DNA of 64,000 nt from Polychytrium aggregatum (lineage: Eukaryota > Chytridiomycota > Chytridiomycetes > Polychytriales). Both the position numbers and the translations under genes were made by a program. Below the pieces are notes generated by a model. It was not told the origin of the DNA, made no database searches, and saw nothing but the letters and a program-made list of their open reading frames with translations. Of this stretch, positions 1 through 64,000 are shown piece after piece. The stretch spans positions 248,001 through 312,000 of the forward strand of contig NW_026516216.1 in assembly GCF_025602895.1 (NCBI RefSeq), read 5' to 3'. The first letter of the stretch is position 1. Each line of letters opens with the position of its first letter.

Positions 1-1
1 G

Positions 2-1296
2 CTGCTAGGGGTCGTCCCTGGCATGCTCATCAATTCGGTGTTCCTGTGGGTCTGGAAGGTATGACTGCACGCAGCTCACCTCGGGAGTCGGCTTGGGCGC
101 TGCGAGAATGCTCAGCCGGACCATTCAACTGCGCAGGTATCGGGGCATGGGCTACATGGATGTGAGCTATGGTTGTGAGCTACTGCGGCTGTTGGCTGTT
201 GACTGTTGCCTGCTGGCTGGCTAGTTGAGTGCTGGGCTCGATGGCTCGATGGTGACCCAAGAGCTATGCAATTGGCCCCAACAGGCTCTGCCGCCCAAGA
301 TCGAGGCCAAGGCACCCACCCTGTCGATTGCCAAGTTTCTGTCGCTCATGGCTGCTCTCAGCCTGCTGGTGTGGCTCGTTCTTGCCATCGCAGCAGTCCT
401 GATTCTCAAGAGTATCGCTTCCCTGCCTGTCTCTGACAACGGCACGTCAGACGCATATACAGCCACCATTGCGATATTCCATGAGCCACAGCGCATCGGA
501 AGTTTCGTGGTCGCCCTGGCGTGCTTCTCGATCCAACTGGGCCTCGGCATCTATAATTCCTGGAACGTCGTGGCAGCTCCAAAGGGGAAGAGCAGAGTCG
601 GCCCGCTGATTATTTTCCTGCGCGGACTATTGGCTGCAGCCGCCATTTGTGAGTATCCCAAACAGCCGTTACGAGAACTGCCTTCCCAACCTCGGCGACT
701 GAAGTTATTGTCCTCCTCGCTCCTGCAAACTCACTCTTCTATCGCCCGATTACCGGGCGTCGCGCTTGTATCAGTCGTGAGCCTGCTGATTTCTAGAATC
801 AACGACTTTGCCGGTGGAGTTGCCTCCATCTTCCCGGCCATTTTCTTGACGTCGATGGTGTCCTTGTGGATCTCCCAGTCTGCAAGTGGGTATTCGGATC
901 TGCACCAGCGTTGGTCTTGGCACTTGGATCGCTGCATGGACGAGAGGATGGTCTGACCTTGCTGCGCCATCAGTGCTCACATCCTCTGGCTCTCGATGCC
1001 CACAACGCAGGTGTCCCGGTTGGCGCCACAGGGCCGCTGATGCTCGGCTCGCTCTCAGTCAGCTTCTTTGCCATGTGTTCGTGCTTCTTGGTAACATTGA
1101 TGAACCCTGTTGGCGCCTTTGTCCTGTGCTGGATTGCGAGCGTGGCTATTGTGTCGGTGCCATCGTTTTATACATCAACTGGCGCCGCGCCGTCAAGAAT
1201 CGGAGGTCGGCCGAGGCTGCCACCAAGGAAGGCCTCGCTGGCAAGTCCCCGGATATCTCGGAGCAAGAGCTGAAGGCAGACCAACCCTCGCCGTGA
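2..1296 (+). CDS. Multi-pass membrane protein, 3' part (5' end off window)
   Basis: The first readable exon (2-58) encodes a hydrophobic stretch and stops at a GT donor. The next exon (285-648) encodes several membrane segments. A later exon ending near 885 reads INDFAGGVASIFPAIFLTSM, and the exon from 1011 reads VGATGPLMLGSLSVSFFAMC. I recognise this as a conserved polytopic membrane protein of fungi but cannot name a function. The acceptor between 648 and about 790 is unresolved: the reading frame runs through that stretch, but the donor at 649 is strong. The C terminus is also ambiguous. Either a 50-nt intron (about 1108-1157) or an indel is needed to reach the charged tail containing YINWRRAVKNRR, which ends at 1296. 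Without it, the frame ends at 1273 with a less natural tail. The membrane-protein call is firm; the exact model is not. Confidence 0.6.
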
Positions 1297-1853
1297 AGGC
1301 GGTGGTTCGGCCGGACTTCGGTTTCCAGAATGACAAAGTGCATGAGACTCTGCAAATGGAACAATATGACGTGATGCAAATGGAACAATATGACGTGATG
1401 CAAATGGAACAATATGATGTGATGCAAAATGGAGCGATGTGAAGCCGGCTTTCCTCCGCTGGTGCCAGCGAATCGAGTCGCCTGATCACCTTGATGCCGA
1501 GGGGTTGAATGCGGTGGTCATGCCCCAGGAGCATGATCTCCCATCCGTTGGTTGGTTGGAAGCTCGCCGCCAGGATGACACCTTTCGTCGTTCTCTCCGA
1601 TCATGGTGGCTCGTGACCGACGTGACTGTTTCAGACCCAACGCGACTCGGGTGACACATGTGGTCGCTTCGGTCGTGCAGAGACGCGCTCCGTGATACCC
1701 TGACGAGCCAAGCCACACGGGCAGTCGCCCATTTCTGCTCATCGCCGTTGCCATCGACCCCGTTCTTTCGCTCATCCCCGACCCGCTGCCCACCGCACGG
1801 CCAGCCCATCGCACTTTGCCCATCGCCCTTCGCCTGTCGCTTGTCAAGCTCTA
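1297..1853. other. Intergenic region between membrane protein and TKL kinase
   Basis: No gene is seen. It contains a three-copy 24-bp tandem repeat shortly after the upstream stop codon, and presumably the promoter of the kinase gene. No clear TATA box was identified. Confidence 0.5.
1351..1428. repeat. Short tandem repeat, 24 bp x 3
   Basis: The unit tgcaaatggaacaatatgac plus gtga is repeated at 1351, 1375 and 1399 with a single substitution in the third copy, followed by a partial fourth copy. The repeat lies just after the stop codon of the membrane protein and is open in frame, but it is most likely part of a 3' untranslated region. Confidence 0.85.
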
Positions 1854-3917
1854 ATGCTGCCCAGAGCTGCAGAGCAGGTGCCCTGGTTCATCCCTGCCGA
1901 TGCCATCACCGACCTATCCCAGGATCCGATCGCTCGCGGCGGATTTGGCGAGGTCTTCCGAGGCTCGTACTTTGGCTCGGACGTTGCCGTCAAGCGCCTT
2001 CTCGGTGGCTTCAATGGCGGCGAGCTCCAGGAGTTCCAGCGCGAGATTGGTGTCTGGTATGGCCTGAGCCATCCGCACATCATCCCGCTGCTCGGCGCCT
2101 GTCATACGGCCGATCGGCCCTTCATGGTCTCGCCGTTCATGGAAAACGGCACCCTCCGCAGCTACCTTACGGACAATGCTGGCCGCCTCGAAGTCGAAGA
2201 GAAGCTCAGGTTGATGTATCAGGTGGCTTCCGGCATGACCTTCCTTCACCAGCGCAGCATCGTCCATGGTGACCTCAAGACCCTGAATGTTCTTCTCGAC
2301 AAGGGCTACAACGCCGTCATCTCGGACTTTGGCATGTCCCGCACCAAGCATACGTCCTCCTCGATGATCCGGCTCCAACCAGGCGAAAGTGCTGGAGGCA
2401 CAATCGACTACATTGCGCCCGAGATGCTCGACGAGGACGAGCCCGCGGGCTCCTCAAAGAAGACCGACGTGTACGCCTTTGGTATCACTCTCTATGAGGT
2501 TATGAACGACTGTGAATGTGTTTGGGTGTCCGCCGACGGCCAACCCCTGCGACCCCGTGCCATCGAGTCTCTGATTTGCCGAGGCGCTCGGCCCAAAAAG
2601 TTGGACAGTATCCCGCCTCAGATTAGGGATTTGATCCAGAGTTGCTGGCACCAAGAGCCCCGCGAGCGCCCCAAGTTCGAGGAGATTCTGCGCCAACTGA
2701 CCCCATACCGAATCAATGCTCGCCCTGTCGACCGTGATGGCGGCCGGGCATCCGAGCGATCCCGTGGTTCCCGTGAAACCAGAAACTTCTCAACACGCCC
2801 CAGGCGCGACCGTGACGAAGACCCTAGCGTCATCAGCGTTCGTCCCAGACCCGATGGCAATTCAAACTGGTCGGTAGTAGACCCCAACCTCGACCTGGCC
2901 CGGCCTCCCAAGCAAATTGCAGACGAACTCGATGCCATCCCTGGCATCTCTCGGCAGGTTCGGCAGCGCGCCAAGCGAGGCGACCCTGACTCCTGCTTGC
3001 AGATCGCCAACACCATCACGGCAGACACCCCCGGAGCCGATCCCACATGGGATACTGCCGCCGTACTGATCCAAGTCGCTGCCGACAACGAGCACATCGA
3101 CGCCTTTTTCCCACTTGGGTGGTTGTATCTTGCTGGCGTCGGCTTCGGTCAAAACGACACTGATGCGATCACGTACTGGCGGGATTTTGAGACCCGTTCC
3201 GTGGATGTTGGCCTGAAGTCCATCACCACTCTGATGCTGGGCTGGCTCACCTATCTTGGACGAGGTACCGCCAAGGACAAGCAGAAAGGCATCAACCTCA
3301 TCCGTCAAAGCAAGACGGCCGACTTTCCGCTGGGCGAGGCCTGCATGAACACCCGCGCCCCAGCTTCCTCCAACTCGGCTGTGGCAACCAAGTACTTTGA
3401 GATGTGCAAGCTTGGGTCCGAGCGGGATTGGCTGTGCCGGCATCTCATGGCCATGTGCTATCTCGGCGGCTTTGGCACCACCAAGAACCAACCCCTGGCA
3501 ATCGACATCCTGACCGAACTCGCGCAGCAGGGACATGATGTCAGCCAGCACTGCCTGGGTCGGTGCTACGGCATCGGACTCGAGTTCCTCGCCGAAGACA
3601 AGGCCAAGCTGCTCGAATGGTGCACCAAGGCCGCGGATCAAGACAATTCATATGCCCAAAACATGATGGGACGGATCTATACCGAGGGCTGGACTGTCGC
3701 CAAAGACCTTGCCAAAGCCGCCGAGTGGTACCGCAAGGCCAGCGACCAGGGATGCTCTACTGCCCAGTTCAACCTCGCCAACTGCTACGAGCGTGGCATG
3801 GGCGTCGCAAAGGACATACCAACTGCCATCAACCTGTACCGATTGGCTGCTGACCAGGGCGAGTCTGATGCTGCGGACAAGATCAGCCAGCTGACCCGGA
3901 GGGGTATAATTCGCTAG
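1854..3917 (+). CDS. Tyrosine-kinase-like (TKL) protein kinase with C-terminal Sel1 repeats
   Basis: This is a single uninterrupted frame of 687 residues. The kinase domain covers roughly residues 20-285: glycine loop ARGGFGEVFRG, VAVK lysine at 47, catalytic HGDLKTLN (residues 138-145), DFG at 158-160 and an APE motif near 193. The HRD arginine is replaced by glycine, so this is a non-RD kinase; the catalytic Asp and the metal-binding Asn are kept. After a Ser/Arg-rich linker (about 285-370), the C-terminal half is Sel1-like repeats, the last ones clean (for example AAEWYRKASDQGCSTAQFNL). The family phosphorylates Ser/Thr or Tyr, and Sel1 repeats are protein-docking solenoids. No signal peptide or membrane segment is seen, so it should be cytosolic. 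Substrates are unknown. TKL-Sel1 fusions form expanded families in some early-diverging fungi. Confidence 0.9.
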   Translation: MLPRAAEQVPWFIPADAITDLSQDPIARGGFGEVFRGSYFGSDVAVKRLLGGFNGGELQEFQREIGVWYGLSHPHIIPLLGACHTADRPFMVSPFMENGTLRSYLTDNAGRLEVEEKLRLMYQVASGMTFLHQRSIVHGDLKTLNVLLDKGYNAVISDFGMSRTKHTSSSMIRLQPGESAGGTIDYIAPEMLDEDEPAGSSKKTDVYAFGITLYEVMNDCECVWVSADGQPLRPRAIESLICRGARPKKLDSIPPQIRDLIQSCWHQEPRERPKFEEILRQLTPYRINARPVDRDGGRASERSRGSRETRNFSTRPRRDRDEDPSVISVRPRPDGNSNWSVVDPNLDLARPPKQIADELDAIPGISRQVRQRAKRGDPDSCLQIANTITADTPGADPTWDTAAVLIQVAADNEHIDAFFPLGWLYLAGVGFGQNDTDAITYWRDFETRSVDVGLKSITTLMLGWLTYLGRGTAKDKQKGINLIRQSKTADFPLGEACMNTRAPASSNSAVATKYFEMCKLGSERDWLCRHLMAMCYLGGFGTTKNQPLAIDILTELAQQGHDVSQHCLGRCYGIGLEFLAEDKAKLLEWCTKAADQDNSYAQNMMGRIYTEGWTVAKDLAKAAEWYRKASDQGCSTAQFNLANCYERGMGVAKDIPTAINLYRLAADQGESDAADKISQLTRRGIIR

Positions 3918-4599
3918 CCCTCGTCCTCGCTGATGACCCGCTGCGTGCGGAATGTAGCCATCGGTCGTTCCCACCGCTGAGTGGAAATAAATTCATGTTT
4001 CCGTCCCAGAGAGCAAGTCCAGGACGGCCGCGGGCTGATCGGGTGTGCCCCACAGCCCCACAGCCCCCCATTGGCCAGCCCCCCTGCACCGCCACGGGAG
4101 TCGGAACGTCTCTTCAGAAACCTTCGTGGCCTGGTCGGACCCGCCGCCGTGTCTTGCCCTTTTCTTCCAACACCCCCTCCTCGCCGCTCTCGGCCCGCAT
4201 CCACTGCTACGGGAGCGCATTGTGCCTTGCGGCCCGTCTCACTGCATCCCTTTTGCGATCCTGGCTCGCTCCGCTCGAAGAACGGACCCAGTCGACTACC
4301 GGATCCGCTGATCCAGAACTCCTCCACTCTCGCTTGAACAGCGTCGTCGCTCTCGACTCACATCCAACTCCCACCGCCCGGCATCGTACCATCCCGTACC
4401 GAAACCCCAACTGATCAATGGTGAGAGAGTCGCCGTGATCGGCCGGCATTTCGGCTGCTGGATGTCGGAACATGCATCGCCGTATCTCGACACCTCTGGC
4501 ATCGCAGCATGCCCGACATCCCTGGCATTGTGGCACCGCTGCTTCAGGCCTCGATAGCCCCGCAATCTGCCCTAACCATCTTTGCTTTGCCCAAAGCAG
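3918..4599. other. Intergenic region
   Basis: No gene is seen. The short open frames here have biased, unnatural composition. An AATAAA-like stretch (gaaataaattc, near 3984) is placed to serve as the polyadenylation signal of the kinase gene. The remainder is presumably the promoter of the secreted protein downstream. Confidence 0.5.
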
Positions 4600-5906
4600 A
4601 TGATTTGCACAAAACTCGTCCTCTTTGTTGTTTCGTTCCTCTGGCTGCATCTGGACCTGGCCGCGGGCCAGACGACTGTGCAGGTTTCATCAGCCTCGGG
4701 TGCCAATCCCTCAACCACCGTCGCTTCGTCTGCCGCATCTTCGGGCACCCTGGGCACCACAGCCTCGGGGTCGACTGCCCCAACCAGCACCTCTTCGCCC
4801 GCTCCGATCTGTGACGGCAGCAAGCTGCTAGGCAACGTGGTCCTCACATCGCCCAACTCGTCGTCGTACCACTATGGTAAGCCCGAGCTGTGTCTCTGGT
4901 ACCTCACTTGATCCTATGCTGATCGACGGCTGATCGACGGCTGCTGTCCGGCACACCCTCTCTTCATATCCAACGACTCGCCCCATGGATGAATGCAACT
5001 AACGGATCTCGCCCCGACTGCATCGATGGCGACTGTCGTTGGAAACTCGCTCACCGCCCCGTCCTTATCACTTTGCAAAACCAGTCGGCACAAGCTTGAC
5101 CATTGCTTGGGGATACTCGTCTGTAACCGATACCGCCAACTATCCGGCCAACGGCTCCTGGATCTACTATCAGTCAAGCACCCAAACCGACCCACGCAAA
5201 TGGACGTTCTTGAGCAGCGTCTCCAAAACCGATCGCTCGTTCCTCTGGCAGGTGCCGCAGATGGCTGCTGGTGCATACACGGTAGGTCTATTGCTGGCTG
5301 GCATTTGTGCTGTCGATTGATTTTCCGAGCTCGGGTTGGGTCGTCTGGATATCCTGTCGTCTCTGGCGGCCCTGTTTCTCATGGCACTGCAGATCCATAG
5401 CCCGCAACAGTCTGGGTGCGAGGTCCAGATTGCATGTGGATCGTTTTGCAGCAGCCTCGGTGCAGCGCCATCGTTGCCTGTGTGTCGACCCAGAGATTTG
5501 CTCCTGGGGACCCTCGTTCTCTCTGCTCTCGGCCTTCGTTCACGGCAGACAGCCGGGGATGGCCTTCAGCCCAAGGCCTCACTTTTAATGGCACAGCCCA
5601 GATCCTTATTCGTATCCTTATTTTGCGTCGCGTGGCCTCATCACCCCCCCCATCCGTCTGTTATTCCGCCCTCAGATCCGAGTCGTGACCGACAACCAAG
5701 ATGTCCAGAACATCACCGGCAACCTTGTGCCTTGCTACCCGCCCGGCTTCCCTGGCATCGGCAGCACCAGTCTCCAGCTGTATCAGCCAACGGATGTGAC
5801 GCCGGCCCCTGATCCGTACCCGCCCAACAAGAGTATTGGATCGCGGCTGGCTCCCTTTGCCGCGGCCCTGGTCGGTGTCGCCCTCATCCATGTGCTCGTG
5901 CTCTAG
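4600..5906 (+). CDS. Secreted Kre9/Knh1-like Ig-fold protein with GPI-type C-terminal tail
   Basis: Three exons fit in frame: 4600-4876, 5085-5281 and 5676-5906, all with GT-AG introns. The ATG at 4600 starts a signal peptide (MICTKLVLFVVSFLWLHLDL, then AAGQ). A Ser/Thr/Ala-rich segment follows, likely O-glycosylated. A domain reading VLTSPNSSSYHYVG, LTIAW and FLWQVPQMAAGAYTIRVV fits the N-terminal Ig-like domain of the Kre9/Knh1 family. The last residues are a hydrophobic tail after a small-residue region (NKSIGSRLAP), typical of GPI attachment. The family acts at the cell surface in beta-1,6-glucan assembly in yeast, but many fungal proteins with only this domain have no known role. I infer a cell-wall or plasma-membrane-anchored protein. 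Confidence 0.8.
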
Positions 5907-6079
5907 CATGAGCTCGAAAGGGACAGCAGCAGAAGGAAGTGGCGAGCAAATCAACAGCCGCCAGTGGCCGCCCAAGCGAATCCACTTGGATTGGACCCTT
6001 TCCATATCCAGCAGCGAAGCATTTTGCTCTTCTTTCCCAGCGCACCCGAGCCGGAACAGGACATCCTACATTTACCATG

Positions 6080-6123
6080 GCTATTTTTTTTGAATGGAAT
6101 ACATTCATCCACAATGAACATCC
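6080..6123 (+). repeat. Dispersed 3'-flank element, copy 1
   Basis: The core tttttgaatggaatacat is followed by atccacaatgaacatcc. The same core and a near-identical second block occur at 23711-23759, downstream of the PAK stop codon. The two copies differ by a five-base insertion and one substitution. Each copy lies a few hundred bases after the stop codon of a plus-strand gene. Confidence 0.7.
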
Positions 6124-6617
6124 ACTCCTTGGAGACCAGGCAGGGGGTGTCCCTCGAGCTACCGTCGCCCAAAGTTTCTCAGGATCCTGAACTCTGAGGT
6201 GGCGACTCACTGTCCAGAGACTGGAAAGTGAACTGCTACTTCGTAGCCATTATTTCTTACAGGAGAGCACCAGGGCGAAGGACAGGAAGCATGGCAATGG
6301 AGGAGAGAGGTGTGTTGAGGGAGAAGGGACGCGATACCAGCTACGGCGATGCGCTGCAATACAAGGCAACAATTCGATACAAGATAGCGATGCGATTGTG
6401 CAACATTTGGAGAATTGCTTCCGCCCCTGCACTCTCGAGCCGAGCCATCCTTCCGCGCCTCGATTCTCGAGATGAGCGGGCGTGCATGAGATTCAAGGCA
6501 GAAGGCCGTCGCTATCGATCAGTATTCTTCAAAGACGACATTCGCCGCCATTACATCGTTTGTGGGAGGTGGTCAGATGAGGACGAGAAGATGAGCAAAG
6601 AGGGGAGGGAGGAGAGG

Positions 6618-6672
6618 ATCTGAGTGATCTGAGTGATCTGCATGATCCGTGTGATATGTGTGACCTGTGTGG
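6618..6672. repeat. Degenerate 10-bp tandem repeat
   Basis: Successive units resemble gatctgagt, starting as near-perfect copies and decaying into gtgatatgtgtgacctgtg. It is a small minisatellite in the convergent intergenic region. Confidence 0.65.
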
Positions 6673-6767
6673 TCTGTCCAAAAGATACCGAAGCATGCGC
6701 ATTCGAGCACATCCAGCGTCCAAGTACTAAGCCATAGGCGAATGCGATCCGTCTGCTTCGATTAGTA

Positions 6768-7455
6768 TCAATCGTCGCTGCTGGACATGACCACATCCAG
6801 CCATTTGCGTTTCTGTGGCACCGGGTTTGGTCGGCCATTGAGTGGTGGTCCGGGGCGATCAACAGGCGGCGATCCAGCTGCCTCGACCTGAGGCACGGCT
6901 CCACTTGGATGGGAAGGCGCGCCATCGGCATGGGGCCCTGCTGTCCGTCGATGATCGACCGGCAGCTGGTCGGGAGGCCGCAGGTCGCGAGATGAGGAGG
7001 AGCGTGGACGTGGTCCATCGACCGAACCACCATCCTTGGGCGTCGCCGCCCCGGCATAACTCGGGTGCCGGGGAGCTTCCGGGCGACCAGCGGCTATCCG
7101 TGGGTCAGACTCGGAACGGCCCATCTCCGGATGGGTGGTGATTGTCGGCGAGTTTGCGGGAGAGGCCAGAGATGGCTGCGGCCCTGCCTTGGCTGCCGCA
7201 CGGATTTCGGGCCGAGGTTGGCTTGCCTGAGACACAGGCCGAGACGGCACCTCCATCGGGGCCTGAGAAGGCAGAACAGGGTACACTGGCGAGTTTGTCG
7301 CTTGAGACGGACGTGGGTGGTGAAACTGCTGATACGAAGGTGGATGCACAGGCTGGGGATACGGCGGGTAGTTTGATGGGTATTGTGTGACTGGTGAAGG
7401 CTGCAGATGGGGCTGCTTCTGCTGCTGCTGCTGCTGTTGTTGTTGTTGCTGCTGT

Positions 7456-7487
<32 letters not shown>

Positions 7488-8397
7488 TTGTTGTAGAGGC
7501 TGAGGATGGGGGTGCAGGGTCGGCTGTGGATGTTGTGGCGGTGGGTGATGCGAAGGATAGTGGGGATAGGGTGGGCGCTGGCCCGTGGGCGAGATTTGCG
7601 GATAGGGGTAGGGATACTGAGCCGGAGGGGCCTGTGCATTGGAGAGATGGCCTTGGGGATGGCCCTGGGAATGTGGGTGCGGTGATGACGACGGTGGTTG
7701 AGGAGAAAGCTCATGCGGATGATGCCCATGTCCGTGCGGATGGGATGACGGGCCAAAGGACGGCATGGGACGCGCCGAGGGCGAAGACGACAGCACGTAG
7801 CCCTGTGCCGGGATATGCACAGGCACGTAGCCAGCGGGATGGCCCGTGTGAGGCTGCTGGGGTTGATGCGAGGGCGGGTGTTGGAGTTGCGGCTGAGGCT
7901 GGGATGGGTGTTGGGGCGACTGTTGGGGAGGTTGTTGAAGCTGGGGCTGCGGCTGGGACTGGGGGTGCGGCTGCAGTTGCAGTTGAGGGTGCGGCGAGAG
8001 TTGGTGCGGCTGAGGCTGAGGCTGATGCTGAGGGACGGCATGGGGGTGCGGCTGGAACTGATGGTGGGGCGGCTGGGATAATGGGCTGCGAGCGGGCTGT
8101 TGAGGATGGGGAGGAGCCAGTAAAAGCTGCGGCGGAGGGTAACCGTGCGATGGTGTCTGCGGCCGGAACTGGGGCGAGAGATAGGGATGCGTTGGCGACG
8201 GTGCGGAGACGTGCGGCGACTGCGAGCGTCCTGGCGCATGGCTGGGGGAGTACGGATGTCCATGGGTCCCGGGAGGATAAGGAGATATCACCGTCGACGG
8301 TGCCGTCGACACCACGCCCTGCATCTCGGTCGGTATTGCGGCGCCATGATGCGGGGACATTCCTGGGCCGGTCTGGATAGACTGCTGCTGCTGTTGG

Positions 8398-8435
<38 letters not shown>

Positions 8436-8970
8436 AGGGCCTTGCGTCCAGCCAACTGGGGCGAGTGCACGCAGCGGGGCACTTTGCGGCTGCACCGCCG
8501 GTGAAGGGCCAGAAGGCACACCGTATCCTGCACTCCCAGTGCTCGACATGGACAGGCGCCGGCGACCGTCTGGCCGGTCTTCGTTTGGCGCCGGTGCATC
8601 CTTGGGCGACAGGATTTGTGCCAGTTGCCCATGCGACCGGGACCGGGCATGGCCGAGAGACCGTGATACCGAGGGGGAGTCCAAGGCACTGACCCCAGCT
8701 GGATCACCAGGTTTCGCGCGGACGCCAAGCTCTTGGATGGATCGTCGGCGGTGCTGGAGACCTGACAGCGACGGCGATCCCACGGGGGACATGCTGGAGG
8801 ATTCACCGTGTCCAGAGGGAGCGGCGCTGCTGTTTTCCGGCGTTTTGCGGCTTGCATCGCCAGCCACAGACGATGGTTGTTCAAACCGAGGCCCCGGAGT
8901 GATCGGGGCAGCGCCGGGTTGGACCGCCACGCTTCCAGGAGGAGCAGATGGACCGGTCGTCTGTATCGGC

Positions 8971-9004
<34 letters not shown>

Positions 9005-10151
9005 AGACAGCGGTCGGAGGCCGAAAAAGCTGTGGGGCTTCTGTGTCGGGGGTTGCAGACTTGAGACGCTGAGAGTTCTGGGATCCCCCCAGAGGATAGT
9101 GCGTCGTCGTCGCCGTGCTGATCGAGGACGGGGCCTGCGAGACCGTAGTTGCGTGACCCAGAGGCTCCTCTGCAATCGATGGGAGCATGGGCTTGCTCCC
9201 GGTCCGCCGATCGGCCAAGGCACCCGCGTGAGTCGTATCTACTGTATCTGCCGTATCCATAGTGTCGTTTGTGTTTGTCGTATCCGTCGCTTTGGCAGTC
9301 GGTATTGGAGGCTGTGTCCGTTCGCCTAGAGGCTGACCAGTGCTGGGGGACTGGTTTATGGCAGCAGGCAGATCAGGAGACGGTGCGGCAGTCCCGTTCA
9401 CTTCAGGTATTCGGTTCGGAGCGCCGATGCGCACGGGTGACCGATCTGGAGTATCTCTCTGAGCCGGTGCGCTGTCCTCAGGCTTGCTGCTCGGCACACT
9501 CTTCAGCGGAGACAGGCGTTGCTCCAGCAGCTTCTCGGAAACGGACTTTTGTCTCGTACTATCTGTGGAGACAGACACGGCGTCCCCGGTTGCTGACGCG
9601 GCGGGTGCTGTCGACTGTGGATCGAGAGCGGGAGTAGCTTGGGCTGCGCTACCAGACTCAGGCGCTATCGCTTCGTCGCTGGTACTGGGATCGACTTTGA
9701 CTCGTTTGGTGGCCACCCGCTCGGACTGGGGGCTGGATGTCGAGCCACGCTCCCGGGTCAGCGGAGCTGGGCCTGGCGGTGGCTGGGGCTGAGACAGCGG
9801 AGGTGACGGTCGTGGGTCATTCGGCTGTTGCGGAAATGCTGGCTCGGCCGAGCCTATCGGGGTCGAGTCTCGATCGCGTTCTTGCTCTCGATCTCGGTCC
9901 TTGTCTGGGCCAGAGTGGATTGGTGTTCTCTGGGTTGGCGATAGGAGTCGCGGCTGCGAGTGCGACAGGGGTGTGTGTAGTCCTTCATGGGAAGTGTGAG
10001 TCTTCATGCCAGTCGGCGTCGTTACCCGGGTCGCACCAGACGGTGACGAAAGATTCTTTGCGTCAGACTCGGACCTAATGCACGATGGTGCAGTCAGCGA
10101 AGTAGCGTTAGTACCAAGCCAGGCCATAGAGCCCACTGCACTCTGTCTCAC
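6768..10151 (-). CDS. Low-complexity Gln/Pro/Ser/His-rich protein, unknown function
   Basis: This is an open frame of 1127 residues without a recognised folded domain. The N-terminal third is Ser/Thr/Pro-rich with charged patches. The centre contains a poly-Ala run and motifs such as HRRRSIQELGVRAK and RRRLSMSSTGS that look like basophilic kinase sites. The C-terminal half alternates poly-Gln, Pro-Gln-His and Ser-Pro repeats and ends QKRKWLDVVMSSSDD. Such composition is common in fungal transcriptional regulators and condensate-forming proteins, but that is only a compositional argument. The start is uncertain: the first ATG lies 115 bases after the capping-enzyme stop on the same strand, so an internal ATG or an undetected intron is possible. 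The length of the open frame in low-complexity DNA supports coding, but less strongly than homology would. Confidence 0.6.
7404..7497 (-). repeat. CAG/CAA tract encoding about 30 consecutive Gln
   Basis: On the minus strand the tract is a mixed CAG/CAA run, read as poly-Gln within the low-complexity protein. The mixture of the two codons argues for selection on the peptide rather than pure slippage. A His-Pro-Gln-rich region flanks it. Confidence 0.85.
8381..8434 (-). repeat. Second CAG tract encoding poly-Gln
   Basis: This is an almost pure CAG run on the minus strand, broken by one His codon. A third triplet run (about 8968-9003) is read as poly-Ala in the same frame. Confidence 0.85.
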
Positions 10152-10266
10152 GCACAGTCGAGATCACTTGCTCGCCAGACGAAACAGCAACCAGTCAGCT
10201 AATCGATGATCACACAGATCGACCGATGGTATAAATGCCGGCCAACCAAAGGAGCTGTATCTCCAT

Positions 10267-13200
10267 TCAAGCTATAGCGGCACTGGACACACGGGACTCT
10301 GCGCCACGACGGAAACAAAACCCAGATTCGTACGTGTCCGTATTGGATGGTTGTGGGGCAACTGGCGACGCCGAAATCAGCATCCGCTCCCGAGCCTTCC
10401 ATTTTTTCCGAATGAGCTCGACCCGATTCTCCAAGATATCCTTGGTAACGCCGTCCTTGATGCTGGCAATCACGCTCGTGACGACATGCTCTTCGTTGGC
10501 TTTGTCCTTGTCATCACTGGTGATGAGCAGTGATCGGAACCGATCGGGAGATTGTGGTTTGGTGGTGAGGGAGCGCGGGGACAACACATCGAGGGACGAG
10601 AGCGTAGGATGTGCTTACCGGTACTTGATGAATACCCATCCGCCTTTCCGCGTCTGGGGCGCATACCCAGACTCGTAGATGACGTTATCGAGATTAGGGT
10701 CGTATCGGAACTCGCCAATGCGTCCGTCGGGCGACTCGTTCCTCCACCTGATCGACCGGGACAGCAATTTCGTATTGAAACAAAGGCACGAGGCGGCCCA
10801 ATGGGTGTTGGGTGTTGGTAAGGTCAATATACGACGCCAGACGCAATTACGGAGACTGATGCAGTCGCAGCGACGATGACTCGCACACCACGCATGACGC
10901 AGATCGGGTCTGTAGCGTCGTTTCTGATCCAAGTCATTGGTTTGCGCATGGATTGCGTGCTTCCTCTGCAATCGGACTCAGATACACTGGGCAGGCCACT
11001 TACTTTTCGGCTGTGTCGGGATCGGGGCTAAAGTCTTCATACAGACGATGGACGCCAAACCTGGAAATATACAGTTGATAGCGAGGCTTTCGTTCCGCAG
11101 TGTATGTCTTCTTGATCTGAAAGTCGACCGTGTTCATATCCGGGGGCTTCCATTTGAGCCTGGACGACCCCCCCCCAATGCGTGATTCAGCATAAATGCG
11201 GAGGAGAGGCGAGTATCGCCATCAACACCTCAGCAAAGCACCCATCGGCTTGTATCCCGTTAGCAGCCGGATCGATGTCAATGCCAACAAGTACTCACAG
11301 CTTCGTGCAGGTTCCGGCCATATATGGCTCTTTGACTGGTGTGAAGATCAACCCATCGTTGGCATGCTTGAGGTTGGGTATGTCCTGAAACACAAGGTTC
11401 ATTCCGTACGACCTTTGCTGGTCCTTCATTTCGACACTGTGGAACGTCGGTGGATCCGATGTGATAGGGGTTGCACAGAGCAAGGTGTTGGGTTAGTGCA
11501 TGGGGGCCGCCGTAGTCACGTCATTGTTAGCTCAAACCTCCAACGGACGCCGTGTAGTTGCGTTCGGGGCCTTTCCTCTGCTCTGCGGCGGTCAAGGGGA
11601 GAGACATGGGCCTGATGCAGCAGCGTTCGCTTACGAAAACGGAGCAGACTTTTGGAGCTGTGGGTGGCTCTTTAAATACTGTGTGTGCGGCTCGATAACG
11701 TCTTGTTGCAGAATCTAGAATGGGCCAGATGAGTCGGGGAGAGGGATTCAGAGAGTTGAGGAGCTCGAGTCAGCACACCGATACGGATGTGGGTCGGATC
11801 GGACTATCGCCGTCTGGATCGCGCGTAGAGCGTGGGTCTGACGAGCGGGCAAGCGTCGCTTGCTGAGAGTGACGGATGCAAGTCGTTACCCCAAGTCGTG
11901 TGCTGAAGGAACGTTGTACGATGCTGACGCCATTGACAGCCATGAGATCAAACACCAAGAACCGCTTGATTTTCTATCCGGAAGCGGAGATGGCGCAGAC
12001 AAGTGTCAGCAACCAGGGAGCCTGCAAGCGCGAAGCCAGAGAGGCTGGACGTCGGCATGCAGCCAACACAACACGGTGCCAAGAACAAGCGCGGCAGGAC
12101 AGCCATGCGGCCTTCCAAGCCCAGGCCAGCGGACACGGTCGTGGCAGCTGCCATCCAGACAGGCCCACAAAGTTACGGCGCAAGCCTGCGGTCGCTGGAG
12201 GCACAGGTGGGAGGAGAATGCGCGGCGCTGGTTTTGCCCGCTCTCTCCTCCCTCCGCCCAAAGGTGTGGAGCGAGCACCCTTGGCAAATACCTTGTCGCC
12301 TTGAACATCGATGACCAGCTCGCCATCCATGAGCGTATCGTTGTGGAACTGGGTATTCTGCGAGGACTTTTGCTTCAGCTTCGACAGCGGGAAATGCATC
12401 GGCAAGTAGAAAAAGTTGTTCATCCGATCGATCTGATCGTTCCGCATCGAGTTGGACAAGGTCCGGATCAGAGTCAGCAGGCGGTATGGGGAGGCATTCG
12501 GAACAGCAAGGGGGGAAGGTCAGCCGCGCAGAGAAAAGTCGGGCATCGTTCGAGCTCGAAAGGACGTGCATCATGGGAAGCATCCATCGAGAAGCAGGAT
12601 CCGTCCATAGAGATATCAGCCTCTAGCGAACGTCCAGCGCTCCAGGAGTCGTCGATGTGGGAAGGGGGGGGACCAGCGACCGCGCGGACGCATCTCGATG
12701 CAAGGCGAATGCAACGAGGGGCCGGCTTCGATACCGGAGGACGAGGGATAGGACGAGAAGATCGGCGACAGCAGGCGTAGAACGAATGGCTAACCAAAAA
12801 TCCCGCTGGTCCCTTTTGAGTCACGACCAGAATCATCATATATCGCACGCCATCGCTTTTCTCGCAGACAAAATAGTCCTCGTTTTCCAGGTTCGAGAGA
12901 TGCTGCAGTTGAAAGCTGACAGGTTGTGATCCAGCAAACCTGGAGAGCGGAGAGCAGGCCGCGGTGGCGTGGGGCAGGCAGAGACCGAGACGGACATGTC
13001 AGGAAGCCAGCTGGAAGCAGGGCAGGAAGAGCTCTTCCCCCCGACACGCAGCCCCCACCATTGCAAGCACGCCTCTTTGGATCGCATGAACACACGAGCG
13101 CCGATGCGATGGGAGGTATCGGAGACTGGACGGTTGTGCATTGGGATCGGACGATGATGAGGCAATCCAGAAAGCCTCGACGAGTCTGTAGATGCCCCGA

Positions 13201-13382
13201 GGACCGATGCCGACAGCCCTGACACACAAAGGGGAAGGGCAGCATGGATGCGGCTGGTGGACGATGTACCCTTCATATTTCCAAGACAGGAGCTCCTTGA
13301 CCTTGGCCCTCAGCTGCTCCTGATACGCGTGATCGACCTTGATGCCGGTGTGCAGGAGCTCATGCTGAATGGACGAGTCCAT
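10267..13382 (-). CDS. CEG1: mRNA guanylyltransferase (capping enzyme alpha subunit)
   Basis: Nine exons assemble without a frame break into 408 residues: 13382-13270, 12939-12795, 12432-12292, 11964-11890, 11714-11635, 11436-11299, 11159-11004, 10747-10619 and 10516-10267. The family transfers GMP from GTP to the 5'-diphosphate end of nascent mRNA in the nucleus. Visible family motifs are FAGSQPVSF, the KxDG nucleotidyl-transfer motif in CEKSDGVRYMMI, DGELVIDV (motif III), RFLVFDLMAVNG, NDGLIFTPVKEPYMAGT (motif IV), LLKWKPPDMNTVDF (motif V) and the OB-fold end WRNESPDGRIGEFRYDP, with DDKDKANEEHVV and SIKDGVTKDIL after it. The length fits the separate fungal enzyme, which partners an RNA triphosphatase not seen here. 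The start at 13382 gives MDSSIQHELLHTGIKVD. The call is certain. Confidence 0.97.
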
Positions 13383-14339
13383 GGTCGGAAGAGGGAGAGA
13401 CGGCAGGCGGCGGCAGGCGATGCGAGAGCGAGAGTCAGGCAAGAGGGCAAACCAGTCGCCCCGACGAGCAGGCCGAAAAAAACGGGGGTCGCCTGAGGCC
13501 GAGTGGGGTGCGTGTGTGGCCGACGGCCTCTCGGCGACACGCTCTCGGGGCGCTCTCGGCGCTGCCTGGGGCGCTCTCGGCGCTGCCTGGGACTGCTCTC
13601 GGCGGCCTCGCGGTCGTCGCGGCTCCTCGGTCACGTGTGCGGGCCGCTCCGGCCATCTGCTCTCTGTCGGGTGCGGCGGGCCAGGGCTGGGATGGGGCAA
13701 AAGCGCAACAAGTCGCAGCAGCAAGTCGCAGCACCCATCCGGGGCTCACGACGACGGTGGGCGGAGGGGGCTGCTGATCGGGTTGGTCTGCAGGGCTCGT
13801 GGTGGTGCGATTCCAGCAGCCGGGGGGGGATCATATCTGCAGAGGGCGGGCATGGGCAGCTCGTATCCGTGTGCGATGAGCCCTGCGACGGTGCCGATGC
13901 GACGGCGGTCTGGACCAGTGCGGCGGAAGAAAGGATATCCTGGATCGGCGGTGCCTGGTAGCAACAGATGAGCGAGGCGACATTGCCGGCGCGGAAGAGA
14001 GTCGTCGATATTGGAGGGGAGGAGACTACCGGAGCGGGCGGTTCCTCTCCCCCAAGCAACATCGCCGTTGGGTCGGTCATGGCTCGCTGTTGGCCGCACG
14101 GCATGCGGCGTCGTTCGGGTCATGCTGTCTGTCGGTGCGGCCAGGCGCTGGTCATGCAGCGTCGCGGACTGCACTCCCGCGACATTGCGGCTGCACCACG
14201 GCCGTTGGTCTCTGGGACTGTGGTTCTTTGGTCTGCGGTTCCACTTTTGCTGTCTGGAAGTGTGCTCTTTCGGGCTTGGGATCGCAGTCTCGGCCTGGGA
14301 CAGCACACGTTCACTCTGGAATCAGCGACCATACTACTT
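13383..14339. other. Upstream region of capping enzyme, no gene seen
   Basis: This presumably contains the capping-enzyme promoter on the minus strand. It includes a perfect 21-bp direct duplication (unit ggggcgctctcggcgctgcct, about 13547-13590). The open frames on both strands have unnatural composition and no recognisable motifs. Confidence 0.45.
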
Positions 14340-15801
14340 CCATGCCTGCAGGTACACTCTCGCCAACCACGCCCCTTGTCGGCAACCCCCAGCCGGACAT
14401 GTCTCTGCCATCCGTACATTCACTCTCGCTCTCACTCTTGGTAACGCTGCTCAACTAGCTCGCAGGTGGCTCCACCCCCCAACAACAACTCCAGCGGCCA
14501 CGGCGCACACCATCCAGGCGCTGGTGTGTGGCTCGGCACCGCCGCCATTGCACGATCTGCCCTTAATACCCCAGGCCAGCCCCCTCCCGTCCACCCTTCC
14601 CAACCGGATCCTTGCCCTTCCGTCGGCCCAGCGGTCTGTCCGTCTCTCCAGCACTTGTCCACTCGCTTCCTCTCTGGCAAATCATCTCTTGCACCGTCGT
14701 CTCGTCCAGCCCAACCTGGCCCACCCGCCAATACGCTACGCGCCTCGTTGTCTGCACCAGACCCTTGGCCTGAGCTCTATCTCGCGACGCTCTTCTGTCT
14801 TGGTGCTGGGTTCCATCGAGCGCCTGTGGGCAACCCACCAGCCTCTCCCTGAACCACATCCGAGGTTGCATCTTTGCATCGGTGTTTCGCAATCGAGCGC
14901 CCTCGCCAGAGTCCGCTCGGCACCCCATAGTCTTTCATTGCATAGTATAGCGCTGCGTTGCGCTGTATCTTGCTCCACTGGACCTCGGCGACAGGCTCGC
15001 TTTCTTGCCGAGATCCATCTACCGGAACTCTTTGGCCCGATACGGCCAACCAACCCGTCAATTGTTACGACGCTCTAGCTCATCGAGCGAGTTACTCGCA
15101 AATCGCCCAAGGCGCAATCACACTTGTATCATCCCCCGCAAGCCATTCGTCGCTGCCAGCTCCCCAGCCTGCCAATCTCCCTCTTGCAAAAACAGCAGCT
15201 CCCTCTTGCAAAAACATCAGCTCCCTCAAGCACCAAGCATTCCGTCCAACCTTTGGCTCAACGCAGACCCAGCGCCAGGCCAAACCAACACACCCGTCAA
15301 ACTCTGGAGATGCCACCATCCTTGTCGATTTGCGAGAGCCCCATTGCGTGTATGTGGTTCAAAGCCCTCTGCTTCTGGTTGCAGATATGCCGACCCCCGC
15401 TCCCCTTTCCCGTTTATGCCTTTCTTTGTGCCCTCCTGCATCCCATAGCCACCCTGGACAAAGCTTGGTTGCGCCTTCGCTCAGCCAAAAGCCACAGAAA
15501 CGCGGCTGCATTTTTTTTTTCTGGGGCAGTGGGAGTGGGAAACATCGGCCCATGTCCCGATAATCGCAGGTGCCGGGGTCGCTGATTGCTGATCACAGAC
15601 AACTGATTTCAGATCACAGACCACTGATTTCAGATCACAGACCACAGACCACAGATCATATCACCCTCGCCCTCTCGCTCCATGTCTCCTCTCTCGCTTT
15701 CCTCCCCTCGCCCCTGCGGGTTGCATTTTTGGTCTCTCCTTGCCCACAAGTCCCTGCTGGTTGCTGACTCTGTCTCCTTCTCACTGTCGTCCTCATCGCA
15801 G
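14340..15801 (+). other. Possible 5' exons or leader of the CRIB protein gene
   Basis: An ATG at about 14341 opens a short Ser/Pro-rich frame (MPAGTLSPTTPLVGN) that reaches a GTAACG donor. A following acceptor opens VAPPPNNNSSGHGAHH. Both would suit the disordered N terminus of the downstream CRIB protein, but I could not join them convincingly to the exon at 15802. Long Pro/Ser-rich frames in other registers are probably chance. A short GATCACAGAC-type tandem repeat lies at about 15590-15660. Confidence 0.25.
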
Positions 15802-16803
15802 GCGAATCCCCACAGAGCCCGGAACGCTGGCGACTCGGCTCCGGCTCTCAGAGCCTTCAGCGCATCAAACACAGGCGCCACTCGTTCATGCGGTCCTTCT
15901 CCCAGCCTTGTGCCTCGGCCGAATATGAATCCGAGTCTCCCTCGGTTTCGGAGCCGCCGGCGTCGAAACGCAACTCACTCATCCTCGGCGCTGGGCGCCA
16001 GAGCCGGGCCTCGAACTATTCGACCTCGTCGCGATCCGGCGGCACCCATCGCGATAGCACTTTGCTCCGGCGTTCGACCCGATCCTCCGAAAATCTCAAG
16101 CGGGCCTGGGGCTACTTCAGAGGTACTTGGGCCGGTGTCTCTGATGGATGCTGGACGCAGATGGGCTGATCTCCCTGAGACTGAATCTCATCGTCGAGCT
16201 GATGCGGCCGCTGTTGTGCCAGGTTGATGCCTCCAGCGCCCGTATGCTCGTCCGGCTGTCCCTCGGTGCTGCTCCCTCGAGCTCCTTCGATTCGGTTCGG
16301 TGGGAGCCTCTGGTGCCTCATCGTGGTGGTCTCGAATACCGTGGCATTGGTGTCGGCCTGTCTGGCTTGCATGTTTGCCTGTCTCGCGGCTTGGGTCTTT
16401 GTTGCTGACGCCCCCTGTTGGATTTCCGTCCACCCTCACCCCCTTCCTGTCCGCCCATGTAGAAAAGCTGTTCACCAAAAAGCCGTCGTATGCGGTGTCG
16501 TCGCCGTACAATCCAACCCATCTGATCCATGTCGAGCTCGATGCCACCACGGGCGAGTTGACGGTACGGCTCCGCCTCAGTGTGGCCTCGTCTGAGAGGA
16601 GGGTCGCAGTCGGGAGCGCATGCGGTCGACTGACATTGGCTCGCTTCGTTGCCACTGCACAGGGGCTTCCGAACGAATGGCGACATTCGTTCTCGGGCAT
16701 CCACCACAACGACGGGCGGCCGTCCTTTGATGTGGCCGTCGACATGGTCAACTCCCGAATTGCATCAGGGACAGGGGCCCACCGATCGCTGAAGTGGGCG
16801 TAG
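15802..16803 (+). CDS. CRIB (p21-binding) domain protein without kinase domain, 5' end unresolved
   Basis: Three exons join in frame: 15802-16122, 16463-16563 and 16663-16803. The first begins mid-codon after an AG acceptor, so at least one upstream exon is missing from the model. It encodes a basic, Ser-rich region (RIKHRRHSFMRSFS, then STRSSENLKRAWGYFR). The second contains the Cdc42/Rac-binding CRIB motif, ISSPYNP-like: SSPYNPTHLIHVELD, then TTGELT. The third continues as GLPNEWRHSF, matching the GLPxEW block that follows CRIB in PAK kinases, and then aligns loosely with the PAK autoregulatory segment before a stop at 16803. CRIB binds GTP-loaded Cdc42/Rac. The next gene downstream is a PAK kinase with the same domain, so this may be a partial duplicate or an independent Cdc42 effector. 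A later 44-codon exon-like frame (17446-17580) may or may not belong to it. Confidence 0.6.
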
Positions 16804-17445
16804 AACGTCGCCGGGCGATCGGCAATCGTGGATAACCGCCGTCGAGGGCCGAGGCGGTACCGAGCTGCATTCGTCAGCTTTCTCCAGGCCCGAGCCGACC
16901 GCAAGAGAAATGAAAGACCGAGCCAAGCAAAGTGGCAGGCAAAGTCAATGTACCCAACGCATCCAAGGCATCACATCGATCTCGGATCGATGGCACGAAC
17001 AAGCATACCTACCACCGTAACATCCGCAATCAGTACCAGCAAGCAATATAGTAACAATACCCTCCCCGCTTGGGGTCTTTGTGAGCGACTGCATCTTGCT
17101 TCTGGGGGAGGAAGGACGAGGCCTGGATCGTAGCAACGGCATCCCCCCGGCCCTCCTTCTGGAGCCGAAAGGCCATCTTGGGCCTGCAAGCCGACCAGAG
17201 TTGGCCAATCGGAGGCTCGTGGGAACACATCGCTGCAGCTCTGTTCGAATGATGCCAGACACCTCCAATCAATTCGAGAAGCCATCTCTCGGGACACACA
17301 ATGGGCGGGCAACAACAACAGCAGCAATAGGGGGCAGTAGCAGGATCAATAACAACAACAATAGCTGCAGCAATAGCAAGAACGAAAGGCAGGGGAAAAA
17401 AGACGAGCGGGTCAAAGCAGCAACATCTTCTGGTCCTCGCCACAG

Positions 17446-17580
17446 ATCCGCAAGGGCTCGATTGAGAAGATTGCTGATGGGCGGCTGCAGAGCGGCGACA
17501 TTGTGTCGGCTCTGGCATCCCAGCACGGCGACTTTTGGCAGAGCATCGTCACTCGAGCCTCTTTCCGCAACCGCCTCTAA
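17446..17580 (+). other. Possible terminal exon of unknown gene
   Basis: After a CAG acceptor the frame reads IRKGSIEKIADGRLQSGDIV and continues SALASQHGDFWQSIVTRASF to a TAA stop, 44 residues with natural composition. No upstream exon could be joined with confidence; the stretch from 16804 to 17445 contains only short, unconvincing frames. It could be the last exon of the CRIB gene by alternative splicing, or the end of a separate small gene. Confidence 0.3.
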
Positions 17581-19482
17581 TCCGGTCGCTACTGCCTCGG
17601 TCGGTGCCAAGCAAAGAAGATCCTTCCTTCTTTCCTCCCTTCCGCATTGCAGCACACCGAGCAGACTCGGACAAAGCACCCAAGCGCTGCCCATCCCTTG
17701 CATCCCCTACGTCGGCAGCTTCGGGGCTGCCTCTGCTTCGGATTCCCTCCTGTTCTGACTGAATCGACCAGCAACCCGGGTATCAACTCTGTAAGTATTG
17801 ATGCTCCTTGGAAGGCGGAATTGAATGGAGGACTGTGACTGTTGATGGAGGACTGTGACTGTTGATGGTGGATTGTGAATCGTCCGTTCATCGAGCATCG
17901 TCTATCTGTCGCCTTCGCTTCGGCATCATTCGCTCGCTCTGCCTTGCTTTGCCTTGCCTTGCTTTGCTTTGCCTGTGCCGGCCTGGCCCGGTCCTGCTTG
18001 CTGTCTGTCCGTTTGACCTCCACCACGCAACGAACTTCCTGGCCGAGGCATAGCCCGTCTGACTCGCCCGCATCCCAACCCGTCTGTCTGTTCTCGTGCA
18101 TCCAGCGCACGCAACACAGCCTGGTGAGTGTCTCTCGAAAGCCGCTGGCTCTGGTCGGCTGGCCGGGCGATTTTGCCGATAATTCGACTTTCCCAGATCC
18201 CACTGCCCCGAACCCGTTGATGATCCCCTTCGCCACCCGCTCTGCACTCTGCCTCGGATCTCTGCTTCTTGCTGCTTTCGTTTTATTTTGCGCCCCTCCG
18301 CCCCCACGCATTTGCGCTCGGTTCGCAGCCCCACAGGCAATCCAGTTTGTCGTGCTGTTGGGTGCCCGGCTCAGTGTTTACTGCGGGCGACCCTCCCTGG
18401 CCCGGACACCCATCGGGGTCCCAGCCCATCTGCGACTGTTCCTGGTCCACTTTTGTCGCTTGTCCTCCTTCTGGTCGTCGTCGGCGCCGTCATCGTCCTG
18501 GTTGGCGTGCATATGGCCGGCTGAATGGTCTTGCCTGCTGTCCTTCCCTTTCCCCCCCCCGGCGGCTGTCCTTTTCGCTTTATTCGGACGGGCCCTGCTC
18601 TTGTCGTCATTTCGGTTCGACAGTTGGTCAAGGGAAGCCTGGCCCAAACGAGCCAGGCGCGAGCCGGGTGGGGGCAGCGGCGAGAGCCGAGGGAGCCGAG
18701 AGCGCGCGAGACTGCACCGAGACCGCACCGAGATCGCACCGAGACCGCACCGAGACCGCACCGCATGTGCGGGCAAATCCGTCTTGTGTTGGTTGCTCCG
18801 GGCCGGCCTGGTCGCTGGGCTCTTGCCTGAATCTTTCGCCGACCTGCCCAAGTCCATCCCCGGTCGCTCGCTCGCTGGTCTTCGCTGCCTCTGTCTCGCC
18901 GGCACATCCCTTGGCTCTCCTGGACGCCGTCTTGCTGGCTCGCTGTCTGTTCTCTTGATTCATCCATCTCGGCCATCCGCTCGCTGTCCCGGCCTGTCCT
19001 TCTCCCATCTGGGCCATCGTCCCTCTCCTTCTGCTCGTCTCCACGGCCCTGGGTCCACACTGTCTTTGCTCAGTCTGCCTCGGCCTTGATTCCTTGCTTT
19101 GGCGGATCTGTCGTTTGTTGCTTCAATCTCTTGCCGAGTTGCATTTTTGGTTCTGCCGGTGTGCCGCTTGATCCACACATCGGCTTTTTCTCTCCTCCAT
19201 TCCCGCCAGCATCCACCCATCCACACCGGCTCTTGGTGCTCTCGTCAGGATTGATTTTTCTTGGCACTTGGTTCCCTTGGTCTCTCTATCTATCTCTCTC
19301 TCTCTTTTTGGAATCCTCTGAATACCGCTCCCACTTGCTCACTGCTTCCGTTATCGGTCCGCTGGATTTGCCTTTGCCGATCGTCATCAATCCAATCTCT
19401 CAAACGACACCAACGCTCCACCAATCCTCGATTCCCCGTCGTCTCGCCATCGCCTCACCGCCTCCCTCCGGAATCGGCACAC
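17581..19482. other. Long intergenic or leader region upstream of PAK
   Basis: No gene is supported. The sequence is strongly C/T-rich on the plus strand, with long frames of unnatural Leu/Ser/Arg/Pro composition on both strands. It probably holds the promoter and an extended 5' untranslated region of the PAK gene. It contains the 11-bp tandem repeat listed separately and a two-copy repeat at about 17827-17866. Confidence 0.45.
18708..18763. repeat. 11-bp tandem repeat, about 5 copies
   Basis: The unit gagaccgcacc is repeated five times with two single-base changes. It lies in the non-coding region upstream of the PAK gene. Confidence 0.8.
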
Positions 19483-23408
<3,926 letters not shown>

Positions 23409-23710
23409 GTCGGCGCCAAATCATCGCTCTTGTCGGTTTACCCGCAGCCTGCGCCTGCGCCCGACAGCCTTTCTTTGCTTGTGGCCGACCCACACCCGAA
23501 TCCGTCTCCGAACCCGTCTCCGAACCCGTCTCCGTATCCGATCCTTCCCATTCCGTCACCCATCGCCATTGCTCATGTCCACGCTCGCATTCGACATTCC
23601 AGTCCACCATCCAGCCCTCCACCTCCCTCCCCTCCACCTCTCCTCGCAAACTCATGAAGTTACTCAGTTCGCAAAATGTTGGGGAAGAGAGAGAGCACTC
23701 TGCGTTTGTC

Positions 23711-23759
23711 GCTACTATTTTTGAATGGAATACATAACCATCATCCACAATGACCATCC
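23711..23759 (+). repeat. Dispersed 3'-flank element, copy 2
   Basis: It shares the core tttttgaatggaatacat and the block atccacaatga, then catcc, with 6080-6123. Here five extra bases separate the two blocks. It lies about 300 bases after the PAK stop codon. Confidence 0.7.
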
Positions 23760-23913
23760 GTCGCCGGGTCAGGCTGAAGTACAGCTGTTTGTCCAGCATG
23801 TCTCCATCAAACAAAGTGAATGTATCGCAGGAAGGAAGCCACCCCGAGGATCTTGGGACTTGGCGTGGTGCTCATCCGGCGCATTTTGGGCTGGCAGCGA
23901 TGCCCACAATGGC

Positions 23914-23943
23914 GTCCTTGATTCAAATCACTGAACGGTCATG
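23914..23943 (-). repeat. Dispersed element, inverted relative to 62114-62155
   Basis: The reverse complement reads catgaccgttcagtgat, then tgaatcaaggac. Both blocks are identical to blocks at 62114-62130 and 62144-62155, where 13 bases separate them. Confidence 0.65.
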
Positions 23944-24202
23944 GGCAGCGCGCGATGGTATTGGGTAGCAAAATAATTGATCAATGGTCAATAACCAGGG
24001 CGTCCCGTTTTTTTATTGGATTGACTGTAAGCGGGCCAGCAAACAGCCGGTGCTCAGCTAGCGACGCACATTATTGAGAACACCCAAATATCAATATCAC
24101 AGCAGCTGAGAATAGTTACAAGCGGAGTTACACAGCAGGAAAGAGGAGAGGGGAGAGGGGCGAGGGGCGAAGGGAGGTGTGAATCTGAAAGTTGGGGGAG
24201 AT

Positions 24203-26676
24203 TTAGGCACAGACGAAAGGTCCGGGCACACACTTTTGGCTGGAGGGGCAGGAGCCGATCGAGGTCCAGACGTTGTTGAAGCAGATCAGGATGTCATTGG
24301 CGGAGCCACAGCTGTAAGTGCCAAAGGTCGAGCAGGGAGTGTTGGCGGTAGGGTTGCCGTTGGTGGGGCTAGGGGCGCTGCTGGTGGTAGTGGTAGTGGT
24401 CTTGACGGGGGTGGTGGTAGTGGTGGTGGAAGTCTTGGTGGACTTGGTGGTGGTGGACTTGATAGGGGTGGTGGTGGTGGTGGTCTTGACGGGAGTAGTG
24501 GTAGTAGTAGTAGTGGTGGTAGTGGTGGTGGTGGTGGTGGTAGTCTTGACAGGGGTAGTGGTGGTAGTGGTGGTGGTCTTGACAGGGGTAGTGGTGGTGG
24601 TGGTAGTGGTGGTGGAGACGGGGGGAGGAGGAGGAGGGACGGGGTTGTTGCTGGTGAGGGCCTTCAGGAGAGTGTCGTTCGAGTCATCGCCGTCAATGGG
24701 CCAGACCATGAATCCACCAAGGTTGTTCTGGGCAACATAGGCAACCTTGGCCTGGATGGCCTGGGGAGAGTCGTACGAGATGAAGGTGCCGGAGGGGCTG
24801 AAGGCCCAGCTGGCCTGGGCAACGGGGTCCCAGTAGGTCGTGAGGGTGGTGTCCTTGATGATGGCGTTGTAGTTGGTGCTGCCGTCGCCCTGGGGAGCAG
24901 AGCCCTTCTGGAAGAGTCCGTTGGTGGTGCCGGCGGCGACGCTGACCCACTTGTGGCCGTAAAAGGGAATGCCGACGACAATCTTGTCCGAGGGGCATCC
25001 CTTGGCCCAGTACTTGACGGCATAGTCGACCGAGGTCTCGGGGATGGGGTTGGGAGGGTTGCTGGGAGGGGTGTCGTCGTAGATGGGCGCCTGGTGGTTG
25101 GTGGTGGACTCCCACTCGCCGTGGATGTCGTAGGTCATGATGTTGACATAGTCCAGGTTGCTGCAGATGGTGGGGATGTCGAGCTTGTTCATCTTGTCGT
25201 CGCCAGCGGGGGCAGCCATGGAGATGAGGTAGTCGCTGCCGCTGGGGGTCTTGCCGAGGCTCTTGAGGGCGGCACGGGTCTTGATGAGCAGGTTGTTGAA
25301 CTTGCGCTTGTCGTCGTTGCGGGCGGGGTAGGCACAGGTGGTCTTGGAGCAGTCGTAGGTGTTCTCAGAGTTGCCGGTGCCCGAGGGGGCGCTGGGGCTG
25401 ACGGGCTCGCCGCCGTGCTCCCATCCGGGATACTCCCAGTCATAGTCGACACCGTCAAAGCCAAAGAACTGCACAAACTTGGCAATGCTGTTGACAAAGG
25501 CATCGATGTACTTGTCCTCGGTGGCGGCCGAGAACAGGTTCGAGTCATACCAGCCGCCGATCGAGATGAGGAACTTGATGCTGGGGTTGGCGGGCTTGAG
25601 CTTCTTCAGGACGTAGGCCAGGTTGCCGCAGATGACGGGGCTGCCGTTGGCGTCGGTCTGGATCGAGTTGGGGTCCAGGACAGACTCGCACTGGGGAACA
25701 CGGGGCGAGCCAGGGGCGCCAGAGGGGTTGAAGCACTGGGTGTTGGGGCAAGCGCCAGAGGCACCGACTGAGAGCGGGATAGCAAAGGGCGGAATACACA
25801 ATGTGAGTGGGTCACCAGGCACAATGTGCGAACTGTGGCGGAGGTATGAGCGACAGTCAAGCATCGATGGCCCCGAAATGATGTCGACTTACTGTAGGGC
25901 ACCATGGCGACCTTGCCGCCGGTGCACTGCTTGTTGGCCGGGACGGGGATGCACTCGGTCGGGCAAGAGGTGCCAACACAAGCTTGCTATTGACAGGGAA
26001 GGGGAAGGGCGGCCGGGTGAAACACAACAAGGTCAGCATCGATGGATGAGCAGTGGAGAACACAGCCGAGTCGGGGGACACCGCAAGGGACAGCCAGCAA
26101 TCCATGACGAGGAAAACCTACGTAGTCAGCATAAGCATCGGTGAAGCCAACTAGAGACACAGCGAGTCAGTATCGCAAACTAAACCATCCTAGTGGATCC
26201 ATTCATGCGAGTTCCGAGACCGACAGCATTCACATACCATAGTACTGGTCCGTGGCAGGGTGGTAGTGCACGGTGGCAAAGGCATCTGGCGACGGTGGGG
26301 AAGGGCACGATCAGCGACGTATTTCAAGGGGGGACCAGGCTGTTGATGCGCAGGTCGAGCACAGGTCGGGCACAGGTGCAATTCCTGGTGCACTTACAGT
26401 TGATGTGGGTGTACTTGGAGGCAGCCAGGGGCGAGAGCTGTTGAGCGAGGAAGGACAGCAGGCGGATCAGTACTCGCGACGCCTGCGAGTGGGAAATCAA
26501 GCGACAGAGTGCAAGTCGGCGCCGAGATGTGTGCGCACCGTGTAGGGCTGGTTCTGGTTGTCGTAGAAATACCACGACTCGTGGTAGGCAATGTAGCGGC
26601 TCGCGGCGAGGACGTTCGAGATGCTTCCCGAAAGCGCCAGGATAGCGGCGACGACGGACTTGGTCGAGAGGAACAT
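24203..26676 (-). CDS. Secreted GH18 chitinase with Thr-rich linker and CBM19-type chitin-binding tail
   Basis: Six exons close in frame to 637 residues: 26676-26539, 26437-26398, 26285-26238, 26150-26122, 25986-25893 and 25767-24203. A signal peptide opens the protein (MFLSTKSVVAAILALSGSIS). The GH18 barrel is recognised by FLISIGGWYDSNLFS, the catalytic DxxDxDxE motif in FDGVDYDWEYPGWE, DYVNIMTYDIHGEW and GFMVWPIDGDD. The last Glu of DYDWE is the proton donor, so the enzyme should be active. A linker of Thr runs broken by PVK follows, likely heavily O-glycosylated. The C-terminal Cys-rich segment (STFGTYSCGSANDILICFNN, then SSQKCVPGPFVCA) fits CBM19, as in yeast CTS1. It hydrolyses chitin outside the cell, in wall remodelling or nutrition. 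A Cys-rich insert (exon 5 and the start of exon 6) sits near the N terminus. Confidence 0.93.
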
Positions 26677-27601
26677 CTTGCACAGATGAGGCGAGCGGGA
26701 GACGAGGGCGACGGTCTGACCATGGCGGCCTGCTGGCGCGAGGACCTTTATATCGACATCTCTGGCGAAAAGCGCAAAGGAGCAGCCGAGATCAGATGGC
26801 GGCCTTGCGAACCCCGTCCGCAACGACAGCGCAAGTGCGCCAGTCCGCCATCACAAGCAGGCCCATCGGCAAGCACTTGCCCGTGGCGACGGCAGCAAGG
26901 GCGTCAGGTGGATCTGCAGCAGAGCACACCCGCCCCACACGACCAGCCACCCTCCCCACCGCCAGATGATCGTTCCGTCCGCCGAACCAATGCGCGCAGC
27001 GCCAATACAGACTTGTACGTACAGGCCATACACGACTCAGCGCTGTGCACAGATCGGTCCGGCAGCACAGGCGCCTCCCCCCATGTGCCCGCATGACCCG
27101 CGGAAGCATCGCACAGGGTCACCCGACCTGCAATGGACCAAGGTTGTGCCGCGGCGGGGGAGTCCTGTGCGGCGACAGCTGCAAACGTGAGGTGCCCGGG
27201 CCTTTGGTCCGTTCTGTGCTGACCAAGGACAGCATCACATCATGCAGCACAGTCCCCACAGTCCCCCCAGTCCGTCGACTTGCTGGGCCGGCTTGTTCCC
27301 AGCGGTCTCCTCACGTTTCCCGTTCGGCAAGCAAGGCCGCCGGTCACGTTCGGCCCATGGCATCCATGCCGCCCGGGTCTGTCCTCCCAGACGGGGCCTT
27401 TCCCACGAGAGTTGGGCTGGCAAGGGGCCAGTCAGGCGAGCAGGGAACCTACACCAAGCATCGCGCCCTGGGAGGCGTGAGAATCGCTTCGCTGGGCACC
27501 CCCGGGTTTATCGCTAGATGTTAGTGTACAAGCCCTATCGGTACGTCACATGGGCGCACCGCGGCATTCCTTTGCGCTGGCAGAAAGAGATGTATTGCAA
27601 A
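26677..27601. other. Intergenic region between chitinase promoter and YTM1 stop
   Basis: No gene is seen. It holds the chitinase promoter (TATA box at 26745-26752) and the 3' flank of YTM1. Confidence 0.5.
26745..26752 (-). promoter_or_regulatory. TATA box of the chitinase gene
   Basis: On the minus strand the sequence TATAAAGG lies 69 bases upstream of the chitinase ATG, a position consistent with a core promoter. Confidence 0.55.
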
Positions 27602-30086
27602 TCAGAGTTGCTTGGCCTGGTGGATTCGGAGCAGCGTGTCCTCGCCTCCGCTCAGGATCAGATTACCGACCCAGTCGACGCCAAAGACCTTCTGCTCGGG
27701 CTCGCTCGATCCCGACAGAGTGTACAGCGGGGTAGTGCTGCGAATATCCCACACCTTGACGGTGCCGTCGTAAGAGCCGCTGACGAGGTTGTAGAGGCTG
27801 TTGGGTGCCCAGGCGACCGAGGACACCCAGTTGGCATGGCCGCCGAGACGCAGCTTGACGACCATGCCCTCCCTCGAGCGCGGATCCCACAGGCGGATGA
27901 GGGGATCGGCGTGGCCCGTCACCAGCAGCTCGGACTGGGCCGAGTGGTCGATCGAGGTAATCACCCGTTCGCAGTTCTACAGAAAAATCAGTCGCAATCG
28001 CCAGAACATGGGGCGGATGAGCTCGCGGGCACTTTGGACGCTGTTCGGGTTTTCGCCATGCGCCTCAGCGCTGTCGCTGTGCACCGATGCTGCCAAGAGT
28101 TCCCGTCCGCTTTGATATCCACAAGCGTTTGCTGGACCAACACCCTCTCGAGACTCACCATCGTGGATATGTTCGAGCCAACGCTGACGTCCCATAGGCG
28201 GACGGAGTGGTCCCATCCACCACTATAGAGGATCTGCGAGCCAGTCTCTTGGTGGAACACCACCGACGAAACGGCGCCTTGATGTCCCTCCAAGGTCTCG
28301 GAGGCAAGCTGTAGATGGATAGGCAGAGGACATGGAAGGGATGAGTGGCAGATTCGGTGAAATGATGGTCCATCATCGTGACATTATCGTGTCGGCTATC
28401 CGCTTGGACATGAACAGCTGCCGGCTGCGGTCCAGCCACTTGACCGTGCTCTTCCTGCACGACTGCAATGCGACGCCCGAACCAGGCGGAGGCCAATCTG
28501 AAGCACTGGCCAGAGAGCGGACTTGCCTTGACAGCCATCTTGGGTACATTGGTTTTCCGGCGCTTCGGTGCGTCTTCTCGCTGGGTGTCGTCCTCCTCAA
28601 TGTCGTCGGCATCAACCGTCCAGATTTTGATCGTGGAGTCATACGACGCCGTCGCCATCTGTTTGTTCGAAAGCAGCATCATGTGCACAGCGCAAACGAT
28701 CGTGCATCTGGAGCGTTAGCATTCATCAATCCTTCTCGGTGCTTTGATCCCTTGGCGCCATCGATTCAGAGATCACATCAGTGGCCCGCGCCTCTGTTGA
28801 CGACACTGGTGACGACACTGGCGCCAGTCCGAGGTGCTCAGTCAAGCACGCTGCACCCCACGGCGGCTTTCTCTGTCACAACATACATGGGTCGCGGCGG
28901 TATTGACAGCGATTCCTTCGATGCTGCCCTTGTGTCCCACGCATTCGTAGAGAGACTCTGACGAAAAGTCCAAAGTGCTGATGTTCCAGGCAATGACGCG
29001 CTCATCCTGCGATCCGGTGAAGCACTGCAGAATGTCTGTTTGATACAGCGATGGGTCAGCCGCGTCGGAGGAACAGCGATTGGGAATGTTCGCCTCGACA
29101 GCAAAGATTTGCAAGGTGCGCACCTCCGTCCTCGGATGCCAGCCAACTGAGAGCCTTGACAGCCGCATCATGTCCGGCCAGACTACCAACGCAGTTTCCA
29201 GACCGGTCCCAGATGCGTGCGGTGTTATCGTACGATCCCGACAAGATCAGAGGGCTAGAGATGGACACATCCAGACGTTGGTGAGTACGACAGGCCGCAG
29301 CAACGGAGGGGTTTCGGTCGGATATTTGGCCCAAGCCAGTGTGTCTGTCCGAGTGAAACGGAGACTGGGTGATGCAACGTACTGCTGTCGGTGACCGCGG
29401 ACGATAGAGATCCAGTCGTCGTGCTTCAGGGCGGCGCTCTGCTGGGGAGGCAGGGCAGACTCCACGTATTCGATGTCGACCACTTGTTCCTGAGACGCCG
29501 GCGCGAAATGAGGTCAGACCCGGGATAGATTCCGATCCATGCAGCATCCAAGGAAGGATCATGGGCTCGTCCGTGCCGTGAACGAGTTGCCGGATCTGCA
29601 TTCGCGGCTCTGACCAGAGCTGTAGCTCGAGTGATCGATCGCTGATGCCCCGGATGGGCGACACGAGGCGATGCAGCTCAGGTAGGGTTGGACCACCGAA
29701 CGATCCTCTCTTACCGATGAACGGCCATTGTCGTCGAGATAGGTTTGGATGCTGGTGCGCAAGAACTGTCCATCGATCAAAAAGTCGAACGGGACGGGTC
29801 GGTCTGCGATCGCAACAAGCGCCGTTTGCAGTTCAATGGGGTTAGTATCCTACGCCGGGTGGGTATGCGAGCCAGAGTTCACGATCGACCGAAGAAAGCT
29901 CCCCCAAGGCAGTCGCGGGAAGCAGGGTCACGAACCGAGTGCCAGCAGATGGTTGATGATTTCAGACAGCCCGTAGCGCCGCAGCTTGGTCGGGACCAGA
30001 ATGGCTGCGTCTGTGACAGAGTATTTGGCATGTCGGGTATGGAAGCGCACTTGGATCTGGGGCTCGACTTCGCCTGTGGTGGCCAT
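27602..30086 (-). CDS. YTM1: WD-repeat ribosome biogenesis protein YTM1/WDR12
   Basis: Eight exons close in frame to 427 residues: 30086-29936, 29803-29715, 29489-29383, 29254-29124, 29035-28887, 28658-28527, 28308-28159 and 27976-27602. The N-terminal NLE domain reads QIQVRFHTRHAKYSVTD, LRRYGLSEIINHLL and FDFLIDGQFLRTSI. It is followed by WD repeats such as GSYDNTARIWD, GSQDERVIAWN, ATASYDSTIKIWTVDADD, GGWDHSVRLWD and GSYDGTVKVWD. The protein works with NOP7/PES1 and ERB1/BOP1 in 60S maturation, and its NLE domain is the docking site for the AAA ATPase Rea1. A tactaac branch point is visible in the first intron. The intron after 28527 appears to use a GC donor (GCAAGT), because the nearby GT choice breaks the frame. 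The start at 30086 (MATTGEVEPQ) is supported by the NLE alignment. Confidence 0.96.
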
Positions 30087-30650
30087 GGCGGATACAAGCG
30101 AGGGCTGGCTCGGATGCAACAGAGAGAGCACCGGCAACGATCGTCAGTTCGAAGCACGCCAGCGGCGATTCAATGACGGTGCATCATGGATGCAACGGCG
30201 ATCTGTGCCAAGAGACTCGACTCGGACATTGCCCAAGATATCACCCGGTGCCGCACCTGGGATCGGACGAGGGGAGTCGGCGGCCTGGTTGCGGCGTGGG
30301 CTGTTGTCGCTGGCGCTGGCGCTGGTGCCTGGGGCGAGCGATCGTCGGTGCTGGTTGGTGATGGCTGGGCCGGCCGAATCCGCATCGCATCGGCCAAAAA
30401 GAAAAAAATGCAGAAACGTGACCGGCACAGAGGCGGACTTTCAAAGCCCGCACGTGACGGTGCCGAAGGTGCCTGAGATTTTGTTCGGGTCGGGTCGGTT
30501 CGGGTCGGTTCGGGGTGGCCCCAGCTCCCGACTCTCCAGGCCCCGGCAATTGACCGTCTGATGGATCTCGACATGCTGTCCCGTTTCTTTTTTGGAAACG
30601 CTGTATTGAGTCCCGCCGGCAATGAATTGCGTCGAGCGGTGCCGAGCATC
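30087..30650. other. Intergenic region between YTM1 and CFT2
   Basis: No gene is seen. It contains the YTM1 promoter on the minus strand and the CFT2 3' flank. A short run of cgggtcggtt repeats lies near 30487-30513. Confidence 0.5.
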
Positions 30651-33600
30651 CTACAAGACTGCGTGCTGGCTGTAGAGCAATCTACGCACTTTGAAGTATT
30701 GCGGACTCAGTGGACCCTCAAGCACGAGTTTCCCCAGGCCAAGCTTGCGAACCGCTAGTGCCCCTTGTGGTGCAGCGTTTGCGGTGCCACTGGCAACTAC
30801 CCTGAGCACGCCTCCCTCGACGAATTCGGTCTGGTATCCCTCGGCTTGCAGGACCTTGCGGAACTCGCTCAGCTTGACATCGCCGACGAGCAGCGGTCGG
30901 TGGACCTTTTGATGCTCGAGGGGAAGAACATCCAGCGTTGGAAGCTGAGTGGTCTGGGCCACCAGATCGGGAACAACCGAGCTGTCGTCGGGACTAGGGG
31001 CTGCGCTGTCCTCCGGCTGCCCGTCCTGGTCGCCATCGTTGCCTCCTGCCTGGTTCTTGCCCGTCCGAACCACGCCCGTGACAAACGAGAGCTCGTAGTC
31101 GTCCAGCTGCGATAGACAAGGTTCAGTCAGTGCTGCCCAACGAGCTCATACGTATGCGTCATGTCCCTGGAGCCTCAGAAGCATCTCTATCTGACCGCTG
31201 GCTGGCGCTATCCGTGTGACTCACCCTTTCGACTCTGAGTGAGCTGACGAGCGAGTCTGTGAGCTTGATCTGCCATCAGAAGTATGATGTAGTTAGCAGT
31301 CGCCGCGATATACGCTGGCAATACTGCATGAGGGTGTGTCGACGGTTGTACCTGGTATATGTTCTTGGAGGACGAGATGTTGATGCATTCGCCCACGGTG
31401 GGAGCAAAGATGTCCTTGGTCATGTTGTCGTCGCTCATGCACGAACTGACCAGGTCGTTGGTGGCGGCTTCGGATCCATGGACGACGATCTAGATGGTGC
31501 GATGCAGTGGTCGCGGTCGATTCAGTTCATTGAAGTATCGTTCAGATTTGCATATCCCTGACAATGCCCACGCATGGAGCATGGAAGCACAGCCGCAGTG
31601 ATTCTGCTGCTTACAAGTTTTCGTGGCGAGACTTGAGACAGGATATTCTTGATTGAGTTGCCATCGGACCGCCCCTCAAAGTCGATAAACACCAGCACGC
31701 ATCCAAGGAACAGTCTGATCTGGCTTGTGACATACTCGGAGGGTGGCTTGCTGATGACCGGTCGCTTGTCCACCTCCATTCGGGTCGAGGGCTTACCGAA
31801 GCGCCGCATGGGTGATCGGAAGAAGCAGCCAAAACCAAGCAACTTGTCAGCTTACACTGTCGCTGGCTCGGGGCTTTGTGCACGGGCAATAGCTGCATAT
31901 CCCCTCCCTGCTCCAGACACCACCAGTCCCTCCTCCCAAGATATTCTAGATGAAATACTTGCCCGCTTGGCTTCCTCAGCCGCTTGGGCCAACGCAAACT
32001 GAAACTCGCCCTTCATGTAGTGGCCTGGATCGATAGCCTCTCCGTAGTCATCAACGATCTTGCGGCTATCGAATACCGGGAACATGGCAAAGGCTTGGTT
32101 TTGCTTGAAGAATCCTCCGCTACGAATCGGGTCCTTGACGTAGACGTCGAACTGGGTCGACAGCGTGTCTTTGGTTCCGCTCTCGTCGCCATCGTCGTCG
32201 TCAGAGTCGTCGTCGTCGATGCTACTTTGGCCCTTGGAGGCCTCCAAGGCCTCGCGGGTCAATCGCTCGCGTTCGCGCTCATGATACTGAACAAGAGCTT
32301 GTCCCTCAAGCGGTATGGCTTTCCGAACCTGAGAGCAAGGGCATTCATTTGTGTATCAGCCACGGCGACTCCTCTGAATTCCGTCCCTCTGAAGTAGATT
32401 CGGAAAGTGCTCGGACGAAACAAGGGCGACCCCCCCACCTCGAGGTCGATGTAGACGTTGGGCTGGACCGGAGCCGTAGGGAGAGGCTGTCCATCCATGC
32501 GGACGAGGCGAGACTCCCACTCCGTATACAGTCGTCGTGCAAGCGAGTTGGGATGCCCACGATCCGTCAGCACAATTGCATTTTGGGGATGCTCGGCCCA
32601 CAGCTGCAGCAGTTCGTTAGCGAGTCCAGTTTCCAGTCCCGAAAGACTGGCCAGGACGACTTTGGGACCAGGGATAGCCAGGACATCCTTGAGCGCAGAG
32701 TACGTTCGCAGGTGGCTGATGCGCCAGTTTGGATCAGTTCAAGGCTCTGCGACAACGTCGGGAGATGCAGTAGGTAACGTGCAGCGAAATGATCGGATCG
32801 GTGTCCCTGACTTGCCACAACTCACTTGAACTCAAAGTAGTTTTCTCGTCGCTGCGAGAAGGTGTTGGTGACATTGTCCCCCATCCATTCGATCATATTC
32901 TTGGCCATGTTGATCACTCGGACACTTTGGTACGACAAGAAGATGAGAGGCACGTTGCTTGAGAACCAATTTTGATCTAGCGTATATGCGAGCTCCAGGA
33001 CACGGACACACGAGTCCACCGGAAGCAGGACGTTGGCCCCGAGTTTGGTGTAGTGGGCCAGGGAATCTGCAATTTCAGGAAGCGATACGAATGCGTTGGT
33101 GCGAGCCAAGGTTTCTACTCTCCAGAGTCATTTGCAGGGGCGATGTGTGGACACGACCCTTTATAATCTTGGCGGCAGCCAACACGGTGGGCCCACAGAA
33201 TCCCAGCCGAACACCGGTGCAAGTAGCCACCGATCCAGTGGCGCTTTCGAGAAAGCAGCGGGTTCATAGAAGATAAAACCAGTTGATTGCGCATCTGCCA
33301 GATCAGGATCGGGCGTATCTGGCCCACAACGGCGGTACGCTTGTCAACGCCTCCTCGATACGTACCCACTAAGGCTGTCTCGCGATGCTTGCGACTCGAG
33401 AGTATGTTGAGCGAGTTGAATGCATCCGTGATGAGAACCGAGGGGCGAGAGAGGGCCTCGGTGTTTTTGTGAAGCACGGTGGGATTCAAATGCCTGTACG
33501 GGAAGCAAGGTGTGAGGGGGGGTGCCAGGACAGGGCGAGCGTGTGCAAGGCCGGCTCAAGAATAGCGGCGTGGGTGCTCGTCTGGGGTGATGGCCCAGCT

Positions 33601-34527
33601 CGCTTATAGGATCGAGCATTGCAATGCGATGCGGCTGGATACGGCGCATGGAAACCGAGGCGTTGAGCCTACCGTTCTTTGATGTGGTTGTAGTCCACGG
33701 CATAAACAATCTCGTCCGTGTCCTTTTTGATTTTCCAGAGCGCCCCGCCGATCGTACGTCCAGCCGGATAGGCCGTGATGGTGATCCCTTGGCACTTGCC
33801 TGGAGAACAACAGTGCCGTTAGGAGCTCGAACCCAGAGCGCCGCCGCAGATGACGCCCCTCGCAACGATCTGACGGTGATCGGATATCCGTCTCAACGAG
33901 GGCTGCCACTGGCCGTGCTCGTTGCAAAGTGGGGCCGGAAGCAGCAGACCCACCGAGCAGGGCAAACGGCTGGGAATATCTCAGCGGCAGAATGTTTTCG
34001 AACGCGGCGTCCACTTCGTCCAGCGAGAAGACCTTGAACTCTTCGACTTCGGATCGACTCTGGAAGGCATCGTAGAGACAGATCTGGCCCATGTCGTGGA
34101 CTGGAATGGTTGCGTATGCCGGGCAGGTGAGGCCGAGTTGGCCATAGGCGTAGGGATAGGCACCCATGTGTGCAATGTCGCTGTGCGAGATCAGGACAGC
34201 ATCGATGTGCTTGGCCAGTCTGTTGGATGAAACGGGTCATTCAGCAGCGTGAGGGCAATGTGGATGCACGCTATCGGACATGAGGTGGAACATATGTTGC
34301 GTCGCTCCCGGATCCACCCACAGTCACTATCTGTGCTATCGGACATGAGTGGAGGCAGATCCGCTCTGCTGGCCGAACCTTTTGAGGGAGGTGAGGTCAT
34401 CGGGTTCAAAGCGGTCCGACCATCCGCAGTCCAGCAAAATCTTTGCGCTGTCGACCTCTAGCAGATAGCAGAGCGGATCCTCGTTCTGGGCACCAGTCAG
34501 TGGCGTGAATTTGATGAACGCAGCCAT
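30651..34527 (-). CDS. CFT2: Cleavage and polyadenylation specificity factor subunit CFT2/CPSF2
   Basis: Eleven exons close in frame to 819 residues: 34527-34379, 34219-33954, 33799-33673, 33493-33366, 33117-32826, 32715-32439, 32328-31924, 31791-31615, 31489-31352, 31269-31225 and 31106-30651. The protein is the non-catalytic metallo-beta-lactamase/beta-CASP partner of the CPSF73 endonuclease in mRNA 3'-end processing. Family landmarks are [119 protein letters not shown] and the C-terminal [20 protein letters not shown]. The HxHxDH zinc motif of active nucleases is replaced here by HSDIAH, which is normal for this subunit. An acidic Asp/Ser insert lies in exon 7. The call is certain. Confidence 0.97.
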
Positions 34528-35244
34528 TGCCTGATCGACAGAGCGGAGGAGGCAGACGCAAGGGGTGATCGATCTTGGCTGGATGCGAAGATCAGGCGAG
34601 AGATGGGCTGGACGCGGCCTTGGGCTGGCCCGCGTGGCAGGTCTGGTGCTGCGCACCGGGCGAATCAGCCGAGACCTTCCCACGATGGTTCGTGAGGATG
34701 CTGGGCATGTTGCTTGGCTGCATCCTGCTGTCTGGGATACGAGACTCTGACGGGCGGTGTTGATCTGGGACCGCCGTCGCATATGCTTGCGAGAAGCACC
34801 CGGCCGTTGCCCTCGTCCTGGTCACGGAGCGATGATTCGCTCAGAACTGAAATATCTGTGATTGGGTTGGTTTTTGAAGGATGTAATCAACGATATTCGA
34901 TCTTGCATCTCGGCTTTATCAGGATTCCTGTCTGGAATTTTTAGTTCATCCCACTTGAAGCGAGCATATCGACAACATTTTTGTCAATTTTCGTATGTAT
35001 TCAAAGAAATTGCTGGATGACAAACATCAGGCCCTTTGCCTGGGTCAAAACCAGACCAAATACAAATATATCGTGGGACTCTGAGCAAAGGTCGCGAAAA
35101 ATGCTGGATGAGTCCGAGATAACGGCACTTGTTCCATAACTGACTTCATCAGTATAAGGTTTACCGAAGTGATCACCAAGCATGGCGTGATGAAAAGGGA
35201 GCCCTTTCGAGCGCTGTTTAGACAATATTCACCAACTGAGAAAA
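34528..35244. other. Intergenic region, left edge of an AT-richer segment
   Basis: No gene is seen. Base composition changes from GC-rich to AT-richer at about 34.85 kb, just before the NLR-like gene. The first part is the CFT2 promoter. Confidence 0.5.
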
Positions 35245-38200
35245 TTAATCGCGACCGGCGATCGATACCGTCGATGCTCTCTCATCTCGACTGGTTAATT
35301 TTCGGGTGAAATCCACAATAGATGCATTTTCGAGAATAACCGACGAATAAGCAGGAGGTTGATCCTCAACCCGATCCCCAACCTCGATCTCAATCTGGAG
35401 GGTGGAAGTGTTTGGAAGGTGGGTCTCGCCTGTCCTCTGACCTGTCTGGTAACCTCGGACTTCATTTGGTGATTCTTGTCCTCCCACAGTTGCACTTGAC
35501 ACCGCACTGTGCTTGTGCGATACGGAGCTGGCCTGATCTTCATTCAAGAAATTGACATGATTATGATTTTCTGCAGTGACTGGAGCTTCGTCATTGACAA
35601 AATATTGATTGAAGGCTTTGGCATAGTAGCGACAGGCTTCGATGAGGGGACGATCCATCTTGCAATCTTCTTCCCTGGCCTTCCGCTTGAGCTCCTCGAT
35701 CTTTTTTTGGTGAGCTTGGTCCTTCACTTCTTTGACCAGAGAGATGATCTTGAGGGCTTCTTGCAACAGCTTGATCGCGCTCATCAATTCATTCCTGCTC
35801 GTGCCTTTTTCGGCATCGCTCAGAGCATCCCATTTGTCCATGAACACATGCGCCTTGTTGTATAATGCCGTGGCGATTTCTTGGATATTGCGAGTGTAGA
35901 ACGACTTTTCATAAACTCTGATGGCCTCATCGTACTGCATGTTTGCATCTTCGTATTGCTTGTGGGATGCAAGCGTCTCGGCAAGATCAATATGGGCTTT
36001 GGCAATAGATGGATGGGCAACTTCTCCATGAAATTCTTTCAGCTCCTTGATGGCAAGCAAACGATTCCTGATGGCGTCGTCAGGACAATCCTGGAAAAGA
36101 TCGATCGCTGCCATGCTGGAGTAAATTTCGGCCTTGTACCGCTTGTCATAGCTCTCACCAATATCTGGCTCGAGCTCTGATACGATCTTGTAAGTTTCCA
36201 AAGCCTGCTGGCGGTCGTTAAGTCTCTCCAAGGTTTTACCAAGTTTTATGTACGTCTCTGCGACATCCTGATTGTAGATTTTGTTGCCATAAACCTCCTT
36301 GAGAATACCAATTGATTCAGAATATAGGGTCTTGGCGAGCTGAAGGGACCCTTCCTTGATTGCAACATCGCCTTTGATTGCTTGAATGTGGGCAACGTAT
36401 ATCTTAGACTGGACGTCTCCGTTGACGCCGCAAAGCTCTTTGGCCTCATCAAGATATTCTCGAGCACGAGAATACTGATTGAGCTCATAGGTAGCTTTCG
36501 CGATATCCATCAAGGCGTCGACTTTTGTTATGATATTGGGGCTGTCACTGCCATCAAGCAGATCCAGAACGCGGGTATAACCTTCTTGCGCCCGGTGGTA
36601 GTGCCCACGAGTCAGATCCAGCCTCGAGCTCGTCAGTTCGATCTGAAAATGGAGATCTTGTGGAAGAGAATTTGGTGGAAGTTGCTTCAAATAGGCTTCG
36701 AAGTGGGAACATTTATCAAAAGAGAAACTGTTGCGTGGATCTCCAAGGAACTCGATGAGGGCTCTGCCCGTGGTCTCAAGAACGGGAAAGCCAAAAAGCT
36801 CCGGATTATCATTTGCATATGATCTTCCGATTTGCTGCTTGAGAGGATTCGCTCTACACATATCATCTTCTGTTTCATTCAACAATGCAAGTTCAATCAA
36901 CCGAGGGTAGGTTTCCATCACTAAAATTGAACAGATGGAAGGCTACATGAGAGTGTGCTCGCAACAACCAGCACTGCTTTGCATCGATGTTTCAGCTCAC
37001 GTACATTCGTCACCACGACCTTGTTGTTCCGAAATTGTCTTGATTAACTCGTATGGAATGTTCTCTGATCCGATGTAGCATATTGCCGAATAGAGGCAGC
37101 AAGTCGCGTGTCCAGTTGGTCCTTTGTTCATTTCGCCATCCAGCGTCATGGTGACAATTGCTCGCAACGACAGCTGAGCATCGGTTTCCCCGTGATTCCG
37201 ATTCAAGACCTGGCCAAAAGCTCGCTCGAGCTCTGCCAATGGAATCGTGTTTGAATCAAAGAAGAATATGAAAGTGTGCAAAACGAGATTGTTGGAGTAA
37301 ATCCTCGATATGAGATTTTTCACTTTGGCGATGGACTCTCGGGACTTGGCTTTATTGGAGAGCTTGGGGCACTGTTTCATCACGTAGTCAAACGCGATTT
37401 CTTGCGACCATGGCATAATCATCAGAGGGTCAAATGTATATCGATTGACTTTGAATTTGAACGCCTGGTTGAATGCACCTTCCGCGATCGAGGCCGCTCG
37501 CGAAGTGACAATGACATCTCCACCAAAGCCGTGTTTCCTTGACTCTCCAAACACGGAATTCAAAACGTCAATGTCGTCTCCATTGTCGAGTATCAGGAGG
37601 TAACCGCTGCTCTCAGCAAAGACCTTGGCGGCGTGCTTCTTGATTTCGCCTGCCTTCATCCCAGGAAATATTTCCTGGAGCCCAGAGAGAGCTGTTGTCT
37701 CGGTTGAGCAGTTGATCAGAAAAATCTGGCTGTACTGGGGTACTGATCCAATAGTTTCATTTTTTAGCTCGCTGAGCTCTTCGCTATCTGTATCAAGTAT
37801 ACCCATCATGAATCGAACAAACTGAAGGGCGAGAACGGATTTGCCGATACCACCCATTCCAGAGATAAAGGCACGACCTGTCAGTGTGATTCTCTGGAGT
37901 AGGGCGTCAAGGAGGAGGTGATCAACTCGAAGATTTGAGTCGTACTGATATTTTGAGGAGGCCTTGATTCTGTCCTCCGGTGTGGGAGGTCTAGGGGAGA
38001 GGCGATTGGAGAGAAAGCTGATCCGCTTATACATCTGGTTCGGATGAAACTTCCCCATGCTGATACTGTTCAGTCTGTCGATGGTTTCCCTGAGGGACTG
38101 AAACTGAGGCTCGTCGGGGATGGCAAATTCAAAGGGTTTGAACTCGTGGAATATTTCGCTTCCGTCTCTGTTCTCCTTCGTGGCCACAGCTAAAGGGAAA

Positions 38201-38565
38201 ATGTGCAACCCGGGGTTGTCGTCCTTCAAGTCGAGTGCAGTCTCGAGCTCAAGTACAACACTGTCTATATATCCAGACTGGACCTTATCGATCATGGTTT
38301 GCATCGAAGCTTGGCTAAGAAGGAAAATAACGGCCCTACAATTTTCCATGGCGGAAAGGAATCGGTTTTGGATCATTTGGCCCATCTGTATACAATTCTT
38401 ATCAAAGAATATTGCAGGGGGCTGGCCATGCCGGCGCTTGGCAAAGGCTGTGAGACGATCGTGAAGAAGCTTAGCAGTATCCTCGTCAGCATCAGCGCGA
38501 TACGAAATGAAAATATCATGATGCAATCCGTGAACATCGCAAGAATATGGCTCCGTCTCCGTCAT
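35245..38565 (-). CDS. TIR-NB-ARC-TPR (NLR-like STAND) protein
   Basis: Two exons, 38565-37005 and 36920-35245, join in phase 1 to give 1078 residues. The TIR domain (about residues 15-135) shows HHDIFISYRADADEDTAKLL, the BB-loop-like FFDKNCIQMGQMI, ENCRAVIFLLSQAS and VVLELETAL, where Glu106 or Glu108 is the likely NADase-type glutamate. The NB-ARC/STAND NTPase has P-loop SGMGGIGKSVLALQF (235-249), Walker B YLLILDNGDD (322-331) and GGDVIVTSR. The expected GLPL motif is degenerate (SNNLVLHTF). The second exon is an array of TPRs (for example DVAETYIKLGKTLERLND) with a disordered tail. By analogy with plant and bacterial TIR-NLRs, TPR sensing would trigger oligomerisation and TIR signalling; this is inference. 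The frame continues upstream to an ATG at 38820, but 38565 starts just before the TIR domain and matches the paralog. The paralog at 40076 is divergently transcribed. Confidence 0.9.
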
Positions 38566-40075
38566 CTTGTTGAATGGTTTAAGAGACGTACACCCTGAGG
38601 TTGTGGCGATGGCTCGAAAGAAGAGGAACTTCGACAGGTAAATATGCAGAGCGGCGTGATCTCCTCGGTCGACGGCGACAACCCGACCCCGGAAGGTCAT
38701 GTTTTGAGAGCGGCAGCACAGCGGATCGGGATCTCGGGAATGTCCAGCGTGGACCGAGATGTAAGAGTGGACTTGTGCGCCACCAGGAGCGCCACCGATT
38801 TTCTTTCTCCTTTTCATCAAATTTGACTCGAGAAGTCAATGTCATTATCGCGCATGGCGACGATTTCATGGGGCGGCCCATTTCACGAACTGTGACTGAC
38901 AGACACTGGCTTACCCCCATTCTGCCCCAAACAAACGGAGAAGGGTATCTTGGGGAGTGTCAAAGCTTGGTGGCTGAGGGCGGATGGTGAGTCACATCCC
39001 GGAGTCGCCTGTGAAAACGACTTCGACCATGGGCGGGTGATCATTATCGTTGGGGCAAAAATGCAAGCCGTGGAAGCGCATGCGGCCGCGGGGGATGCTT
39101 GGCGTGACACTTTGGGTTTGACGGCCACAATTTCTGGACCCCATCCACAGGCACGTTTCCCGCGGTGGCCGTCAACCGCATGGTTCAAGGCGACGTGATA
39201 CCCTCGTGCCTGCGGAGAGCAGTGGTTGCTTGGTGGTTTGGGAACCTCCGCCACCGGCAGAGGAGCCAAGACCGGCACCAGTCGATTCTTGCACTCGCGG
39301 AGCGGATGCAACGCGCCTGAGATTTGCTCGAGATATGAGCACCAAAACTCGAAATTATTTTAATGATGCTGTGCTCATGAAGCCGGGAGAGTATATTGAA
39401 GAGTCCGCTGAACATGGCCAATTGATACCGCCCGGGCGTGCCACCATAGGATAATCCACGAAATGACCCACGAATAATTTTCACTCCAGGACAAATTCAT
39501 CTGGCAAGCCCAGAGCATGCGGTGGGTATTCATATGGATCCGCGAATATGATGACAGCGCATTTATATTGTAATATTGTCAATTGAAATGCCTCTTCTTT
39601 AAAAGGGTGCTCGACTTGTCATTTTTGTCACGAATCACCTCAAGGCTCTCACGATAAGACCTTGGCTACAAAGGTTTTGTTGGCGGGCCCCCTGAAAATC
39701 TTCGATACGCAAAGCAAGGTCTTGACATATCACCGTTGGATGACTCTGACTCATTTTGATCACACTGTGTGTTTCGTGATTCATGTTTATCGATTGGGTT
39801 TGATGCATTCTTTCCCGTTTTCAATTGCCAATTGTAACGTCTGAGGAGCCGCCTCTGATTGGTAATACTGTCAAATTTGGCGAGTTCACCCACTCGTGCC
39901 CCAAAATAAAATTTTGGAGGAGAGTCATGCGCCAACCAAATTCGGCCTCCGTGTGGCCACATAAAATGGAGCCGATGGGGGGGGGTTTCCACTCAAATCA
40001 GCCAGCCAAAGCTTGAAAATATAGATCTATTCGTGTCCAAGAATCCCGACTCTTCCCGACACTACTTCAGGTCGG
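38566..40075. promoter_or_regulatory. Divergent intergenic region between the two NLR-like genes
   Basis: The two paralogs start back to back here, so the region must contain both promoters. Short AT-rich stretches are present near 39540-39600 and 39780-39850 and just upstream of the plus-strand ATG (aaaatatagatc near 40016), but no certain TATA box can be chosen. No third gene was found; the open frames are short and show no motifs. Confidence 0.55.
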
Positions 40076-43000
40076 ATGGCAACTCAACAACCTTCGTCCT
40101 GCTGTTCAGTCCATGGGCTAACGCATGACATAACCTTATTTTGCCAAGAGCAAGTCGATGCGTCCATCGAACAGAAACTCGGAGCCCTTCTCGCATCAAC
40201 TTGGCTCCGTCGATCGGGCGAGAGACTATCAATTTACACTCGATCCGAATGCCAGACTATCGGCGACGCCACTGGTCATGATCAAGCCCTCTCCAGTAGC
40301 TCCGGAGCTCTTCTTGTCATGGATGAGGGAGATGCTCAGACCCATGAACTTGAGCATAGCGCCAGCTTCATCGACAAACTCATCTCATCTCTGAAAGGCG
40401 ACGCTCTGAAGCCTGGTTTTCCCGTTGTTGTGCTCACCCTCTCTGTTAAAGAACAAAAAATCAAACCGACTGATCCACATGGCTCTACCGAGGCCATTGC
40501 AACATATTCATTTGGAATTAAGGCTCTGGACCGCTATCCACAACTAAACAGGGGATCCGTTTACAACCTTGACCCCAAGCGAATCTACAGGCGAATTTAC
40601 TTCCTTATAAGCATCTTCAAGCCCACTCTGGTCCTCGAAAAAACGACTCTCAAAATCGCGCGGTCTCTCACGTGCGACTCCGAATTCCGTATCGACGCCT
40701 GCGAGCTGGATCGAATCCTGGAACAGATCACCAAGTATGGAAGATCGATCATCTCGGGGATGGGTGGAATGGGAAAGTCGGTGTTGGCCCGTCAATTTCT
40801 CGGCTTCATGATGGGGTCTCTAGCTGTTCACAATTCCAAAGATCTTACGGATCTGAGGAAGCAAACACTTCTGGAATCTAACCATTACACTGAAGTCTAC
40901 TGGATCAACTGCGCAACAGAGCTGTCTGCGTTGAATGGTCTTCAAGAAATCCTTCCAAACGCCAAGACGGATGAAATCAAAAAGCATGCCTCAGACTTCC
41001 TGGCGACCACCCGGCAGTATCTCTTGATTCTCGATAACGTCGACGACATTGGTGTGGTCGATAGCGTTTTCGAGCACTCCAGAAGCCTAGGATTTGGTGG
41101 CGATGTCATCATAACTACTCGCCTCGAGACGATCGAAGATGGAATGTTCCTGAAGGCCTTTAAGCACAATGTCTCAGGCTTCCACACAGAGCCGATTGTG
41201 CTCCGTCCGTGGTCGACAGATATAGCATATGACTTCATCCTCGATACTACCGAAAATGCGAACATCCAGGATACTGAATATGGCAACAGATTGCTCAGCA
41301 TCGTACAGAGCATCCAGGGATATCCACTTGTCGTTCGGACATTTCAAATCCTCCTCAAGAACGGCGAAGTTTCCTTGAGTGAAGTCGAGACTGCGCTTCG
41401 CACAGCTATGAGCGGTACTGGGGACCAAGGAGACTCAAGGTCGCTCCATGTCATTGTATCTCTCTCGATGTCGAAGCTCATGAAACGAGGGACTCAGGGT
41501 ATTGAGGCCTGCAAGCTGTTTGCGGCCACGTCGTTGCTGGGCCCCGACAACATTCCATACGGCCTAATCAAGGCCATCGCCGCAGAAATGAAGTTGACTG
41601 GTCCAGGTTCGTGTTTTGGGTGCTCAGTATCATAATTTGGTGGTTCAAGCTTCTATTATACTAAAGACCATTTCTATTTTGTGATACTCAAAACTTTGCA
41701 GCCACCGCTCTCGCAACCCTCCTTGGCCAGAGTGGACTGATTCGCTTAGGCGCTGATGACAACTACCACACTCACTCACTGATCCAACAAGTTGCGCAGC
41801 AGTTCAGCGAATCAACTCACGAGCTCGCCTTTAGCGAGGTGATAAATGCTACTGGATCGGCCATGTTGAGCTTTGAAAAAACGCTGGGACTCAAGGCACA
41901 CAGTCTCTCTGAGCACTTTGAACACTATGCAGCGAAAGCAATCCCTGAGACATACTCAGCTCAAATGCACGCCGAAATTGAAAAGGCTTTGGCCATGCAA
42001 TTGTCAGACAAGGCACTCTATGGTGCAGCCATTTCCGTCTTTGAACGAAATCTGCGGCGGTCAGAGATCCTCTTCGAAACAAGATTGAATCCATTGGTTG
42101 GAACCATACTCAAGGAAATGGGCGACACAATGCATGCGATGGGGCGCCTTGACCAAGCAATGGAGTGCTTGAACGAATCTCTACATATCACTATCTTGTG
42201 CTTCGGCACTCGGAACAATCCGCAAACCCCTCCCATTCTCAATAGCATCGGCGGGTTGAAGAGATCTACCGGTGACCTCTCCGATGCTCTTGAATGCTTT
42301 CAAGAGGCCGAAGATATCATGGCCAACTCTTCCACGGGTAAATGTGAGCGGATATTGGGGCAAATCGTAGGCAACATTGGCCTCGTGTCAAAATCCAAGG
42401 GACTCTTCATCCAAGCTTTTGATGAATACGAGCAGGCCACGCAGCTTGAGCAAATTGATTCCGGCAACAGCCAAAGCCTTAGTAGGGCAGTGAACCTTAA
42501 TAACATGAGCCCGATTGCAAGATATCAGGGAAGATACGATGAAGCAATCAAACTTTGCCAAGATTCACTCGAAATCAAGAAGAAGATCTTCGACACTGAG
42601 GACCATCCCGGAATAGCGAAAACATACCAAAATTTGGGACTGATCATGAGAGACAAGGGCGACCTGCATGAATCCCTTCGGTACTTCACCAAATCCATAG
42701 ATATATTCAAGGCTGTCTATAAAACTAATGAACATATCGACATTGCCGGAGTGTTGACGAATATTGGTGTCATCGAAAGTGAACTCGAACACCACGATTC
42801 CGCGTTTCGGCACCACCAGGAGGCATTGGATATTTTGAAGAATATCCAGGGATACCAGACCCATCCTCTCTATTTGATCATTATGCAAAATATTGCCTTG
42901 GAGATGGATTCCCAAGGTCAACTCAAAGATGCTCTCAATCGTCTGAAGGAATTGAAAGAATTACACCTTAATCTAAAGGAGAATATGAGCCAGAATGATT

Positions 43001-44712
43001 ACGCCCGAGTGCTGTACAATATTGGGAAAGTAGCATATTCGATGGGATCGATATATGAAGCCAAGGACTACATCGCCGAAGGAATCAAAGTGACGAGCAA
43101 GATACATGGAACTCGTGTGAACCCGGATCTGGCGCTCGCCAATTGTACTATGGCGAAAATTCTCAGCGACCTGGGCGACTCCTGTCGGGGACTTCAACTC
43201 TGTCAGGAGTGCCTATCAATTTTCGAACATATATACGGAACGCGCAAGCACGCCGTGATTGCGAGGATTCTCTCAATAATGGGAGGAATCGCATCGGCAG
43301 CGTGGCAGTTTGACGACGCCGTTCAGCACTACAGAGATTCCATCGCAATCTTCGAGCATATTTCCGAAGCACAATATTCGAGTTCGATTGTCTCACTTCT
43401 CGTTGGCTTAGGGTTTGTTCTGAGCGAGCAAAAAAATTACGATCAGGCCCATTCGTGTTTTCTGAAAGCGCTCAAGATTTGCCGAGAGATTGGGGAACCA
43501 CAAGGATACTTACCCACTGCAACTGTGCTCAATGGCATCGGAGTAACCCTGATAAACCGTGGTCGTCTTGACGAAGCGCAGTCAAAACTCCAAGAAGCTC
43601 TGAATGTTTGTAAGAATGTCAAAGGCGACCGGAGATTCCCTGTCATGACAGCTGCTATTCAAAACTTGGGGACAGTGGCGAGGAAACAAGACAAGCCTCA
43701 GGAGGCGCTCAAGTATTTTAGAGACGCCCAAATGATAATGAAGAGCAATGGTTTTGGAAACGCCATAACTCATTCAGCCAACCTTGAAATGATAGCGAAG
43801 ATCGAGCATAAATGCGGAGACCATGAGTCAGCTTTGAGGGACTACCAAGAAGCGGTTGATATCCTGGTGAAGTTCTTCAATACAAAGTCTCATGAGAAAG
43901 TCGTCCAAGCCATGTGTAACGTCTTGTCAATTCGTGTTTACTTCAAGAACTATCGAGAATCCGACGCACTTGCTCAAGAAATCATTTCTATAATGGAAAA
44001 ACTCCTTGGGTCTCGTCATCACGCGCTCATCGCACATGCTTTGATCCATCAAGGAATATCAGCAAAGGCAAATAACTCACACGAATGTGCATGGAAGTAT
44101 CTCCAGGAGGGCCACGATATCCTGGTGAAGCTGAATGACGAGGAGTATATGTGCCATTTATCCGTGGCTTTGAGGGCCATGGGTGAGCTGAGCTATTCGA
44201 AACGTAATTTAAAAATGGCGTTCAAACTGTTCGAGGAAGCAATGACAACTTCTGTAAAAGCCAATGGAACAAGGAATCATATTGATTCTGTCAACATCTT
44301 GAATCTAATGGCTACCGTCGCTGACGACGAAGGATATCATGAGAAATCTACAAACCTGTATTCAGAAGCTCTACGTATCTTGAAAACTCTGGATGGAAAT
44401 CATGAAAAGGAAATTGCCAGGGTGCTTTCTAACCTTGGATATTGCACACTAAAGGGAGGTGACTTTGATTTGAGCTTTCGATATTACGAACAGTCACTTG
44501 ACTACTGGGAGCGTGCTTATGGAACGCGCAACACACCAGACGCTGCGGAATGCTTAAGAAGTATGGCCATGGCGAAGGCACTATCAAGAGACGAGGAAGG
44601 AGCGCAAAGGTTTACTCATCAGTTCAAGGAGATCATGCACGCAATTCAGAATGATGGGCAGACTGTCTCTGGTGAATATGTCGCACTGAGATTCCGCCGA
44701 GCTGGTATGTGA
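40076..44712 (+). CDS. NB-ARC-TPR (NLR-like STAND) protein with degenerate TIR-like N terminus
   Basis: Exons 40076-41606 and 41702-44712 join in phase 1 to give 1513 residues. The N terminus aligns with the neighbouring TIR-NLR (CSVHGLTHDI against CDVHGLHHDI), but the TIR core is eroded: FISY is replaced by TLFCQ, and the region of the catalytic Glu reads SFIDKLISSL. The NTPase is well kept: P-loop SGMGGMGKSVLARQF (227-241), Walker B YLLILDNVDD (315-324), GGDVIITTR and a GLPL-like GYPLVVRTF. The second exon starts with a winged-helix-like segment (ATLLGQSGLIRLGADDNYHT) and then about 900 residues of kinesin-light-chain-type TPRs (for example DHPGIAKTYQNLGLIMRDKG). Family knowledge: TPRs sense, NB-ARC switches. 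I infer a sensor-type partner of the divergent TIR-NLR. The shared intron position shows common descent. Confidence 0.9.
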
Positions 44713-45238
44713 GCGCTATGTTTTCACCGGATCATCCATCTGCTAGATATTTGAAGTTCAGACAGTCTTCACAGAACGACCAATAAACTCGTTTACAGCG
44801 TGTTGAAGAGAAATGGGACACATCGTCTCATTCGGATAAACACAGCGTAGCCGGATCATGTCACACACCCAGCCTAGTGGGTCAAATCGTTTCCCTGTGT
44901 GAGCGAGATGCATGGTGTCGGTCTGCTTCATGGAGTCGGTCCATCCATGATTCCAATATCCGCGGTCGATATCTCATCGACAGAGTCCCACCACAACAGT
45001 CAAACCAGGCACTCCCGAACGTCAGCCATTGGTGTTTGCAATCAGGGCCACCAGCACTGGATCGCGACGAGCAGTTTGTCGACTCGGGATCGGAGCCAGT
45101 GGATCGATGCACGCCTCCGGTTGTCGATTTCTGCCCTTGCGCTTGACGGCCGAGATGGCGAGCCATGCACATTGGGATCCAGACCACGGATGCCGAGGCG
45201 TGGATACCGTGGTCGCTTGCAACCAGGGCAGTTTGCAA
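44713..45238. other. Convergent intergenic region
   Basis: No gene is seen. It marks the right edge of the AT-richer segment; composition becomes GC-richer after about 44.9 kb. An 18-bp sequence (gtttgcaatcagggccac) occurs at 45035 and again at 45231, inside the 3' end of the neighbouring Sel1 remnant boundary. Confidence 0.5.
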
Positions 45239-45717
45239 TCAGGGCCACTTGCCGAGCTTCTCGAGGTGGTCGATGGCCCATGGGTGACCCTGGTCCGCGG
45301 ACTTGCGGAGCCAAACGATAGCAGTGTCCATGTCCTTGGCGACCCCGCGGCCATCAAGATAGTCCACGCCGAGACAGCTCTGTCCGTACCGGTTGCCCTG
45401 GTCGGCCGACAGGCGATACCACTCTGCTGCCTTGGCAACGTCCTCAGCGGTGCCGTATCCGTTGTGATGACACACACCGACTTTCCACTGTCCATACGAG
45501 TTGCCCTGGCGTGCTGACTTGGCGAATCACTCGAATATCGTCGACTCGGCCGTCGATGGTCCGCAGCCGTGCTGACAGCACCGTGCCAGCCAGAACTGGC
45601 TGTCGCTGTGGCCGTCGTTGGCGAGCTGCTCAAAGATTGTTGCGGCCCTGTCCTTGTCTCGCTTCGTTCCGAGTCCGTTCATCAGAGCGCAAGCGGGGCA
45701 CTCACCGCGGATTGTCT
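45239..45717 (-). pseudogene. Sel1-repeat protein remnant with in-frame stop
   Basis: The minus strand encodes about four Sel1-like repeats in one register: NGLGTKRDKDRAATIFEQLA, then QFWLARCCQHGCGPSTAEST, then NSYGQWKVGVCHHNGYGTAE, then YGQSCLGVDYLDGRGVAKDM, ending LEKLGKWP and a stop at 45239. A TGA at 45527-45529 interrupts the frame exactly where the repeat consensus wants Trp (IFE-stop-FAKSARQGNSYG), so TGG to TGA is the simplest explanation. No 5' end, kinase domain or signal peptide can be attached; upstream the sequence becomes compositionally non-coding. It may be the tail of a decayed Sel1 or TKL-Sel1 gene like the one at 1854. If the TGA were read through or were a sequencing error, the fragment would still be too short to be a complete gene. 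Confidence 0.7.
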
Positions 45718-46727
45718 CTTGTCGAAAAGCATGACCCAGGGACGCAGGGACTGGGCTGACCCCCGCGGCGTCATGCGGCCGCCCCTGTGCCCAAAGGACC
45801 ACCACGGCCACCCGGCCCCCTTTCTTCTTTGCTCTTCCTGGACTGTTCCACCGCCCACACATGATGTCCTTCGTGCTGCCGCCTTTCTTTTGCCGACGCA
45901 TCTGCCCTCTTGTTGCCGGCCTCAGGTCGGTCCTGCGCCTTCTTCTGTGCTCGTATGCCTGCTCGGGCAGGCCTTGCGATGGCCCTGTCTCGATCTGCGT
46001 CCGTGCCCACACGCCTCCACCCTTTCCTCTTCGTGTCCCCCACGGATCGCTGTTCTCCTTCCGGCCTGCTTGTTGTTCCTTGTCCGACGACGCGAATCCG
46101 AATCCAGCCGTTCGCGGACTGTCGCAGCGCCTTCCTTCGTTCATTGCACAACCACCCCCATGCCTTGTCATGCTGTGCCGAGGTTCCTGGCGTTGCTATT
46201 TTCGGTGTGCGTGTGACCGCACCAGTCTCTCCGGTTGCGGCTTTGGGTCAGCCTCACTGCCAGATATCACTGCCAGATATCACTGCCAGATATCACTACT
46301 CGTGCACCCGTGCTCGCCATCGGCCTGCCGCCTCTGCTGCATCTGCTGCATCTGCTTCTCCTATTGCGTCCGTCACATTGCTTCTGGCCAGCTTGCTGCC
46401 TCGGCGCAACACACGCGGCCATTGCGCTATTCTCGCCGCCGCCTGTCGCCATCGTTCTGCCACCCGCCACCCGCCCTTACCGGCGCCTTCTTCGCCGTCG
46501 CGTGTGGGCTGACTATTCTCGGCCAGTCGTCCTTGTGGGCCCCAGTCGGCCGCCTTCAAGGGAGGACATGTGCTGCTGTCCCTTCGCCCCTTGGTCGCCG
46601 TCGCTCAGCAGGCCCCGGCGTATAAATCTGCGCCCTGCCTGCACCATCTTCCCAAACTCCATCCTGCTCTCCAGCATCTCATCGCAGTCCATCTACCAAC
46701 TCCTCCGTCTTCGTCTCTATTCTCGCC
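45718..46727. other. Upstream region of the secreted repeat protein
   Basis: No gene is seen. The region is C/T-rich on the plus strand and contains a three-copy 11-bp repeat (tatcactgcca, about 46263-46295) and the TATA box of the downstream gene. Confidence 0.5.
46621..46627 (+). promoter_or_regulatory. TATA box of the secreted repeat protein gene
   Basis: TATAAAT lies 107 bases upstream of the ATG, flanked by GC-rich sequence. A pyrimidine-rich stretch follows, typical of a strongly expressed fungal promoter. Confidence 0.65.
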
Positions 46728-47498
46728 ATGCTCCTCACCAAGCTCGCCGCCCTTGCCCTCTTTGCTGGTGCCTGCGTCTCTGGCGCTGCTGTTCGCCCCA
46801 GCCACTCCCAGGAGCAGCACTCCCGCCCCACCAACGCCCCTTCGCACACTTTCTCGCACCACCCCATTCCCACCAACGTCCCCTCGCACTCCTTCTCGCA
46901 TCACTCCTTCCCCACCAACCACCCCTCGTTTGCCCCTCACTCCCGCCCCACCGACTTGCCTTCGTTTGCCCCTCACTCTCGCCCTACCAACTTGCCCTCT
47001 CACTCTGAGCACGTCAAGCCCTCTGGCAAGCCCTCCGCCAAGCCCTCTGGCAAGCCCCGCAGCAAGCGCGCTGTCAAGCCTTCTCACTCTGCTCATGTCA
47101 AGCCTTCTCACTCTGCTCATGTCAAGCCTTCCCACTCTGAGCATGTCAAGCCCTCCCACTCCGCTCATGTCAAGCCCTCTGGCAAGCCCCACAGCAAGCG
47201 CGCTGTCAAGCCTTCTCACTCTGCTCATGTCAAGCCTTCTCACTCTGCTCATGTCAAGCCTTCCCACTCTGAGCATGTCAAGCCCTCCCACTCTGAGCAT
47301 GTCAAGCCCTCCCACTCCGAGCATGTCAAGCCCTCTGGCAAGCCCCACAGCAAGCGCGCTGTTCAGCCTTCTCACTCTGCTCATGTCAAGCCTTCTCACT
47401 CTGCTCATGTCAAGCCTTCCCACTCCGAGCACACCAAGCCTTCCCACTCCGAGCACACCAAGCCCACCCACAGTGTTCACCCCAAGCCCCAGCACTAA
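46728..47498 (+). CDS. Secreted His/Ser/Lys/Pro repeat protein with three dibasic processing sites
   Basis: This is a single exon of 256 residues. The signal peptide is MLLTKLAALALFAGACVSGA. The rest is repetitive: an N-terminal part built of FSHH, PTN and FAPHSRPT units, then many copies of the eight-residue unit KPSHSAHV or KPSHSEHV. Three blocks SGKPRSKRAV or SGKPHSKRAV place Lys-Arg at residues 113-114, 157-158 and 209-210, each followed by Ala-Val. In fungi Lys-Arg in secreted repeat proteins is the Kex2 site, so the precursor could yield peptides of about 44, 52 and 46 residues; this is inference. The His richness would also allow metal binding or pH-dependent charge. There are no Cys, no membrane segments and no GPI tail. 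It resembles Kex2-processed repeat proteins and repeat wall proteins in design, not in sequence. The TATA box at 46621 supports real expression. Confidence 0.8.
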   Translation: MLLTKLAALALFAGACVSGAAVRPSHSQEQHSRPTNAPSHTFSHHPIPTNVPSHSFSHHSFPTNHPSFAPHSRPTDLPSFAPHSRPTNLPSHSEHVKPSGKPSAKPSGKPRSKRAVKPSHSAHVKPSHSAHVKPSHSEHVKPSHSAHVKPSGKPHSKRAVKPSHSAHVKPSHSAHVKPSHSEHVKPSHSEHVKPSHSEHVKPSGKPHSKRAVQPSHSAHVKPSHSAHVKPSHSEHTKPSHSEHTKPTHSVHPKPQH

Positions 47499-48435
47499 GC
47501 TGGCCGTTTCCCGAGCCCTGAGTGAAACAGATAGTGACCAAATTGTGCTTTCTGATTTGCGATTGAATCAAATGCTGGACGCTTGATCATCCCCCTCCCC
47601 ACTATTGCTGTAAACCCGGTCGACACAAATATAGGCGCCATCCCCACTCTTATTCTAGAGTAATCGGTGGCTCCTGATATTGTCCCTCTTTCTATTGATC
47701 CAATATATGATTCCAATGTGACCTCACGCGCTATACCTGTTCAGAAAAATATGGAACATTGTCTCATTTCAATCAAGCATGCAGTCCGTCATAGTCGACA
47801 TTCAACAGTGGAAGACCGTGGGTCGCCCTCCAGTCTCTACAATCACCTGCACACAGCGATTACGCCATGCCCCACATTGGCATCGTCATTGTTGTTGCCA
47901 TCAGCCAGCCAACACATAGCGCCTTAGTCTCGAGAATGACGCCTCTGCGTCCAAAGCATTCGCGGAGCCACGGACGACCGATCCGATCCGATCCGCTATA
48001 CCTGCCATCTATCCTGGTGAGGTTACCCATTTCGTATTGTGAACAGAGTTGCCACACAACTGCTCCGGCTCAAGCTTCCTCAGCCACCGACCCGAGCAAT
48101 ACCGGAGCAATACCCGACCATTTGCACTTCCTTCTGCGAGTTCCAAGTGCAGTACGGATAACCGTTTATGTATTCATGCCCTTTCGACACCACGCGGCTT
48201 CTCAGCAACTTCACACTGTGTACAAATCGTCGTTCGCGAAACTAGAGCCAGGGATCCCCAGAAACACGGCGAGGCCGGTCCAAAGTTGAGCACCGGCGAG
48301 TGCGGGTCAAGTGGCAACACACGAGACGCACCCGGGAATGGAAGGTGGAGAATAGTGAGCTACCGCAATCACAATGGCACCAATACCGAGACCCACGCAT
48401 GTGCGAACAGGCATGCGGCTACAGGATAGGCCAGT
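47499..48435. other. Intergenic region
   Basis: No gene is seen. It lies between the converging 3' ends of the repeat protein and eIF4E. The last exon of eIF4E may extend into it. Confidence 0.45.
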
Positions 48436-50241
48436 TTAGCCTCGCCGAGCGCAGCGAAACAGGCGCCACAACGACTCGACGGGATCCAATACGACCCGCG
48501 TTCGCCCAGCTCCGATATGGCATCTCCTCTCCTCTTCTTCCCCCGCCACCGTCATCACTGACCTCGAGTTTTTGGCAGCAGCATCGGCATGGGCCTGGAA
48601 TCCAATGCGGACGTTCTCAGGCAGCTCCAAAACACGCTTCAGCTGGCGGCTGGAAATCAAAGGAAAGACGCAATTTCAGCTTTGATGAGCGCACAATGTC
48701 GCCAAAAAAAAGACCCGCCGACGCCCGGACAGCGGACAGCCCACTGGCACAATCCTCCACGCGCGGTCCCACAGCATTTTCCCCTTACCCTGATCGCTCG
48801 CAAGCATCCTTTTCGTTGGTTGCCGTCCACAGTGCGATACGGTCTTGTTGTCGGCGGATCGAGATGACGACGCCGTTGACTTGGTCATAATCGGGCAACA
48901 TGGCTCCGACACAGAGCAGCATCTGCAGAGACCAGTGCAAAGGCAAAGACGGCGTAAGACTTGAGGCGGCCATCGCGCAAGTGCACACAAAGCCTCAGAA
49001 CACAGCGATCGTAAGCGATCGTTGCAGAAATGGACCGATCTTGCTCCGATAAAGCGGTGCGTGGGTTGGTGCGCCTCCTGATCGATGGCTGCTTCGTGCC
49101 TCGCGATGGGTCTCTGAATCCATGTTGCTGCAGATATGTGCCGTTGCAATACACGACGCTGAAATATGCCTCTCGGAATCGCATTCAATATGCACCACAT
49201 GCATCGATCGATGGATCAGCGCCAAAGTCGATCTGTGGACATCAAGGACCTGATGTCCGGCTCATGTGCAGGACTCCAATCCAACCGCCATTCGTATTCC
49301 GCATTGCTTGTCACGTATCCAGTTGCTGGCAGATATCTTGACCAAGAGATCAGAATCGAAATTGTGCGGGCGAGGGAGGTCGACGGGTTGATCTTGATCC
49401 AAGTGCCCAAAGCCCTCGAGGGCGGCCTCGACCGACAGTCATCGAAGGAGCGAGGAGAGATGGACGGACGGAAGGAGCCGACCATATGGGAGGGAGGAGG
49501 GTTATAATCCTCTAGGATGCGGGGGCACTCACAGTGTTGAGCCACTTTGTGTCCAGATCTTCGTCCTTCTTTCGGATGGTGCAGACCCACTTGCCGCCTT
49601 GCTCGTTCGCGGGATCTTCCCAGGTGGGCTGGATGCCCTCCTTGAAGAGGTGGTAGTCTGAGCCGGGCGCAGTTTGAGAGGGCTTGATGATGTTGTTGAA
49701 GACACTGCAGGGATCGATGATAACGAGCAAAGGTGAGCCGAAGGTGGAGGAAGGGAGACGGGAGCCAAGCGGTCGGATCTGCTTGGTGCATGGCGCCGTT
49801 GCATGAGTCTTCATGGATCCAGCCCGATTAAACCGAAAGATGAGACCCGGGACGGCACCGGTGCAGCGTGCGCCTGCCACGAATCACAGGACCTCCTCCC
49901 CCATCGATCTTCCCAGCGAATCCACACATTCGTCGACCGGGGATCTCCATGACGAGCACGCACCCCCAAAAGTCCTCAACGGTCTCGAACGTGATGATCT
50001 TCTTGAGGTTCTGATTCCAGTTGTTTTGGTTGGCCTTTCGCTGCGAGTTCAGGTACCACAGCGTCCATCGGGACTGGAGCGGGTGCTTGACTGTGAAGTT
50101 GACGGGGTCCTCGAAGACGGTGACGAGAGCGGCTTCCTCCTCGGCGACCTGCTGGTCGGTGCTGTCGTCCTGGATCTGCTGCTGCTCCTCCTCGACGTTC
50201 TGCGGGTCTTCGTCGTGGTCGATATCTTTGGAGTGGGGCAT
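48436..50241 (-). CDS. Translation initiation factor eIF4E (mRNA cap-binding protein)
   Basis: Exons 50241-49964, 49704-49533 and 48922-48789, plus a fourth from 48649, fit in frame. The protein binds the m7G cap and recruits eIF4G. Family landmarks are HPLQSRWTLWYLNSQRKANQ, TFETVEDFWGVFNNIIKPSQ, DYHLFKEGIQPTWEDPANEQ, GGKWVCTIRKK, NGVVISIRRQQDRIALWTAT and LPENVRIGFQAHADAAA. The cap-stacking Trp residues (in the W-E-D segment and the DFW region) are present. About 45 acidic, Gln/Glu-rich residues precede the core. The 3' end is unsure: either the fourth exon runs to the stop at 48436 (about 265 residues), or it splices at a GTCAGT donor after AAKNSR into a short final exon I could not place. 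The third exon lacks a few residues compared with the usual LLALIGE stretch. Confidence 0.92.
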
Positions 50242-50542
50242 GCTGTGCGGCGGCTGTGGGTTTCGGTCGTGGATCGAAGGAGGCGGGGGGAGGGAAGGCG
50301 ATCGGCCGGTGGTCCGAGAGGATGATGGCGAGAGCAATCGAGAGGCGAGGCAAAAAAAAGTCGCACTCCCAGACCAGCGAGAACCGAGGACGCGGGCGAG
50401 GGCCGGAGCGAGGCCAGAGCGAGAGGGGAGGGACTGTGGCTTGGGCCGCCTCTGCGCCACGGCGCCAGCCCCTGGGCATTCCCACGCCTCGCCGGCCACA
50501 CTCGACATGCACGTCCCTGGGGCTACCGCTGCGGACGGGTGT

Positions 50543-53500
50543 CTACGACATGTCCGTCTGCTGTGTATTCTTGCGACGACGCATCCATGCCTTGACAGCC
50601 CACACCGCCGTCTCAAACACAGGCGGGATCGCCAACATAAACGCTTGGAAGCCATACAGCCCAAACGACGAGTTCTGGATCATAACGTTGTCCGAGAACG
50701 ACATGGCGGTGATCCCCACCAGATAGATGTGCAGGCGGATATGGCTTTCGCGGGTCTTGAGCGATCGCGTTCCGGTATGGGCAACCACACAGATACACAG
50801 TCCAATCACGAGTGTGTCGGGTGGAAGGACCCGGAAGGTGTTGGTACTGTATCCAGAGGCCATGATGACTAAGAGCGAAAGGCAGGCAAAGTTGACGGGG
50901 ACGGATCTGGAGAATGGTGATCGACGGTCAGTAGACAGGCACTATCGTGGTTCGGGAGGCACAATCCATGACCATGCTCCCGGATGGTTGACTCAGCAGC
51001 GGCCCAGCATCCCCGCGCGCTCGCTGTCTGGGCACGTACAAGTAGGCCTTGCTTCTTTCGTACCGCTCCCGTAAAACTTGGTCTGTGACGGATGCTCGAT
51101 CGTCTGTCGTGGTTCGAGATCGCCGAAGGACGGTCCAGCACCAAACAGGAAGAGCAAAGACCACGACCAGCTCCACCAACGATGCCAGCACCAGCAGTGG
51201 TATGTGCTCCTCCGAGCCACACTTAATACTTGGGTAGTTGAGCAGATACACTCCAGTGAAGAGCCTCTCGCAGTTCATGGTATCGATGGATATGTACACC
51301 AGAGGAACGTAAAACGCCTGTATGAACGTGAAGAGTCCTTGATGTGTCCACCGCCATCCGGGCATCGGGTGGTGAGCGCAGGTCGGCCTCTGGGGCGGCG
51401 GCATTCGTGAGTGCCCGAGAACAAAGGAAAACTCGATCCAAGCAACGTACCACAGACGAAATTTCTCTCGATATGCTCAATAGCAGGCTTCTTTGCGGAG
51501 CTTCGAGGCTTATCCATGATCTTGTAGCGCCTCTTCAGAACACCGACACCCACCCATGCCACGAAATACTCAACCACTACAGCAGCATCCGGCATCGGAA
51601 TGAACACTACCATCAGCACCGACGACATGACTCAGGTGCCGGGCAAGTCGATCTGCGACCACTCACATATAATGGCGATCCAGCCGTACTTGGCATAGAT
51701 CGATCCCATAGGGCCCGTCCAGAATGGACACGGCAGCGACTTGTTGATGTTGTAGAACCCATTGATGTCAAAGAAAAGCACCGCCTGAAGAAATCCCTTG
51801 ATAGAAGTCGAATACACCATAAAGGTGGACAGCTGTCGAAAGATGTATTGGTTATATGCTTTGGCACAACGTGACATGTTGTGCTTGTTTCACTCACCTG
51901 GTAATACCATATCTGCAGGATCGTATCCGCATGAGTCGTCGTCAGTGGAAACTCGCATGTGGATTGCATCGACTGATTCAACTGCGATGAGGTCCACCCA
52001 GCAGATGCGAAATATTTTTGTGTGCTATCACAGCCATTGGGCCAGCTTACCAACGGTATTACAACGTTTGTCGATTTCAGTGGACAGAGCAAACAGCCCA
52101 GGGCGATGACCATCCCATAGATCAGGAACAAAATTACGACTCCAGCATTGGCTCTGGAGCAAGCTATGCACCCGCTGCCCCACTGGCATCGACAGTGTCA
52201 ATAGAATGGATGTGAAATGAGCACGAATCAATAGGCGGTCGGCTGCTCATCACGAGCGTCTGTGACTGACAGACGAATGGTTTATGATCGAGAATGCGCT
52301 CATTTCAGTCCAGATCCACATACCATTGCATAGCCATCGCGGCAAACTCTGCACATGGCGCCCGTCGTGGATGCGCTGCACGGGTTGGACGAAGTGCAGC
52401 GGCCAGTCTTGTATGCCAAGGTTGCGGCAGGTTTTGGATCATGAACCAGAAAGCCGCGGTCAGGGGCACGGGAATAAATAGCGGTGTAGTATCGACGCCA
52501 GCGCTGTACATACCGGGCAGCAGTCGCTCGTCAGGCACTGCCGGAAGGTCGGAGTAGTCGTATTGCCGAGGCTCCAGTCTTCCCAATAACCTGCACGAGC
52601 AGTCACATTGCTGCCGCCATCGCAATATGCTCCAGTAGGGCAGGGTCGACATAGATCGTCGCCGTTGAGATTATACGTCCCGATAGCACAGACGACACAC
52701 ACAAGCGAGCCTTGCGGACCTGTGCTTGCTCCACTGCCGACCGGGCACGAGATTGCTGAGGTGTAAAAGTTTGATACCAACGAGTGAGCGTACGACACTG
52801 CAGTTCAGAGTCCAGAGATTTGGCGCTGAAGCGACACGAGAGGGAGGGCAATCGTCCCTCCTCAAGATTGCTCATCGAGCCCCCCTGGAGTATCCTGTGC
52901 TCACTCCGCTGATGACATACACGTAATTCGATCGGACGGCACCACCGAGGTGGACCCTGGCCATTCGATGTTTTGATAGAGGTATGTGAAGCTGTTGGTG
53001 GCGGTGTAGTATATCGCGAAGATGGATATGTTTCCGCCGTCATGAACATTGTAAAAGTAATAATTCCTGAATGCATCGCCGTATGCTGGATATATACGCA
53101 AACAATGACGGCCAATGTTACAAAGGACACCTGCGGACGTTTCGCTCTGAGCCGTCATCATGGGCCCCCATATCGTGTGGTGCATGTGGTGCGCCGGCCG
53201 CTGGCTTGGAAACACTGCACCCACGCCTCACCGTTCATGACCACGTTTCCAGACTCGGTATTCATGTCGGGAAATGCGAATGTGCTGGGTATTTCATAGT
53301 ATGGAACCAGCTCGTTGTTGGCCAAGGCAGTCAAGGTCAAGTTTGGGTTGGATTTTAGAAGCTGGAGTCGCATCAACAAGGGTTGATATTACGTGAGTCT
53401 GGCTGGCATTCGCTGCTCCGTCCACAAGAGATATCAGCCCGAGAGTTGGTATTTGGTCGTGGCGAGCAAACACACTGGTACGGTACCCGATCAAAGCCAT

Positions 53501-55550
53501 AAGCCAAAAACTCAAAGCAGTTGAGCTTGTATCTAAGATAGTAATCGAGCGGAGGGGTTATGCGCTGCCACCCTGTGACTGAATATGTGCAAAGCCAACA
53601 TACATGGACGACGCGACCGGGTAGACTCCGAGCGATATTGAAGGGTACCTATCCATTGGCAGGGGCGGTGTTGCGGATGTATGAGTCCACGAACGATATG
53701 GCTTCATAATCATGAAAACAGGGTCCAGCTGTGAAATGCACATGCGCGGATACATACTTTGAAACATTGGCGCTCAGCCACTCAGTCACGAGCGATTGAT
53801 ACAGCGGATTCTGATCATACTCTTCAATCGGATAGTACATCTAAATGTTTCCACCATATTGATAGTATCGAATCAACACCGCGCTGTAAACACCATCCGA
53901 CTCCGTCATGCGGATATCGTAGCTATCCAAGTTCCGATCAGCGCCACGTCGGTGTTTGGGATGCAACTTACAATGGCTCCGTCCGAGGTGCTGCCGGGTG
54001 GCGACCCAGCCCCATGCTGAGTCCAGAACATTCCATCAGAGCCTATCCATGAGTAGCCCTCTGCAAAGATGCCGTTGTCTCTGTATGCTCATGTCGGTCA
54101 GAAACTCGCGAGCGATCCGGAGCACCCAATCCCTTCCAAGAGCCGCATTGCAAAATCCAATGGCTGCGTCCTCCTCGGACGTTGCCTGTGGTCTCTTTGG
54201 CGCTGGTTGGACGGACTTACATGAGGCTTGGCAAAAGAACGGCCCAGTCATCGCTGTATCCTCCAAAAAAGAATATCGTCATCCCTGACGATGCAAACAC
54301 CGATGCGATTGTGTCGGCTGTTTCGGGAAGATTTGCCTGGGCGTAGGTCAGCTCGACCTTGATGGTGATGTTGTTTTGAGCACACTCGGTAGCGATGCTG
54401 CTTAGAACTACCAAAGTGGAGGGCAAGGTGGGTTTGCTCTGTGTGAGAGACACATAGCTGCTTTTCGGGGGCTCGTGAGGGCTTTTGCACACGGATGCAT
54501 TACTCCGTGCACCCAAGTGCAATGAACAAATACATACGCGAGCTGCCGTACGAATCTGTCACGGTCTTGATCGTGGAGGAAGCCAAGGCCGTCGTGAGTG
54601 AGCGAAGTGGACACAGTCTCGGCTGATCGGACGCGCATGCACGATGCATTGAAGATCGGGTTGCTTTTTCCTCACGGTTGTGCTCCAGCGAACACAGCGA
54701 TACTCACCAGCACCCCAATCTGTGACCATCCGTGTTGCTTCATAAATTGAACCACGCCGACAACCGGAAATACATCGGGCGATATCATCCGGAAAAAGTA
54801 TGGATACTTGACCTTGTTGCTGAGATCGTTGCTCGACGAGCAGCATGAGCACATCGGAATGCCAAAGGCCGCATCCGCAACAGCCGCGGCTGAGGACATG
54901 AAGCTGAAATCGGGTCCGATGAAAGCGTTGGCGGCGTTGCTGGTGCCAAGCCGCATCACAGTCGAGATCGGATCCCGGGTGTTGAGCCTCATATCAACCA
55001 TATCGAGTTCAATGTATGCGCCTGGAAGGAGGCTCGGGTCGTAGTCGTTGTTGTACTGATCGGCTCGAAAGCGGAGCACGTCGTTCATCATCTGACACCT
55101 ATTATACGCGATGTTTCGTAGCAACAGGACCGGTGTGAGCCAGCGAACGCATCACACGGGACGCAGCAACGGAAGTGGTTGTGCATATCAGCATGCACAA
55201 TAGTATAGAGCCACATAGATGGCCACTCAAGTCTCTGGATGATCGCGAGCCAGGCCACACGTTATGAACCTTCTCGGTGCCCACGTTCAGTGGAAGGGGC
55301 AGGTCATAAGCATGCTCCAGTTGGTAGCAAACGGAGGCAATGTTTCAGACCACACCGTCGCTAATCTTCGTTCGCATCGCGCCTCAGGCTCCTACCATTC
55401 GGGCATGTCTGTGGTTGGACATAGCTGGATGAAACGAATTGGAACAGTTCGATTCGGATTCAGGCCGCTGACGAGCGCGGCGAGCAGCAGCATCCCCGCC
55501 AACATCCTTGCGAGCGCTGCACAGCCAAGTCTCCAGTTGCTTAGCATCAT
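50543..55550 (-). CDS. Large receptor: PBP1-type ligand domain, Cys-rich stalk, multi-TM region
   Basis: Many short exons; only some boundaries were fixed (first exon 55550-55396, another ending 54708, last ending 50543). The first exon is a signal peptide (MMLSNWRLGCAALARMLAGM). The extracellular part matches the ANF-receptor/periplasmic-binding fold: AFGIPMCSCCSSSNDLSNKV, FFRMISPDVFPVVGVVQFMK, QHGWSQIGVL, SIATECAQNNITIKVELTYA, SSGMTIFFFGGYSDDW and YQNIEWPGSTSVVPSDR. A Cys-rich stalk follows (VCAIGTYNLNGDDLCRPCPT), like GCC2/GCC3 repeats. The membrane region includes LFLIYGMVIALGCLLCP, then TFIQAFYVPLVYISIDTMNC and NYPSIKCGSEEHIPLLVLAS, the C-x-S-x-EH signature I associate with TRP-like membrane domains in such proteins. 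It should sense an extracellular small molecule. Class-C GPCR is the alternative reading. The exons between 55395 and 55120 and around 53400-53850 are unresolved. Confidence 0.75.
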
Positions 55551-56109
55551 TTCGTGTTTGAATTCAGTAGAATTCCAGTGAAAGAGTCCACCAAAGAGAT
55601 GGCTTGGGCGCAGCGCGGCACCAGATCGAGAGCGAGCCAGGAAAATACCCGGTGTCTCGGACACCAGCCAGTCAATCACGACTGGACGAGGAGCACTCGC
55701 TGCCGCTCTTTGCTCTCTGGCCTCAATCAGATGGCATTCGGGCGCTGCAGTCGAGCCGCTGTCACCCAAATTCCATTCCTGGAATGCCGAATGTGAAAGC
55801 GCAAATATCCATTGGCGGTGATCGGCTTGCCCACTGCAAGCACGATTTGGCTTGGTGCATACTTTGGGCCGCTTCGTCGACTCGCACTACGGCAGAGCAA
55901 GCAATGGACACTCTTGTCGGTGGCTTTGGCAGAATATGTATTCATGAACCAGAAACGGTGACAGTCAGCAGAGGTCGTGTCGTGTACCCCTTTCATACAG
56001 AACACAGTGTCAGCCTGATACAAGCGAGCCGAACATATCCCCTGCATATTGGTGGATGCGGAAGCGCTGGACGGACCCTTATGGCTCGGCTGCATTCCCG
56101 GGCCTCTGG
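55551..56109. other. Intergenic region
   Basis: No gene is seen. It contains the receptor promoter (minus strand) and the 3' flank of the PPR gene. Confidence 0.5.
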
Positions 56110-59100
56110 CTACTTTGCCAGATTCCAAAACTTGAGCAGCTCGTTCCGATGGTCCAGCTTGGCGCGCGTGCGGAGGATCCGGTTCACCTCCTCGACCAAG
56201 TGCATCTGGGCCTCGAGTGACTCGCCCTTTAGGCTGCGGATCCCCGTTGTGCCGATGGCAAGCAGTTCGTCGTACATATCGAGCCAGCTGAGCAGCTTGA
56301 AGTACCGATGCCACAGATCCACCGTCACCGGACCAAGCACCGACACATATCGTCCGCGGATCACCGACTCCCAGTACGTCGAGAGGGCACTTCCAGAGCG
56401 GAACTGCAGACCCAGGATCTCCATCATGTAGTCATAGTCGAGCTTGATGTCGGTGTGGCCGTAGGGCGGCTGGAACAGGGTCTGATAGTACTTGTTTTTG
56501 CTGATGAACAGGTTCCAGACCTTCAGGACAAGCTCGGCATCCTTGTTCTCTTCGGAGATGGCAAAGTCATAGAGGCGAAGCAGAGGCTCGTGGTACCACC
56601 GGTAGCGAATGCGGTTGCAGCGCGAGAGTCGCACGACACGGTGTAGGAACCGGAAGGACGACTCAGAGTACAACCCATCGCCGTTGATGATGGGCTGGAT
56701 AATGGATTGCACCACGACATCAAAGAAATAGACCACCGTTTCGCGGTGGAAGCCGTGCGGAGTCCGAAGCAGATCGTGGTAGATCTGATAGAGGGCCTTG
56801 TAGTTTTTCTCGCGGGCCGCGCTGTCAAGCATCCTTCGATAGATCTGAGGCGTGGGATAGCGTTGGCACTGGCGAATGCGTTGGTAGACGAAAAATTGCG
56901 CAAGAAAGTCACGAGGGTCGCTCGAGAGGTCGCCGATCAGCTTGGCGAAGAGGGCGATGGAGGGCTTCCATCCGTCGTGCACCATCAGGTCGAGAAGGCG
57001 GCACATTTCATCCGTGTCGCCCGTCTGGTGTCTGCTCATGATCATGGCCTTGTATGCGTGGTAGCCGATGCGCCGACCATTGGCTTCCAAGGCCCTGAAG
57101 ACCTCAAAGACCCGGTCGTACTGCTGCTGGCGACAGTGGTACACCATCAGCAGCTCCTGCGCTTTTTGGCTTTTCTTTTGGTTCTCGGGGAGTCGCGACA
57201 TGAGCTCCGAGTGGATCGACCGTTGCTGCTGCAGTTGCTTGCGGCTGAGCTTGTCGTATCGGCCGAGCTTTGTCAAGAAGTTTTCATACGTTGTTCGGGT
57301 GGGGACAATGTCAAGATTGAACATTAGCTCCAGCAGAGAGAAGGCGTTTTCAAAGTCGTTGTTATCAAGGCGATCGGCAATCATGACGTCCAAGACCGAC
57401 GAGGACGGCTCGATATTGCTCCGGGCCATCTCATTGATCCATCCGAGCGCACGGGCCTGGCGCTTGAAATGCAGAGCGCCCTGAATGAGATTGGCGAATG
57501 TAGTGGCTGTCGGCACGATTCCGTCTTGAAGCAGCGACTGATAAAGGCTCTCTACAGTCTTGAAGCGCCCGCATTTTGCATAGGCGTGCAGCAGCACATG
57601 GTAAATATCAGCGTCAAACTTGACTCCGCGGTCGCGCATCTCATCGCAAATGTGCCCGATCTTATCAAGCTGGCGGTTCCGAGCATACACGGCCAAGATG
57701 CTCGAGTATGTGAACCGATCGGGTATGTGGCCGCGACTATCGATTTCCTGGATCACAGCCTTGGCTCGCGGAAGATCGCGCAGATAGGCAAAGCACCGCA
57801 TCATCGTTGCGTAGATCTCGAGCGTCGGCGAGAGCCCCTTGGCGATCATCTGGTTGTAGAGGTACATGGCAAGTCCCGTCTTGCTATTGAAGCGACACCA
57901 TCGCAAGATGGCAGCATAGGCATCGAGCATAGATGCGTCAGAGCTCGAGCTATCGGAGATGGTATTGTCGGCACCGGAAGGGCCGGCGGTGATGACCGAA
58001 TCGGGGGGGACATTGTTCGCGGCCCCTACACTTGCATCATCGGCCGCCACAGAACTCAGGTCCTCGGTATCCACAGAGGCGACATTCGCAGCGGCGACCC
58101 TGGGGGCGCGCACACTGTGATCGAGGCGAGCCAAACGCCGGAAGAGTTTGTACGGCTGGCTCTGCAATGGCGCTCGGCGATTGTAGGCGTTAATGAGGAT
58201 GACGGTGCCTTGTATCAGCAGCCTCCGGTCTGTCGAGGTGCGCCACAGATCTTCCAGCACGGCTTCGGCATTCTTGAAGCGCGATTTGGCGGTGTACATA
58301 CGGATCGACTCGAGGAAGAACTTTGGGTTGCGCTCGACCCACGCCCACGGCGGTACGCTGGAATACGCTTCTTCAGCCTGGGCGTGGAGATTCTTGAGAG
58401 ACAACCGAGTGTCTTGAGTAGACATCAGCGCCACAACGGCCTGGGACGTCACCGGAACTGCATTCATAGCAATCCAGTGCCACAGTTGCAGAACCTTGGC
58501 GGCATTGCGCTCGAAGATGCAGGCGCGAAAAAGTCGGTCGGACACAGACCGATCGATAACGTGGCCCGTGTCCAGCAAGCGAGAGAGATAGTCGTAGCCG
58601 GCATCAAAGTGGCCGAGGGTTGCAAAGGCACCCATCAGAATGCGCTGGGCGGGAATCTGTACAAAGAGCTGGCTCTCGGGGTGGCTCTGCTCCCAACTTG
58701 AGTGAACGGCGATGATCTGGCGGTGGTCGTAGCGTCGCTCGCAGAGTCGGAGAAAGTAGAAGACCTGGCGCTCGGTGAGCGGTAACTTTTGGGCATGCAG
58801 GAACTTGGCGTAGCCGTAGATCCGATCCGATCCGAGGCCCTGACCTTGGGCCTCATACAGCCGCTCAAACAAGAGCCCAAGCAAATGCTTGTCCTTGACA
58901 CGATATTCAAGGATGTGCTTCGATTGCATGAGCAGCCCAGCGACATGGACAAGCTGCTCAGTTGAGCACTCCTCCAGACACCTATGCAGCCATGCGTCGA
59001 GCGTGCGAGTGTCGGGAAGATCGATCGATCTCTCCGGCAGGGGGTGAGCCAGAAGCGTTCCGAGCGACAAGTATGAGGACGGCTCATCCGCAACCGCAGT

Positions 59101-60156
59101 TACCGGCAGTGTTGCAGGGTCGATCCTCTCGAAGAGCGGATACGGCTGAAAGTTGCCGCCGCTAAATGGAAGTGGCGGAGGTGTCCTTGGTACTCTGGCA
59201 GTGCGGTTGTTGATATCGAATGGCATGCGCGGCCGTGGCCCCAGCAGCCCAACAGGCCTGATGCGGGCGGTCCTGGAGAAATAGATCAGCGGCCGATTGG
59301 AGGGCCGACGAGACAGAGCAAAAGATCGTGTGCTCTGCCGCATCGACGGCCAGCATCGACGTCGGCTCCGACCATGTGTCTGCAGAGACAAAGGCGGAGG
59401 AACATCCTGGAGACAGACGCCTGGATTGCCCGACGAATACGATCTCGACGGCGTCTGGCGAGGGTGCGGGTGGAATCGACGGGCTGCTATCAGCGACTGC
59501 CTCGAGATACTGCTTGATTGAAAAAACGTCTTGATAGAAAACGGGAGACGATCGGACAAGTGTGCTGAGTGTATGGAGTGCGTCGAGTGCGTCGAATGTG
59601 TCAAGGGCGTCGAGTGCGTCGAATGTGTCAAGGGCGTCGAATGTATCGAGCGTATCGAGACCGAAGCTGTCAACCGGGGTGGGCTGCGTGGTGCGTTCCA
59701 TAGCGATCTGGGATCGATGCAATGCAGAGGATGCGGTGAAGGCAGATGGTGCCTTGTTGCGGCAGCAGGAATCATTGAGTTGTCGTCGGCGATGGGGCTT
59801 TGCGAGCGATGCTTCTGAAACGGGATCGAAAGTGGGCAGAGTCGCTGTGGAGACATGCACTGGGCCGCAAGGCCACGCGGCCGATGATAGCGGAGAGGCA
59901 GGAGGGGCATCACAGTAGAATGGCATCGCCCCTTGTATCCATGGCTAAACTTGCTGCTATTGCTTTGGAGGACCTGATTCATCGCTGCTACCGAGATTGT
60001 CCAGGGTCTGATGGCAGAAGAGCAAGCACGAAATTGGGGTTGGCACACGGCATTGGGTGCTTCCCGCTCGATGAGCAGCGGATGCGGGTTGGCAGCGCAA
60101 ACGGGCACTGCGGATGGCATGCAATGCAGTCGTACCTTGGAGGGCCATATATCCAC
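56110..60156 (-). CDS. Pentatricopeptide-repeat (PPR) protein, probably mitochondrial
   Basis: This is an intron-less frame of up to 1348 residues. The C-terminal 1000 residues are helical repeats with clear PPR units: LSPTLEIYATMMRCFAYLRD, GHIPDRFTYSSILAVYARNR, GVKFDADIYHVLLHAYAKCG, GIVPTATTFANLIQGALHFK and LDIVPTRTTYENFLTKLGRY. PPR proteins bind organellar RNA in a sequence-specific way and act in its stability or translation; the closest functional class is fungal mitochondrial PPR factors. The first 350 residues are Arg/Ser/Pro/His-rich without acidic residues, which suits a long mitochondrial presequence but may be over-extended. ATG codons at 60156, 59982 (MNQVLQSNSSKFSHGYKGR) and later are possible starts. 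A tandem repeat at 59574-59660 encodes a His-Ser-Thr-rich stretch in this N-terminal part. The RNA target cannot be predicted. Confidence 0.88.
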   Translation of the reverse strand: MDIWPSKVRLHCMPSAVPVCAANPHPLLIEREAPNAVCQPQFRACSSAIRPWTISVAAMNQVLQSNSSKFSHGYKGRCHSTVMPLLPLRYHRPRGLAAQCMSPQRLCPLSIPFQKHRSQSPIADDNSMIPAAATRHHLPSPHPLHCIDPRSLWNAPRSPPRLTASVSIRSIHSTPLTHSTHSTPLTHSTHSTHSIHSAHLSDRLPFSIKTFFQSSSISRQSLIAARRFHPHPRQTPSRSYSSGNPGVCLQDVPPPLSLQTHGRSRRRCWPSMRQSTRSFALSRRPSNRPLIYFSRTARIRPVGLLGPRPRMPFDINNRTARVPRTPPPLPFSGGNFQPYPLFERIDPATLPVTAVADEPSSYLSLGTLLAHPLPERSIDLPDTRTLDAWLHRCLEECSTEQLVHVAGLLMQSKHILEYRVKDKHLLGLLFERLYEAQGQGLGSDRIYGYAKFLHAQKLPLTERQVFYFLRLCERRYDHRQIIAVHSSWEQSHPESQLFVQIPAQRILMGAFATLGHFDAGYDYLSRLLDTGHVIDRSVSDRLFRACIFERNAAKVLQLWHWIAMNAVPVTSQAVVALMSTQDTRLSLKNLHAQAEEAYSSVPPWAWVERNPKFFLESIRMYTAKSRFKNAEAVLEDLWRTSTDRRLLIQGTVILINAYNRRAPLQSQPYKLFRRLARLDHSVRAPRVAAANVASVDTEDLSSVAADDASVGAANNVPPDSVITAGPSGADNTISDSSSSDASMLDAYAAILRWCRFNSKTGLAMYLYNQMIAKGLSPTLEIYATMMRCFAYLRDLPRAKAVIQEIDSRGHIPDRFTYSSILAVYARNRQLDKIGHICDEMRDRGVKFDADIYHVLLHAYAKCGRFKTVESLYQSLLQDGIVPTATTFANLIQGALHFKRQARALGWINEMARSNIEPSSSVLDVMIADRLDNNDFENAFSLLELMFNLDIVPTRTTYENFLTKLGRYDKLSRKQLQQQRSIHSELMSRLPENQKKSQKAQELLMVYHCRQQQYDRVFEVFRALEANGRRIGYHAYKAMIMSRHQTGDTDEMCRLLDLMVHDGWKPSIALFAKLIGDLSSDPRDFLAQFFVYQRIRQCQRYPTPQIYRRMLDSAAREKNYKALYQIYHDLLRTPHGFHRETVVYFFDVVVQSIIQPIINGDGLYSESSFRFLHRVVRLSRCNRIRYRWYHEPLLRLYDFAISEENKDAELVLKVWNLFISKNKYYQTLFQPPYGHTDIKLDYDYMMEILGLQFRSGSALSTYWESVIRGRYVSVLGPVTVDLWHRYFKLLSWLDMYDELLAIGTTGIRSLKGESLEAQMHLVEEVNRILRTRAKLDHRNELLKFWNLAK
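59574..59660. repeat. 9/15-bp tandem repeat inside the PPR N-terminal region
   Basis: Units such as gtgcgtcgaatgtgtcaagg are repeated four to five times with variation. If translated, it encodes alternating His-Ser-Thr residues. The repeat lies in the part of the frame whose coding status is least certain. Confidence 0.75.
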
Positions 60157-60527
60157 AGGATCGACGGTGGCAAGAGCTCGGCCAGAACGACAGACGATCC
60201 CCGACGCCCAAGACGGATCAGCGGTCGTATCGTTCGCGATCGCTTTTTCTGATCGCCTTTGGGCCGACGCGATTGGGTGCCTGAGTCAGAATTGCGCTTG
60301 ATGAAATTCATTCTGACACCGAGCCCGCAGGCTCCCTGTCGATGCCGACGAACGGGGGTGCCGAACAACACCGCAGCACCGAGCGGGGCAATGACGGACA
60401 GCAGGTCTCAAGGCCATGTCCAGCCGGACGAGCATCCGACTCCAGACGTCAGCAGCAGTGTCCGGCCAAATCCACCCGCCAACTCGCAGCCAAGCTCGCC
60501 CTCAGCACGCATCGGCTCGGCTGCAGC
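60157..60527. promoter_or_regulatory. Divergent promoter region between PPR and ALKBH8-like genes
   Basis: The two genes start in opposite directions, so this stretch of about 370 bases should carry both promoters, or up to 545 bases if the PPR start is at 59982. No TATA box is evident. Confidence 0.45.
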
Positions 60528-62053
60528 ATGTCTGACTCGCCAAAATGGAAGAACAAGCGGGCCAGCGCCAGAGCCCGCATCATCCGGGAACATGCGCCCC
60601 GGTATTCCGGCGAGACAAGCTTCTTCGCAGCCGCACCGACCCAGATCCTGTGCTTCTTGAACCTCGGATACACCGGCGAGGTCGGAGGGGTGCTGGGCTC
60701 GGCCATGGACGAGATCCTGTCGGATTTCAGCGGCTTTCGCAGCGTCGCCATGGCTCTTGGAAAGGTATGTGCGCATCGGATCCCCTCACTAGACCGGGCG
60801 AGCATTCAGCGTCAGGCCATAGCGGGCTTTGGCAGTGGCAGCCGATCGCCGCACCGTGGTGCTCCGCTGGGAATCTGAGACAGAGCTTCTCTTCCAATCT
60901 GTGCATCAGCCATATTCATTTGCCATCTTTGCCGACGCCCGCAGCGCCGGGTCGGCTCTGTCTCGTCTCGATGGCACAGCGCATCCCGCAGCCGGTGGCA
61001 AGTGCCTGTTACTCGAGTTCGTCGGTGAGATACCGCCGGCATATCTGGCGGCTTCTAAGGTCCTATCGAGCCCAGAGGAGGTTGCGGCTGCGATCCCGGG
61101 ACTTTTTGTCGTGCCTGAGTTTGTGGATACTGAGCACGAACAAGCTCTGCTGAAGGTCATCGATGCCGGTGCATGGGACTCGCTCAGGGACAGACGGGTG
61201 GTAAGCGTCTCGCTACGATGATCTACGACGCATCCTCTGGGTCATGGCTCGAACGAGTGCAAGTGCAGCCTCGATTTTGATGTGCAGCCTCGATATTGAC
61301 AGCACCGACACTTGATTACAATCCGGATACCCCCTCCTTCGGCTGCAGCAACACCATGGATTCAACTTCAATTACATTAGCAACAACGTCTCTACCGACG
61401 GCTCGGACACTGCCTCGATTCCGGCTCTGCCAGCATGGTGTGTGCCGGTCGTGTCGGAATACCAACGACGCTTTCCCGGATTCCCAACACCAAACCAGCT
61501 CACAATCAACGAGTACGGCCCCGGTTGCGGAATCGCTCCGCATGTGGACGTCCATAGCGCATTTGCTGGACCAATCGTGTCTGTCAGCCTGGGCTCGCCA
61601 GTCGTCATGGAGTTTCGCAGATTCAAGCGAGCACAGCCATCCGCTTCCAAGAATGTCACCGATGGCCCGATTACGGACAAAGCCTCGGCAGTGTCCTCGG
61701 TTTCATCCAAATCCACACCCGAGTCTGAATCCAAGTCTGAATCCAAGTCTGAATCCAAGTCTGGGCTCGAGTCGCTGAACGTATGGCTTCCGCAACGGTC
61801 GCTTGCGGTCTTTTCCGGAGAAGCTCGATACGGATGGGAGCACGGCATTCGTCCCCGCAAGGTCGACATGCACGACGGCCGCATTGTCGAGCGGGGCCTC
61901 CGAGTCAGCCTCACGTTCAGGGCGGTGGTGGCAATGGAAGAACGGGCCTGCCATTGTGCGTGGTCTGCAATGTGCGATGCGCAGGGAGGCGGCAGCGGTG
62001 GTCGAGGCAACGGTCGAGAATTCAAATGCACTTCCAGCCAATCCAATAATTAA
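60528..62053 (+). CDS. ALKBH8-like tRNA hydroxylase: N-terminal RRM plus AlkB 2OG-Fe(II) dioxygenase
   Basis: Exons 60528-60764, 60823-61200 and 61349-62053 join in phase 0 to give 439 residues. The N terminus (KWKNKRASARARIIREHAPR) and RRM (HQPYSFAIFADARSAGSALS, LLLEFVGEIPP) match ALKBH8 of animals. The AlkB part starts at GLFVVPEFVDTEHEQALLKV and reads QHHGFNFNYISNNVSTDGSD, QLTINEYGPGCGIAPHVDVH, IVSVSLGSPVVMEF, SLAVFSGEARYGWEHGI and RGLRVSLTFR. The HxD...H iron ligands (HVD, and His in WEHG) and the 2OG-binding Arg region are present, so it should be active. ALKBH8 hydroxylates wobble uridines of tRNA after Trm9-type methylation. The C-terminal methyltransferase domain of animal ALKBH8 is absent; a separate Trm9-like enzyme would be required. 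A Ser/Glu/Lys-repeat insert (ESKSESKSES) interrupts the AlkB fold. The residues after about 380 may be read-through of a missed intron. Confidence 0.9.
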
Positions 62054-62750
62054 CGGGACAGCCCGGATTTTGATCGTTGGTGAATGTTATCACTCAAAAC
62101 ATCGCGTGCTGGCCATGACCGTTCAGTGATGTGTTTCTGGATCTGAATCAAGGACGCTTTCTCCCTCAGATGGCTCCCCGGAAGCGAAAGGCACCACCCG
62201 GGCGACGGTGATTCAGGGGACTCGATCTCCAGGTGTGCCCACAGTGCCGGGAAGCCAAGCGACTCGAGAAGGCCGATTATCTCGATGTCGATACACCCTG
62301 GAGCAGTCCAGAGAGTCGCTTGTCGGCAGAGTGAAGCATCAACTGAGGCTCACTCTCAGACTCCCGCCCCTTGGTCGAGCTTTTGAAACGGCATTTGTAT
62401 TGCGCGCTACTTCAAATACAGCAAAGCTCCAAGCATATATATATACAACCAAGGGCAAACGTAGGAACATACAGGGACAAGGGAACGGAAAGGGGGTGGG
62501 TGGGAGCAAACAGCGGAGCAATGCATACGATATAAAAAGAAGGGGTGGGGCAACGAAAGGCGCAAACGGCAAGAAAGTACAACTGGCCGGGCTTGTGAGC
62601 GCAGAACGAAGCCCAACGGAGAGCGGCTACGGTCGAACTTGTCGCACGCTTGTCGTCCGCAGGCCCCGGTGGCTATCACATCCCGCCGATCGGGCACTTT
62701 GGGCAGCAGTGTCCAGAGGTATATTCTCATCAAGAGCGCCAGAGGGATCC
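62054..62750. other. Convergent intergenic region
   Basis: No gene is seen. It contains one copy of a dispersed element (62114-62155) and an AT-rich stretch (atatatatac near 62438) likely to be part of 3' untranslated regions. Confidence 0.5.
62114..62155 (+). repeat. Dispersed element, inverted relative to 23914-23943
   Basis: It consists of catgaccgttcagtgat, 13 spacer bases, then tgaatcaaggac. The same two blocks without the spacer occur on the opposite strand at 23914-23943. It begins 61 bases after the ALKBH8-like stop codon. Confidence 0.65.
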
Positions 62751-64000
62751 TTAGCCATTCACAATTTCGGGCCGGTCGCCAAACTTGACTTGACGGCCCT
62801 GTTTCTGCTTCAGCTGCAGGAGCTCGCTTCTCAGTCGCTCAAGCTCCGCCTTCAACTCGGAGTTCTCGTTTCTGAGACGGGTGTTTTCGTGAGAGAGCTC
62901 ATTGACATCCTGTTGGAGAGGGACAGGCCGCAAGGACATAGACGTTGGTATGGATGCGCAGGCTAGATGGCGAACGACGCCTGCACCAGAGGCGGGTCAT
63001 GCGGTGGTCCTGGGCAAGGGTGGGTGGTGGAGTCAGCGACTTACCTCGTTGATTGAACTCGAAATTGAGCGGGACATGACCTCCCGCAACTCATTCAGCA
63101 GAATCTTCTCGTTGTTTTTCAGCACGGTCTCGACCTGGCCCAACAGCGAGGCTGGCGGAGATGACGACGAGACAGCGGTCATGGGCGGGGTCATCAATTG
63201 CGACGCCGTCAGCTCCGAGGTAGGCGACGCGTGTTCTGGCTCAAAGAGAGGGGGGTTGCGCTGCAACAGCGACGACCCGGACTCTGAGGGGGCCAGTGCC
63301 GGAGCCATCGGAACAGGCGGCAGCGACGAGATTGGTGCGCTCCGTGAGGCAGAAAGCGAGGGACTGCTCTTTGGAGAATGCGTTGTTGCCATAAAAGCGT
63401 ACGGGTTCGAGTGGATTGTCTGTGCGGCGGTCGCAAAACGTGACGGACGACCGAGCGAGTTGGACGGAGACGTGTGGGTCGAGGAGGCATCGCTGTTGGA
63501 GTAGATCGAGGGGCTCCCCGAGAGCACCTCGAAGCGACCACGTCGGTCGGCAACTTGCGTCGCCCCGGTGAGCGATGTGGTAGCAGGCTCTGGGCCATGT
63601 TCCTGACTCACGACGAACCGACTCAGCTTGCTCGCTGCACCGGCTTGGTCGCCAAGCGATGATACCGAGTTGACCCGGTAGACTTTGCGTCCAGCCTCGG
63701 AGCTGCCAGGATCAACATACAGGTTGGGGATCTGGCTCTCGCTGGCGCTAAAGAAGCTTGGGTGCTCGCTAGTGATGCTCGTCGAGGCCTTTGAGATGGT
63801 ATGGACTGGGCTTGAGGGATTGGAGGGCGACGAGTAGAGCGTGCCCGACTCGACGACACTAAACCGGCCACGTTTGATCTCGGTGATGCCCACGTTGCTG
63901 GCGGGGATGGAGCCACTGACATTGCTGTTGAATGGCACATCGACGGGAGCCGACGCAGGTGCCTTGCCAGCCAGATGATCAGAAGTGTCGACGATGAAGC
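62751..64000 (-). CDS. Ser-rich protein with RFxV motifs and C-terminal coiled coil (5' part off window)
   Basis: Two exons are visible: one running off the window and ending at 63045, and the last, 62909-62751. They join in phase 0 (ISSSINE to DVNELSHENTRLRNENSE). The long first part is disordered and Ser/Pro-rich with three similar blocks: KRGRFSVVESGT (near 63.86 kb), KLSRFVVSQEH (near 63.62 kb) and RRGRFEVLSGSP (near 63.53 kb). Each has an RFxV motif, the known docking peptide for the CCT domain of SPAK/OSR1-type kinases and found in WNK kinases. The C terminus is a leucine-zipper-like coiled coil (ELKAELERLRSELLQLKQKQ). The start and any kinase or other domain lie beyond the window, so no function is assigned. 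A WNK-like kinase tail or a scaffold are both possible. Confidence 0.75.

Follow-up and report, generated by a model that had tools for sequence, protein, structure and literature searches.

Two divergent paralogous genes of Polychytrium aggregatum, a chytrid fungus (Chytridiomycota), may form a paired-NLR module like those of plants, in which one product (A) would act as executor and the other (B) as sensor or regulator. From their sequences, we put the probability of this reading at about 50%. An earlier, sequence-only reading had proposed a head-to-head sensor-plus-executor unit and is partly supported: complementary motif loss and a second adjacent pair that groups with A/B speak for such a unit, but adjacency is what recurs and not the head-to-head layout.

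Results

In the window, i.e., the 64,000-nucleotide stretch of contig NW_026516216.1 that was analyzed, gene A (35245..38565, minus strand) and gene B (40076..44712, plus strand) both have intact frames and diverge from a common intergenic region of 1,510 bp (38566..40075), whose own place was the sole match in a genome search and which is thus single-copy. A protein alignment (29% identity over 898 aa, E 3e-93) showed the two to be paralogs, and the initial description of two real divergent genes leaving one region of about 1.5 kb, paralogous and of fungal origin, was confirmed in each respect. Gene A, the proposed executor, is modeled as complement(35245..36920, 37005..38565), two exons encoding a TIR, an NB-ARC, a TPR region, and a unique tail in 1,078 aa. 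Gene B, the proposed sensor/regulator, is modeled from the exons 40076..41606 and 41702..44712, which encode a degenerate TIR, an NB-ARC, and a long TPR array in 1,513 aa. Each gene has a single GT..AG intron (84 nt at 36921..37004 on the minus strand in A; 95 nt at 41607..41701 on the plus strand in B) at the same NB-ARC/TPR boundary, in agreement with P0001, an annotated relative for which the matches in the genome break near residue 526.

That A and B arose from one gene by a recent inverted duplication is ruled out as to the recency, because exon 1 of A shares 35% identity with that of B and 46% with other family members, each gene being nearer to other members. A and B as old sisters are compatible with the NB block (p-AU 0.776) but not with exon 2, which rejects them (p-AU 0.0025). 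A second haplotype of the locus was also dismissed, given that, short repeats aside, neither the 9.2 kb to the right nor the intergenic region has a second match; a search for the telomere repeat TTAGGG (four copies) found none. Under uniform random placement, the probability of any head-to-head pair within 1.6 kb is 0.038, and the adjacency of A and B is therefore, by itself, just mildly surprising.

Exon 1 of A matched the Pfam TIR_2 model at 32.1 bits (cut-off, 28), and its C-terminal repeats matched TPR_12 at 55 bits (cut-off, 30.1). Although the NB-ARC score of A (18.1 bits) lies below the cut-off of 23.5, this domain aligns with the other family placements across the P-loop, Walker B, and sensor 1. 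The TIR core (HHDIFISYR to VVLELETAL; 38233..38523, minus strand) keeps the SYR motif, and the P-loop is intact (GMGGIGKS; 37837..37860, minus strand). At the GxP (GLPL-type) position (37270..37299, minus strand), A reads YSNNLVLHTF versus GYPLVIQTF in most of the family, the proline being gone, and at the MHD-type position (36832..36858, minus strand) it reads ANPLKQQ versus the common THSLTQQ, the histidine being gone. With a family TIR profile of six rows, the best solved-structure match was the SARM1 TIR (E 5e-6), the glutamates of both sharing a column; Glu106 of A falls in the column aligned with KEIVTAL of SARM1, at the residue which we take to be the catalytic E642. The N-terminus of A used alone as the query did not find a TIR structure. 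By its aligned glutamate, the TIR of A is a putative NADase; SARM1 is not known to have an NB-ARC or a TPR domain. With PADLOC models, the TIR-type matches of A were weak at best, and B had none. The last 131 aa of A (35245..35640, minus strand) were considered as an integrated domain and set aside, the best other genome match having an E value of 0.23.

In B, NB-ARC (35.0 bits; cut-off, 23.5) and TPR_12 (281 bits; cut-off, 30.1) both exceed the Pfam thresholds, and the TPR array is longer than that of A. The Pfam search returned no TIR family for B up to an E value of 1. A TIR profile built from 54 rows, B not among them, scored the first 190 aa of B at 42.7 bits, these rows having been gathered by a first-round model that included B; the best of 2,000 shuffles reached 8.0 bits. 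Judged by its sequence, this region is the descendant of a TIR and is now degenerate (40121..40393, plus strand): it has LFC at the SYR motif and SFIDKLISSL, which contains no glutamate, at the aligned column, where the alignment is loose and the closest glutamates are those of HELEH, further upstream. The missing Pfam match and the missing aligned glutamate rule out B as a full TIR enzyme. Its NTPase motifs are all intact on the plus strand, namely, the P-loop (GMGGMGKS; 40757..40780), the GxP motif (GYPLVVRTF; 41318..41344), and the MHD-type motif with its histidine retained (YHTHSLIQQ; 41764..41790). The TIR/NB-ARC/TPR organization previously assigned to both genes thus stands as an architecture, with above-cut-off profile matches for the TIR of A and the NB-ARC of B, but B has no recognizable catalytic TIR. 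No integrated decoy domain was recognized in exon 2 of B among 25 of the 29 listed Pfam families; those above the cut-off were TPR types, SPO22, and MIT, the latter two falling on the TPR stretch.

Both genes belong to a large family, for which 78 placements were counted in the genome. Within this family, the wear of A and B is complementary, A having kept the TIR glutamate and lost the GxP and MHD positions, and B the reverse. The GxP proline is absent from 1 of 57 placements read (A), the MHD histidine from 2 of these 57 (A and a gene termed C168+), and the TIR glutamate from 3 of 52 readable placements (B and two singletons, C241 and C403). When 17 hand-picked rows were ranked by their mean identity to other members (up to 47), A came lowest in the MHD block (19.9%, with 43.7% in the TIR) and B lowest in the TIR (26.0%, with 34.7% in the MHD block).

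Among the matches listed, the only adjacent pair besides A/B consists of the convergent genes C168+ and C168−, with a copy on C362. Here again, the MHD-type position is non-canonical in one member of the pair (ANPL in A and TSAL in C168+; THSL in both B and C168−). The probability that both MHD losses fall by chance among the four paired genes is 0.004 (57 genes) to 0.008 (40 genes), for motif tests picked once the motifs had been seen. The TIRs of C168+ and C168− both have the glutamate, so the complementary TIR loss is confined to A/B. Since the C168 pair is convergent, the recurrent feature is adjacency, and a shared promoter as a conserved feature is unsupported. The 5′ 3.1 kb of the two C168 genes form an inverted repeat of 99.94% identity, so these rows are not independent over the TIR and part of the NB-ARC.

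In a 29-row NB tree, A, B, and both C168 genes formed one clade (99/98), which persisted with a single C168 row (94/96). This clade was absent from a free 59-row search; when forced in that set, it gave a higher score and was not rejected (p-AU 0.88; 0.947 without C370), its support having risen once long and duplicate rows were removed. The branches of A and B in the 29-row tree are long (1.05 and 0.83, versus a median of 0.09). Genome-wide and outside its own locus, exon 2 of A scored highest, at 116.3 bits, with C168+ and the C362 copy of that gene, ahead of 73.6 bits for the next match, and the exon-2 tree placed A with C168+ (100/99), a grouping that may be inflated by long branches. The reverse search with exon 2 of C168+ gave 128 bits for A versus 125 bits for P0005. 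The exon-2 data rejected C168+ with C168− (p-AU 0.0096) and neither recovered nor rejected the four-gene clade (p-AU 0.186). A sister relation of B and C168− is not supported: exon 2 of B matches C42 better (281 bits, versus 191 bits for C168−), and the grouping of B with C168− is weak (78/66). Over the ARC segment, which is short and lies outside the repeat, the paired genes are unremarkable, the best match of A being C168+ by 0.8 bits.

Discussion

In the mechanism that we infer, A would be the executor, with a TIR bearing a putative NAD-hydrolase glutamate on an NTPase with an intact P-loop. Because its ADP-clamping positions (GxP proline and MHD histidine) are gone, A would not rest stably off alone. 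Its partner B, with a TIR devoid of the glutamate, would bind A through TIR-TIR and/or NB-NB contacts and hold it off, a role suggested by its intact switch motifs and longer TPR array. Detection of a non-self cue by the TPR array or switch of B would then free A, whose TIRs would assemble and consume NAD or produce a signal leading to cell death or defense.

Several known systems resemble this arrangement in part. The plant head-to-head pairs RGA4/RGA5 and RPS4/RRS1 (PMC12405136 and PMC4246468), as well as CHS3/CSA1, likewise consist of adjacent NLR genes with a division of labor. RGA4, which is paired with RGA5, carries TYG in place of MHD and is autoactive in a P-loop-dependent manner, recalling the non-canonical MHD and intact P-loop of A; RPS4/RRS1 has TIR-type members, the RPS4 TIR being inhibited by that of RRS1. 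The fungal genes differ in having TPR instead of LRR, no recognized integrated decoy domain, a partner without the TIR glutamate, and a second pair that is convergent, and their likeness to plant TNLs is one of domain type. In fungi, the accessible text of PMC12258605 reports head-to-head NLR genes in Sordariales, where they are rare (13 of 225 two-NLR clusters); these are ascomycete NLRs, TIR is unmentioned in the main text, and complementary motif loss was not met in that portion. The bacterial NB-ARC/TPR STAND family FxSxx_TPR (NF040586) shares the layout of A and B, but these carry eukaryotic introns and score far below the 300-bit family cut-off (50.9 bits for exon 1 of B and 27.7 for A).

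It is unlikely that A and B are both in decay within an NLR family that is expanding, neighbors by chance without joint function, the switch of A and the TIR of B having been lost since neither was under strong constraint. Their long single branches and the placement probability of 0.038 fit this view, as do losses elsewhere, namely, the TIR glutamates of C241 and C403 and the broken P-loop of C57:649k. However, intact frames of such length, clean introns, and the heaviest wear in opposite domains argue against decay, and chance adjacency is weakened by the existence of a second pair, which groups with A/B and whose A-like gene also has no MHD histidine. Quite unlikely, too, is a pairing for regulation as in NRCX/NARY, with A as a modulator damping B or other members rather than an executor, and its altered MHD reflecting lost switching instead of autoactivity. 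For NARY, which lies head-to-head with NRCX, PMC12405136 describes degeneration of both the Walker B and the MHD motif, no autoactivity, and no cell death; the additional loss of GxP in A and its shorter, weaker TPR array point the same way. Against this, A retains its P-loop and, in the TIR, both the glutamate and the SYR motif, and B combines intact switch motifs with a TIR that has itself lost the glutamate. Two independent NLRs working singly, adjacent through low recombination or a common promoter alone, are very improbable: 72 of the 78 placements counted do have no adjacent member, but an A-like gene adjoins a long-TPR gene at the second locus (L039) as well, and because the orientation differs there, a shared promoter does not account for that pair.

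The paired-module reading, if true, would mean that paired receptors dividing sensing from killing also evolved in a fungus, on a TIR-NB-TPR scaffold, beyond plants with LRR receptors, and would open the logic of NLR pairing to tests in a simple heterologous system. TIR domains are already stated for NLRs of plants, bacteria, and Chytridiomycota in a sentence of PMC9815663 that cites four references; the passage describes neither gene pairs nor copy numbers, and it analyzes no motifs. Among the titles listed in the literature searches, none dealt with paired TIR-NLRs of fungi. Database searches returned P. aggregatum proteins alone (5 distinct), which says little about absence elsewhere because about 8,000 candidates were scored per search and few members from its own genome came back.

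We rate as slightly short of even the joint proposition that the locus is an ancient duplicated two-receptor immune module of an early-diverging fungus, independent of plants, in which a released-switch TIR enzyme would be checked by an intact-switch partner, and that most of a large TIR-NB-TPR repertoire escapes the standard NB-ARC profile. The locus also points to a large and poorly annotated chytrid NLR repertoire: the Pfam NB-ARC model gave 6 matches in the genome, versus 86 exon matches with exon 1 of one member as the query.

Gene models and domain architecture

Gene A lies on the minus strand (38565 to 35245; 1,078 aa) and gene B on the plus strand (40076 to 44712; 1,513 aa), both with intact frames and each with a single short GT..AG intron placed between the NTPase and TPR parts. 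As the sequence-only reading had proposed, the two genes diverge from one region of about 1.5 kb; it measures 1,510 bp and matched only itself in a genome search, being a single place in the genome. That reading had also given both genes a TIR/NB-ARC/TPR architecture. For A this was borne out, with TIR_2 above the Pfam cut-off, NB-ARC below it and TPRs present. B likewise combined a long TPR array with an NB-ARC domain that passed the cut-off, but a Pfam search returned no TIR match for B. The N-terminus of B scored 42.7 bits (2,000 shuffles reached at most 8.0) against a 54-row TIR profile of the family from which B itself was excluded, although the first-round model that gathered those rows did contain B. 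This match identifies the first domain of B as a degenerate TIR.

A large gene family in one chytrid genome

The P. aggregatum genome (64.7 Mb, 418 contigs), the one genome searched, gave at least 86 exon matches to exon 1 of A (E up to 1e-5) and at least 83 to exon 1 of B. Merging exon pieces by eye led to at least 78 placements, namely A, B and 76 others, a count without two small fragments on contigs C202 and C334. Since many placements are near-identical on two contigs, distinct genes are fewer than placements; clustering the NB-ARC block of the 57 placements read for motifs left 51 groups at 98% identity and 42 groups at 95%. The Pfam NB-ARC model itself had at least 6 matches in the whole genome. 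The P. aggregatum database protein P0001 (BJ171DRAFT_567225) is encoded there, its residues 1-526 matching at 100% identity and residues 524-728 at 99%. TIR_2 also matched the loci L001 to L005, L007 and L008, none of which figures among the exon-1 matches listed for the A/B family. On C312, C222, C339, C70, C113 and C405 one member each begins the contig's first 7 to 11 kb or so inward, a position that may be close to a chromosome end; the telomere-type repeat TTAGGG x4 was absent from the genome.

Complementary wear of conserved motifs in A and B

Switch and TIR motifs were read in A, B, the C35 member (via P0001) and 54 placements from loci; the other 21 of 78 appear, by score, to be near copies of ones read. 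The MHD histidine was missing in only two of the 57, A and C168+ (the plus-strand member of a convergent family pair on contig C168), and the GxP proline in A alone. The TIR glutamate was missing in B, C241 and C403 among 52 readable placements, being unreadable in C68:590k, C50, C134, C146:142k and C370. At this stretch B aligns loosely, its closest glutamates lying upstream, in HELEH; C241 (L054) and C403 (L057) are non-adjacent members. The P-loop was broken in C57:649k (L041), which reads GAEGDEHS. When each of 17 hand-picked rows was compared with up to 47 other members, A had the lowest mean identity in the MHD block (19.9%) and B the lowest in the TIR (26.0%), both standing at about 57% in the P-loop part. 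The chance of both MHD losses falling among the four paired genes was 0.004 to 0.008, computed post hoc with the pattern already seen.

A putative executor and its proposed restraining sensor

A TIR profile of six members found the SARM1 TIR NAD hydrolase as its best match (E 5e-6), the conserved glutamates sharing one column with a SARM1 residue that we take to be the catalytic E642; the A N-terminus alone matched no TIR structure in a search of solved structures. In the off state of the switch, ADP is held in place by the GxP and MHD positions. According to two papers on plant NLRs, MHD changes often lead to autoactivity, and RGA4, in which TYG replaces MHD, is autoactive in a P-loop-dependent manner and has RGA5 as its partner (PMC12405136, PMC4246468). 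Like RGA4, A combines an altered MHD with an intact P-loop, and it also has a glutamate-bearing TIR. A could thus be an executor of the autoactive kind, with a putative NAD-hydrolase glutamate in its TIR, and B, with intact switch motifs, a TIR lacking the glutamate and a long TPR array, would be the sensor restraining it. NARY, which has altered motifs yet no autoactivity (PMC12405136), is a counter-example. We put the probability of an RGA4-like executor restrained by B at about one half.

The head-to-head arrangement of NLRs has been described in plants; in Sordariales it is rare, accounting for 13 of 225 clusters of two NLRs (PMC12258605). Dyrka 2014 detected no NLRs in chytrids (PMC4986451), and according to PMC9815663 TIR has already been reported in NLRs of Chytridiomycota. 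Among the titles listed from the open-access literature, none dealt with a fungal TIR-NLR pair or with NLRs in Polychytrium.

A second pair and the ancestry of the paired genes

Among the matches listed, the only adjacent members were A/B and the convergent pair at C168:468-476 kb, which recurs on C362 with identical spacing; remaining same-contig placements, in lists read by eye, lie more than 60 kb apart. With 78 genes placed uniformly at random, which real genes are not, P was 0.038 for any head-to-head pair within 1.6 kb and 0.14 for any adjacent pair within that distance. The C168 pair carries a 3,125-bp inverted repeat of 99.94% identity (C168:466632-469756 and 474490-477614; L039 with L042 and L069), of which 2,111 bp inside L039 alone are at 100%. 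In both genes the repeat covers the 5' flank and the TIR and reaches into the NB-ARC, so that C168+ and its minus-strand partner C168- are nearly one sequence over the TIR and first part of the NB-ARC; it may reflect gene conversion or an assembly matter.

In a careful NB-ARC tree (29 rows, 316 columns), A, B and both C168 genes formed one clade (99/98), as in a quick 45-row tree (support 97); a first quick tree of 59 rows left it unresolved. Later sets omitted the very long C370 row, near-duplicates and fragments, and the 29-row set also the long rows C241, C403, C134 and C146:142k. Holding the clade gave trees 45.5 log units above free search with 59 rows (p-AU 0.88) and 36.4 with 58 (without C370; p-AU 0.947), and with one C168 gene only the clade stood at 94/96, slightly below the starred level. 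Rows in these trees were chosen by hand, branches are long, and the C168 repeat ties two rows together. The NB block did not reject A and B as plain sisters (p-AU 0.776).

Exon 2 of the C168 genes lies outside the repeat. The best non-self matches of A exon 2 were C168+ and its C362 copy (116.3 bits, residues 3-436), the runner-up reaching 73.6 bits and stopping at residue 362; exon 2 of A (558 aa) and C168+ (548 aa) aligned end to end. In the reverse search the margin was small, C168+ giving A 128 bits versus 125 for the family protein P0005. A and C168+ joined at 100/99 in a 16-row exon-2 tree (without P0001, which lacks TPRs, and the duplicate P0003) and at 99, with a long-branch warning, in a 20-row tree. 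As exon-2 sisters, A + B (p-AU 0.0025) and C168+ + C168- (p-AU 0.0096) were rejected; all four together were neither shown nor rejected (p-AU 0.186). A and C168+ thus appear to represent one gene type. Long TPR arrays are shared by B and C168- (TPR_12, 281 and 226 bits), but these two grouped weakly (78/66) and are not mutual best matches. For a duplicated ancestral pair the A side therefore gives good support, while the data on the B side are no more than compatible with it.

C168+ (L039:2604-4283, plus strand) has a strongly hydrophobic C-terminal end, a possible membrane anchor, with a 19-residue Kyte-Doolittle mean of 3.03 versus a top value of 1.37 in A.

Other features of the window

Positions 45225-45686 have at least 38 related places in the genome (68-80% identity), with Sel1-type repeats in one frame by eye, and the 134 bp at 45008-45141 have a second copy at 99% identity on their own contig (C46:335119-335252). 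Also by eye, frames resemble a protein kinase with Sel1-like repeats after it (1854-3917, plus strand), a GH18-type chitinase that has a threonine-rich linker (24203-25864, minus strand) and, as left neighbour of A, partly the start of a CPSF2-like protein (34336-34782, minus strand).
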